From Bacillus sp. AFS059628 (lineage in GTDB: Bacteria; Bacillota; Bacilli; Bacillales; Bacillaceae_G), in NCBI RefSeq assembly GCF_002571225.1, contig NZ_NVEC01000030.1, positions 32,354-66,772 on the forward strand: a stretch of DNA of 34,419 nucleotides, read 5' to 3'. The notes beneath the pieces are model-generated. The model was not told the origin of the DNA, did no database searches, and worked only from the letters and a program-made list of their open reading frames with translations. The position numbers were made by a program, and so were the translations under genes. This document shows, in pieces, positions 1 to 34,419 of the stretch (positions are counted from its first letter, which is position 1; each line of letters opens with the position of its first letter).

Positions 1-309
1 GTTGTCTTTTTCTAGTATTATTCAGGTGCAAATATAGAAAAGGTGTAAAATTTTTAGAAGAACGGTTACAATGGAATATAGTAACCTAAAGCAATCATTT
101 ATGTACTTTTTAGAAATGTATACAAATGCGGTAAAATCGTGCTAAACTAATTGCTTCGCTAATATAAGTTGAGAAACTTAGGTATAAGTTTAGATAATCC
201 GATTAAAGAAGGAATATAAAGGGCTTATGGATAAATGTACTCAAGAAGAGTTATTGTATGTGATGGAGGAATGGTTAAGAAAACATTATCTTTCATAGGA
301 GCTGTAGTT
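1..309. other. Gene-free left edge, AT-rich
   Basis: I see no convincing gene here. There is a small dyad, GGTTAC (64-69) and GTAACC (81-86) separated by 11 bases, and a TAAGTT-GAG-AAACTTA dyad near 168-183. Either could be an operator or weak hairpin ahead of the ankyrin lipoprotein gene. An in-frame extension of that gene reaches back to 235 but lacks a well-placed ribosome site. Confidence 0.4.
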
Positions 310-1107
310 GTGAGAAAACAAAAAATTTTATTATGTATGTTATTAGGACTTTTAATGACGGTAGTGGCTTGCGATAAGCAAGAGAAGCCAGAATCGAAAC
401 CGGTTCATGTGAAAAACGAAAAGAAAAAAGAACAGCATAAAGAACAGGAAGAATCTAAAGAAGAAAAAAGTATAAATTTAATGGACAAACAGTTACTACT
501 TTCTGCGACCCTTGGAGACACAGAAACAGCTATGAAGCTGATTCAAGATGGAGCGAATATAAACGTAGAAGGTGACAACGGAGAAACACCTATCCTTGCA
601 GCAACGTATCAAAATCATGTAGAGACAGTTAAAGCATTAATTGGTGCAGGTGCTAATATTGAAAGTAAAGATGAGAAACAAAGTAACCCATTTCTTTATG
701 CAAGTAGAGAAGGATATACAGACATTGTAAAGCTACTAATTAATGCAGGAGTTAATACGAAAGAAACGACTAAATCAGGTGGAACAGCACTCATTTCTGC
801 ATCTGAACGTGGCCATGTAGAGGTCGTAAAAGAATTGTTAGAGCATACAGATATTGATGTGAATTATAAAAATGCTCGTGGTGGAACAGCTTTAGTAGAA
901 GCAATCGTATTAGGAAATGGTAGTGAAAATCATAAGAAAGTAATTCAAATGCTTATTGACCACGGGGCAGATGTAAATATGGCCAATAAGGAAAATATTA
1001 CGCCACTGCAATATGCTGAAAAAAGAGGTTTTAAAGATATTGCAAATATGTTGAGGGTAGCTGGAGCGAATGAAGTAGTACAGCAACAACCGCAACCGGT
1101 AGAATAA
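310..1107 (+). CDS. Ankyrin-repeat lipoprotein
   Basis: Predicted 265-aa exported lipoprotein. I chose the GTG at 310 because AGGAG (297-301) lies 8 bases upstream. The frame stays open to 235, but that start has no good ribosome site and would bury the signal peptide. The N-terminus is basic, then hydrophobic, and ends in a lipobox (T-V-V-A-C, Cys21), so the mature protein should be lipid-anchored outside the membrane. A charged Lys/Glu linker follows (about residues 30-60), then five to six ankyrin repeats to the C-terminus with typical G-x-T-x-L-x-x-A and H-V-E-V-V-K-x-L-L signatures. Ankyrin repeats bind proteins; the partner is unknown. It appears monocistronic. The family call is firm; no specific function can be given. 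Confidence 0.85.
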   Translation: MRKQKILLCMLLGLLMTVVACDKQEKPESKPVHVKNEKKKEQHKEQEESKEEKSINLMDKQLLLSATLGDTETAMKLIQDGANINVEGDNGETPILAATYQNHVETVKALIGAGANIESKDEKQSNPFLYASREGYTDIVKLLINAGVNTKETTKSGGTALISASERGHVEVVKELLEHTDIDVNYKNARGGTALVEAIVLGNGSENHKKVIQMLIDHGADVNMANKENITPLQYAEKRGFKDIANMLRVAGANEVVQQQPQPVE

Positions 1108-1119
1108 CAAGTATGAAAT

Positions 1120-1196
1120 AATCCCATTTAGATAGACAGAATGAAGAAGTCATTTCGTATGATGGATTCAGTAATGTGTATGTAAATGGGGTTTTT
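1120..1196 (+). terminator. Long-loop terminator-like structure after the ankyrin gene
   Basis: AATCCCATTTA (1120-1130) can pair with TAAATGGGGTT (183 to 193 of the 1100s, i.e. 1183-1193), followed by a T-run. The 50-base interior can form a further small hairpin (TCAT..ATGA). It is plausible as a terminator, but the loop is unusually large. Confidence 0.4.
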
Positions 1197-1330
1197 GTTT
1201 TGGAAAAAATTATTTGAAGAGGGGGATAGATACACAGTAAACAAGAAGGAGAAAACAATTTAAGCAGAAATTTTACTTGTTTATAACCAACTAGGAATAA
1301 TAAAGTATGTAAATGAACATGGAAATAAGA

Positions 1331-1361
1331 AAGCCGTATCCAAAAGGATACGGCTTTTTTT
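1331..1361 (+). terminator. Intrinsic terminator
   Basis: Perfect 11-bp stem AAGCCGTATCC / GGATACGGCTT with an AAAA loop and a following T-run. It stands about 220 bases after the ankyrin gene with no clear gene directly before it. It could end read-through transcription or a short RNA from 1200-1330. Confidence 0.85.
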
Positions 1362-1443
1362 AGGAGATAAGGGATCAAAAAAATGAAGAAGTCTTATCTC
1401 TTTTATATGAGTAAAGGGTCTAGAATGAATCTTGTCCTTTTCA

Positions 1444-1527
1444 TTATTTGTTTAACTCCATTGCAACTTGTTTGCCATTTACGAAAACCTCTGCCACTGC
1501 TACCATAACTTCCATCACTTTTTTCAT
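1444..1527 (-). CDS. 27-aa micropeptide, copy 1 (not recognised)
   Basis: ATG at 1527, stop TAA at 1444. An AAGGAGAG ribosome site (plus-strand 535-542 of the 1500s, i.e. 1535-1542) lies 7 bases upstream. The peptide begins MKKVMEVMVAVAEV and ends VNGKQVAMELNK. A paralog at 13726-13809 is identical at 22 of 27 positions. The five differences are mostly conservative (M/I, V/M, F/L, A/T), and further codons differ silently (7, 11, 18, 24, 26), which suggests the protein itself is under selection. There is no signal peptide or obvious membrane segment; the centre alternates Val and Ala and may form a short beta or amphipathic element. The promoter module upstream is shared with two other micro-genes in the window. 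I do not recognise the family and assign no function. Confidence 0.75.
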   Translation of the reverse strand: MKKVMEVMVAVAEVFVNGKQVAMELNK

Positions 1528-1567
1528 ATCTCATCTCTCCTTGTTTTTTGTTTCATTTCTTACTTTT

Positions 1568-1631
1568 AGTATAAGGAAATATAGCAATCGCAACTATCGA
1601 ATTGGATGACAAGAGACTTACATTGTTGTAA
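1568..1631 (-). promoter_or_regulatory. Shared micropeptide promoter module, copy 1
   Basis: Read on the minus strand: a TTACA-ACAA-TGTAA dyad (1618-1631), GTCAT (1606-1610), TCGATAGT (1593-1600) and a -10 TATACT (1568-1573). Distances to the -10 match the other two copies exactly: 44 bp to the dyad and 19 bp to the TCGATAGT block. The -35 is not TTGACA-like, so an activator is likely. The -10 overlaps a second small dyad (TACT..AGTA). Confidence 0.75.
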
Positions 1632-1739
1632 GGATAATCGTTTTATTTGTAATAAATGTGATTTCGGATTTGGGTTCAGAAATTTCTGCCGTTTTGAACT
1701 ATAATTAGAAAGAGAGTGGCTTAGAAAGAAGGGGATAAT

Positions 1740-2444
1740 ATGAAAAGAATTCTTGTTATTAGTGATATTCATGGAGAGATAGAAAAGTTCGAACAGTTAT
1801 TGGAAGAAGCTCAATACGATGCAAAACAGGATCAACTAATTTTACTAGGAGATTATGTAGATCGTGGTCCAAATGCGCGTGCTGTAATTGAAAGGGTAAA
1901 AGAATTGAAAGAAGAGGGGGCCTTCGTTTTAAAGGGCAATCATGAAGATATGATGATTAAGGCGTTAACTACAAATGAAGAACGTTCATGGAACCATTGG
2001 GTAAAAAGAAACGGTGGAGATAAGACTTTATACAGCTATGGATTTGTAGAAGAAGATATTGTAGTTAATGAGGAAGACTTCCAAAAACCGATTTTACAAT
2101 CGCATGTTTTAGAAGAACATGTAAAGTTTATTCAAGAATTAGATCATTACATTGAAACAGAAAAGTATATATTTGTACATGCTGGTGTTGAGCCATTGAA
2201 ACGAGTTTCTGAATGTGAACCATATACGTTAATGTGGATCCGTAATGAGTTTCATAATGGATATAGCGGTGAAAAGGTTGTTGTATTTGGTCATACGGAA
2301 ACAAAAACGCTTCACGGTAGTGAGAATTGCGGCGTGTATTTTGGTAGTAATCGAATTATTGGAATTGATGGCGGTGCTGTATATGGCGGCCAGCTAAATT
2401 GTTTAGAATTGCCGAGTAAAAAGGTGTACGTAATAAAAAGTTGA
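1740..2444 (+). CDS. PPP-family metallophosphatase (PrpE/lambda phosphatase-like)
   Basis: A 234-aa cytoplasmic phosphatase with the metal-binding motifs of the PPP superfamily in order: D-I-H-G (Asp8, His10), G-D-Y-V-D-R-G (about residues 37-43) and G-N-H-E-D (about 66-70). Later His residues (V-H-A-G near 147, F-G-H-T near 180) complete the dinuclear site. Its length fits the small bacterial enzymes that act on Ser/Thr phosphoproteins or on bis(5'-nucleosyl) tetraphosphates (PrpE, ApaH-like, lambda phosphatase); sequence alone does not choose the substrate. GAAGGGGA precedes the ATG at good spacing. It is monocistronic, bounded by the terminator that overlaps its stop codon, and has no matching kinase gene beside it. 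Confidence 0.88.
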   Translation: MKRILVISDIHGEIEKFEQLLEEAQYDAKQDQLILLGDYVDRGPNARAVIERVKELKEEGAFVLKGNHEDMMIKALTTNEERSWNHWVKRNGGDKTLYSYGFVEEDIVVNEEDFQKPILQSHVLEEHVKFIQELDHYIETEKYIFVHAGVEPLKRVSECEPYTLMWIRNEFHNGYSGEKVVVFGHTETKTLHGSENCGVYFGSNRIIGIDGGAVYGGQLNCLELPSKKVYVIKS

Positions 2445-2483
2445 AAGAGATAAGGAGAATCTTATTTCTTTCAACTTTTTATT
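2435..2483 (+). terminator. Terminator overlapping the phosphatase stop
   Basis: The arm AAAAAGTTGAAAGA begins inside the last codons (TGA at 2442-2444) and pairs with TCTTTCAACTTTTT. An inner ATAAG/CTTAT extends the stem. A-runs and T-runs on both sides allow bidirectional use. Confidence 0.85.
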
Positions 2484-2593
2484 AAGCAAAATTTAAGGAA
2501 GAGTTTTTATAATAAGTCTTTCAAATTTTATATCAAAAAAACGTTAAAATGTAATTATAAATAGAATCGAACAATATGGTGGAAGGTGAGAAT

Positions 2594-3265
2594 ATGCGCT
2601 TACTCGTAGTAGAAGATAATGCTTCGTTATTAGAGTCTATCGTACAAATTTTGCGTGATGAATTTGAAGTGGATACAGCGTTAAATGGAGAAGATGGGTT
2701 GTTTTTAGCACTACAAAACATTTATGATGCAATTTTGCTTGATGTGATGATGCCAGAGATGGATGGATTTGAAGTGATTCAAAAAATACGTGATGAAAAG
2801 ATTGAAACACCAGTCCTGTTTTTAACAGCGAGAGATTCTTTAGAAGATCGGGTGAAGGGATTGGATTTTGGTGGAGATGACTATATCGTTAAGCCGTTTC
2901 AGGCTCCAGAATTAAAAGCAAGAATTCGTGCTTTGTTACGAAGAAGTGGTAGTCTAACAACAAAGCAGACCATTCGCTATAAAGGGATTGAATTGTTCGG
3001 AAAAGATAAAGATGTTCAAGTAGATGGACAACGTATGAAGTTAACATTAAAACAATATGAGCTTCTAGAGTACCTTGTTCAAAATAGCGGAAAGATTTTA
3101 ATGCGTGAACAAATTTTTGATCGCGTCTGGGGATTTGATTCAGATACAACAGTAGCGATTGTAGAAGTGTATGTACATCATTTACGTAAAAAATTAGAGC
3201 CATTTGGTTATCAGAAAGATATTCAAACTGTTCGTGGTATTGGATATATATTGAAAGAACAATGA
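2594..3265 (+). CDS. OmpR-family response regulator
   Basis: A 223-aa DNA-binding response regulator. The ATG at 2594 (GGAAGGTGAG ribosome site) is preferred over the in-frame ATG at 2576, because the receiver domain begins at once (M-R-L-L-V-V-E-D). The receiver has acidic residues Glu7/Asp8, phospho-acceptor Asp50 (L-L-D-V-M-M-P), Thr78 (L-T-A-R) and Lys100 (V-K-P-F). The C-terminal winged helix has the OmpR-type end (V-Y-V-H-H-L-R-K-K-L, R-G-I-G-Y). It overlaps the kinase gene by four bases (ATGA), so the two are translationally coupled. The signal and target genes are unknown. The downstream repeat-protein/peptidase unit is an obvious candidate target but has its own transcription start region. 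Confidence 0.93.
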   Translation: MRLLVVEDNASLLESIVQILRDEFEVDTALNGEDGLFLALQNIYDAILLDVMMPEMDGFEVIQKIRDEKIETPVLFLTARDSLEDRVKGLDFGGDDYIVKPFQAPELKARIRALLRRSGSLTTKQTIRYKGIELFGKDKDVQVDGQRMKLTLKQYELLEYLVQNSGKILMREQIFDRVWGFDSDTTVAIVEVYVHHLRKKLEPFGYQKDIQTVRGIGYILKEQ

Positions 3266-4512
3266 AAAAGGGAAGTATGTTTCAGAAGACGCGTATTCGA
3301 TTGACTATATTGAATTCATTAGTATTTATCATTTTGATAGGCGTATTAGGTAGTATCATTTATTCGTACACATATAAGCGTATTTATAGTGGAGTAAATG
3401 AATCGATAGAAAAAGCCGTTCAGCATAGAAAGAATGCAGAGGATAAAAAACTCCCTAAAAAAATTAGGGGATATCCTCCAATTGGGGACCCGAGGATAAT
3501 AGAGTTAACTTGGATGGGAAACACAGTGGAGATAGGTATTGAAAATGGCAAACGCCGTTTTATCTTTGAAGACAATTTGGAAAAGTTTTCGTCAAAGAAA
3601 TTAGGAACTTTGCAAGATATAGAAGTGCAAGGGCAATATTTTAGAACGTTTGCATTTCAAAAAGATACAAAAATAGTTCAAATTGTAAGGGATATAACAG
3701 CTGAAAAAGAAATGTTACATACTTTATTTTTAATTCTTGTGGTAGGTTGTAGCGTAGGAAGTTTATGTGCAATAGGAATTGGCTTTTTCTTAGCTGGCAG
3801 GGCACTCGTACCCATTCAAAATTCATGGGAGAAACAGCAGCAGTTCGTTTCGGATGCATCACATGAATTAAGGACACCACTTGCGGTTATTCAATCCAAA
3901 ACGGATGTGTTATTTCAGTCACCATCTGCGACAATAGAAGAAAAAGCGATGGATATTTCTACGATTTCCAAGGAGTGTAGACGGTTATCTAAGCTTGTAG
4001 CTAATTTATTATTGTTAGCACGTTCAGATTCTAATCAAATTGAAATGGATAAGAAAACATTTGAAATGGATGCATTGCTAGAAGAAATAGTAGATCCATA
4101 TAAGGAAATTGCTTCTTATCAAGAAAAAGCGATGATATTGCAAGTAGAACATAACATATCATTTATGGGTGATAGAGAACGAATCCATCAAATGATGGTC
4201 ATATTGTTAGATAATGCGATGAAGTATACGAATGAAGGTGGTCATATTCAAATCGATTGTACGCAAACGAACAGTTCAATTCGTATACGAGTGAAAGATG
4301 ATGGGATAGGAGTGAAAGATGAGGACATCCCTAAACTATTTAATCGTTTTTATCAAGGAGATAAAGCAAGAAGTGCGTCAGAAGGAGCGGGATTAGGTCT
4401 TTCAATCGCAAATTGGATTGTAGAAAAGCATTATGGAAAAATATTAGTAGAGAGCAAATGGGGAGAGGGCACTTGTTTTGAAGTGATTCTTCCGAAAAAC
4501 CAAAGGATATAA
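3262..4512 (+). CDS. Membrane sensor histidine kinase
   Basis: A 416-aa HisKA-type kinase and partner of the regulator it overlaps. There are two membrane segments (about 14-36 and 151-177) enclosing a roughly 110-residue extracytoplasmic sensor without a domain I recognise. Next comes a short linker, the H-box with His201 (S-H-E-L-R-T-P-L), and a complete ATPase domain: N-box Asn318 (L-L-D-N-A-M-K-Y), G1 (D-D-G-I-G, 346-350) and G2 (G-A-G-L-G-L, about 375-380). No substitution in the catalytic motifs was seen. The architecture resembles CiaH/YclK-like kinases, but the signal cannot be inferred. A strong terminator follows directly. Confidence 0.93.
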   Translation: MKKGSMFQKTRIRLTILNSLVFIILIGVLGSIIYSYTYKRIYSGVNESIEKAVQHRKNAEDKKLPKKIRGYPPIGDPRIIELTWMGNTVEIGIENGKRRFIFEDNLEKFSSKKLGTLQDIEVQGQYFRTFAFQKDTKIVQIVRDITAEKEMLHTLFLILVVGCSVGSLCAIGIGFFLAGRALVPIQNSWEKQQQFVSDASHELRTPLAVIQSKTDVLFQSPSATIEEKAMDISTISKECRRLSKLVANLLLLARSDSNQIEMDKKTFEMDALLEEIVDPYKEIASYQEKAMILQVEHNISFMGDRERIHQMMVILLDNAMKYTNEGGHIQIDCTQTNSSIRIRVKDDGIGVKDEDIPKLFNRFYQGDKARSASEGAGLGLSIANWIVEKHYGKILVESKWGEGTCFEVILPKNQRI

Positions 4513-4517
4513 GTGAG

Positions 4518-4551
4518 AAGACGATCTTGTTTTACAAGGTCGTCTTTTTTT
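4518..4551 (+). terminator. Intrinsic terminator of the two-component operon
   Basis: AAGACGATCTTG / CAAGGTCGTCTT stem (one wobble pair), TTTTA-type loop, then T7. It separates the kinase gene from the repeat-protein gene. Confidence 0.88.
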
Positions 4552-4717
4552 AAGGGAAAGTTAAGAAACTATTTATAACATGTATGATATACAGAAAGTT
4601 CGCCCTATGAAGAAGCGATTATAAAAAGGTATTTGAGCAGATTATATCGATCATAACGTTATTTTGATTATGTATAGGGAATGATGGAAAAGAACGTGTA
4701 AGAGGGAGGAGTTAATT

Positions 4718-5539
4718 TTGAAAAAGAAAATGATGACGGTATTCACTATTGGAGTAATGAGTTTAAGTATATTAGGGGGGGCCTCTCCTTCTGAAACATC
4801 AACAGGAAAGACAGATTACGAGCAGCGCAGCAAAGAACAATTAAACAATGGGAAGATACATGCGGTGCATACAGAAGAAAAGGCGGAGAATCTAGGGATT
4901 GAAACGGAAGGGAAAGAACAAATTACGCTAGAAAAAGAAATCCATGAAACAGAAGTAGGAAGGGAAGCAGAACAGTTAGGAATTTCGATTGAAGGAAAAG
5001 ACGTTGGAACTCTTTCAGAAGAAATCTATGAAACAAAAATAAAGCAAGAAGCGTTAAAGTTAGGCATATCTATAGAGAATACAACGATTGTAAATTTAAT
5101 TAATCAAATTAATACGATTAAAATTAACGATGAAGCGGATAAATTAGGTATTTCGACAAATGGAAAAGAAATAGAGGACATTGAGGAAGAAATCTATGGA
5201 ACGAAAGTAAGAGAGGAAGCAGGGAAGTTAGGCATTTCCCAAAAAGGAAAAGAGATAGAAATGTTAGCACAAGAAGTGTATGAACAAAAAGTGCAGGAAG
5301 AAGCAAAAAAATATCATATTGATTTGTATGGTAAAGATATATATCAAGTATTAAAAGAAATTAATGAACAAAAAGTATTACAAATGGCAGATGAGCTTAA
5401 TATGGATAAAACGAATATGAACGTTCAAGAATTAGCCGAAAAAATAAAAAAAGATCAGCCTGAAAAAGGAAAAGAACTAAATTTTGTACCGGTGATTCGC
5501 ACGGATGCTGACGCGTTTTATTCGTATTTAACGAACTAA
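4718..5539 (+). CDS. Secreted protein with seven exact 28-residue repeats
   Basis: A 273-aa protein with a TTG start after a strong AGGGAGGAG site (4703-4711). Residues 1-24 look like a signal peptide (M-K-K-K-M-M-T-V-F-T, hydrophobic core, G-G-A-S). From residue 56 a unit of exactly 28 residues repeats without any insertion or deletion, starting at 56, 84, 112, 140, 168, 196 and 224. The approximate consensus is A-x-x-L-G-I-x-x-x-G-K-x(4)-L-x-x-E-I-x-E-x-K-V-x-x-E. The last unit is the most diverged and is followed by a short tail (V-P-V-I-R-T-D-A-D-A-F). The repeat is highly charged and helix-prone (28 = four heptads). The peptidase gene follows within 15 bases, so the pair is probably one operon. 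I do not recognise a named family. Roles as a cell-wall-associated repeat protein or a partner of the peptidase are guesses. Confidence 0.8.
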   Translation: MKKKMMTVFTIGVMSLSILGGASPSETSTGKTDYEQRSKEQLNNGKIHAVHTEEKAENLGIETEGKEQITLEKEIHETEVGREAEQLGISIEGKDVGTLSEEIYETKIKQEALKLGISIENTTIVNLINQINTIKINDEADKLGISTNGKEIEDIEEEIYGTKVREEAGKLGISQKGKEIEMLAQEVYEQKVQEEAKKYHIDLYGKDIYQVLKEINEQKVLQMADELNMDKTNMNVQELAEKIKKDQPEKGKELNFVPVIRTDADAFYSYLTN

Positions 5540-5552
5540 AAAGGGCGTGAGA

Positions 5553-6299
5553 GTGATACGGAGATGGAAGTGGTATATATGTATGGCTTTACTAGCCATA
5601 GTAGTATGGAAAGTATATACAAATGGAATTACAAAGTATGTGGAGAAATTAACATTCTTCAATATACAAAGTGTAAAACAAGTAGAGTTTAATCGTGATG
5701 AAAAGATCATCTTATCAAATGTACCTTTCATTCAGCAATTACCAGAGCTAGATAGAGGCTGTGAAGTGACGAGCTTAGCGATGATGTTACAATACGCAGG
5801 TATTACAGTGGATAAGATGAAATTAGCAAATGAAATAAAGAAAGTTGATTTTATGAATGATGGTGTACGTGGGAATCCGAATGAAGGATTCGTAGGAAAT
5901 ATTTATACCTTTTCTGAATCTGGATATGGTGTATATCACGGACCACTTTTTCAATTAGCGAAAAAGTATTTACCTAATAAAGCTGTGGATTTAACAGGGA
6001 AGAGTATAGAAGAACTTTATAAGAGTGTAAAGACTGGACAACCGGTAGTTATGATTACAAATGCAACATTTGCACCATTAGATGAAGATGAATTTACTAC
6101 ATGGGAAACAAATAGTGGAGATGTTTCTATTACGTATAATGAACATTGTGTAGTACTTGTTGGATATGATAAGGAATTTGTATATATTCGAGATCCTCTA
6201 AGTGATAATTTAGATGTAAAAGTACCGAGAGAAAGTTTTGAACAGGCATGGGTGCAAATGGGGAGTCAGGCGATTAGTTATGTGAAAAGCTCTAAATGA
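5553..6299 (+). CDS. Membrane-anchored C39-like cysteine peptidase
   Basis: A 248-aa protein. The GTG at 5553 is chosen because AAGGG (5541-5545) is 7 bases upstream; the GTG at 5547 is too close to it. An N-terminal hydrophobic anchor (about 8-20) is followed by an extracytoplasmic domain of the C39_2/YvpB type. Proposed catalytic residues are Cys70 (R-G-C-E-V-T-S), His198 (N-E-H-C-V-V-L-V-G-Y-D) and Asp214 (Y-I-R-D-P-L), all present. The substrate is unknown. Tight linkage to the 28-residue-repeat protein suggests the two act at the same place outside the membrane. A strong terminator closes the unit. Confidence 0.85.
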   Translation: MIRRWKWYICMALLAIVVWKVYTNGITKYVEKLTFFNIQSVKQVEFNRDEKIILSNVPFIQQLPELDRGCEVTSLAMMLQYAGITVDKMKLANEIKKVDFMNDGVRGNPNEGFVGNIYTFSESGYGVYHGPLFQLAKKYLPNKAVDLTGKSIEELYKSVKTGQPVVMITNATFAPLDEDEFTTWETNSGDVSITYNEHCVVLVGYDKEFVYIRDPLSDNLDVKVPRESFEQAWVQMGSQAISYVKSSK

Positions 6300-6341
6300 A
6301 TTAGTAAGGAAATAGATGTAAGGAATTGTAAGATTTCTGTT

Positions 6342-6396
6342 AAAAAATAAGAGAACTTCGGCTTATTATATGGGCTGAAGTTCTCTTATTTTTTAT
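6342..6396 (+). terminator. Intrinsic terminator
   Basis: Long stem AAAAAATAAGAGAACTTC / GAAGTTCTCTTATTTTTT around a roughly 16-base loop. It is symmetrical enough to work in both directions. Confidence 0.9.
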
Positions 6397-6437
6397 GATT
6401 AAATCTTTAGAAGTAGTGAATATGTAAAAATGCATAA

Positions 6438-6466
6438 TTGACAAAAAAATTACATGTTATCATTAT
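6438..6466 (+). promoter_or_regulatory. Possible SigA promoter of the chemoreceptor gene
   Basis: TTGACA (6438-6443), 17 bases, then CATTAT (6461-6466). The -35 is consensus and the -10 is weak. I do not see a SigD (TAAA..GCCGATAT) promoter. Confidence 0.4.
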
Positions 6467-6534
6467 ATATTGTTTTATATATGTTGATTGTATAAAATTA
6501 CACAAGTATTCACATTACATAAAGGAGGCTTATT

Positions 6535-8517
6535 ATGCAAAAAATATTTAACTGGGTTAAATGCATGAGTATCAAGAAAAAATTAATCATTTCATTTTTT
6601 CTTATTTTAACTATACCAGGACTTATTATCGGTGGTGTTTCATATCAAACTGCCAAAACAAATTTTGAACAACAAATCACAGGTAAAGCAAAGGAAAATA
6701 TTTCGATTTTAAATACTGTTATTTCTCAAAATATAGAAGAGAAATTTGTTGATGCAGCATACTTTGCGGACATCTTAACAGAGGATACATATCCAAACGG
6801 ACAAGAAGAAATAGTAAGAACGAAATTAGCGCAATATATAAAACTTCATCCAGAAGTAGAAGGTATTTACATTGGAACGCAGACGGGAAAGTTTATAAGA
6901 GAACCATTTATCCAAATGGCTGATGGGCATAATCCAACAGATAGATCTTGGTATAAAGAGGCGCATGAAAATAAAGGAAAAGTAATTGTTACTGCACCAT
7001 ATCAATCAGCATCTACCAAAAATATGGTAGTGACAATTGCTAAAGAAGTAAAAGATGGTAAAGGTGTTATAGGAATTAACTTAAATTTAGATAACATCTT
7101 AAAAATTTCCAAAATGATTAACATTGGTGAAAAAGGTTATGCAGTTATTTTAGATCAAAATAAGCAAATTGTTAGTCATCCATCTAGAAAACCAGGTGCA
7201 AAAGTTACTGATCCTTGGATTAAACCAATTTATGAAGATAAACAAGGAAATGTGTCTTATACAGAACAAGGTGATAAAAAGAATTTAATCTTTGTAACAA
7301 ATGAGAAAACAGGATGGAAAGTAGTTGGAGTTATGTTCGACGAAGAAATTACCCAAGCTGCGAATCCAGTATTTTATAAGACTTTTATTGTCATAGCTAT
7401 CGCTATAGTATTTGGTAGTGTATTAATTTATTTCATTACAAATTCTATTACAAGACCATTAAGAAAAATAGCTGACTCGGCACATAAAATTAGTAAGGGA
7501 GATTTGACAGAGAAAATTACAATCCATTCCAAGGATGACATAGGGAAATTAGGAGATTCCTTCAATGAAATGTCTGCCTCTTTACAAGATGTGATTACTC
7601 AAATTAGTTTTTCTGCAGAACATGTCGCTGCATCGGCTGAAGAGTTAACAGCGAGCGTACAGCAAGCAAATGATGCGACAGATCAAATCACAATTGCAAT
7701 GGAACAAGTATCAGGTGGGGCTGAATCACAAAGTCAAGGTGTTGAAGAAGGTGCGGCTACATTACAACAAGTAAATACAGCAATTCAAGATGTAAATGGA
7801 AGCGCTGAATCAATTTCTACCTCTTCATTACGTGCGAAAGAAAGAGCTGAAGAAGGAGAAGAATTGGTTGAACAAACAGCAAAACAAATGCAGTCTATTT
7901 CTAGATCGGTATCCGAGTCAGATGCTATTATTAAACTTCTTGATGAGAAATCAAAGCAGGTAGGAGCTATTTCTGAAGCAATTCAAAACATCGCTACTCA
8001 AACGAACTTATTAGCTTTAAATGCAGCTATTGAAGCAGCAAGAGCAGGTGAACAGGGCCGAGGGTTTGCTATTGTAGCAGATGAGGTTAGAAAATTAGCG
8101 GAGCAGTCAGGAGAATCATCTGGAGAGATTGCAAATTTAATTGCAGAAATTAAGGCTGATATTGAACATACAGTTAAGGCGATGGATAATGTGAATGGGG
8201 AAGTTCAACAAGGTCTTGATGTTGTAACAAAAACGAAAGTGAGTTTTACGGAAATTTTAAGTTCTACTACACATATTGTTTCTCAAGTGAATCAAATGGT
8301 AGAAACAACGAAGAGAATTGCTGGAGATGCAAATGAAGTGACAAATGCTATTGATGAAATCGCAGCAGCTGCAGAAGAAAATACAGCTAGTATGCAAAGT
8401 GTTGCTGCTTCAACAGAAGAACAAATGAATTCAATGGAAGAAATTAGTTCAGCTTCGCAAAATTTAGCTGAGATGGCTGAAGAACTACAAGCGATGACTA
8501 GTAAATTTAAAGTATAA
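6535..8517 (+). CDS. Methyl-accepting chemotaxis protein, dCache type
   Basis: A 660-aa transmembrane chemoreceptor with an AAAGGAGGC ribosome site. An N-terminal membrane helix (about 17-39) is followed by a large extracellular double-Cache-like sensor (about 40-280, with the W-Y-K-E and T-A-P-Y motifs of that family). A second membrane helix (about 281-303), a HAMP domain (T-R-P-L-R-K-I-A) and a long signalling coiled coil follow. The hairpin tip that contacts CheA and CheW is intact ([17 protein letters not shown]). It directly precedes a malate/citrate-type sensor kinase, regulator, symporter and malic enzyme, so its ligand is plausibly a dicarboxylate or hydroxy-acid; that is inference from context. 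It has its own terminator. Confidence 0.93.
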
Positions 8518-8526
8518 TAACAGCAG

Positions 8527-8565
8527 ATAAGTAAGGTGAAAATAATATCACCTTACTTATTTTTC
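8527..8565 (+). terminator. Intrinsic terminator of the chemoreceptor gene
   Basis: ATAAGTAAGGTGA (8527-8539) / TCACCTTACTTAT (8548-8560), followed by T-rich sequence. An apparent upstream start of the kinase frame (8536) lies inside this hairpin, which argues for the later start at 8596. Confidence 0.9.
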
Positions 8566-8595
8566 TATTCAGTAATTAGGGGAGTCATTAACGGG

Positions 8596-10200
8596 ATGAA
8601 AAAAAGAAAAAGACTATGGAATTTATGGAAAACGATTACATTGTTAGTTTGTACAGTTGTAATTTTTTCTTTACTTGTGACAGATATATTAATTAGTCAT
8701 AATGTAGAACGGACGACGGAGGATAGCCAAGCAGAGAAAGCAAAAACAATTGCACACATTGTGGCGAATGATTCGATTGTAATCGATGGTTTGACTGGGA
8801 AAGCAGATACTTCTGCAATCCAAACGTATACAAATAGAATATTAAAAAACACAGGTGTTCAATTTATTGTAGTTATGGACATGAATGGAATAAGAAAATC
8901 ACATCCAAATCCTCAAAAAATAGGTCATCATTTTATTGGAGGAGATGAAGGGCCTGCATTGAAAGGAAAGGAACATGTATCGCTGGCAGAAGGAACTTTA
9001 GGTATTTCAATGCGAGTATTTGTACCTGTATTTTCTGAAACGGGTGAACAACTTGGAGCGGTGGCCGTTGGTATTTCAGCAGATAATGTAAAAGAGAGAG
9101 TTAAGGAAAGTAGACATATTATTTATATTGGAGTTGGAGTTGGAGTACTAGTCGGAATTATAGGAGCAATATTACTAGCTAGACATATAAAGAAAAGTTT
9201 ATTTGGTCTTGAACCTCACAGGATAGCGAAAATTCTTGAAGAAAGAAATACGATGCTACAATCTGTAAAGGAAGGTATTATTGCTGTAGATAAAGAGGCC
9301 AATGTGACTTTAATAAATAATGAGGCAAAACGATTGTTTAAGAAAAGTGGTCTTGAAGAAGACTTTATTGGTAAAGATGTTGAGTTGTATATGCCTAATT
9401 CACGTATAAAAGAAGTATTACAAACGGGAGAGGTACAATTAAACGAAGAACAAAATATTTATGGAATTACGATTGTGACGAATCGTGTTCCTTTATATGT
9501 AAAAGGAGAAATAGTTGGTGCGATTGCAACATTTCGTGATAAAACAGAGATTAGAAAGTTAGCAGAAGAATTAACTGGTATTAGACTATATGCGGAAGCA
9601 TTACGGGCACAATCGCATGAATTTATGAATAAAATGCATGTCGTATTAGGGCTTACACACATGAAGCAGTATGAAGAATTACAGAAGTATATAAGCGGTA
9701 TGGTATCAGAGCATCAATATGAAATTGGTGGGGTTATGGAAAGAATAAAAAGTCCAGTATTTGCTGGTTTTTTACTTGGGAAACTTAGCTATGCTAGAGA
9801 GAAAAATATAAAATTAATTATAAGTGAAGACTCTTACATGCCGGAAATAGATGATGAAAGTATTATTCATGAACTAATTACGATTGTCGGAAATTTAATT
9901 GATAATGCATTAGAGGCAGTGACGAATTGTGAAAAGAAGCAAGTTGAACTTGAGATACAATATGGTGATACATTAATCATTACAGTACAAGATACGGGGA
10001 AAGGTATACCAGAAGAAGAAATAGGGGCATTATTTACGAAAGGTTATTCCACAAAGGGAGATAACCGTGGTTATGGTTTGTATCTTGTAAAAGAAAGTAT
10101 ACAGCGAATAAATGGGGAAATTCATATGCATTCATTAGTAGAAAAGGGAACAACGATAACAATTGAAATACCTAAAGGTAGGGATGAGAGGAAAATATGA
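8596..10200 (+). CDS. CitA/DcuS-type sensor kinase (likely malate/citrate)
   Basis: A 534-aa kinase starting at ATG 8596, beyond the preceding terminator. GGGGAG (8579-8584) is the likely ribosome site, at a long spacing of 11 bases. TM1 is about 12-34. An extracytoplasmic PDC/PAS sensor (about 35-172) carries Arg100-x-x-His103 (G-I-R-K-S-H-P) and Arg140 (S-M-R-V-F-V-P-V-F), the pattern that binds carboxylates in DcuS and CitA. TM2 is about 175-196, then a cytosolic PAS (about 212-325), His341 (R-A-Q-S-H-E-F-M-N-K-M-H) and a HATPase domain (G-N-L-I-D-N-A-L-E-A; D-T-G-K-G-I; G-Y-G-L-Y-L). The regulator gene overlaps it by four bases. Its position beside a symporter and malic enzyme favours malate, as in MalK (YufL) of B. 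subtilis or MaeK of streptococci; citrate remains possible. Confidence 0.92.
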   Translation: MKKRKRLWNLWKTITLLVCTVVIFSLLVTDILISHNVERTTEDSQAEKAKTIAHIVANDSIVIDGLTGKADTSAIQTYTNRILKNTGVQFIVVMDMNGIRKSHPNPQKIGHHFIGGDEGPALKGKEHVSLAEGTLGISMRVFVPVFSETGEQLGAVAVGISADNVKERVKESRHIIYIGVGVGVLVGIIGAILLARHIKKSLFGLEPHRIAKILEERNTMLQSVKEGIIAVDKEANVTLINNEAKRLFKKSGLEEDFIGKDVELYMPNSRIKEVLQTGEVQLNEEQNIYGITIVTNRVPLYVKGEIVGAIATFRDKTEIRKLAEELTGIRLYAEALRAQSHEFMNKMHVVLGLTHMKQYEELQKYISGMVSEHQYEIGGVMERIKSPVFAGFLLGKLSYAREKNIKLIISEDSYMPEIDDESIIHELITIVGNLIDNALEAVTNCEKKQVELEIQYGDTLIITVQDTGKGIPEEEIGALFTKGYSTKGDNRGYGLYLVKESIQRINGEIHMHSLVEKGTTITIEIPKGRDERKI

Positions 10201-10904
10201 TTAAAGTTTTAATTGTAGAAGATGACCCGATGGTAGCAATGTTAAATACGCATTATTTAGAGCAAGTAGGAGGATTCGAACTTATTCAAGCAGTTAACTC
10301 CGTAAAATCGGCGATAGAAGTATTAGAGGGATCACGAGTAGATTTAGTATTACTTGATATTTTTATGCCTGAAGAGACTGGATTTGAGCTTTTAATGTAT
10401 ATTCGGAACCAAGAAAAAGAAATCGATATTATGATGATTTCAGCTGTACATGATATGGGGAGTATTAAAAAAGCATTACAATATGGCGTAGTAGATTATT
10501 TAATTAAACCATTTACATTTGAACGATTTAAAAAGGCGTTAACTATATATCGAGAAAAACTTACTTTCATGAAAGAACAACAAAAAATTAGTCAATCGGA
10601 ATTAGATTCGTTAATTTTGCCAAAAGAAAAAAGAGAGCCTACTGTCACTAAAGAGCTTCCGAAAGGATTAACGAAGCAAACGATGCAATTAATTTGGCAG
10701 AAGATTGAGTCGCTGAATGGACGAGCATTTACAACAGAGGAAATGGCGCAATTAGTTGGTGTTTCAAGGGTTTCTATACGAAAGTATGTAATGTTTTTAA
10801 CTGAAATTGGAGTATTAGAAAACGAAATGGTGTATCAACATGTAGGAAGACCAGTGAGTAAATTAAGATGTATTAACCAAAATAAAATAGAGTTTTACGT
10901 ATAA
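10197..10904 (+). CDS. CitB/MalR-type response regulator
   Basis: A 235-aa regulator coupled to the kinase by an ATGA overlap. The receiver has Glu8/Asp9/Asp10, phospho-acceptor Asp54 (L-L-D-I-F-M-P), a Ser in the switch position (M-M-I-S-A) and Lys near 104 (I-K-P-F). The C-terminal domain has the CitB-family helix-turn-helix (T-T-E-E-M-A-Q-L-V-G-V-S-R-V-S-I-R-K-Y, about 179-197). Expected targets are the symporter and malic enzyme genes directly downstream, where repeated TTACAAAA elements precede the promoter. The family is clear; the ligand-specific name (MalR, CitT, DctR) is not. Confidence 0.93.
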   Translation: MIKVLIVEDDPMVAMLNTHYLEQVGGFELIQAVNSVKSAIEVLEGSRVDLVLLDIFMPEETGFELLMYIRNQEKEIDIMMISAVHDMGSIKKALQYGVVDYLIKPFTFERFKKALTIYREKLTFMKEQQKISQSELDSLILPKEKREPTVTKELPKGLTKQTMQLIWQKIESLNGRAFTTEEMAQLVGVSRVSIRKYVMFLTEIGVLENEMVYQHVGRPVSKLRCINQNKIEFYV

Positions 10905-10936
10905 GCGACTTATTATAAGTCGCTTATACTTTTTTT
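10900..10936 (+). terminator. Terminator overlapping the regulator stop codon
   Basis: Perfect 13-bp arms TATAAGCGACTTA (10900-10912) and TAAGTCGCTTATA (10916-10928), then C and T7. The stop codon (10902-10904) is inside the 5' arm. Confidence 0.92.
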
Positions 10937-10938
10937 AA

Positions 10939-11009
10939 TTACAAAATCAATTACAAAACTTACAAAAACTATTTTTACTATTGAAAGCGTTTTAATATTG
11001 TTATTAAGA
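10939..11009 (+). promoter_or_regulatory. Symporter promoter: TTACAAAA repeats plus cre-like site
   Basis: Three TTACAAAA copies start at 10939, 10951 and 10960. Downstream is TTGAAAGCGTTTTAA (10981-10995), one mismatch from the CcpA cre consensus WTGNAANCGNWNNCW. A weak promoter can be drawn with TTGAAA as -35 and TTAAGA (11004-11009) as -10, so the cre overlaps the -35. The repeats are candidate sites for the adjacent CitB-type regulator. Confidence 0.6.
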
Positions 11010-11026
11010 AAACAAGGGGGTGCCAT

Positions 11027-12373
11027 ATGGGAATTCAAAAGGATATGGAAGCGGTATCATTTCCTGGAGGAAATGACGTACAAAGAGAATCTTTCGCTTC
11101 TAAAATTATGAATGTGAAAATCGGTGTTATACCTTTACCGTTATATGTAGTATTGGCTGCTATTATTTATGGGGCATCTGTATATAATAAATTACCAGCA
11201 GATATGATTGGTGGATTTGCGGTGATTATGATCATGGGGATTTTCTTAGGCGACATTGGGATGAGAGTTCCAATTTTAAAAAATATCGGTGGTCCAGCAA
11301 TACTTTCGTTATTTATTCCATCATTACTTGTATTTTTTAACTGGATGAATCCAGCTTCAATGGAAGCTGCGACTATGTTAATGAAAAAATCGAACTTTTT
11401 ATATTTATATATTTCTTGTTTAGTAGTCGGAAGTATTTTAGGAATGAATCGTAAAGTGTTAGTACAAGGTTTCGTTCGTATGTTTATACCTTTAGTAGTA
11501 GGGACGTTAGCTTCGGTAGCAGTAGGATTATTGGTCGGTTCACTATTTGGATTTGAAATGAAGCAAACATTCTTCTTTATCATCGTACCAATTGTGAGTG
11601 GTGGTATAGGGGAAGGGATTTTACCATTGTCGCTAGCTTATAGTGATATTTTAAATGAATCATCAGCAACATTTGTATCACAGCTTATTCCAGCGGCTAT
11701 TATTGGAAATATGTTCGCAATCGTGAGTGCAGGATATATGAAGCGTTTAGGTGAGAAGAAACCAGAGCTTAGTGGTAACGGTGTATTAGTGAAAACAGAC
11801 AATCAAGCCGAGTTATTAAAAGAACAAAATACAGAAAAGCCAATTGACTTCTCATTAATGGGAGCAGGTTTATTAATTGCGTGTACGTTCTTCATCTTCG
11901 GAGGATTTGCTTCTAAGTTCATCGGTATTCCTGGGGCAATCATTATGATCTTCTCGGCAGCAATTGTAAAATATTTTAAATTAATGCCAGCAAAAATGGA
12001 GCAAGGTGCATTCCACCTATATAAATTCATTTCGAAGAATTTAACTTGGCCGTTAATGGTTGGACTGGGATTGCTATATATTCCGCTAAAAGATGTAGCA
12101 GCAGTTCTTTCAGTAGGATATGTTGTTGTGTGCGCATCAGTTGTTCTTACAATGGTAGCATCAGGTTTTCTTGTAGGGAAAGTGATGAAAATGTATCCAG
12201 TTGAATCAGCAATTGTAACGGGATGTCATAGTGGTTTAGGTGGAACTGGAGATGTTGCTATTTTATCAGCTTCAAATCGTATGGAATTAATGCCATTTGC
12301 ACAAATTTCAACACGTTTAGGCGGGGCAGCAATGGTTGTAACAGCGACAATTTTATTAAAAATGTTTTCATGA
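11027..12373 (+). CDS. 2-hydroxycarboxylate:cation symporter (malate/citrate)
   Basis: A 448-aa integral membrane protein with an AAGGGGGTG ribosome site. After a hydrophilic N-terminus it has about 11 hydrophobic segments and the two re-entrant Gly-rich loops diagnostic of the 2HCT family: G-G-I-G-E-G-I-L-P-L-S in the first half and C-H-S-G-L-G-G-T-G-D-V-A-I-L near the C-terminus. Family members (CitS, CitP, MaeN, CimH) import malate and/or citrate with Na+ or H+. The length equals that of B. subtilis MaeN, and the downstream malic enzyme favours malate. Citrate/malate exchange as in CimH cannot be excluded. It is presumably induced by the upstream two-component system and repressed by CcpA. 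Confidence 0.92.
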   Translation: MGIQKDMEAVSFPGGNDVQRESFASKIMNVKIGVIPLPLYVVLAAIIYGASVYNKLPADMIGGFAVIMIMGIFLGDIGMRVPILKNIGGPAILSLFIPSLLVFFNWMNPASMEAATMLMKKSNFLYLYISCLVVGSILGMNRKVLVQGFVRMFIPLVVGTLASVAVGLLVGSLFGFEMKQTFFFIIVPIVSGGIGEGILPLSLAYSDILNESSATFVSQLIPAAIIGNMFAIVSAGYMKRLGEKKPELSGNGVLVKTDNQAELLKEQNTEKPIDFSLMGAGLLIACTFFIFGGFASKFIGIPGAIIMIFSAAIVKYFKLMPAKMEQGAFHLYKFISKNLTWPLMVGLGLLYIPLKDVAAVLSVGYVVVCASVVLTMVASGFLVGKVMKMYPVESAIVTGCHSGLGGTGDVAILSASNRMELMPFAQISTRLGGAAMVVTATILLKMFS

Positions 12374-12377
12374 TCAA

Positions 12378-12409
12378 ACAAGCTAGCTATATTCATATAG
12401 CTAGCTTGT
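12378..12409 (+). other. Intercistronic hairpin between symporter and malic enzyme
   Basis: ACAAGCTAGCTATAT (12378-12392) and its exact complement (12395-12409) form a 15-bp stem with a two-base spacer. No T-run follows and the malic enzyme ribosome site begins 7 bases later. It is more likely an mRNA-stabilising or processing element than a terminator. Confidence 0.75.
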
Positions 12410-12432
12410 CAAATTAAGGGGAGATTATAAGT

Positions 12433-13632
12433 ATGTTAACAAAGCAAATTAATGAAAGATCATTGTTACTGCATAAAGAATTAGTAGGGAAAATTGAAAT
12501 TACAAGTAAAGTAGAAGTGAATTCAGCGGATGATTTAAGCCTGACATATACACCAGGTGTAGCGGAGTCTTGCAAAGCAATTGCGGCGGATGAAGAAACC
12601 GTGTATGACTATACAGCACGCGGTAATATGGTGGCAGTTGTCTCAGATGGAACAGCGGTACTCGGTTTAGGGAATATTGGACCGAAAGCAGCTATGCCTG
12701 TTATGGAAGGGAAGAGTATTTTATTTAAGAAATTTGCGAATGTAGATGCTTTCCCGTTATGTTTAGGTACAACTGATGTGGATGAAATCGTTACCCTTGT
12801 AAAAAATTTAGAGCCTACATTTGCAGGGATCAATTTAGAAGATATTGCAGCACCACGTTGTTTTGAAATTGAAAAACGATTAAAAGAAGAAACGAATATT
12901 CCTGTATTTCATGATGATCAACATGGAACAGCTATTGTCGTTTTAGCAGCTGTTATTAATGCATTAAAGGTTGTTAGCAAACAAATGGATAATGTAAAAA
13001 TCGTTATTAACGGTGCGGGTTCGGCAGGAATTGCAATTGGGAAACTATTATTAAAAGCTGGTGCAAAGCACATTACGTTAGTTAGCTTAGAAGGTATTGT
13101 TTGTGAAGGTGAAACATGGATGAACGCAGCGCAAATTGAAGTTTCAAAACAGACAAATCGAGAACATGTGCGTGGAACGTTGAAAGAAGCAATTCACCAA
13201 GCTGATATTTTTATTGGCGTATCTGCTCCTAACGTATTAACGAAAGAACTTGTACAGACGATGAATGAGAAAGCAATTGTGTTTGCAATGGCGAATCCAA
13301 TTCCAGAAATCTTCCCTGAGGATGCATTAGCGGCTGGGGCAGCTGTAGTAGGAACTGGGCGCTCGGATTATGCGAATCAAGTAAATAATGTATTGGCGTT
13401 TCCCGGAATATTCCGCGGTGCGTTAGATGTGCGCGCGACTGATATTACAGAAGAGATGAAATTAGCGGCAGCATATGGGATCGCTAACATCATTACGGAC
13501 GAAGAACGTAATGCGAATTATGTAATCCCGAATCCGTTAGATAAAAGAGTTGTTCCAAGTGTTGCGGAAGCTGTAGCGAAAGCAGCTATTGATTCGGGTG
13601 TGGCGCAAATTATGAAAATACCAAGTTATTAG
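12433..13632 (+). CDS. Malic enzyme (malate to pyruvate + CO2)
   Basis: A 399-aa enzyme of the short bacterial malic enzyme type, close in length to YtsJ and streptococcal MaeE. It starts at ATG 12433 after AAGGGGAG. Catalytic residues are visible: Tyr39 (L-T-Y-T-P-G-V-A-E), Lys94 (V-M-E-G-K-S), metal ligands Glu136/Asp137 (N-L-E-D-I-A-A-P) and Asp161/Asp162 (F-H-D-D-Q-H-G-T-A). The nucleotide-binding fold begins V-I-N-G-A-G-S-A-G-I-A. It decarboxylates imported malate to pyruvate with NAD(P)+; cofactor preference is not decided by what I can read. It is co-transcribed with the symporter across the intercistronic hairpin and ends at a strong terminator. The set of kinase, regulator, permease and enzyme parallels the streptococcal mae locus. 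Confidence 0.94.
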   Translation: MLTKQINERSLLLHKELVGKIEITSKVEVNSADDLSLTYTPGVAESCKAIAADEETVYDYTARGNMVAVVSDGTAVLGLGNIGPKAAMPVMEGKSILFKKFANVDAFPLCLGTTDVDEIVTLVKNLEPTFAGINLEDIAAPRCFEIEKRLKEETNIPVFHDDQHGTAIVVLAAVINALKVVSKQMDNVKIVINGAGSAGIAIGKLLLKAGAKHITLVSLEGIVCEGETWMNAAQIEVSKQTNREHVRGTLKEAIHQADIFIGVSAPNVLTKELVQTMNEKAIVFAMANPIPEIFPEDALAAGAAVVGTGRSDYANQVNNVLAFPGIFRGALDVRATDITEEMKLAAAYGIANIITDEERNANYVIPNPLDKRVVPSVAEAVAKAAIDSGVAQIMKIPSY

Positions 13633-13637
13633 TAGCT

Positions 13638-13669
13638 AAAAGCAGTGCCTAAAGAGGCACTGCTTTTTT
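13638..13669 (+). terminator. Intrinsic terminator
   Basis: AAAAGCAGTGCCT / AGGCACTGC(TTTT) stem with an AAAG loop and T6, right after the malic enzyme stop. Confidence 0.92.
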
Positions 13670-13725
13670 GAGATAAGAAATCAAAATAATGAAGGAGTTT
13701 AAAATTATTTATTTTTGTTTCTTCA

Positions 13726-13809
13726 CTATTTATTTAATTCCATTGCAACTTGTTTACCATTTACTAAAACCTCAGTTACTGCTACGATCACTTCTATCAT
13801 TTTTTTCAT
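13726..13809 (-). CDS. 27-aa micropeptide, copy 2 (not recognised)
   Basis: ATG at 13809, stop TAG at 13726, with a GGAGAG-type ribosome site just upstream. It begins MKKMIEVIVAVTEV and ends VNGKQVAMELNK, so it is a clear paralog of the peptide at 1444-1527. The last 12 residues are identical although several codons there differ silently (GGT/GGC, GAA/GAG, AAT/AAC), and the stops differ (TAG/TAA). Downstream sequence is also alike in the two copies (GAGATAAG-x-x-ATCAAAA-x-AATGAAG-x-AGT, plus-strand reading), so the whole locus was duplicated rather than just a promoter. It lies convergent to the malic enzyme gene and next to a minus-strand lipoprotein gene. The function is unknown. Confidence 0.75.
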   Translation of the reverse strand: MKKMIEVIVAVTEVLVNGKQVAMELNK

Positions 13810-13842
13810 CTCTCATCTCTCCTTTTGTCATTTCTTACTTTA

Positions 13843-13906
13843 AGTATAAGAGAAGAGAGGTACTTAAACTATCGAAGTATATGACTTAGAAATTACATTG
13901 TTGTAA
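13843..13906 (-). promoter_or_regulatory. Shared micropeptide promoter module, copy 2
   Basis: Read on the minus strand: dyad TTACAACAATGTAA (13893-13906), GTCAT (13881-13885), TCGATAGT (13868-13875) and -10 TATACT (13843-13848). Spacing is identical to copies 1 and 3. It lies between the micropeptide and the 3' end of the lipoprotein gene (13930), so it can only serve the micropeptide. Confidence 0.75.
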
Positions 13907-13929
13907 GAAAGTGTTTTAGTTTTGTCACT

Positions 13930-14454
13930 TTACTCAGCAGTAATTACAAACTGATCATAATATTTTTCATTCACATAAATATTTAATACCCATAATCCAG
14001 ATGAAGGTAGTGACATAGTGAGAGGAAGTTCGCTTGTAGTAGAATCAATTGTATTTGAAGTAGTCCAAGTTGGTTTGGAAGTTTCTTGTTGAAAGAGTAC
14101 GGGTGTTGGAGTTACTGATCCTTGCTTTAGTGCAATAATAGATAATTTTCCAGTTGGCATTTCAGGATCTAAAAAGTACCACATCATTTCGCTTTTTTCA
14201 TTTGCGATAATAGGGCTATCAGCCATTGCGATTTTGTCTTCGATACCTCTTAAAGGTATTTTTTCTTGTATGAAGGAGGGTGTTTCTTCCCAATTTACAT
14301 CTTTTAAAACGCTAAGGTGAAAGAAGGAAGGTGCATTAACTTGAGTGGATGACGTTGCGATAGTTTCTTTTTTAGGTGCTTCTGAATCAGGCTGCACTTG
14401 TGTGCATCCAGCGATGAGAAAGGAGAAAAGTAGCATAGTTCCAATTTTTTTCAT
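13930..14454 (-). CDS. Small lipoprotein, unknown function
   Basis: A 174-aa predicted lipoprotein. The signal peptide (M-K-K-I-G-T-M-L-L-F) runs to a good lipobox F-L-I-A-G-C (Cys16), followed by a Ser/Thr/Lys-rich linker and a roughly 120-residue beta-rich domain. That domain ends with G-L-W-V-L-N-I-Y-V-N-E-K-Y-Y-D-Q-F-V-I, as in extracellular immunoglobulin-like folds. The overall plan resembles YhfM/DUF4871-type Bacillus lipoproteins, but I cannot confirm that assignment. The ATG at 14454 is preceded by a GGAGTGTGA-like site. It is monocistronic. Expect anchoring to the outer face of the membrane; no ligand can be proposed. Confidence 0.75.
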   Translation of the reverse strand: MKKIGTMLLFSFLIAGCTQVQPDSEAPKKETIATSSTQVNAPSFFHLSVLKDVNWEETPSFIQEKIPLRGIEDKIAMADSPIIANEKSEMMWYFLDPEMPTGKLSIIALKQGSVTPTPVLFQQETSKPTWTTSNTIDSTTSELPLTMSLPSSGLWVLNIYVNEKYYDQFVITAE

Positions 14455-14525
14455 GGTGTCACACTCCTAATTTTTATTGTTAGTGTAATTGTATTTGCTA
14501 GAAAGTCGGACAATTCCTTTAAAAC

Positions 14526-14564
14526 GTCAAAAGAGGTCGTAAGTTTTGTACGACCTCTTTTGAC
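14526..14564 (-). terminator. Terminator of the DMT exporter gene
   Basis: Perfect 16-bp arms GTCAAAAGAGGTCGTA (14526-14541) and its complement (14549-14564) with a 7-base loop. On the minus strand a short T-run (GTTTT) follows. Confidence 0.88.
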
Positions 14565-14569
14565 ATTTT

Positions 14570-15496
14570 CTATATTTGTTCAGTTGAAAAAGTAGGTTCA
14601 TTCTCTTTTTGTGGCATCGTTAAGAAAATAACAGAAAGAACGATACATAAGCCACCTAATAATTGATAGGCTCCAAAGGATTCATTTAGCCAAGCGATTG
14701 AAACGATGGCAGCTACAAGTGGTTCAATACTAGATAAAATGCTTGTTTCTGTTGCTGCTAAATATTTCAGACTACCGATATAAAGGAGGAAAGAAAGAGT
14801 GCCACTTATGATAATAAGAATAAGCATAGAAAAAGTTTTTGGTGTAAAATTTTGTGCAAGCTGATTCCATCCAAACGAGCGATTACAAATAAGCAGAGTG
14901 ATGCCACCGATTAGCATCCCCCAGCCAATTACTACAGTTGTTCCGCATTCTTTAATAAGAGGGGCTGGATGAAGGGTATAAAATGCAAATCCAATTGCTG
15001 TTAATAGGCCAAAAATAATGGCTTCTTTCGATAAAACAATATTTTCAATGGACCCATTTGTAATAATAAAGTATGTTCCAGTTAGTGCCGTTATAATTGC
15101 GAGCAGTTGCATAGCCGCTGGGAATTTTTTTTGTCCAAATGCGACATAAATGGTAATAAGAACAGGACCTAGAAATTGAAATAATGTCGCTGTGACTGCG
15201 TTACTAATATGAACCGTTTCAATAAAGGCGTATTGCGCACCGAGCATGCCGAGAATAGAGAAAATAATAAGTTGTATAGAATATCTAGGGTGTTTCCAAA
15301 TTTGAAATATGTTTTGTTTCTTTATAAGTAAGAAAGACAAAATAAATATTCCTGCAAGCAATAAGCGAATTGTTAAAAAACCAACTGATGATACGTTAGT
15401 ATGTTGAAATAGCCACTGAATCATCGGGCCAGATAATCCCCATAATGTAGCTCCTGTAATAATCATAATGAGCCCAATCTGTCTACTATTGTTCAT
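14570..15496 (-). CDS. EamA/DMT-family transporter
   Basis: A 308-aa integral membrane protein with about ten hydrophobic helices, in two EamA repeats (about 7-135 and 150-290). Typical features are G-A-T-L-W-G-L-S-G-P near the start and S-S-I-E-P-L-V-A-A-I near the end of the second repeat. I chose ATG 15496 (M-N-N-S-R-Q), about 10 bases after GAGGAG; ATG 15502 two codons earlier is equally possible. The family exports amino acids, purines or other small metabolites. It is divergent from a MocR-type regulator only about 120 bases away, a common arrangement in which the regulator controls the exporter. The substrate is unknown. The acidic C-terminal tail is cytoplasmic. Confidence 0.9.
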   Translation of the reverse strand: MNNSRQIGLIMIITGATLWGLSGPMIQWLFQHTNVSSVGFLTIRLLLAGIFILSFLLIKKQNIFQIWKHPRYSIQLIIFSILGMLGAQYAFIETVHISNAVTATLFQFLGPVLITIYVAFGQKKFPAAMQLLAIITALTGTYFIITNGSIENIVLSKEAIIFGLLTAIGFAFYTLHPAPLIKECGTTVVIGWGMLIGGITLLICNRSFGWNQLAQNFTPKTFSMLILIIISGTLSFLLYIGSLKYLAATETSILSSIEPLVAAIVSIAWLNESFGAYQLLGGLCIVLSVIFLTMPQKENEPTFSTEQI

Positions 15497-15565
15497 GATC
15501 ATGCATCTCCTCTCGAGTATTTGATTTTTTATGTGTGACATGATAAAAGGAATTATATATAACTT

Positions 15566-15587
15566 CTGGTACTGTAAAAAGTATCAG
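15566..15587. promoter_or_regulatory. Dyad in the exporter/MocR divergent promoter
   Basis: CTGGTACT-GTAAAA-AGTATCAG is an inverted repeat with one mismatch. On the minus strand TTTACA in its centre and TATAAT (near 15550) resemble the exporter promoter, so a bound regulator would cover the -35. It is the likely operator for the adjacent MocR/GntR protein. Confidence 0.6.
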
Positions 15588-15616
15588 ATTTCAGTTTTAT
15601 TAAGGGGTCAGATATT

Positions 15617-17017
15617 ATGTTAGAATTAACGCCTAATTTAAATGTGAATAGTAAAAGAGCATTGTACGTGCAATTGTATGAGTATATAAAAAAAGAGATT
15701 AAAGATGGAACGATTCCGGCTTTAACAAAATTACCTGCAAAAAGAAAGCTGGCGAGCTATTTACAAGTGAGTAAGAATACAGTAGAAGCGGCTTACGAGC
15801 AATTACTTGCAGAAGGTTATATTGAGTCGGCATCGAGAAAAGGTTATTTTGTATGTAAAGTTGAACAAATGATTTATGTAGAAGGAAGTGAAGCGAAAGT
15901 AGAAGAGGTTCCGTTTAGGGAGGAAAACTATAAATTTGATTTCACCCAAACAGGAGTTGATACGCATACTTTTCCGTTCACTATGTACCGCAAGCTTATA
16001 AATGATGTATGGCAGCCACATAATAATGAATTGCTTTTTCTTGGACATCCTCAAGGGGAATTGAGCTTGAGGGAGGAAATTGCCAACTATTTGTATGAAT
16101 CTAGAGGTGTGCGTTGTTCAGCTAGCCAAATTGTATTAGGGGCGGGAACACAAATATTAGTGAAGTTACTTTTTCAATTGTTGAAGGGAAGTAATTATGC
16201 AGTTGAAAACCCAGGTTATCATAGGAAAATGGTCGTTTTTGAACAAGGAGAAAAAAAGGTTCAAATGTTGTCTTTAGATAGGGACGGAATTTGTATGGCA
16301 GATTTAGAAAATAGCACTGCAAATGTTGTATTTGTTACACCTTCTCATCAGTTTCCATATGGAATGATTATGCCTATTACGAGAAGGACGCAGCTTTTAC
16401 AATGGGCAAAGAAAGCAGAAGATAGATATATTATTGAAGATGATTACGATAGTGAATTTCGCTATTCAGGAAAGCCAATTCCGGCACTACAAGGATTAGA
16501 TACAGATGGGAAAGTTATTTATATGGGGACGCTATCAAAAGCTTTGTTACCCTCATTACGGATGAGCTATATCGTATTACCGAAGAATTTAATTGAAAGA
16601 TATCAAAAGGAATATTTGTTTTATACGCAAAGTGTTTCGAGAATGGACCAAGAAGTGATTAGAAAGTTTTTAAATGAAGGCTATTGGGAAAAACATATTC
16701 ATAAAATGCGTGTCGTCTACCGAAAAAAGAGGGATCGACTTGTCTTTGAAATAGAAAAGTATTTCTCTAATCGTGTTGAAGTGATAGGAGAAGATTCGGG
16801 ATTGCACATTTTATTACAAGTGCATAATGGAATGCGAGAAGAGGAACTCATTCAAGAAGCTGCAAAATATAGTATTAAAGTATATCCTGTTTCTACGTAC
16901 TATAAAGACGGTACTGCACCTGAAAATGTCGTTTTACTTGGGTTTGCGATCTTATCAGAAGAAGAAATTGCGAAAGCGATTCAACTATTAAATACAGCGT
17001 GGTTTAGAAAAAAGTAA
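15617..17017 (+). CDS. MocR/GabR-type GntR-family regulator with aminotransferase domain
   Basis: A 466-aa regulator with AAGGGG nine bases before the ATG. The N-terminal GntR winged helix (about 10-78) carries L-P-A-K-R-K-L-A-S-Y-L-Q-V-S-K-N-T-V and Y-I-E-S-A-S-R-K-G-Y-F-V. A fold-type I aminotransferase-like domain (about 110-460) follows, with E-D-D-Y-D-S-E-F-R-Y and the PLP-binding Lys308 (T-L-S-K-A-L-L-P-S). Such proteins sense PLP and/or an amino-acid-like ligand and act on a promoter nearby, here most likely the divergent DMT exporter and itself. The key Lys is present, so PLP binding is expected. The ligand is not known. Confidence 0.93.
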   Translation: MLELTPNLNVNSKRALYVQLYEYIKKEIKDGTIPALTKLPAKRKLASYLQVSKNTVEAAYEQLLAEGYIESASRKGYFVCKVEQMIYVEGSEAKVEEVPFREENYKFDFTQTGVDTHTFPFTMYRKLINDVWQPHNNELLFLGHPQGELSLREEIANYLYESRGVRCSASQIVLGAGTQILVKLLFQLLKGSNYAVENPGYHRKMVVFEQGEKKVQMLSLDRDGICMADLENSTANVVFVTPSHQFPYGMIMPITRRTQLLQWAKKAEDRYIIEDDYDSEFRYSGKPIPALQGLDTDGKVIYMGTLSKALLPSLRMSYIVLPKNLIERYQKEYLFYTQSVSRMDQEVIRKFLNEGYWEKHIHKMRVVYRKKRDRLVFEIEKYFSNRVEVIGEDSGLHILLQVHNGMREEELIQEAAKYSIKVYPVSTYYKDGTAPENVVLLGFAILSEEEIAKAIQLLNTAWFRKK

Positions 17018-17051
17018 AAAAACATCCTCATACATGAGAGGATGTTTTTTT
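17018..17051. terminator. Bidirectional terminator between convergent genes
   Basis: AAAAACATCCTC / GAGGATGTTTTT with an eight-base loop, A-rich on one side and T-rich on the other. It serves the MocR gene (plus) and the GNAT gene (minus). Confidence 0.92.
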
Positions 17052-17052
17052 A

Positions 17053-17565
17053 TTATTTATTTTCGTCTAAGAATAAGACCATATGCTCTTCGTCCCAATA
17101 TTGTCCGTTATATTTTAATGAACGTTCTTGTACACCGAATGTTTTAAATCCTAATGATTCATAAAGTTTTTTTGCTCCATCGTTGCCGACAACAACATCA
17201 AGCATAACTTGTTCTACCTCTAAAGATTTAGCAAGTTCAAGACATTCTTTAATAAGTGCTTTTCCTGCTCCAAGTCCGCGTGCTTTTGGAGACACATATA
17301 CAGAACCGATTTTAGCTTTATGTTCTTGTTTTACATATGGTTTCGTTTCCAGTGTTGCAACCCCGATTAATTGTCCATCTTTAAATGCACCTAGCGTATA
17401 GTTTTCATCTTGTGCTAATTTTTGTGCTTTATATTCAATCGCACACTCTTTATTAATAATATCTTCATAAGAAGAGCTGAAAGCTTCAGGGTTTTGCTTT
17501 AAACCTTCTACACGAAGTTCTAAGTAAATTTCCGCTTCGTCTTTTGTTAATACATGGATATCCAA
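17053..17565 (-). CDS. GNAT acetyltransferase, copy A
   Basis: A 170-aa protein with a TTG start at 17565, supported by GGAGGG (plus-strand 17574-17579) 8 bases upstream. It is a full GNAT domain. The beta-hairpin and acetyl-CoA loop read V-Y-V-S-P-K-A-R-G-L-G-A-G-K-A-L (R/Q-x-x-G-x-G/A) in mid-protein, followed by V-V-V-G-N-D-G-A-K-K-L-Y-E-S-L-G-F, the classic motif B end. The acceptor substrate cannot be told. A close paralog lies at 20703-21209 with near-identical key segments (E-A-F-S-S-S-Y-E-D, Q-Y-W-D-E-E-H-M-V-L-F-L). It is monocistronic, between terminators. Confidence 0.92.
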   Translation of the reverse strand: MDIHVLTKDEAEIYLELRVEGLKQNPEAFSSSYEDIINKECAIEYKAQKLAQDENYTLGAFKDGQLIGVATLETKPYVKQEHKAKIGSVYVSPKARGLGAGKALIKECLELAKSLEVEQVMLDVVVGNDGAKKLYESLGFKTFGVQERSLKYNGQYWDEEHMVLFLDENK

Positions 17566-17668
17566 TTATATCACCCTCCAAATCTTTGACAAATGTATCT
17601 TTATTTTATATTGAAATAAGAATAATTTCAAAAGCTTAGCTTATATGAGCTGATTTTATGAACAAAAT

Positions 17669-17699
17669 AACACCAGTAGTGTTTACTACTACTGGTGTT
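17669..17699 (-). terminator. Terminator of the second two-component operon
   Basis: AACACCAGTAGT (17669-17680) / ACTACTGGTGTT (17688-17699) with a 7-base loop. On the minus strand it is followed by ATTTTGTT. Confidence 0.88.
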
Positions 17700-17713
17700 T
17701 TCACACACACATA

Positions 17714-19168
17714 TTATTCAAAAGGTAGCTCAATTATAAAGTTTGTTCCTACGCCTAATTTGCTTGTTACTAGAATGGAACCGTTATGCAATTCCACAAT
17801 TTCTTTCGCAACAGCTAGCCCGATACCTTTTCCCCCAGTAGCTCTCGTTCTAGATTTATCAACACGATAAAAACGATCGAAAATATGTGAGATATCTTCT
17901 TCAGGAATACCTTCTCCCTCATCGTCTACACTTATTGTAAAAGAATCTGTTTCCGTGAGTACACGTATCGTAATAGATGTGTTTTCTGGCGAATGTTGAT
18001 AAGCATTGTGTAATAAATTTAACATAACTTGCTCCATACGTCTTTCGTCTATGCAAACTTTTAAATCATCTTTGCAATATACATGGAGTTGCATTTGTTT
18101 ATTTGTTAATGTTGTTTTTGTTTTTTCAATCATTCGTTCTAAAAATGGTTTCAGGATTACTTTTTGTTTTTTGATAACAAACTGGTGTTGTTCTAACTGT
18201 ACAAGCATAAATAAATCTTGGACGAGATCAGTGACACTATCTGTTTCATCCTCAATGATTTGCAAGTATTCTTCTCGTTCTTCTTTCGTTAAAGAGTCTC
18301 TCTTTGCTACCTTCGCATACCCTTTCATATAGGTCAAGGGAGTTAATAGTTCATGGGCAACACTAGCGAGAAATTCATTGCGTTCTTTTTTCATATAAGT
18401 CAGTTCACTGGACAAATCTTCAATCGTTTTTGCTAAGCTCCCAAGTTCATCATTTCGTTTTATACCTAATTGAATTGGCGTATTTAATTTTGACATTTTT
18501 TCTGTTGCCCTCTTCATTTTTATAAGTGGTTCTGTAATAACACGAGAAAAAACAAAGACAGAAATAGTAGTCAAAATAATTGTTAAAACACTAATGATAA
18601 GGAATTGGTTCATGAGTTTAAGTAACATATTTTCTAAGAAAGATGTTTTTAATAACATATATAACTTTCCTTGAAACTTTGTTGTGTTAAGTGGGCTTAC
18701 TGTTGTGATGAATTTTGATTTTTTCCAGTTTCTTTCGACGATTAATCCGCTTTCTGGGACAGATTCTGTTTTACAAGTAAGTTGTTTTTGCATTTCCTTT
18801 GTTACGGGTTCTGAGGTGGAAATAATTTTGCCGTTATGGTCAGTAATAATGATAGCTATATCGGAGTTAGAAATTGATTCCGATTCAACTAAGTGTGCAG
18901 CCGCATTTGCAATCTCGAACTCAGGGTACACGGGGCGTTTAGGATTTTTATTGTGTTCAGCGTGTTGCATTTCTTTATAATATTCATCCCGTCTCTCGCG
19001 AATTTTAATTTTTTTACTATAGCGATTACCTTTTTCTAAAAGAGCAAGTGTTTCTTCTTCAATCCGCATTGTTGAAATGCTTTTGTAAAAAGAAACGAAA
19101 GCAATTGTTTCAATGCATAAAGCTAATATTAAAAAGTATGTCCCGATTTTAAGGGAAAGTTTGCTCAT
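17714..19168 (-). CDS. Membrane sensor histidine kinase
   Basis: A 484-aa kinase with ATG 19168 and a modest GGTGAG ribosome site. TM1 is about 8-28. The extracytoplasmic sensor (about 29-185) is Lys/Arg/Glu-rich early and contains I-I-I-T-D-H-N-G-K-I-I-S, as in PDC/Cache-like folds. TM2 is about 187-209. HAMP (about 208-260) is followed by the H-box with His272 (S-V-A-H-E-L-L-T-P-L-T-Y). The ATPase domain is complete (N-L-L-H-N-A-Y-Q-H; D-D-E-G-E-G-I; G-G-K-G-I-G-L-A). The H-box Leu in place of the usual Arg (E-L-L-T-P) is notable but seen in other kinases. It follows its regulator gene after a 65-base gap that holds a hairpin. The signal is unknown. Confidence 0.93.
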   Translation of the reverse strand: MSKLSLKIGTYFLILALCIETIAFVSFYKSISTMRIEEETLALLEKGNRYSKKIKIRERRDEYYKEMQHAEHNKNPKRPVYPEFEIANAAAHLVESESISNSDIAIIITDHNGKIISTSEPVTKEMQKQLTCKTESVPESGLIVERNWKKSKFITTVSPLNTTKFQGKLYMLLKTSFLENMLLKLMNQFLIISVLTIILTTISVFVFSRVITEPLIKMKRATEKMSKLNTPIQLGIKRNDELGSLAKTIEDLSSELTYMKKERNEFLASVAHELLTPLTYMKGYAKVAKRDSLTKEEREEYLQIIEDETDSVTDLVQDLFMLVQLEQHQFVIKKQKVILKPFLERMIEKTKTTLTNKQMQLHVYCKDDLKVCIDERRMEQVMLNLLHNAYQHSPENTSITIRVLTETDSFTISVDDEGEGIPEEDISHIFDRFYRVDKSRTRATGGKGIGLAVAKEIVELHNGSILVTSKLGVGTNFIIELPFE

Positions 19169-19196
19169 GTTCTCACCATACCTTATTCATAATAAA

Positions 19197-19227
19197 CGGT
19201 CAGTGGTACGATATTTTCCACTGACCG
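19197..19227 (-). other. Hairpin between regulator and kinase genes
   Basis: CGGTCAGTGG / CCACTGACCG, a perfect 10-bp stem with an 11-base loop. On the minus strand it is followed by TTTATTAT, so it resembles a leaky terminator that would lower kinase mRNA relative to the regulator. Confidence 0.7.
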
Positions 19228-19233
19228 AAGTAA

Positions 19234-19905
19234 TTATTCACTTTTCCATTTATATCCGACTTTATAGACAGTTTCTAAGTAATTTTCAACTGGAAATCCT
19301 TTTTTGCGTAATTTATCACGGATATTGCGAATATGTGAATCGATTGTTCTATATTCAATGTCTGTTTCATAACCCCAAATTTTTTCGATTAAATCATCTC
19401 GGCTATAAGCACGATTTGTATTTTGTAAAAATAGTCCAAGTAAAGAAAACTCGATAGGAGTTAGTGAAATTTTTTCGTCATATACTGTGACAGTATGTTT
19501 CGTTTTATCCCACTCAATACCATTGAAGCTAACGAAGCCATCTTTCTTTGTACGGCGTAATATAGCCTCAATTCTTGCGACTAATACATGCTCATCAAAT
19601 GGTTTTGTAATATAGTCGTCCGCGCCCATAGTGAGGCCTTTCACCATATCGTAATTTTGGTTACGAGCTGTTAGCATAATAATTGGAACGTTGGAAATTT
19701 GACGGATTTGATAGCAAGTATCCCAGCCATCCATATTCGGCATCATAACATCTAACAAAATAATATCGAAGTCTTTTTGTTCTATTAACTTTAGCGCTTC
19801 AAGGCCAGAGGTAGCTTTCATACAAAAATAGCCACGAGGACTTAAGAACAGATCTAATAATCGTAACATACGTTCTTCATCGTCTACTAATAAAATTTTT
19901 ACCAT
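19234..19905 (-). CDS. OmpR-family response regulator
   Basis: A 223-aa regulator. ATG 19905 is preferred because the receiver starts immediately (M-V-K-I-L-L-V-D-D-E) and GGGGTG lies about 10 bases upstream; a GTG at 19917 overlaps that ribosome site. The receiver has Asp8/Asp9, phospho-acceptor Asp52 (L-L-D-V-M-M-P), Thr in L-T-A-R and Lys in T-K-P-F. The C-terminal winged helix ends T-V-Y-K-V-G-Y-K-W, in the OmpR/ResD/PhoB class. It is the first gene of a minus-strand operon with the kinase. It is divergent from a structured leader and a 40-aa membrane protein that could be a target. It lies between micropeptide copies 2 and 3, whose promoter regulator is unidentified. Confidence 0.93.
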   Translation of the reverse strand: MVKILLVDDEERMLRLLDLFLSPRGYFCMKATSGLEALKLIEQKDFDIILLDVMMPNMDGWDTCYQIRQISNVPIIMLTARNQNYDMVKGLTMGADDYITKPFDEHVLVARIEAILRRTKKDGFVSFNGIEWDKTKHTVTVYDEKISLTPIEFSLLGLFLQNTNRAYSRDDLIEKIWGYETDIEYRTIDSHIRNIRDKLRKKGFPVENYLETVYKVGYKWKSE

Positions 19906-20052
19906 AATCTTGTGCACCCCAAACTGTTCATTCTACTTGTATAGTTTACATGAAAATAATAAAAAACTCTTTTTATGTGATTGGGTGGAAGAGTTATTTT
20001 TCGTTCAGAGTAATTGACATAAAAAATGCACTAGTTTTGCACAACTATTTTT

Positions 20053-20218
20053 TATAATAGAAAACGTAGCGACACAAAATACCCTATGTTGCGACATAAC
20101 GTCATGTCATTTTATTTATAAAATGACAATTCCATTCTATTGTGTATGTGAGATAGAGAGGGTTTTCGTATTCACCTCGCATCGGATAAGAAAAATTTCC
20201 TATCTCACACTTTTTTTT
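20053..20218 (+). promoter_or_regulatory. Structured leader of the 40-aa membrane protein
   Basis: A TATAAT at 20053-20058 (poor -35) could start a leader of about 150 bases. It contains two GCGACA copies (20069, 20091), a palindrome GTCATTTTAT-TT-ATAAAATGAC (20106-20127), and a terminal structure in which GTGAGATAG (20148-20156) pairs with CTATCTCAC (20200-20208). T8 (20211-20218) follows, ending directly before the AAGGAGAT ribosome site. This is attenuator geometry, or alternatively the terminator of a separate small RNA. It matches no riboswitch I recognise. Confidence 0.55.
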
Positions 20219-20235
20219 AAAAGGAGATCATACAC

Positions 20236-20358
20236 ATGAATCCAAAAGAAGAAATTTCAAAAAAAGAAAAGCAAGATCGTAATACGGTTGTCATGTGCAT
20301 TGCCGTATCTATGGTTATTATTATAAGTTGTGTAAATAAAATTTTGGGGATTTTATAA
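20236..20358 (+). CDS. 40-aa single-pass membrane protein (not recognised)
   Basis: The ATG at 20236 follows an AAGGAGAT ribosome site at ideal distance, and a strong terminator follows six bases after the stop, so this is a well-delimited gene despite its size. The protein has a charged N-terminal half (M-N-P-K-E-E-I-S-K-K-E-K-Q-D-R) and then one membrane helix (about residues 17-40: V-V-M-C-I-A-V-S-M-V-I-I-I-S-C). Two Cys lie in or near the helix. It is placed behind a structured leader and divergent from an OmpR-type regulator. Small proteins of this plan often modulate a membrane partner, possibly the adjacent kinase, but that is speculation. Confidence 0.72.
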   Translation: MNPKEEISKKEKQDRNTVVMCIAVSMVIIISCVNKILGIL

Positions 20359-20363
20359 TATAA

Positions 20364-20402
20364 AAAAAGCTTATTGCTTCTTAAGAAGCAATAAGCTTTT
20401 TT
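20364..20402. terminator. Bidirectional terminator between two micro-genes
   Basis: A nearly loopless palindrome AAGCTTATTGCTTC-TTAA-GAAGCAATAAGCTT flanked by A7 on the left and T6 on the right. It ends both the 40-aa gene (plus) and the 29-aa gene (minus). Confidence 0.92.
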
Positions 20403-20421
20403 CATTATTAGAGGAATCGTT

Positions 20422-20511
20422 CTATATGATAAACCAAGGTAAAATTGCTAACCCAGAAGTCACAATCGCTGTAGTACATATTAAAAGCATAGCTCGTTTG
20501 TTTTGTTTCAT
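20422..20511 (-). CDS. 29-aa hydrophobic micropeptide under the shared promoter
   Basis: ATG at 20511, stop TAG at 20422, with AAAGGAGAA upstream. The peptide has a basic start (M-K-Q-N-K-R-A-M) and is then wholly hydrophobic (L-L-I-C-T-T-A-I-V-T-S-G-L-A-I-L-P-W-F-I-I), so it is a single membrane span or an unprocessed signal-like peptide. It is not similar to the two 27-aa peptides. Its promoter has the same dyad, central block and -10 at exactly the same spacing, and a bidirectional terminator lies just downstream. The function is unknown. Membrane regulator, toxin-like or signalling peptides are all compatible with the sequence. Confidence 0.7.
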   Translation of the reverse strand: MKQNKRAMLLICTTAIVTSGLAILPWFII

Positions 20512-20584
20512 GTCACATTCTCCTTTATGTATCAATTGAATGCTATACGTTCATTTCATGATTGGTGCTTTACTTTATACTTTT

Positions 20585-20648
20585 AGTATAATGAATGGAA
20601 AGGTTTGGTACGATCGATAAAGGTGACATGAAGATTACATTGTTGTGA
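20585..20648 (-). promoter_or_regulatory. Shared micropeptide promoter module, copy 3
   Basis: Read on the minus strand: TCACAACAATGTAA (20635-20648, one change from the perfect dyad), GTCAC (20623-20627), TCGATCGT (20610-20617) and -10 TATACT (20585-20590). The 44-bp and 19-bp spacings are the same as in copies 1 and 2. The -10 sits in a perfect TATACTT-T-TAGTATA-type palindrome. The 5' UTR is longer here (about 70 bases). Confidence 0.75.
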
Positions 20649-20650
20649 TG

Positions 20651-20684
20651 AAAAAAGCACCTTTCTTAATAAGAAGATGCTTTT
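20651..20684 (-). terminator. Terminator of GNAT copy B
   Basis: Imperfect stem AAAAGCACCTTTCTT / AAGAAGATGCTTTT (one bulge) with an AAT loop. T6 follows on the minus strand. It abuts micropeptide promoter copy 3. Confidence 0.75.
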
Positions 20685-20702
20685 AAAAACTATATTGAAG
20701 TA

Positions 20703-21209
20703 TTAATCATTTAAGAATAGAACCATATGTTCCTCGTCCCAATATTGGCCATTATGTTTTAATGAACGCTCTTGTACGCCGTAAGTTTGGAAGCCTAATG
20801 ACTCATATAATTTTTTTGCGGCATCGTTACCAACTACAACATCGAGCATAAGTTGTTCTACATGTAATTTATCGGCATTTTCAATAATTGCTTTAATGAG
20901 AGCTCGTCCTGCTCCAAGGCCACGCGCTTTTGGGGAAACGAAAACGGAACCGATTTTTGCTTTATGTTCTTGTTTAATGAAAGGCTTTGTTTCTAAAGTA
21001 GCAATGCCGATTAAATCGTTATCTTTGAAGACCCCTAGAGTATACTTATCCGGATTGCTTAATCGTTTTGCCATAGCAGCTACAGGATTCTCATGTTTCA
21101 GAACATCTTCATAAGAAGAGCTAAAAGCTTCCGGGTTCTTCGTTAAACCTTCCATACAAACTTTTAAATATATTTCTGCGTCCTCTGTCGTTAATAAGCG
21201 AATTTCCAT
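20703..21209 (-). CDS. GNAT acetyltransferase, copy B
   Basis: A 168-aa protein. ATG 21209 is supported by AAGGAGGT just upstream; the frame stays open 14 codons further but without a ribosome site. Complete GNAT domain with V-F-V-S-P-K-A-R-G-L-G-A-G-R-A-L and V-V-V-G-N-D-A-A-K-K-L-Y-E-S-L-G-F. It is a paralog of copy A (17053-17565), with the same length, the same motifs and mostly conservative changes. The most divergent part lies around residues 48-62, where the acceptor side is expected. The substrate is unknown. The two copies flank the second two-component system, so duplication followed by insertion or rearrangement is possible. Confidence 0.92.
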   Translation of the reverse strand: MEIRLLTTEDAEIYLKVCMEGLTKNPEAFSSSYEDVLKHENPVAAMAKRLSNPDKYTLGVFKDNDLIGIATLETKPFIKQEHKAKIGSVFVSPKARGLGAGRALIKAIIENADKLHVEQLMLDVVVGNDAAKKLYESLGFQTYGVQERSLKHNGQYWDEEHMVLFLND

Positions 21210-21408
21210 AGTTGTAACCTCCTTGGTCGATTTCAAATAAAATAGATCCATTACTTTTATAAGATTGAGTATGCGTTTTGTTAGCAGTCTCTTTTAATTT
21301 GTAAAAGAATGAAAAGATATATGCTACAATGTTTTGTTTTTTAATATGTAATGAAATTATATATTAACTTTATTAACTATTCAAGTGTTTAATATATTAC
21401 ATTTTCAT

Positions 21409-21446
21409 AACTAAAATAACTCCTCGATTGAGGAGTTATTTTAGTT
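21409..21446 (-). terminator. Terminator overlapping the fdhD stop
   Basis: Perfect 17-bp arms (AACTAAAATAACTCCTC and complement) with a GATT loop. The fdhD stop (21441-21443) is inside the arm. The rest of the 21210-21440 gap is AT-rich and shows nothing else. Confidence 0.9.
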
Positions 21447-22247
21447 ATTCGATTGATAACCATCAATTCGATGTGGATGTGTGTAAATATTACAAGATCC
21501 ATTTCTAATAAATCCTACAACTGTAATGCCTAAATCGTGAGCGAGTTGCAATGCTAGTTTTGTTGGAGCAGATTTAGATAGAACAATTTCGCATCCAATT
21601 TTTGAAACTTTGAGTAAAATTTCGGATGAAATGCGACCGCTAAATGCAATGGTTTTTCCTTTAACGGATATATCATTGCGCAAACAGTGGCCATATATTT
21701 TATCTAATGCGTTATGTCTTCCAATATCCATTCTTGATAGGAGGATATTGTTTCGATCGCATAGTGCGGTATTGTGAACACCGCCAGTTTGGCGAAATGT
21801 AGTGGAAGATTGTTGTAAAGTATTCATTAAGTGAAAGCATTCTTCAGGAGTAATTTTCACGTGTATATCATGTAAATCTTTTGCCTTTGCTGCGTCGTTA
21901 ACGAAAATAAAACCTTGTCTACCTTTTCCGCAGCAAGAAGTAATGTATCGTTTATTATATAAATTTTGATAGAGCGGATTTATTTTTGATGATGTTACAT
22001 GGACAATTCCGTTATCTTTTTGAACCCATAGTTCTTCAACATCTTTATAGGAAGAAATAATTCCTTCAGAAATTAAAAAACCAATTACCATATCTTCAAT
22101 ATAATTTGGTGTGCATACGACTGTTACATATTCTTCACCATTCAATTTAATCGTAATAGGAGATTCTGTAACAATCTCATCAAGCTGTTTTGAAAATGTA
22201 CCAGATTGATAGCGTACAATTGTATAAGTCTCTTGCGTAGGCCCCAT
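21441..22247 (-). CDS. fdhD: FdhD, sulfurtransferase for formate dehydrogenase
   Basis: A 268-aa protein. ATG 22247 (M-G-P-T-Q-E-T) is chosen for its AAAAGGGG ribosome site; the open frame extends 29 codons further but without one. FdhD passes sulfur to the molybdenum cofactor of formate dehydrogenases, which is required for their activity. Visible hallmarks are N-G-E-E-Y-V-T-V-V-C-T-P, the redox cysteines in T-S-C-C-G-K-G-R, H-N-A-L-D-K-I-Y-G, and the C-terminal V-G-F-I-R-N-G-S-C-N-I-Y-T-H. It is divergent from the molybdoenzyme it probably serves, with a shared intergenic region of about 300 bases. Confidence 0.94.
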   Translation of the reverse strand: MGPTQETYTIVRYQSGTFSKQLDEIVTESPITIKLNGEEYVTVVCTPNYIEDMVIGFLISEGIISSYKDVEELWVQKDNGIVHVTSSKINPLYQNLYNKRYITSCCGKGRQGFIFVNDAAKAKDLHDIHVKITPEECFHLMNTLQQSSTTFRQTGGVHNTALCDRNNILLSRMDIGRHNALDKIYGHCLRNDISVKGKTIAFSGRISSEILLKVSKIGCEIVLSKSAPTKLALQLAHDLGITVVGFIRNGSCNIYTHPHRIDGYQSNN

Positions 22248-22549
22248 ATTAAATTCCCCTTTTATATGTATTTCTCTCCCATATTTATCATAAAACAATG
22301 GGGAAATAAAAACACCTATTAGCAAGAAGATCACAGATTATTTTGGTTATTATTGTATATGTACGATATAATAGAACGGTAGAATAGTGATATTTTCAAG
22401 CTTTTGTAGTTATACCTTATAACATCTAGAATCGACTTCATAAGAAAAGTATTTGCGCAGAGCGTTTCAAAAATATGTACAGTAATGCGATTTTGAAAAC
22501 GGATTCATAATCGTGTTTTGTACAGTTGGTTGTAAGGAGAGGGGAAACT
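22248..22549. promoter_or_regulatory. fdhD/fdhF divergent promoter region
   Basis: A 300-base region without a gene. Candidate plus-strand promoters are TTGGTT-18-TATAAT (-10 near 22366) and TTGTAG-17-TAGAAT (-10 near 22429). I see no convincing Fnr (TGTGA-N6-TCACA) site. A cre site is listed separately. Confidence 0.45.
22493..22507 (+). promoter_or_regulatory. cre (CcpA) site upstream of fdhF
   Basis: TTGAAAACGGATTCA fits WTGNAANCGNWNNCW at every defined position. It lies 43 bases before the fdhF start, probably downstream of the promoter, which would give roadblock repression by CcpA. Confidence 0.65.
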
Positions 22550-25486
22550 ATGGCAGAACAGACAGTCCGTGTAACCGTGGATGGTAAAGAATTTTCCGCA
22601 TCGGGTGAAAAGACGATACTACAATTATTTAACGAGAGTAATTTGGAACATCCTCAAATTTGTCATGTACCAGAAGTAGATCCAATTCAAACTTGTGATA
22701 CGTGTATTGTAGAAGTGAATGGGAAGTTAATGCGTGCTTGTTCAACGAAATTAGAGAATGGTATGCATATCGAAAGACAGTCCCAGCGTGCAAAAGAGGC
22801 ACAGACAGAGGCAATGGATCGAATATTAGAGAATCATTTATTGTATTGTACTGTTTGTGATAACAATAATGGTAACTGTAAAGTCCATAACACGGTACAT
22901 ATGATGGGAATTGAAGAACAGAAATATCCGTATGAGCCGAAAGTAAGTGCTTGTGAAGTGGATATGTCACATCCTTTTTATCGGTATGATCCAAATCAAT
23001 GTATTGCTTGTGGACAGTGTGTAGAAGTATGTCAAAACTTACAGGTTAACGAAACTATATCAATAGATTGGAGCTTAGATCGTCCACGTGTTATATGGGA
23101 TCATGGTGTAAGCATCAATGACTCGTCTTGTGTAAGTTGCGGGCAGTGTGTAACAGTATGTCCATGTAATGCATTAATGGAAAAATCAATGTTAGGAGAA
23201 GCTGGATTCATGACTGGATTAAAACCAGATGTGTTAGATCCGATGATTGATTTTGTAAAGGATGTAGAGCCTGGATATAGTAGTATTTTAGCGGTTTCGG
23301 AAGTAGAGGCTGCGATGCGTAGGACGAAAGTGAATAAAACAAAAACAGTTTGTACATTTTGTGGTGTCGGTTGTTCATTCGAAGTATGGACGAAAGATCG
23401 CCATATACTAAAAGTTCAACCTGTTTCAGATGCACCTGTTAATGGTATTTCCACATGTGTAAAAGGAAAATTTGGATGGGACTTTGTAAATAGTGAAGAT
23501 CGCATTACGAAGCCATTAATTCGCCAAGGAGATATGTTTGTTGAAGCTACTTGGGAAGAGGCTCTTGAAGTTGTTGCTTCTAATATGCAGCATATTAAAT
23601 CTGAATATGGTAGCGATGCATTTGGATTTATTTCTTCATCAAAAGTAACGAATGAAGAAAACTACCTTATGCAAAAGCTAGCTCGACAAATATATGGAAC
23701 GAATAATGTGGACAATTGTTCTCGTTATTGTCAATCTCCAGCAACAGATGGTTTATTTAAAACTGTCGGTATGGGCGGGGACGCTGGAACAGTGAAAGAT
23801 ATAGCTGAAGCAGGCCTTGTCATTATCGTTGGTGCGAATCCAACAGAAGGACACCCTGTACTTGCGACGCGTGTAAAACGTGCTCATAAATTACACGAGC
23901 AAAAACTGATTGTAGCAGACCTTCGCAAACATGAAATGGCAGAGCGTGCGGATTTATTTATTCATCCGCGCCAGGGTACGGATTACGTATGGCTTGCTGG
24001 TATTACGAAATATATTATTGATCAAGATTGGCACGATAAAAAGTTTTTAGCTGAAAATGTGAAGAACTTTGATGAATATAGCAAAATGTTAGAAAAGTAT
24101 ACGCTTGATTATACAGAAGAAATCACGGGGATTTTGAAAGAAAATCTAAAAGAAATGGCTCGTATGGTATATGAAGCAGATGGTACTTGTGTGCTTTGGG
24201 GAATGGGTGTAACGCAAAATACAGGAGGAAGTACAACTTCTGCAGCCATTTCAAATTTACTGCTTGTTACAGGCAACTATCGTCGTCCTGGTGCAGGCGC
24301 ATATCCATTACGAGGTCATAATAACGTACAAGGTGCCTGTGATATGGCAACATTACCAAACTGGCTTCCAGGTTATCAAGCAGTATCAGATGATACGCTT
24401 CGTGCTAAGTTTGAAAAAGCATATGGCACAACGATTCCGAAAGCACCAGGATTAAATAATATTGCAATGTTACTCGCGGCAGAAGAAGGAAAATTACGTG
24501 GTATGTATGTCATGGGGGAAGAAATGGCTTTAGTCGATTCTAATGCGAACCATGTACAACATATTTTAGCGAATTTAGACTTCCTCGTTGTTCAAGATAT
24601 GTTCTTATCAAAAACAGCCCGTTTTGCTGATGTTATTTTGCCAGCGGCACCAAGCTTAGAAAAAGAAGGTACGTTTACGAATACAGAGCGCCGTATTCAA
24701 AGATTATATGAAGTATTGAAACCGCTTGGTGATTCAAAACCAGACTGGTGGATTTTACAAAAAGTTGCTCGTGCACTCGGCGGTGATTGGAATTACGAAA
24801 GTCCAAGTGAAATTATGGACGAAATCGCATCACTTGCACCGTTATACTCTCAAGCAACGTACGACCGTCTAGAAGGATGGAATAGTTTATGTTGGGGTAG
24901 TCATGATGGTAGCGATACACCACTATTATATGTAGACGGATTTAACTTCCCAGATAAACTCGCTCGTTTATCATTAGATGAATGGATACCACCGGTTGTA
25001 GCGCCAGATGAGTATGATTTACTTTTAAATAATGGACGTATGCTAGAACATTTCCATGAAGGGAATATGACGAATAAGTCGGCTGGTATTTTATCTAAAG
25101 TATCTGAAGTATTTGTTGAAATTTCACCCGAACTCGCTATAGAGCGCAATGTGAAAGATGGTGGTCTTGTAGAATTAGCATCACCATTTGGAAAGATTAA
25201 AGTACAAGCGCTTATTACTGATCGTGTAACTGGGAAAGAGCTATATTTACCGATGCATGCAACGATAAATGAAGAAGCGATTAATATTTTAACTGGGACG
25301 GCAACAGACCTGTATACGTGTACACCGGCGTATAAGCAAACGATGGTGAAAATGCGTGTATTACGTGAAAAAGGAAACCGTCCGTTACCATCTTCAAACC
25401 CGAGAGATAAACAGCGTAATCCGCAAAATGGTGTTGAAATTGAGCAAAAATGGCAAAGAAAACAATACGTATCACTTGTGGACTAG
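22550..25486 (+). CDS. fdhF: Formate dehydrogenase-type molybdoenzyme (YrhE/YjgC-like)
   Basis: A 978-aa protein from ATG 22550 with AAGGAGAGG upstream. It has a NuoG-like iron-sulfur N-terminus: a 2Fe-2S set (Cys38, 49, 52, 64), a Cys/His cluster (Cys100, 103, 110, with a nearby His), and two 4Fe-4S ferredoxin motifs (Cys151/154/157/161 and Cys194/197/200/204). The molybdopterin oxidoreductase part begins with a further 4Fe-4S site (Cys268, 271, 275, 303). The Mo ligand is Cys394 in S-R-Y-C-Q-S-P. Formate dehydrogenases usually have His directly after the Cys/Sec; here it is Gln395. The divergent fdhD and the downstream DUF1641 gene match the B. subtilis yrhE-yrhD and yjgC-yjgD pairs. Expected cytoplasmic. 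Formate oxidation is the usual annotation, but the Gln makes the substrate worth testing. Confidence 0.9.
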   Translation: MAEQTVRVTVDGKEFSASGEKTILQLFNESNLEHPQICHVPEVDPIQTCDTCIVEVNGKLMRACSTKLENGMHIERQSQRAKEAQTEAMDRILENHLLYCTVCDNNNGNCKVHNTVHMMGIEEQKYPYEPKVSACEVDMSHPFYRYDPNQCIACGQCVEVCQNLQVNETISIDWSLDRPRVIWDHGVSINDSSCVSCGQCVTVCPCNALMEKSMLGEAGFMTGLKPDVLDPMIDFVKDVEPGYSSILAVSEVEAAMRRTKVNKTKTVCTFCGVGCSFEVWTKDRHILKVQPVSDAPVNGISTCVKGKFGWDFVNSEDRITKPLIRQGDMFVEATWEEALEVVASNMQHIKSEYGSDAFGFISSSKVTNEENYLMQKLARQIYGTNNVDNCSRYCQSPATDGLFKTVGMGGDAGTVKDIAEAGLVIIVGANPTEGHPVLATRVKRAHKLHEQKLIVADLRKHEMAERADLFIHPRQGTDYVWLAGITKYIIDQDWHDKKFLAENVKNFDEYSKMLEKYTLDYTEEITGILKENLKEMARMVYEADGTCVLWGMGVTQNTGGSTTSAAISNLLLVTGNYRRPGAGAYPLRGHNNVQGACDMATLPNWLPGYQAVSDDTLRAKFEKAYGTTIPKAPGLNNIAMLLAAEEGKLRGMYVMGEEMALVDSNANHVQHILANLDFLVVQDMFLSKTARFADVILPAAPSLEKEGTFTNTERRIQRLYEVLKPLGDSKPDWWILQKVARALGGDWNYESPSEIMDEIASLAPLYSQATYDRLEGWNSLCWGSHDGSDTPLLYVDGFNFPDKLARLSLDEWIPPVVAPDEYDLLLNNGRMLEHFHEGNMTNKSAGILSKVSEVFVEISPELAIERNVKDGGLVELASPFGKIKVQALITDRVTGKELYLPMHATINEEAINILTGTATDLYTCTPAYKQTMVKMRVLREKGNRPLPSSNPRDKQRNPQNGVEIEQKWQRKQYVSLVD

Positions 25487-25498
25487 GGGGCGGAGATA

Positions 25499-25981
25499 GT
25501 GGCGAAAGAAATTACGTTAATTAAAAAGAAAGTTATAACAGAGGAAGAACAGAAACAGCAAGTAGCAGAGGAACTTCTAAATGAGCTATCTAATAATCGT
25601 GAAGCAGTAGAAGAAACAATGCAGCTTCTCGCACAGTTGCAGAAGGCTGGTATATTAGATGCGGCGATTAGTTTGCTTGCTGCGAAGGAAGATGTTTCAA
25701 AAATCGCTGTGGAGCAATTAAATCGTGAACCAGTTAAAAATGCACTTAACAACATGATGGGGGCGGGGGAAGCACTGTCCTCAGTTGACCCAGAAGTAAC
25801 AAAGCAAATCACATCGAGTTTAGTCACTGGATTGCAATTTGCAACAGATGAATTAAAGAGTGGTAAAAAAACAAAAGTAATGGATTTCTTTAAAGTGTTA
25901 AAAGATCCAGATATCAATAGAGCCATTACATTCGGATTTAGCTTCTTGAAAGCATTTGGACAAGGGTTAGAGAAAAAATAG
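25499..25981 (+). CDS. DUF1641 (YrhD/YjgD-like) partner of the dehydrogenase
   Basis: A 160-aa protein with a GTG start 12 bases after the dehydrogenase stop, ribosome site GGGGGCGGAG, same operon. It is mostly helical and soluble. A Lys/Glu/Gln-rich start is followed by the DUF1641 core (L-L-A-Q-L-Q-K-A-G-I-L-D-A-A; D-P-D-I-N-R-A-I-T-F-G-F-S-F-L-K-A-F-G). Family members sit beside formate dehydrogenase-like or NADH:quinone-type oxidoreductases, and a structural or accessory role is assumed. It has no cofactor-binding cysteines, so it is not an electron carrier itself. Confidence 0.9.
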   Translation: MAKEITLIKKKVITEEEQKQQVAEELLNELSNNREAVEETMQLLAQLQKAGILDAAISLLAAKEDVSKIAVEQLNREPVKNALNNMMGAGEALSSVDPEVTKQITSSLVTGLQFATDELKSGKKTKVMDFFKVLKDPDINRAITFGFSFLKAFGQGLEKK

Positions 25982-25985
25982 ATTC

Positions 25986-26025
25986 AATGAAAAAGTGATG
26001 GGAAGTAGCCATCACTTTTTTCATT
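25986..26025 (+). terminator. Intrinsic terminator of the fdhF operon
   Basis: AATGAAAAAGTGATGG / CCATCACTTTTTTCATT (one bulge) with a 7-base loop. Confidence 0.9.
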
Positions 26026-26136
26026 GTATGTATAAGAGTGTTCATGTTAAGCGGAATATATTATTATTAAAGGGATGGGTTAGAAATGGAAATGTGGAAT
26101 CCATCTCAAATATCGTTTTAGAATGTGGAGGAATAT

Positions 26137-28008
26137 ATGCAACACCGTAAAAGACTATCTATACCAGGAGTAATGAGACATTCCTTTCAAACTGTTAGAT
26201 TTGCCTTTTGGAATGTGTTAACATTCCAACTTGCTTATAAATTGTTAGCAGCGATTGTGTTTATCCCACTTTTCGGTATTATTTTCAATAAGTTGTTGTA
26301 CTTTGGTGGGTATGCAAACGCAACAAATGATGAGTTATTAGCATTTTTGAAAACACCATACGGGATTTTGGCGATTGTAATTTTATCTATATTGGCATTG
26401 TTCCTGATCTTTACAGAGTTTGCAGTACTTATTATCATTTCGTACTTCGCTCATAAAAGGCAAAAGGTGAGATTACGTCCAATTTTATATAAAACAGTAA
26501 CGTATTTACCTTCTCTGTTTACATATTGCTTACCTGGATTTGTTTTGTATGCAGTTGTACTATTACCACTATTAAGTATGGGATATAAATCTGCATTGAT
26601 TCCTGAAATTCAAATTCCTAATTTTATTACAGGTGAACTATTTAAGACAACAATGGGGCAAGTGGGATATTATACTTTCTTTGCTGTAGTTGCCTATTTG
26701 AATCTTCGTTGGATTTTTGTTTTACCTATTATTGTTTTAGAGGATAAGCCGTTCCGTACGGCAGCACGAAAAAGCGCAAACCTAGTAAAAGAAAGCTTCT
26801 TTAAAGTGTTGTTCTTTTTAGTAGGTTTTTTCATATCTGTAGGAATTGTTTTTCTTTTATGTATAGGAATTTATTTACTTTGTCTGTGGGGAGTATATGA
26901 ATTTACAAACCCAGAAGGGACATTTGCACTACTAGCAGAGTCAACTATTTCTGTTTTCCTAACAAGTACATTGTATCTATTTAGCTTTATTATGACGCCG
27001 TTCTATATTATGGCGTTAACAAGACTGTATTTACAAAAGGTTCCAATCGAAGATGTTTTATTAGAAGAAGGATTAGATTATTCAAAGACGAAAGCAGATA
27101 AATGTTTCTTCCAAAAACATCGTTGGAAATTTATTGGCGTATATATTGTAGGAATTATTACTGCGGGAATGGTTGTTGCCTTCATTGTAACCTTTATTAC
27201 AAACACATATAAAGAACCGATTATTATGGCTCATCGCGGTTATATTTCAAAAGGTGTAGAGAATACGAAAGAAGCTGTGCAGGGAGCTATTGATGCGAAA
27301 GCAGACTACGCTGAAATTGATGTACTACAAACGAAAGACGGTGAACTAGCAGTTATACATGATTTGAAGTTGAAACGTCTTGCAAATGCTAATGTTCATG
27401 TTTCGGATTTAACGATGGACGAGTTAAGACAGCTTACTCTTAGTCAAGATGGGTTTTCAGGACAAATCAGTACACTTGATGAAATCATTAAGCTGGCTAA
27501 GGGTAAAATCAAACTTAATATTGAAGTGAAGCTTCATGGTGGCGAAAAAGATTTTGTAAATAAAGTATTAAAAACGATTAAAGATAATGAATTTGAGAAG
27601 CAATGTGTCATTCAAACGTTACATTACCCGCTTATTAAAGAGTTTAAGCGTGCAAATGCAGATATAAAAGTCGGATATATACTATATGCAAGTAGAGCTA
27701 ACTTAAAGAATGTGAAAGCTGATTTTTATGTAGCGGAAGAATATATGTTAAATAAGAAGTTAGTAAGAGAAGCAAGGAAGTTAAACAAGCCAATTTACGT
27801 ATGGACAGTAAATGATATGGAAAGTTTAAAGGGATATTATAAGTTAAACGTAGATGGTATCATTACCGATTACCCTGAAGATGCACGTGAAACAATTAAG
27901 ATGTTAAAAGAGCAAGAAGCGGAAGAAAGTGATCTGTTTGATAAAATTACGGAAACAACAGATGATTTATTTTCTAAGTTATTTATAAGTTACCCAGCTG
28001 CTGGCTAA
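26137..28008 (+). CDS. Membrane-anchored glycerophosphodiester phosphodiesterase
   Basis: A 623-aa protein. ATG 26137 follows GGAGG (26127-26131); a GTG four codons earlier would place the ribosome site inside the gene. The N-terminal half (about 1-345) is a GDPD-anchor membrane domain with about seven to eight hydrophobic segments. The C-terminal half is a GDPD catalytic domain: His366-Arg367-Gly368 (M-A-H-R-G-Y), Glu375 (E-N-T), Glu393/Asp395 (A-E-I-D-V) and the second catalytic His408 (V-I-H-D). Next are the K-L-N-I-E-V-K-L core and W-T-V-N-D at the end. It cleaves glycerophosphodiesters to glycerol-3-phosphate and an alcohol. The substrate could be deacylated phospholipid or teichoic-acid-derived. 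It is monocistronic. Confidence 0.93.
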   Translation: MQHRKRLSIPGVMRHSFQTVRFAFWNVLTFQLAYKLLAAIVFIPLFGIIFNKLLYFGGYANATNDELLAFLKTPYGILAIVILSILALFLIFTEFAVLIIISYFAHKRQKVRLRPILYKTVTYLPSLFTYCLPGFVLYAVVLLPLLSMGYKSALIPEIQIPNFITGELFKTTMGQVGYYTFFAVVAYLNLRWIFVLPIIVLEDKPFRTAARKSANLVKESFFKVLFFLVGFFISVGIVFLLCIGIYLLCLWGVYEFTNPEGTFALLAESTISVFLTSTLYLFSFIMTPFYIMALTRLYLQKVPIEDVLLEEGLDYSKTKADKCFFQKHRWKFIGVYIVGIITAGMVVAFIVTFITNTYKEPIIMAHRGYISKGVENTKEAVQGAIDAKADYAEIDVLQTKDGELAVIHDLKLKRLANANVHVSDLTMDELRQLTLSQDGFSGQISTLDEIIKLAKGKIKLNIEVKLHGGEKDFVNKVLKTIKDNEFEKQCVIQTLHYPLIKEFKRANADIKVGYILYASRANLKNVKADFYVAEEYMLNKKLVREARKLNKPIYVWTVNDMESLKGYYKLNVDGIITDYPEDARETIKMLKEQEAEESDLFDKITETTDDLFSKLFISYPAAG

Positions 28009-28030
28009 ATGCCTGCAGCTGTTTTTTTTT
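27995..28030 (+). terminator. Terminator with the stop codon in its loop
   Basis: CAGCTGCTGGC / GCCTGCAGCTG (one mismatch) with loop TAAAT that carries the GDPD stop, then a long T-run. Confidence 0.9.
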
Positions 28031-28187
28031 ACAAAAAGAATATATCTCTAAAGTATTGTGTAAATTAATAACTGAATATGTATACGGCATCATTGAGGTT
28101 TCTTACATCGTTACATTATTGTCAAATAATAAATGATTACTACTTATTTTGAAGGAGTATAATAAAAATAGAGTGATAAATAATGAG

Positions 28188-28222
28188 ATGGAACAAAGAG
28201 GCTAATAGAATCAATGTTCCAT
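28188..28222 (+). promoter_or_regulatory. ATGGAACA / TGTTCCAT dyad upstream of ald
   Basis: Perfect 8-bp arms separated by 19 bases (28188-28195, 28215-28222), just upstream of the cre/promoter. It is a possible site for an activator such as AdeR (the PucR-type ald regulator of B. subtilis), but no consensus is known to me. The remainder of 28031-28265 shows only a possible TATAAT at 28158-28163. Confidence 0.4.
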
Positions 28223-28265
28223 ATATTTACACTATTCTAAATATATAAACTTTAAAAATATAGTA

Positions 28266-28302
28266 TGTTAGCGTTTTCATAACTTTTAAGTTATGCTAGA
28301 AT
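28266..28302 (+). promoter_or_regulatory. ald promoter with cre over the -35 and a palindrome in the spacer
   Basis: TTTTCA (28274-28279), 17 bases, TAGAAT (28297-28302). TGTTAGCGTTTTCAT (28266-28280) fits the reverse form of the CcpA cre consensus at every defined position and covers the -35. The spacer holds a perfect palindrome ATAACTT-TT-AAGTTAT (28279-28294), a likely operator on its own. Confidence 0.7.
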
Positions 28303-28379
28303 AAGGACATAAGTTATTAATTATTACAAAAAGAAAAAAGACTTTCTTTTTTCTGTTAATTATAAGGGGGCATTTCATT

Positions 28380-29513
28380 ATGCGTATTGGGGTACCAGCA
28401 GAAATTAAAAACAACGAAAACCGTGTGGCAATGACACCAGCAGGTGTTGTACATTTAATTCGTAACAATCACGAAGTATTCATTCAAAAGGGTGCAGGTT
28501 TAGGATCTGGTTTCACAGATGCTCAGTATGTTGAAGCAGGAGCAAAAATTGTTGATACAGCTGAAGAAGCTTGGAACATGGAAATGGTTATGAAAGTTAA
28601 GGAACCAATTGAAAGCGAATACAAACACTTCAGCGAAGGTTTAATCTTATTCACATACTTACACTTAGCTCCAGAACCAGAATTAACAAAAGCACTAATC
28701 GAAAAGAAAGTTGTTTCTATTGCATATGAAACAGTACAATTAGAAAACCGTTCTCTACCATTACTTGCACCTATGAGTGAAGTAGCTGGTCGTATGGCTG
28801 CACAAATTGGTGCACAATTCCTTGAGAAGAACAAAGGCGGTAAAGGTATCTTACTTGCAGGTGTTCCAGGGGTTAAACGTGGTAAAGTAACAATCATCGG
28901 TGGTGGACAAGCTGGTACAAATGCTGCTAAAATTGCAGTTGGACTAGGTGCGGATGTAACAATCATCGACTTAAGTGCAGAACGTCTTCGTCAATTAGAT
29001 GACATTTTCGGAAACCAAGTAAAAACTTTAATGTCTAATCCTTACAATATTGCAGAAGCTGTAAAAGAGTCTGATCTTGTAATCGGTGCAGTATTAATCC
29101 CAGGTGCAAAAGCGCCAAAACTTGTAACAGAAGAAATGATTAAATCAATGGAACCAGGTTCTGTTGTTGTAGATATCGCGATTGACCAAGGTGGTATTTT
29201 CGAAACAACTGACCGTATTACAACTCATGATAACCCAACTTACGAAAAACACGGCGTTGTTCATTATGCAGTTGCAAACATGCCAGGTGCGGTTCCACGT
29301 ACATCAACTCTTGCATTAACAAACGTAACAGTACCATACGCAGTACAAATTGCGAACAAAGGCTACAAAGAAGCTTGCCTAGGCAACTCTGCGTTACTAA
29401 AAGGTATTAACACATTAGACGGCTATGTAACATTTGAAGCAGTTGCAGAAGCTCACGGTGTAGAGTACAAAGGTGCTAAAGAATTATTAGAAGCAGAAAC
29501 AGTATCTTGCTAA
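28380..29513 (+). CDS. ald: Alanine dehydrogenase
   Basis: A 377-aa enzyme with an AAGGGGG ribosome site. It catalyses L-alanine + NAD+ + H2O to pyruvate + NH4+ + NADH, allowing alanine use as carbon and nitrogen source, and in bacilli it supports sporulation. Visible features are the family start [16 protein letters not shown], catalytic Lys74 (M-K-V-K-E-P) and His95 (Y-L-H-L-A-P-E). The NAD-binding stretch is [14 protein letters not shown], followed by the conserved [11 protein letters not shown]. It is full length. An amino-acid permease gene follows about 100 bases later, across a hairpin, and may supply the substrate. The promoter carries a cre site and a palindrome. Confidence 0.96.
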
Positions 29514-29562
29514 TAGAAGCATTATACAAAACAAAATCGAACAATATATAAACCAACATGAT

Positions 29563-29593
29563 AAGAGCTAAGAGTGAATATCTCTTAGCTCTT
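29563..29593 (+). terminator. Hairpin between ald and the permease, weak terminator
   Basis: Perfect 12-bp arms AAGAGCTAAGAG (29563-29574) and CTCTTAGCTCTT (29582-29593) with a 7-base loop but almost no T-run after it. Probably leaky, giving partial read-through into the permease, or an RNA-processing site. Confidence 0.65.
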
Positions 29594-29616
29594 CTTGGCA
29601 AAAGGGGGCATACATC

Positions 29617-31032
29617 GTGGCCAACCTATTTAAAAAGAAATCCGTTACGCAATTGTTAGGGGAAAGTAAAAGTAAAACTTTAACGAAAACGCTAGGGGCA
29701 TTCGACCTAACAATGCTAGGGATTGGTGCGATAATTGGTACAGGAGTTCTAGTATTAACAGGATTAGTAGCAGCAAGAGATGCTGGTCCAGCAGTTATTT
29801 TTTCATTCATGATTGCAGCGATTGTTTGTGGGTTTGCAGCATTATGTTATGCAGAAGTTGCATCTACACTGCCGGTTTCAGGTAGTGTGTACACATATTC
29901 ATATGCGACAATTGGTGAGTTTATTGCCCACCTAATGGGATGGACATTACTATCTGTATATGTCGTAACAACTGCCGCAGTAGCTGGTGGATGGACAGGT
30001 TATTTCAATAACTTAGTGAGTGGATTTGGGTTAGAAATTCCAACAGAGCTGTTAAAAATTCCATCACAAGGTGGAATTGTGAATTTACCAGCAGTAGTTA
30101 TTACTTTAGTTTTAACTTGGTTATTATCAAGAGGTACGAAAGAAAGTAAACGTGTGAATAACATAATGGTATTAATCAAAATTGGTATTGTTATTTTATT
30201 CATTGCAGTTGGTGCGTTTTACGTACAACCAGAAAACTGGACACCATTTGCACCATACGGTATGAGCGGAATCTTTGCCGGAGGAGCAGCAGTATTCTTC
30301 GCTTTCTTAGGATTTGATGCATTAGCAACTTCTGCTGAAGAAGTAAAAAATCCACAACGTGATTTACCGATTGGTATTATTGTTTCGTTAGTAATTTGTA
30401 CAATCATTTATGTTGTAGTTTGTCTCGTTATGACAGGTATGGTTTCTTATAAAGAGTTAGATGTACCAGAGGCTATGGCATATGTGTTAGAGGTTGTAGG
30501 ACAAGATAAAGTAGCAGGTGTAATCGCAGTTGGAGCTGTAATTGGTATTATGGCTGTAATCTTTGCTTACATTTATGCAACAACACGTGTATTCTTCGCG
30601 ATGAGCCGTGATGGTTTATTACCGAAATCATTTGCGAAAATTAATAAGAAAACAGAAGCGCCAGTATTCTCAACTTGGTTAACAGGTATTGGTAGTGCTT
30701 TAATTGCTGGATTTATCGATTTAAAAGAATTGTCGAATTTAGCGAATATTGGAGCATTGTTAACATTTGCGATGGTAGGTGTGTCAGTTATTATTCTTCG
30801 TAAAACACATCCGAACTTAAAACGAGGCTTTGTGGTACCACTTGTACCAACGCTACCGATTATTTCAATCGCATGTTGTCTATTCTTAATGTTTAACCTA
30901 CCGTTAACAACATGGATTTACTTCGGTATTTGGTTAGCAATTGGAGTAGTTGTATACTTTGTTTATTCGAAAAAACATAGTCATTTAAAAGACGATGGAA
31001 GTTCGCAGGATAATTTAGAACAAGCTAATTAA
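29617..31032 (+). CDS. APC-family amino-acid permease (possibly alanine)
   Basis: A 471-aa transporter with a GTG start and AAAGGGGG eight bases before it. About 12 membrane helices. The first has the APC substrate motif G-A-I-I-G-T-G-V-L-V-L-T-G, and helix 6 reads F-F-A-F-L-G-F-D-A-L-A-T-S-A-E-E-V-K-N-P-Q-R, both typical of the cationic amino-acid transporter (CAT)/YfnA subgroup. The hydrophilic N-terminus (K-K-K-S-V-T-Q-L-L) and C-terminus are cytoplasmic. Its position after ald suggests alanine uptake, but family members vary in substrate. It may be partly co-transcribed with ald across the hairpin. Confidence 0.9.
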   Translation: MANLFKKKSVTQLLGESKSKTLTKTLGAFDLTMLGIGAIIGTGVLVLTGLVAARDAGPAVIFSFMIAAIVCGFAALCYAEVASTLPVSGSVYTYSYATIGEFIAHLMGWTLLSVYVVTTAAVAGGWTGYFNNLVSGFGLEIPTELLKIPSQGGIVNLPAVVITLVLTWLLSRGTKESKRVNNIMVLIKIGIVILFIAVGAFYVQPENWTPFAPYGMSGIFAGGAAVFFAFLGFDALATSAEEVKNPQRDLPIGIIVSLVICTIIYVVVCLVMTGMVSYKELDVPEAMAYVLEVVGQDKVAGVIAVGAVIGIMAVIFAYIYATTRVFFAMSRDGLLPKSFAKINKKTEAPVFSTWLTGIGSALIAGFIDLKELSNLANIGALLTFAMVGVSVIILRKTHPNLKRGFVVPLVPTLPIISIACCLFLMFNLPLTTWIYFGIWLAIGVVVYFVYSKKHSHLKDDGSSQDNLEQAN

Positions 31033-31062
31033 AAGCTTAATTAAAAGGGATATAAGTATAGT

Positions 31063-31099
31063 AAGCCTTGTGCGTCTAGGGAGCGCGCAAGGCTTTTTT
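31063..31099 (+). terminator. Intrinsic terminator
   Basis: AAGCCTTGTGCG / CGCGCAAGGCTT (one mismatch) with a nine-base loop and T6. Nothing gene-like was found between here and 31213. Confidence 0.9.
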
Positions 31100-31213
31100 C
31101 TTTTGGGTAAAATGTACATCCTTTTTTGTATGAGAATGTAATGGATGCGGAAAATATGTGTAGATCTTTTTTAAAATGTGAACGAAATGTTCAAAAAAAT
31201 GTATGAGATTTCA

Positions 31214-31276
31214 TTGACACATATGAATGGACGCTCATATAATAAGAGTATAAGATATATGAATGATTGTTCATAT
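31214..31276 (+). promoter_or_regulatory. Metal-regulated promoter with two ArsR-family operators
   Basis: TTGACA (31214-31219), 18 bases, TATAAT (31238-31243). Operator 1, ATATGAATGGACGCTCATAT (31221-31240), fills the spacer and touches the -10. Operator 2, ATATGAATGATTGTTCATAT (31257-31276), lies just downstream of the start, 36 bp away. Both match the ATATGAA-N6-TTCATAT type bound by CzrA/SmtB-like repressors, and operator 2 is the better dyad. The repressor encoded directly downstream is the expected ligand. Confidence 0.85.
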
Positions 31277-31300
31277 GTTCAAATAAAGAGGTGAGCTATA

Positions 31301-31678
31301 ATGGCTGTAAATAAAGTAGAAACACCACAAGAGACATGTTCTCAAACGATAATTCATGAAGAAGTTGTTGATCAAGTAAAACAAACAATTCCAACTGATG
31401 AAAGTTTAAGTAAAGTAGCAGAACTATTTAAAGTATTAGGCGATCGTACACGTACGAGAATATTACATGCGTTATTTGAAGCAGAAATGTGCGTTTGTGA
31501 TTTAGCGTATTTATTAGGAATGACACAATCATCTATTTCACACCAGCTTCGTGTGTTAAAGCAAGCGAAACTTGTAAAGAATCGTAAAGAAGGAAAGGTC
31601 GTTTATTATTCGTTAGCTGACCAGCACGTAATTCATATCTTCGAGCAAGCGTTTGAACACGTAAACGAGGAAGAATAA
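31301..31678 (+). CDS. ArsR/SmtB-family metal-sensing repressor (CadC/CzrA-like)
   Basis: A 125-aa winged-helix repressor with an AGAGGTGAG ribosome site. The recognition helix region reads G-M-T-Q-S-S-I-S-H-Q-L-R-V-L and the wing K-N-R-K-E-G-K-V-V-Y-Y-S-L. The CadC-type metal motif C-V-C-D-L-A is present, together with one N-terminal Cys (Cys13). The alpha-5 site (D-Q-H-V-I-H-I-F, then H-V-N-E-E) seen in Zn/Co sensors is also complete. It may therefore bind Cd/Pb at the alpha-3N site and Zn/Co at alpha-5. It sits 23 bases before the ATPase gene and should repress both until metal binds. Confidence 0.92.
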   Translation: MAVNKVETPQETCSQTIIHEEVVDQVKQTIPTDESLSKVAELFKVLGDRTRTRILHALFEAEMCVCDLAYLLGMTQSSISHQLRVLKQAKLVKNRKEGKVVYYSLADQHVIHIFEQAFEHVNEEE

Positions 31679-31701
31679 AAAGAACGCGAGGAGGGAGAAC
31701 G

Positions 31702-34068
31702 ATGGCTGAAGCATTAGTGAAAAAGAAACTGATGTTAGAAGGTTTAGATTGTGCGAACTGTGCAATGAAAATCGAAAAAGGTGTTGGAAATATAGAAGGA
31801 GTAAATTCTTGCTCTGTAAATTTCGCAACAAAAACAATGGTGTTAGAAACAGAACAAAATAAAGAAAGCGAAGTTGTTACAGAAGCGAAACAACTCGTTA
31901 CAAAATTAGAACCGCACATTAAAGTGCAAGAAGAAAAAAGTACAAAAGTAGCAAAAGAAGTATTTATATTAGAAGGTTTAGATTGTGCAAACTGTGCGAT
32001 GAAGATTGAAAATAAAGTGAAAGAAATGCCGACTGTTTCAGCAGCAACTGTTGATTTCGTATCAAAAAAATTAAGAGTTGAAGTAGCGAATAAAAGAGAA
32101 TTAGAAGCGACTGTAGCAAATATAACAAATGTTGTTCAAAAGTTAGAGCCAGATGTGAAAGTTGTTCGTGAAGAAAAAGGTGGTCATGATCACGGGCATA
32201 GTCACGACCATGGTGAAGCAAATGTGAAAAAGATGGTAGGACGATTAGTGGTCGGCGGAATTTTGACAGCAATTGCTGCATTAGCTGGCTTACCACAAAT
32301 GATCACAATTCCGTTATTCGTCCTTGCGTATTTATTAATAGGTGGAGATATCGTTTGGAGAGCGGTAAGAAACATAACTCGTGGTCAAGTGTTCGATGAG
32401 AACTTCTTAATGGCAATTGCAACACTAGGAGCTTTCGCGATCCAGCAATACCCAGAAGCGGTTGCAGTAATGTTATTCTATCAAGTAGGGGAATTATTCC
32501 AAAGTATTGCGGTAAACCGTTCTCGAAAATCAATTACTTCGTTAATGGATATTCGTCCTGATTATGCGAATGTAAAAGTTGGAAATGAAACGAAACAAGT
32601 ATCGCCAGAAGATGTACAAATCGGTGATTATATTATCGTGAAACCTGGTGAGAAAGTACCGTTAGACGGAAAAGTAATTGAAGGAACATCCATGGTAGAT
32701 ACTTCAGCATTGACTGGTGAATCTGTACCACGTGAAGTGGAAGTTGGAAATGATGTACTAAGTGGTTTTGTGAACCAAAATGGTGTATTAACAATTGAAG
32801 TTACAAAAGAGTTTGGCGAATCAACTGTATCAAAAATTTTAGATTTAGTTCAAAATGCAAGCAGTAAAAAAGCGCCGACAGAAAACTTTATTACGAAGTT
32901 TGCACGTTACTACACTCCAGTTGTAGTTATTACAGCAGCGATCATGGCGTTTATTCCACCACTTATTTTAGAAGGAGCGACATTTGCAGATTGGATTTAT
33001 AGAGCGTTAGTGTTCTTAGTAATCTCTTGTCCATGTGCGTTAGTTGTATCTATTCCTCTTGGATTCTTTGGAGGTATCGGTGGCGCATCTAAAAGTGGTG
33101 TGTTAGTAAAAGGAAGTAACTACTTAGAAGCTTTAAATGATGTGAAATATATTGTCTTTGATAAAACAGGAACATTAACAAAAGGTGTCTTCAAAGTTAC
33201 AAAAATGGAACCAAGCGAAGGCATTACAAATGAAGAATTATTAGAGTATGCAGCATTTGCTGAAGTGTATTCTAACCATCCGATTGCACAATCGATTCGA
33301 AATGCATATGGAAAATCAATTGATGAAAAAATAATCGATGATTATAACGAAATTTCTGGTCACGGTACAGTCGTAAAAGTACAAGGAAAAGAAATTTTTG
33401 CAGGTAATGCTAAATTAATGAGAAAAGAAAACATTACATTTAAGCAACCAGAAACAGTAGGTACATTAGTTCACGTTGCTGTAGATGGGAAATACGCAGG
33501 TTATATTGTTATCTCTGATGAGGTAAAAGAAGATTCAAAACAAGCAATTCAAAAGTTAAAGGAATTAGGTATTAAGAAGACAGTCATGTTAACTGGGGAT
33601 GCAAAAACAGTTGGTGAAGCTGTTGGTAAAGAATTAGGTTTAGATGAAGTTCACGCAGAACTATTACCGCAACAAAAAGTAGAAGAAATTGAAAAAATTG
33701 ATGCAGCGAAGCACGGAAAAGAAAAAGTTGCTTTCGTTGGTGATGGCATTAATGACACACCAGTATTAGCAAGAGCAGATGTTGGTATTGCGATGGGTGG
33801 TTTAGGATCAGATGCAGCAATTGAAGCGGCAGATATCGTTATTATGACTGATGAGCCTTCAAAAATTGCGACAGCTGTAAACATTGCAAAACGTACAAGA
33901 CGCATTGTATGGCAAAATATCATCTTTGCATTAGGAGTAAAAGGATTAGTTTTATTACTTGGTGCTTTCGGTATTGCAACAATGTGGGAAGCTGTCTTCT
34001 CAGATGTCGGTGTGACACTACTTGCAGTGTTAAATGCAATGCGTGTACTACGAGTGAAAGATTTATAA
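31702..34068 (+). CDS. cadA: CadA-type P1B ATPase, Cd/Zn/(Co, Pb) efflux
   Basis: A 788-aa P-type ATPase. It has two N-terminal heavy-metal-associated domains, each with G-L-D-C-A-N-C-A-M-K-I-E (Cys17/20 and Cys95/98); the near-identity of the two motifs points to an internal duplication. A His/Asp-rich linker follows (about 161-171: G-H-D-H-G-H-S-H-D-H-G). The core has T-G-E-S in the actuator (about 338-341), the membrane C-P-C motif (Cys443, Cys445), the phosphorylated Asp487 (D-K-T-G-T-L), the H-P motif (S-N-H-P-I-A) and G-D-G-I-N-D-T. The final helix carries F-S-D-V-G, the Asp characteristic of Zn/Cd/Pb exporters rather than Cu exporters. It exports divalent soft metals across the cytoplasmic membrane and is induced through the upstream repressor. 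Confidence 0.95.
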   Translation: MAEALVKKKLMLEGLDCANCAMKIEKGVGNIEGVNSCSVNFATKTMVLETEQNKESEVVTEAKQLVTKLEPHIKVQEEKSTKVAKEVFILEGLDCANCAMKIENKVKEMPTVSAATVDFVSKKLRVEVANKRELEATVANITNVVQKLEPDVKVVREEKGGHDHGHSHDHGEANVKKMVGRLVVGGILTAIAALAGLPQMITIPLFVLAYLLIGGDIVWRAVRNITRGQVFDENFLMAIATLGAFAIQQYPEAVAVMLFYQVGELFQSIAVNRSRKSITSLMDIRPDYANVKVGNETKQVSPEDVQIGDYIIVKPGEKVPLDGKVIEGTSMVDTSALTGESVPREVEVGNDVLSGFVNQNGVLTIEVTKEFGESTVSKILDLVQNASSKKAPTENFITKFARYYTPVVVITAAIMAFIPPLILEGATFADWIYRALVFLVISCPCALVVSIPLGFFGGIGGASKSGVLVKGSNYLEALNDVKYIVFDKTGTLTKGVFKVTKMEPSEGITNEELLEYAAFAEVYSNHPIAQSIRNAYGKSIDEKIIDDYNEISGHGTVVKVQGKEIFAGNAKLMRKENITFKQPETVGTLVHVAVDGKYAGYIVISDEVKEDSKQAIQKLKELGIKKTVMLTGDAKTVGEAVGKELGLDEVHAELLPQQKVEEIEKIDAAKHGKEKVAFVGDGINDTPVLARADVGIAMGGLGSDAAIEAADIVIMTDEPSKIATAVNIAKRTRRIVWQNIIFALGVKGLVLLLGAFGIATMWEAVFSDVGVTLLAVLNAMRVLRVKDL

Positions 34069-34099
34069 AAAAGAGGACGCAACTTGCGTCCTCTTTTTT
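34067..34099 (+). terminator. Intrinsic terminator of the cad operon
   Basis: AAAAAAGAGGACGC / GCGTCCTCTTTTTT with an AACTT loop, beginning within the stop codon. The AT-rich stretch 34100-34240 shows no gene. Confidence 0.92.
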
Positions 34100-34241
34100 A
34101 AGTTGTTTTGTTGAAATTGACTCAATAAAATAATAGCAAATATTATTTTAATAATGAATAACTTAATATTAAAATTTACAAATAAAAAATATTTGTCTTA
34201 TTATGTTAATATATTTTTCATAAAGATATATATAGCATGAA

Positions 34242-34272
34242 AAAACAGAGAAGGGGAAGCTTCTCTGTTTTA
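34242..34272. terminator. Bidirectional hairpin next to the repeat element
   Basis: AAAACAGAGAAG (34242-34253) / CTTCTCTGTTTT (34260-34271) with a six-base loop. It probably ends a gene lying beyond the right edge on the minus strand, or backs up the cad terminator. Confidence 0.7.
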
Positions 34273-34419
34273 TCCCGCTTTAATGGGCAGTAAGACCCCC
34301 ACCTCAAAATTTAGCGAAAGCAAAGAATTTAGGTAGGGGATCAACTGCCCATAAAAGTCCGATTGGTGAGTGCTAATAATCAGTGGGGGATGAAGAAAAC
34401 CCCACTGATTAAAGTTTCA
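34269..34419 (+). repeat. bcr1-like structured intergenic repeat (runs off the window)
   Basis: The element starts after TTTAT (34269-34273), the target-site pentamer I associate with bcr1 of the B. cereus group. Strong RNA-like folding is seen. An outer stem pairs ATGGGCAGT (34283-34291) with ACTGCCCAT (34344-34352). It encloses CCCCACCT..AGGTAGGGG, and a second perfect hairpin pairs AATCAGTGGGG (34378-34388) with CCCCACTGATT (34400-34410). The wording (CCCGCTTTAA start, AAAGTTTCA end) fits my memory of bcr1, about 155 bp long. The second TTTAT would lie just outside the window. There is no coding capacity; it is a non-autonomous mobile or formerly mobile element. Confidence 0.72.

What the first reader, a model, noticed from the sequence alone, without database searches (positions are those of the whole stretch)
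1568..1631. One rigid promoter module drives three micro-genes spread over 19 kb
Three minus-strand promoters (1568-1631, 13843-13906, 20585-20648) share four blocks at identical distances: dyad TTACAACAATGTAA, GTCA, TCGATAGT/TCGATCGT and TATACT. There are exactly 44 bp from the -10 to the dyad and 19 bp from the -10 to the TCGAT block in all three, while the bases between are not conserved. The dyad centre is near -63 and the -35 is non-consensus, which suggests class I activation by one factor, or an unusual sigma requirement. Each promoter is followed only by a gene under 30 codons. A dedicated regulon of micropeptides would be new to me. Either OmpR-type regulator in this window could be the activator, but nothing proves it.
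Basis: seen in the sequence. Interest (0 to 1): 0.85.

Follow-up and report, generated by a model that had tools for sequence, protein, structure and literature searches.

The report
Antibiotic-stress promoters driving three tiny genes
Three matching promoters in this bacterial DNA look like those that BceR-type antibiotic-sensing regulators switch on, and each drives a gene for a peptide of fewer than 30 amino acids; the promoter type is known, but stand-alone tiny peptides as its targets may be new.

Summary
In detail: three minus-strand promoters share a dyad, GTCA, TCGATNGT and TATACT at identical spacings. The module is a known kind, the promoter of Bce/Psd-type antimicrobial-peptide transporters. 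A matrix from 23 distinct promoters of such transporters in other Bacillales, found through the transporter protein, ranks exactly these three sites first in the window (40.5, 25.1, 21.4; next 6.2; best of 15 random windows 12.6). A degenerate pattern has 87 places in 74 of 397 Bacillales genomes, against 4 control places. Of 80 read, 62 precede an ABC ATPase frame. Neither OmpR-type regulator in the window is BceR-like.

Relatives of the two 27-residue peptides stand behind the same module in four other genomes, are under purifying selection, and the window peptides match no NCBIfam or Pfam family. Relatives without the module also exist. Most likely a BceR-like regulator encoded elsewhere induces these peptides under cell-wall antibiotic stress. 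Regulator, inducer and peptide function are inferred, not shown.

The parts
1568..1631 (-). Module 1: main dyad 1618-1631, GTCA 1607-1610, TCGATAGT 1593-1600, -10 TATACT 1568-1573
   Evidence: top score 40.5 in the window with a matrix from transporter promoters only
1444..1527 (-). Micropeptide gene 1, 27 aa plus stop
   Evidence: alignment; pN below pS against four related genes
1330..1357 (-). Terminator hairpin after gene 1
   Evidence: -20 kcal/mol, z -8.68
13843..13906 (-). Module 2: main dyad 13893-13906, GTCA, TCGATAGT, -10 TATACT 13843-13848
   Evidence: score 21.4, third in the window
13726..13809 (-). Micropeptide gene 2, 27 aa plus stop, paralogue of gene 1
   Evidence: pN below pS against gene 1 and the G277 relative
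13638..13667 (-). Hairpin after gene 2, probable terminator (short T tract)
   Evidence: -20.4 kcal/mol, z -5.70; not flagged by the scan
20585..20648 (-). Module 3: main dyad 20635-20648 (TCACAACAATGTAA), GTCA, TCGATCGT, -10 TATACT 20585-20590
   Evidence: score 25.1, second in the window
20422..20511 (-). Micropeptide gene 3, 29 aa plus stop, one hydrophobic segment, unrelated to genes 1 and 2
   Evidence: no accepted homologue in 397 genomes
20356..20410 (-). Hairpin after gene 3, probable terminator
   Evidence: -27.1 kcal/mol, z -9.74; not flagged by the scan

Best explanation
The three modules are promoters activated by a BceR-like response regulator (Bce/Psd/Yxd type) encoded elsewhere in the genome. 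A Bce-type transporter senses a cell-wall-active peptide antibiotic, and its BceS-type kinase phosphorylates the regulator. One regulator dimer binds the TTACA-N4-TGTAA dyad (centre about -63). A second binds the half-sites (T)GTCA and TCGAT, which start 11 and 22 bp after the dyad's right arm, cover the -35 region and help sigma-A polymerase use the TATACT box. Each transcript is probably monocistronic and makes a peptide of 27-29 residues. Genes 1 and 2 encode an amphipathic peptide of a family found in other Bacillales; gene 3 encodes a peptide with one hydrophobic segment. The peptides most likely act at the cytoplasmic membrane as accessory or protective factors in the response to antimicrobial peptides. 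Shown here: promoter class, geometry, conservation of the 27-residue peptide family and its repeated linkage to the module. Inferred: the regulator itself, the inducing signal, binding, and membrane action.
For: A matrix from 23 distinct transporter-gene upstream regions, found by protein and without window DNA or the two motif-found loci, ranks the three modules first to third. 87 places in 74 of 397 genomes against 4 control places. 62 of 80 read are followed within 400 bases by a P-loop ATPase frame. L112 carries a permease whose only solved relatives at E up to 1e-10 are PsdB and BceB and a kinase whose only solved relative at E up to 1e-20 is BceS. Modules with GTCA or GTAA, as in the window, lie between kinase and ATPase genes in L294 and L295. 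Relatives of peptides 1 and 2 (27-35 residues) follow the module in G062, G277, G201 and G357, plus two of 31-32 residues in G277. Those in G277, G201 and G357 are also found by peptide profile alone, though the profile includes the motif-found G062 peptide. pN 0.08-0.29 against pS 0.38-0.89 in 7 comparisons. A published Bce-like consensus, AnnTTACnAnnnnGTnAG (PMC10858260, passages), fits modules 1 and 2 in its inner part.
Against: The window's own genome is not held and I found no close relative of the window in the collections, so a Bce-type system in this organism was not seen. No binding, expression or peptide data. The flanking A of the published consensus is absent at all three sites, the final G at modules 2 and 3, and module 3 has TCAC. 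Of the 14 best peptide-profile loci read (L190-L203), 4 have the module and 10 do not; of the 10, L194, L195, L196 and L200 are clear relatives, L197, L198 and L203 partial ones, and L199, L201 and L202 lie in longer frames. Gene 3 has no homologue, so its translation rests on start, ribosome-binding site and promoter alone. BceRS-like loci L288, L289 and L291 showed no module under my pattern, L290 only a TCACA-type one. NCBIfam gave no named BceR or BceS model for L112 or L268. Four of the 62 ATPase cases belong to the TTTA block group (L246, L248, L249, L251), which may be a different element.
Confidence: 0.87

Rival explanations
1. One of the two OmpR-type regulators in the window (2576-3265 or 19234-19917) activates the modules.
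For: Both are encoded in the window and are of the OmpR/PhoB type.
Against: 29-31% identity to the L112 regulator, while those beside Bce-type transporter genes elsewhere are 37-72% (the 37% one is in G357); kinases with long loops, and the first window kinase has no solved BceS match at E up to 1e-20; the module stands before transporter ATPase genes elsewhere.
Confidence: 0.04
2. Another OmpR-family regulator such as WalR uses the site, since TGTAA-N6-TGTNA resembles the WalR direct repeat (motif recalled).
For: The right dyad arm and the GTCA/GTAA block form an 11-bp direct repeat.
Against: The recalled WalR box needs A or T where the window has C; the left arm TTACA and the TCGAT block are not part of it; transporter promoters carry the same composite.
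Confidence: 0.05
3. The small genes act as RNAs, and the reading frames are incidental.
For: Short transcripts ending in strong hairpins; gene 3 has no accepted homologue.
Against: For genes 1 and 2, pN is well below pS and the peptide pattern is kept in other genomes; each gene has a ribosome-binding-site-like sequence.
Confidence: 0.1
4. The shared layout merely reflects recent duplication of one gene with its promoter, without regulatory meaning.
For: Genes 1 and 2 are paralogues with similar leaders.
Against: Linkers and spacers have diverged while the blocks have not; module 3 drives an unrelated peptide; the same layout precedes non-homologous genes in other genomes.
Confidence: 0.02

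Closest known systems
BceR/PsdR/YxdJ-type promoters of BceAB-like transporters
   Same: Main dyad TNACA-N4-TGTNA, second block at fixed distance over the -35 region, TATACT-like -10
   Different: Here they drive stand-alone genes of 27-29 codons instead of a transporter
VraH, small transmembrane component of VraDEH in Staphylococcus aureus (PMC5786555, passages)
   Same: A very small membrane protein working with a Bce-type transporter
   Different: VraH forms a complex with VraD and VraE; the window genes stand alone; no sequence comparison with VraH was made
[quoted passage not shown] subtilis (PMC3968067, passages)
   Same: A DUF1093 protein follows the module in L168 and a similar-looking one in L242; that YxeA is a DUF1093 protein is recalled
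   Different: About 120 residues; not similar by eye to the window peptides
MadRS regulon of Enterococcus faecalis (PMC10614854, a preprint in PMC; abstract and passages)
   Same: A Bce-type two-component system controlling a network of envelope-defence genes beyond its transporter
   Different: Targets named in the passages seen are madEFG, dlt and mprF; no micropeptides there

Membership tests
BceR-type promoter | Inverted repeat TNACA-N4-TGTNA as main site | tested here: met
   the same dyad at 9 or 10 of 10 positions in 26 of 29 transporter upstream regions
BceR-type promoter | Second block and -10 at fixed distance from the main site | tested here: met
   window spacings as in transporter promoters; 19 or 20 bp to the best -10 in 73 of 80 places
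BceR-type promoter | Published consensus AnnTTACnAnnnnGTnAG (Lacticaseibacillus; PMC10858260, passages) | tested here: inconclusive
   inner part fits modules 1 and 2; flanking A absent in all three, final G only in module 1; module 3 has TCAC
BceR-type promoter | Binding by a phosphorylated BceR-like regulator and induction by a peptide antibiotic | not testable with these tools
   needs DNA-binding and expression data
BceR-type promoter | A Bce-type two-component system and transporter in the same genome | not testable with these tools
   own genome not held
BceR-like regulators (the two in the window) | High similarity to BceR-like regulators, and a short BceS-like kinase without a large extracytoplasmic loop | tested here: not met
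   29-31% identity to the L112 regulator; kinases of 416 and 484 aa with about 110-150 aa between two predicted membrane segments
WalR/YycF box | TGTWAH-N5-TGTWAH (recalled) | tested here: not met
   second half is GTCA in all three modules
VraH-like accessory protein | Small membrane protein acting with a Bce-type transporter | tested here: inconclusive
   no transporter ATPase seen beside the three genes in the frame list; peptide 3 has a hydrophobic segment; no VraH sequence was compared; no Pfam match

The most novel reading that the evidence does not exclude
Bce-type antimicrobial-peptide sensing systems have an unrecognised output layer: several stand-alone micropeptide genes, each with its own BceR-type promoter. 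Some encode a conserved amphipathic family (pattern EV-x3-G-x6-L), others peptides with one hydrophobic segment. They protect the membrane or tune the sensor, and in some lineages are among the main targets of the regulator (5 of the 11 module places in G277 precede frames of 23-37 residues).
Probability: 0.45. Interest if true: 0.75.

Novelty: new variant of a known kind. Interest (0 to 1): 0.6.

Why it matters
Bce-type modules are widespread resistance systems of Firmicutes, usually described as a regulator, a kinase and a transporter. If their regulators also switch on conserved micropeptides too short for annotation pipelines, part of the resistance and sensing response has been overlooked. 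The fixed promoter layout gives a direct way to list such genes in any genome, and the peptide family becomes testable.

Tried and rejected
Exact pattern in genome contigs: 0 hits. Pattern in viral contigs: 13 stretches, no more than chance by a rough estimate of mine; not followed. Plasmids with the region of gene 1, and plasmids and phages with peptide 1: no match. Family of G062: 1 of 26 genomes. Family of G277: 2 of 19 genomes, 12 places, 1 control place. Peptide 3 in 397 genomes: two weak hits, E 0.02 and 0.04, not accepted. At E up to 1 the peptide profile matches in 110 of 397 genomes, many of them short pieces of long frames; only the 14 loci L190-L203 (E up to 0.05) and the second G277 hit were read. 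The first matrix held two motif-found loci (L111, L112); they and one duplicate were left out. L095 and L105 are the same places as in L111 and L112. Whether the half-site type follows a branch of the regulator was not resolved. A plasmid region of Bacillus arachidis (cereus group, recalled) was listed, its promoters not analysed. Taxon of the window: a DNA search against plasmids told nothing. B. cereus AS-48 transcriptome paper (PMC2774856, passages): nothing on these genes in the passages seen. PMC3023708 and PMC3231935: nothing on this motif in the passages seen.

Full report
Observation. The three minus-strand modules are present as described, with identical spacings. The composite ACAACAATGTNA-N7-GTCA-N6-TCGAT occurs three times in the window and never in 100 shuffles. 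The dyad alone, with three mismatches allowed, is only moderately above chance (22 against a mean of 12.0). The frames behind them have 27, 27 and 29 codons and are followed by stable hairpins. No -35/-10 pair using these TATACT boxes reached the scan's threshold.

Geometry. Counting from the first base of the module, the right dyad arm TGTAA starts at offset 9, (T)GTCA at 20 and TCGAT at 31: three elements at 11-bp steps, roughly one helical turn apart, ending over the -35 region. In module 2 the base before GTCA is A. This is read from the sequence.

What kind of promoter it is. The window's genome is not held, and the pattern has no match in genome contigs. A search of 397 Bacillales genomes with two mismatches gave 16 places in 15 genomes and 3 control places; many of the 16 look like chance. 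Several were plainly the module before genes of envelope defence: an ABC ATPase (L105), the end of a histidine kinase gene (L095), phosphatases (L099, L103), and, in L108, a 30-residue relative of the window's 27-residue peptides. The phosphatases match the undecaprenyl-diphosphate phosphatase model of NCBIfam below its cut-off, and the L103 protein matches Pfam PAP2 above its own, so I call them BcrC-like. L112, the wider region of L105, reads regulator, kinase of 340 residues, ATPase, permease of 630 residues; L111 has the same order, but its regulator frame is split in two. The names Bce are mine, from this order and from solved relatives: the L112 permease matches PsdB (E 2.3e-82) and BceB (3e-30), its kinase BceS (1.2e-35), each the only hits at the limits set. 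A permease of L268 also matches PsdB best. NCBIfam names neither regulator nor kinase.

Independent collection. With the L112 permease as query, 48 of 81 genomes had matches. Of 32 loci examined (L111, L112, L117-L146), 29 had a usable upstream region of the ATPase gene; 26 of these held the dyad at 9 or 10 of 10 positions, and L140, L141 and L146 at 8. L144 had no ATPase gene; L133 and L145 had too little upstream DNA.

Independent test. A 64-column matrix from these regions, without the two motif-found loci (24 loci, 23 distinct sequences), scored both strands of the window. The three modules came first, second and third at 40.5, 25.1 and 21.4. The next place (6.2) is the dyad of module 1 read on the other strand; the best of 15 first-order random windows scored 12.6. 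With a larger pseudocount the gap narrows (38.3, 28.4, 24.0; next 11.1; random maximum 19.5), but the order holds.

Survey. TTACA-N4-TGTAA-N7-GNNA-N6-TCGATNG with one mismatch has 87 places in 74 of 397 genomes; the reversed control pattern has 4. I read 80 of the 87 in one script: 62 are followed within 400 bases by a frame with an ABC-type P-loop, most of which begin like the L112 ATPase by eye. The other 18 are: four micropeptide places (L234, L269, two in L270), two lipoproteins (L229, L230), two DUF1093-type proteins (L168 by Pfam; L242 by eye), two ligase-like proteins (L227, L228, by eye), a 46-residue frame (L259), a 351-residue membrane-like protein (L263), a departing ATPase frame (L240), and five cut by a contig end, chance-like or without clear gene (L163, L239, L247, L250, L262). 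The other seven of the 87 are the ATPase of G322 (L112), two phosphatases (G031, G308), a micropeptide and a lipoprotein in G062, a place without clear gene in G277, and one in G018 that was not read. The block after the linker is GAAA in 56 of 80, GTAA in 7, TTTA in 6, GTCA in 5, GTTA in 5 and GATA in 1. GTCA and GTAA, as in the window, occur between kinase and ATPase genes in L294 and L295, so these types too are Bce-type promoters.

The micropeptides. Peptides 1 and 2 are 81% identical. A profile of these two and the G062 peptide found relatives in G277, G201 and G357 with modules 97-104 bases before their starts; in G357 the linker is one base shorter. G277 was taken by me for the nearest relative held because of its module number and some gene content, which is a judgement, not a test; window proteins found no close match in the G277 stretches fetched. 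It has 11 module places, two of them overlapping on opposite strands. Behind them stand three members of the family (27, 31 and 32 residues), a 37-residue and a 23-residue hydrophobic peptide (the latter overlaps a 33-residue frame), a 105-residue membrane-like protein, a lipoprotein, a permease gene followed by a BcrC-like gene, and a transporter pair. In G201 a lipoprotein-like gene starts 36 bases after the micropeptide's stop. The G277 and G062 lipoproteins are Pfam PF17294. In G051, G198 and G224 a 30-residue hydrophobic frame lies between the module and the ATPase gene. Seven pairwise comparisons give pN 0.08-0.29 and pS 0.38-0.89, so the frame is selected as protein; the synonymous sites are near saturation in several pairs. 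The first 16 residues have a helical hydrophobic moment of 0.42 in peptides 1 and 2, compatible with lying on a membrane. Peptide 3 has no accepted relative in 397 genomes. No NCBIfam family matches the three window peptides, and no Pfam family matches peptides 1 and 3 (E up to 1) or 2 (E up to 0.01).

Against my reading. Of the 14 best profile loci, ten lack the module; four of these are clear relatives (L194, L195, L196, L200), so the family is also used under other control. I did not see the Bce-type genes of the window's organism. L288, L289 and L291 carry such genes but showed no module, and L290 only a TCACA-type one. In G277 a window-type module was seen beside such regulator genes at one of two loci (L268, not L291). 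The published consensus fits only in its inner part.

The regulators in the window. They are 31% and 29% identical to the L112 regulator, while those of L294, L295 and L299 are 40, 55 and 54% identical to it and the best in G277, G062, G201 and G357 are 58, 61, 72 and 37%. Their kinases have long predicted extracytoplasmic loops. They are poor candidates.

Literature. PMC10858260 (passages) gives a Bce-like consensus and reports that such regulators also control dlt and mprF. PMC7438565 (passages) mentions the consensus of Dintner et al. 2011 and a putative box before dlt. PMC7002115 (passages) treats BcrC as a secondary bacitracin resistance module. PMC5786555 (passages) describes VraH, PMC3968067 (passages) yxeA, PMC10614854 (abstract and passages) the MadRS network. 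The main-site plus secondary-site model is recalled from Fang et al. 2017, of which I saw only the title. Searches showed no paper whose title or abstract start describes micropeptides under BceR control; several of these lists were capped (for example 20 of 403, 20 of 112, 15 of 148), the library lacks most subscription journals, and de Been et al. 2008 on B. cereus regulator sites was seen only as a reference. Novelty is therefore provisional.

Verdict. The promoter module is a known kind; stand-alone, conserved micropeptide genes as its targets appear to be a new variant.

Noticed in passing
L172, L174, L221: In three genomes a 30-residue hydrophobic frame with a ribosome-binding-site-like sequence lies between the module and the transporter ATPase gene, reminiscent of small accessory proteins of Bce-type transporters.
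   Followed up: partly
L194, L195, L196, L200 (partial: L197, L198): Relatives of the 27-residue peptide without the module; the four full ones are preceded by GGGGAGTGATG. In L194, L195 and L198 genes with a similar start lie just upstream.
   Followed up: partly
L227, L228: Module directly before a gene that looks like a D-Ala-D-Ala ligase by eye, in two genomes; not tested against a family library.
   Followed up: no
L113, L110, L229, L230, L234: Lipoprotein genes repeatedly behind the module; those in L113 and L110 are Pfam PF17294, an uncharacterised family; in L234 one follows the micropeptide gene.
   Followed up: partly
L178 / L185 (G277:C1:2101935-2101985): Two modules overlap on opposite strands at one place, with no clear gene directly behind either.
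   Followed up: no
L240; L111: An ATPase frame behind an intact module departs from the family after its P-loop start (L240); the regulator of L111 is split in two frames. Described only.
   Followed up: no
L246-L251: Six places with a TTTA block and closely similar linkers; four have an ATPase frame with a different start (VKVYGG...) at 36-326 bases behind, printed; perhaps another element.
   Followed up: no
window 17053-17565 and 20703-21251: Two clearly similar acetyltransferase-like genes; the second ends 54 bases before module 3.
   Followed up: no
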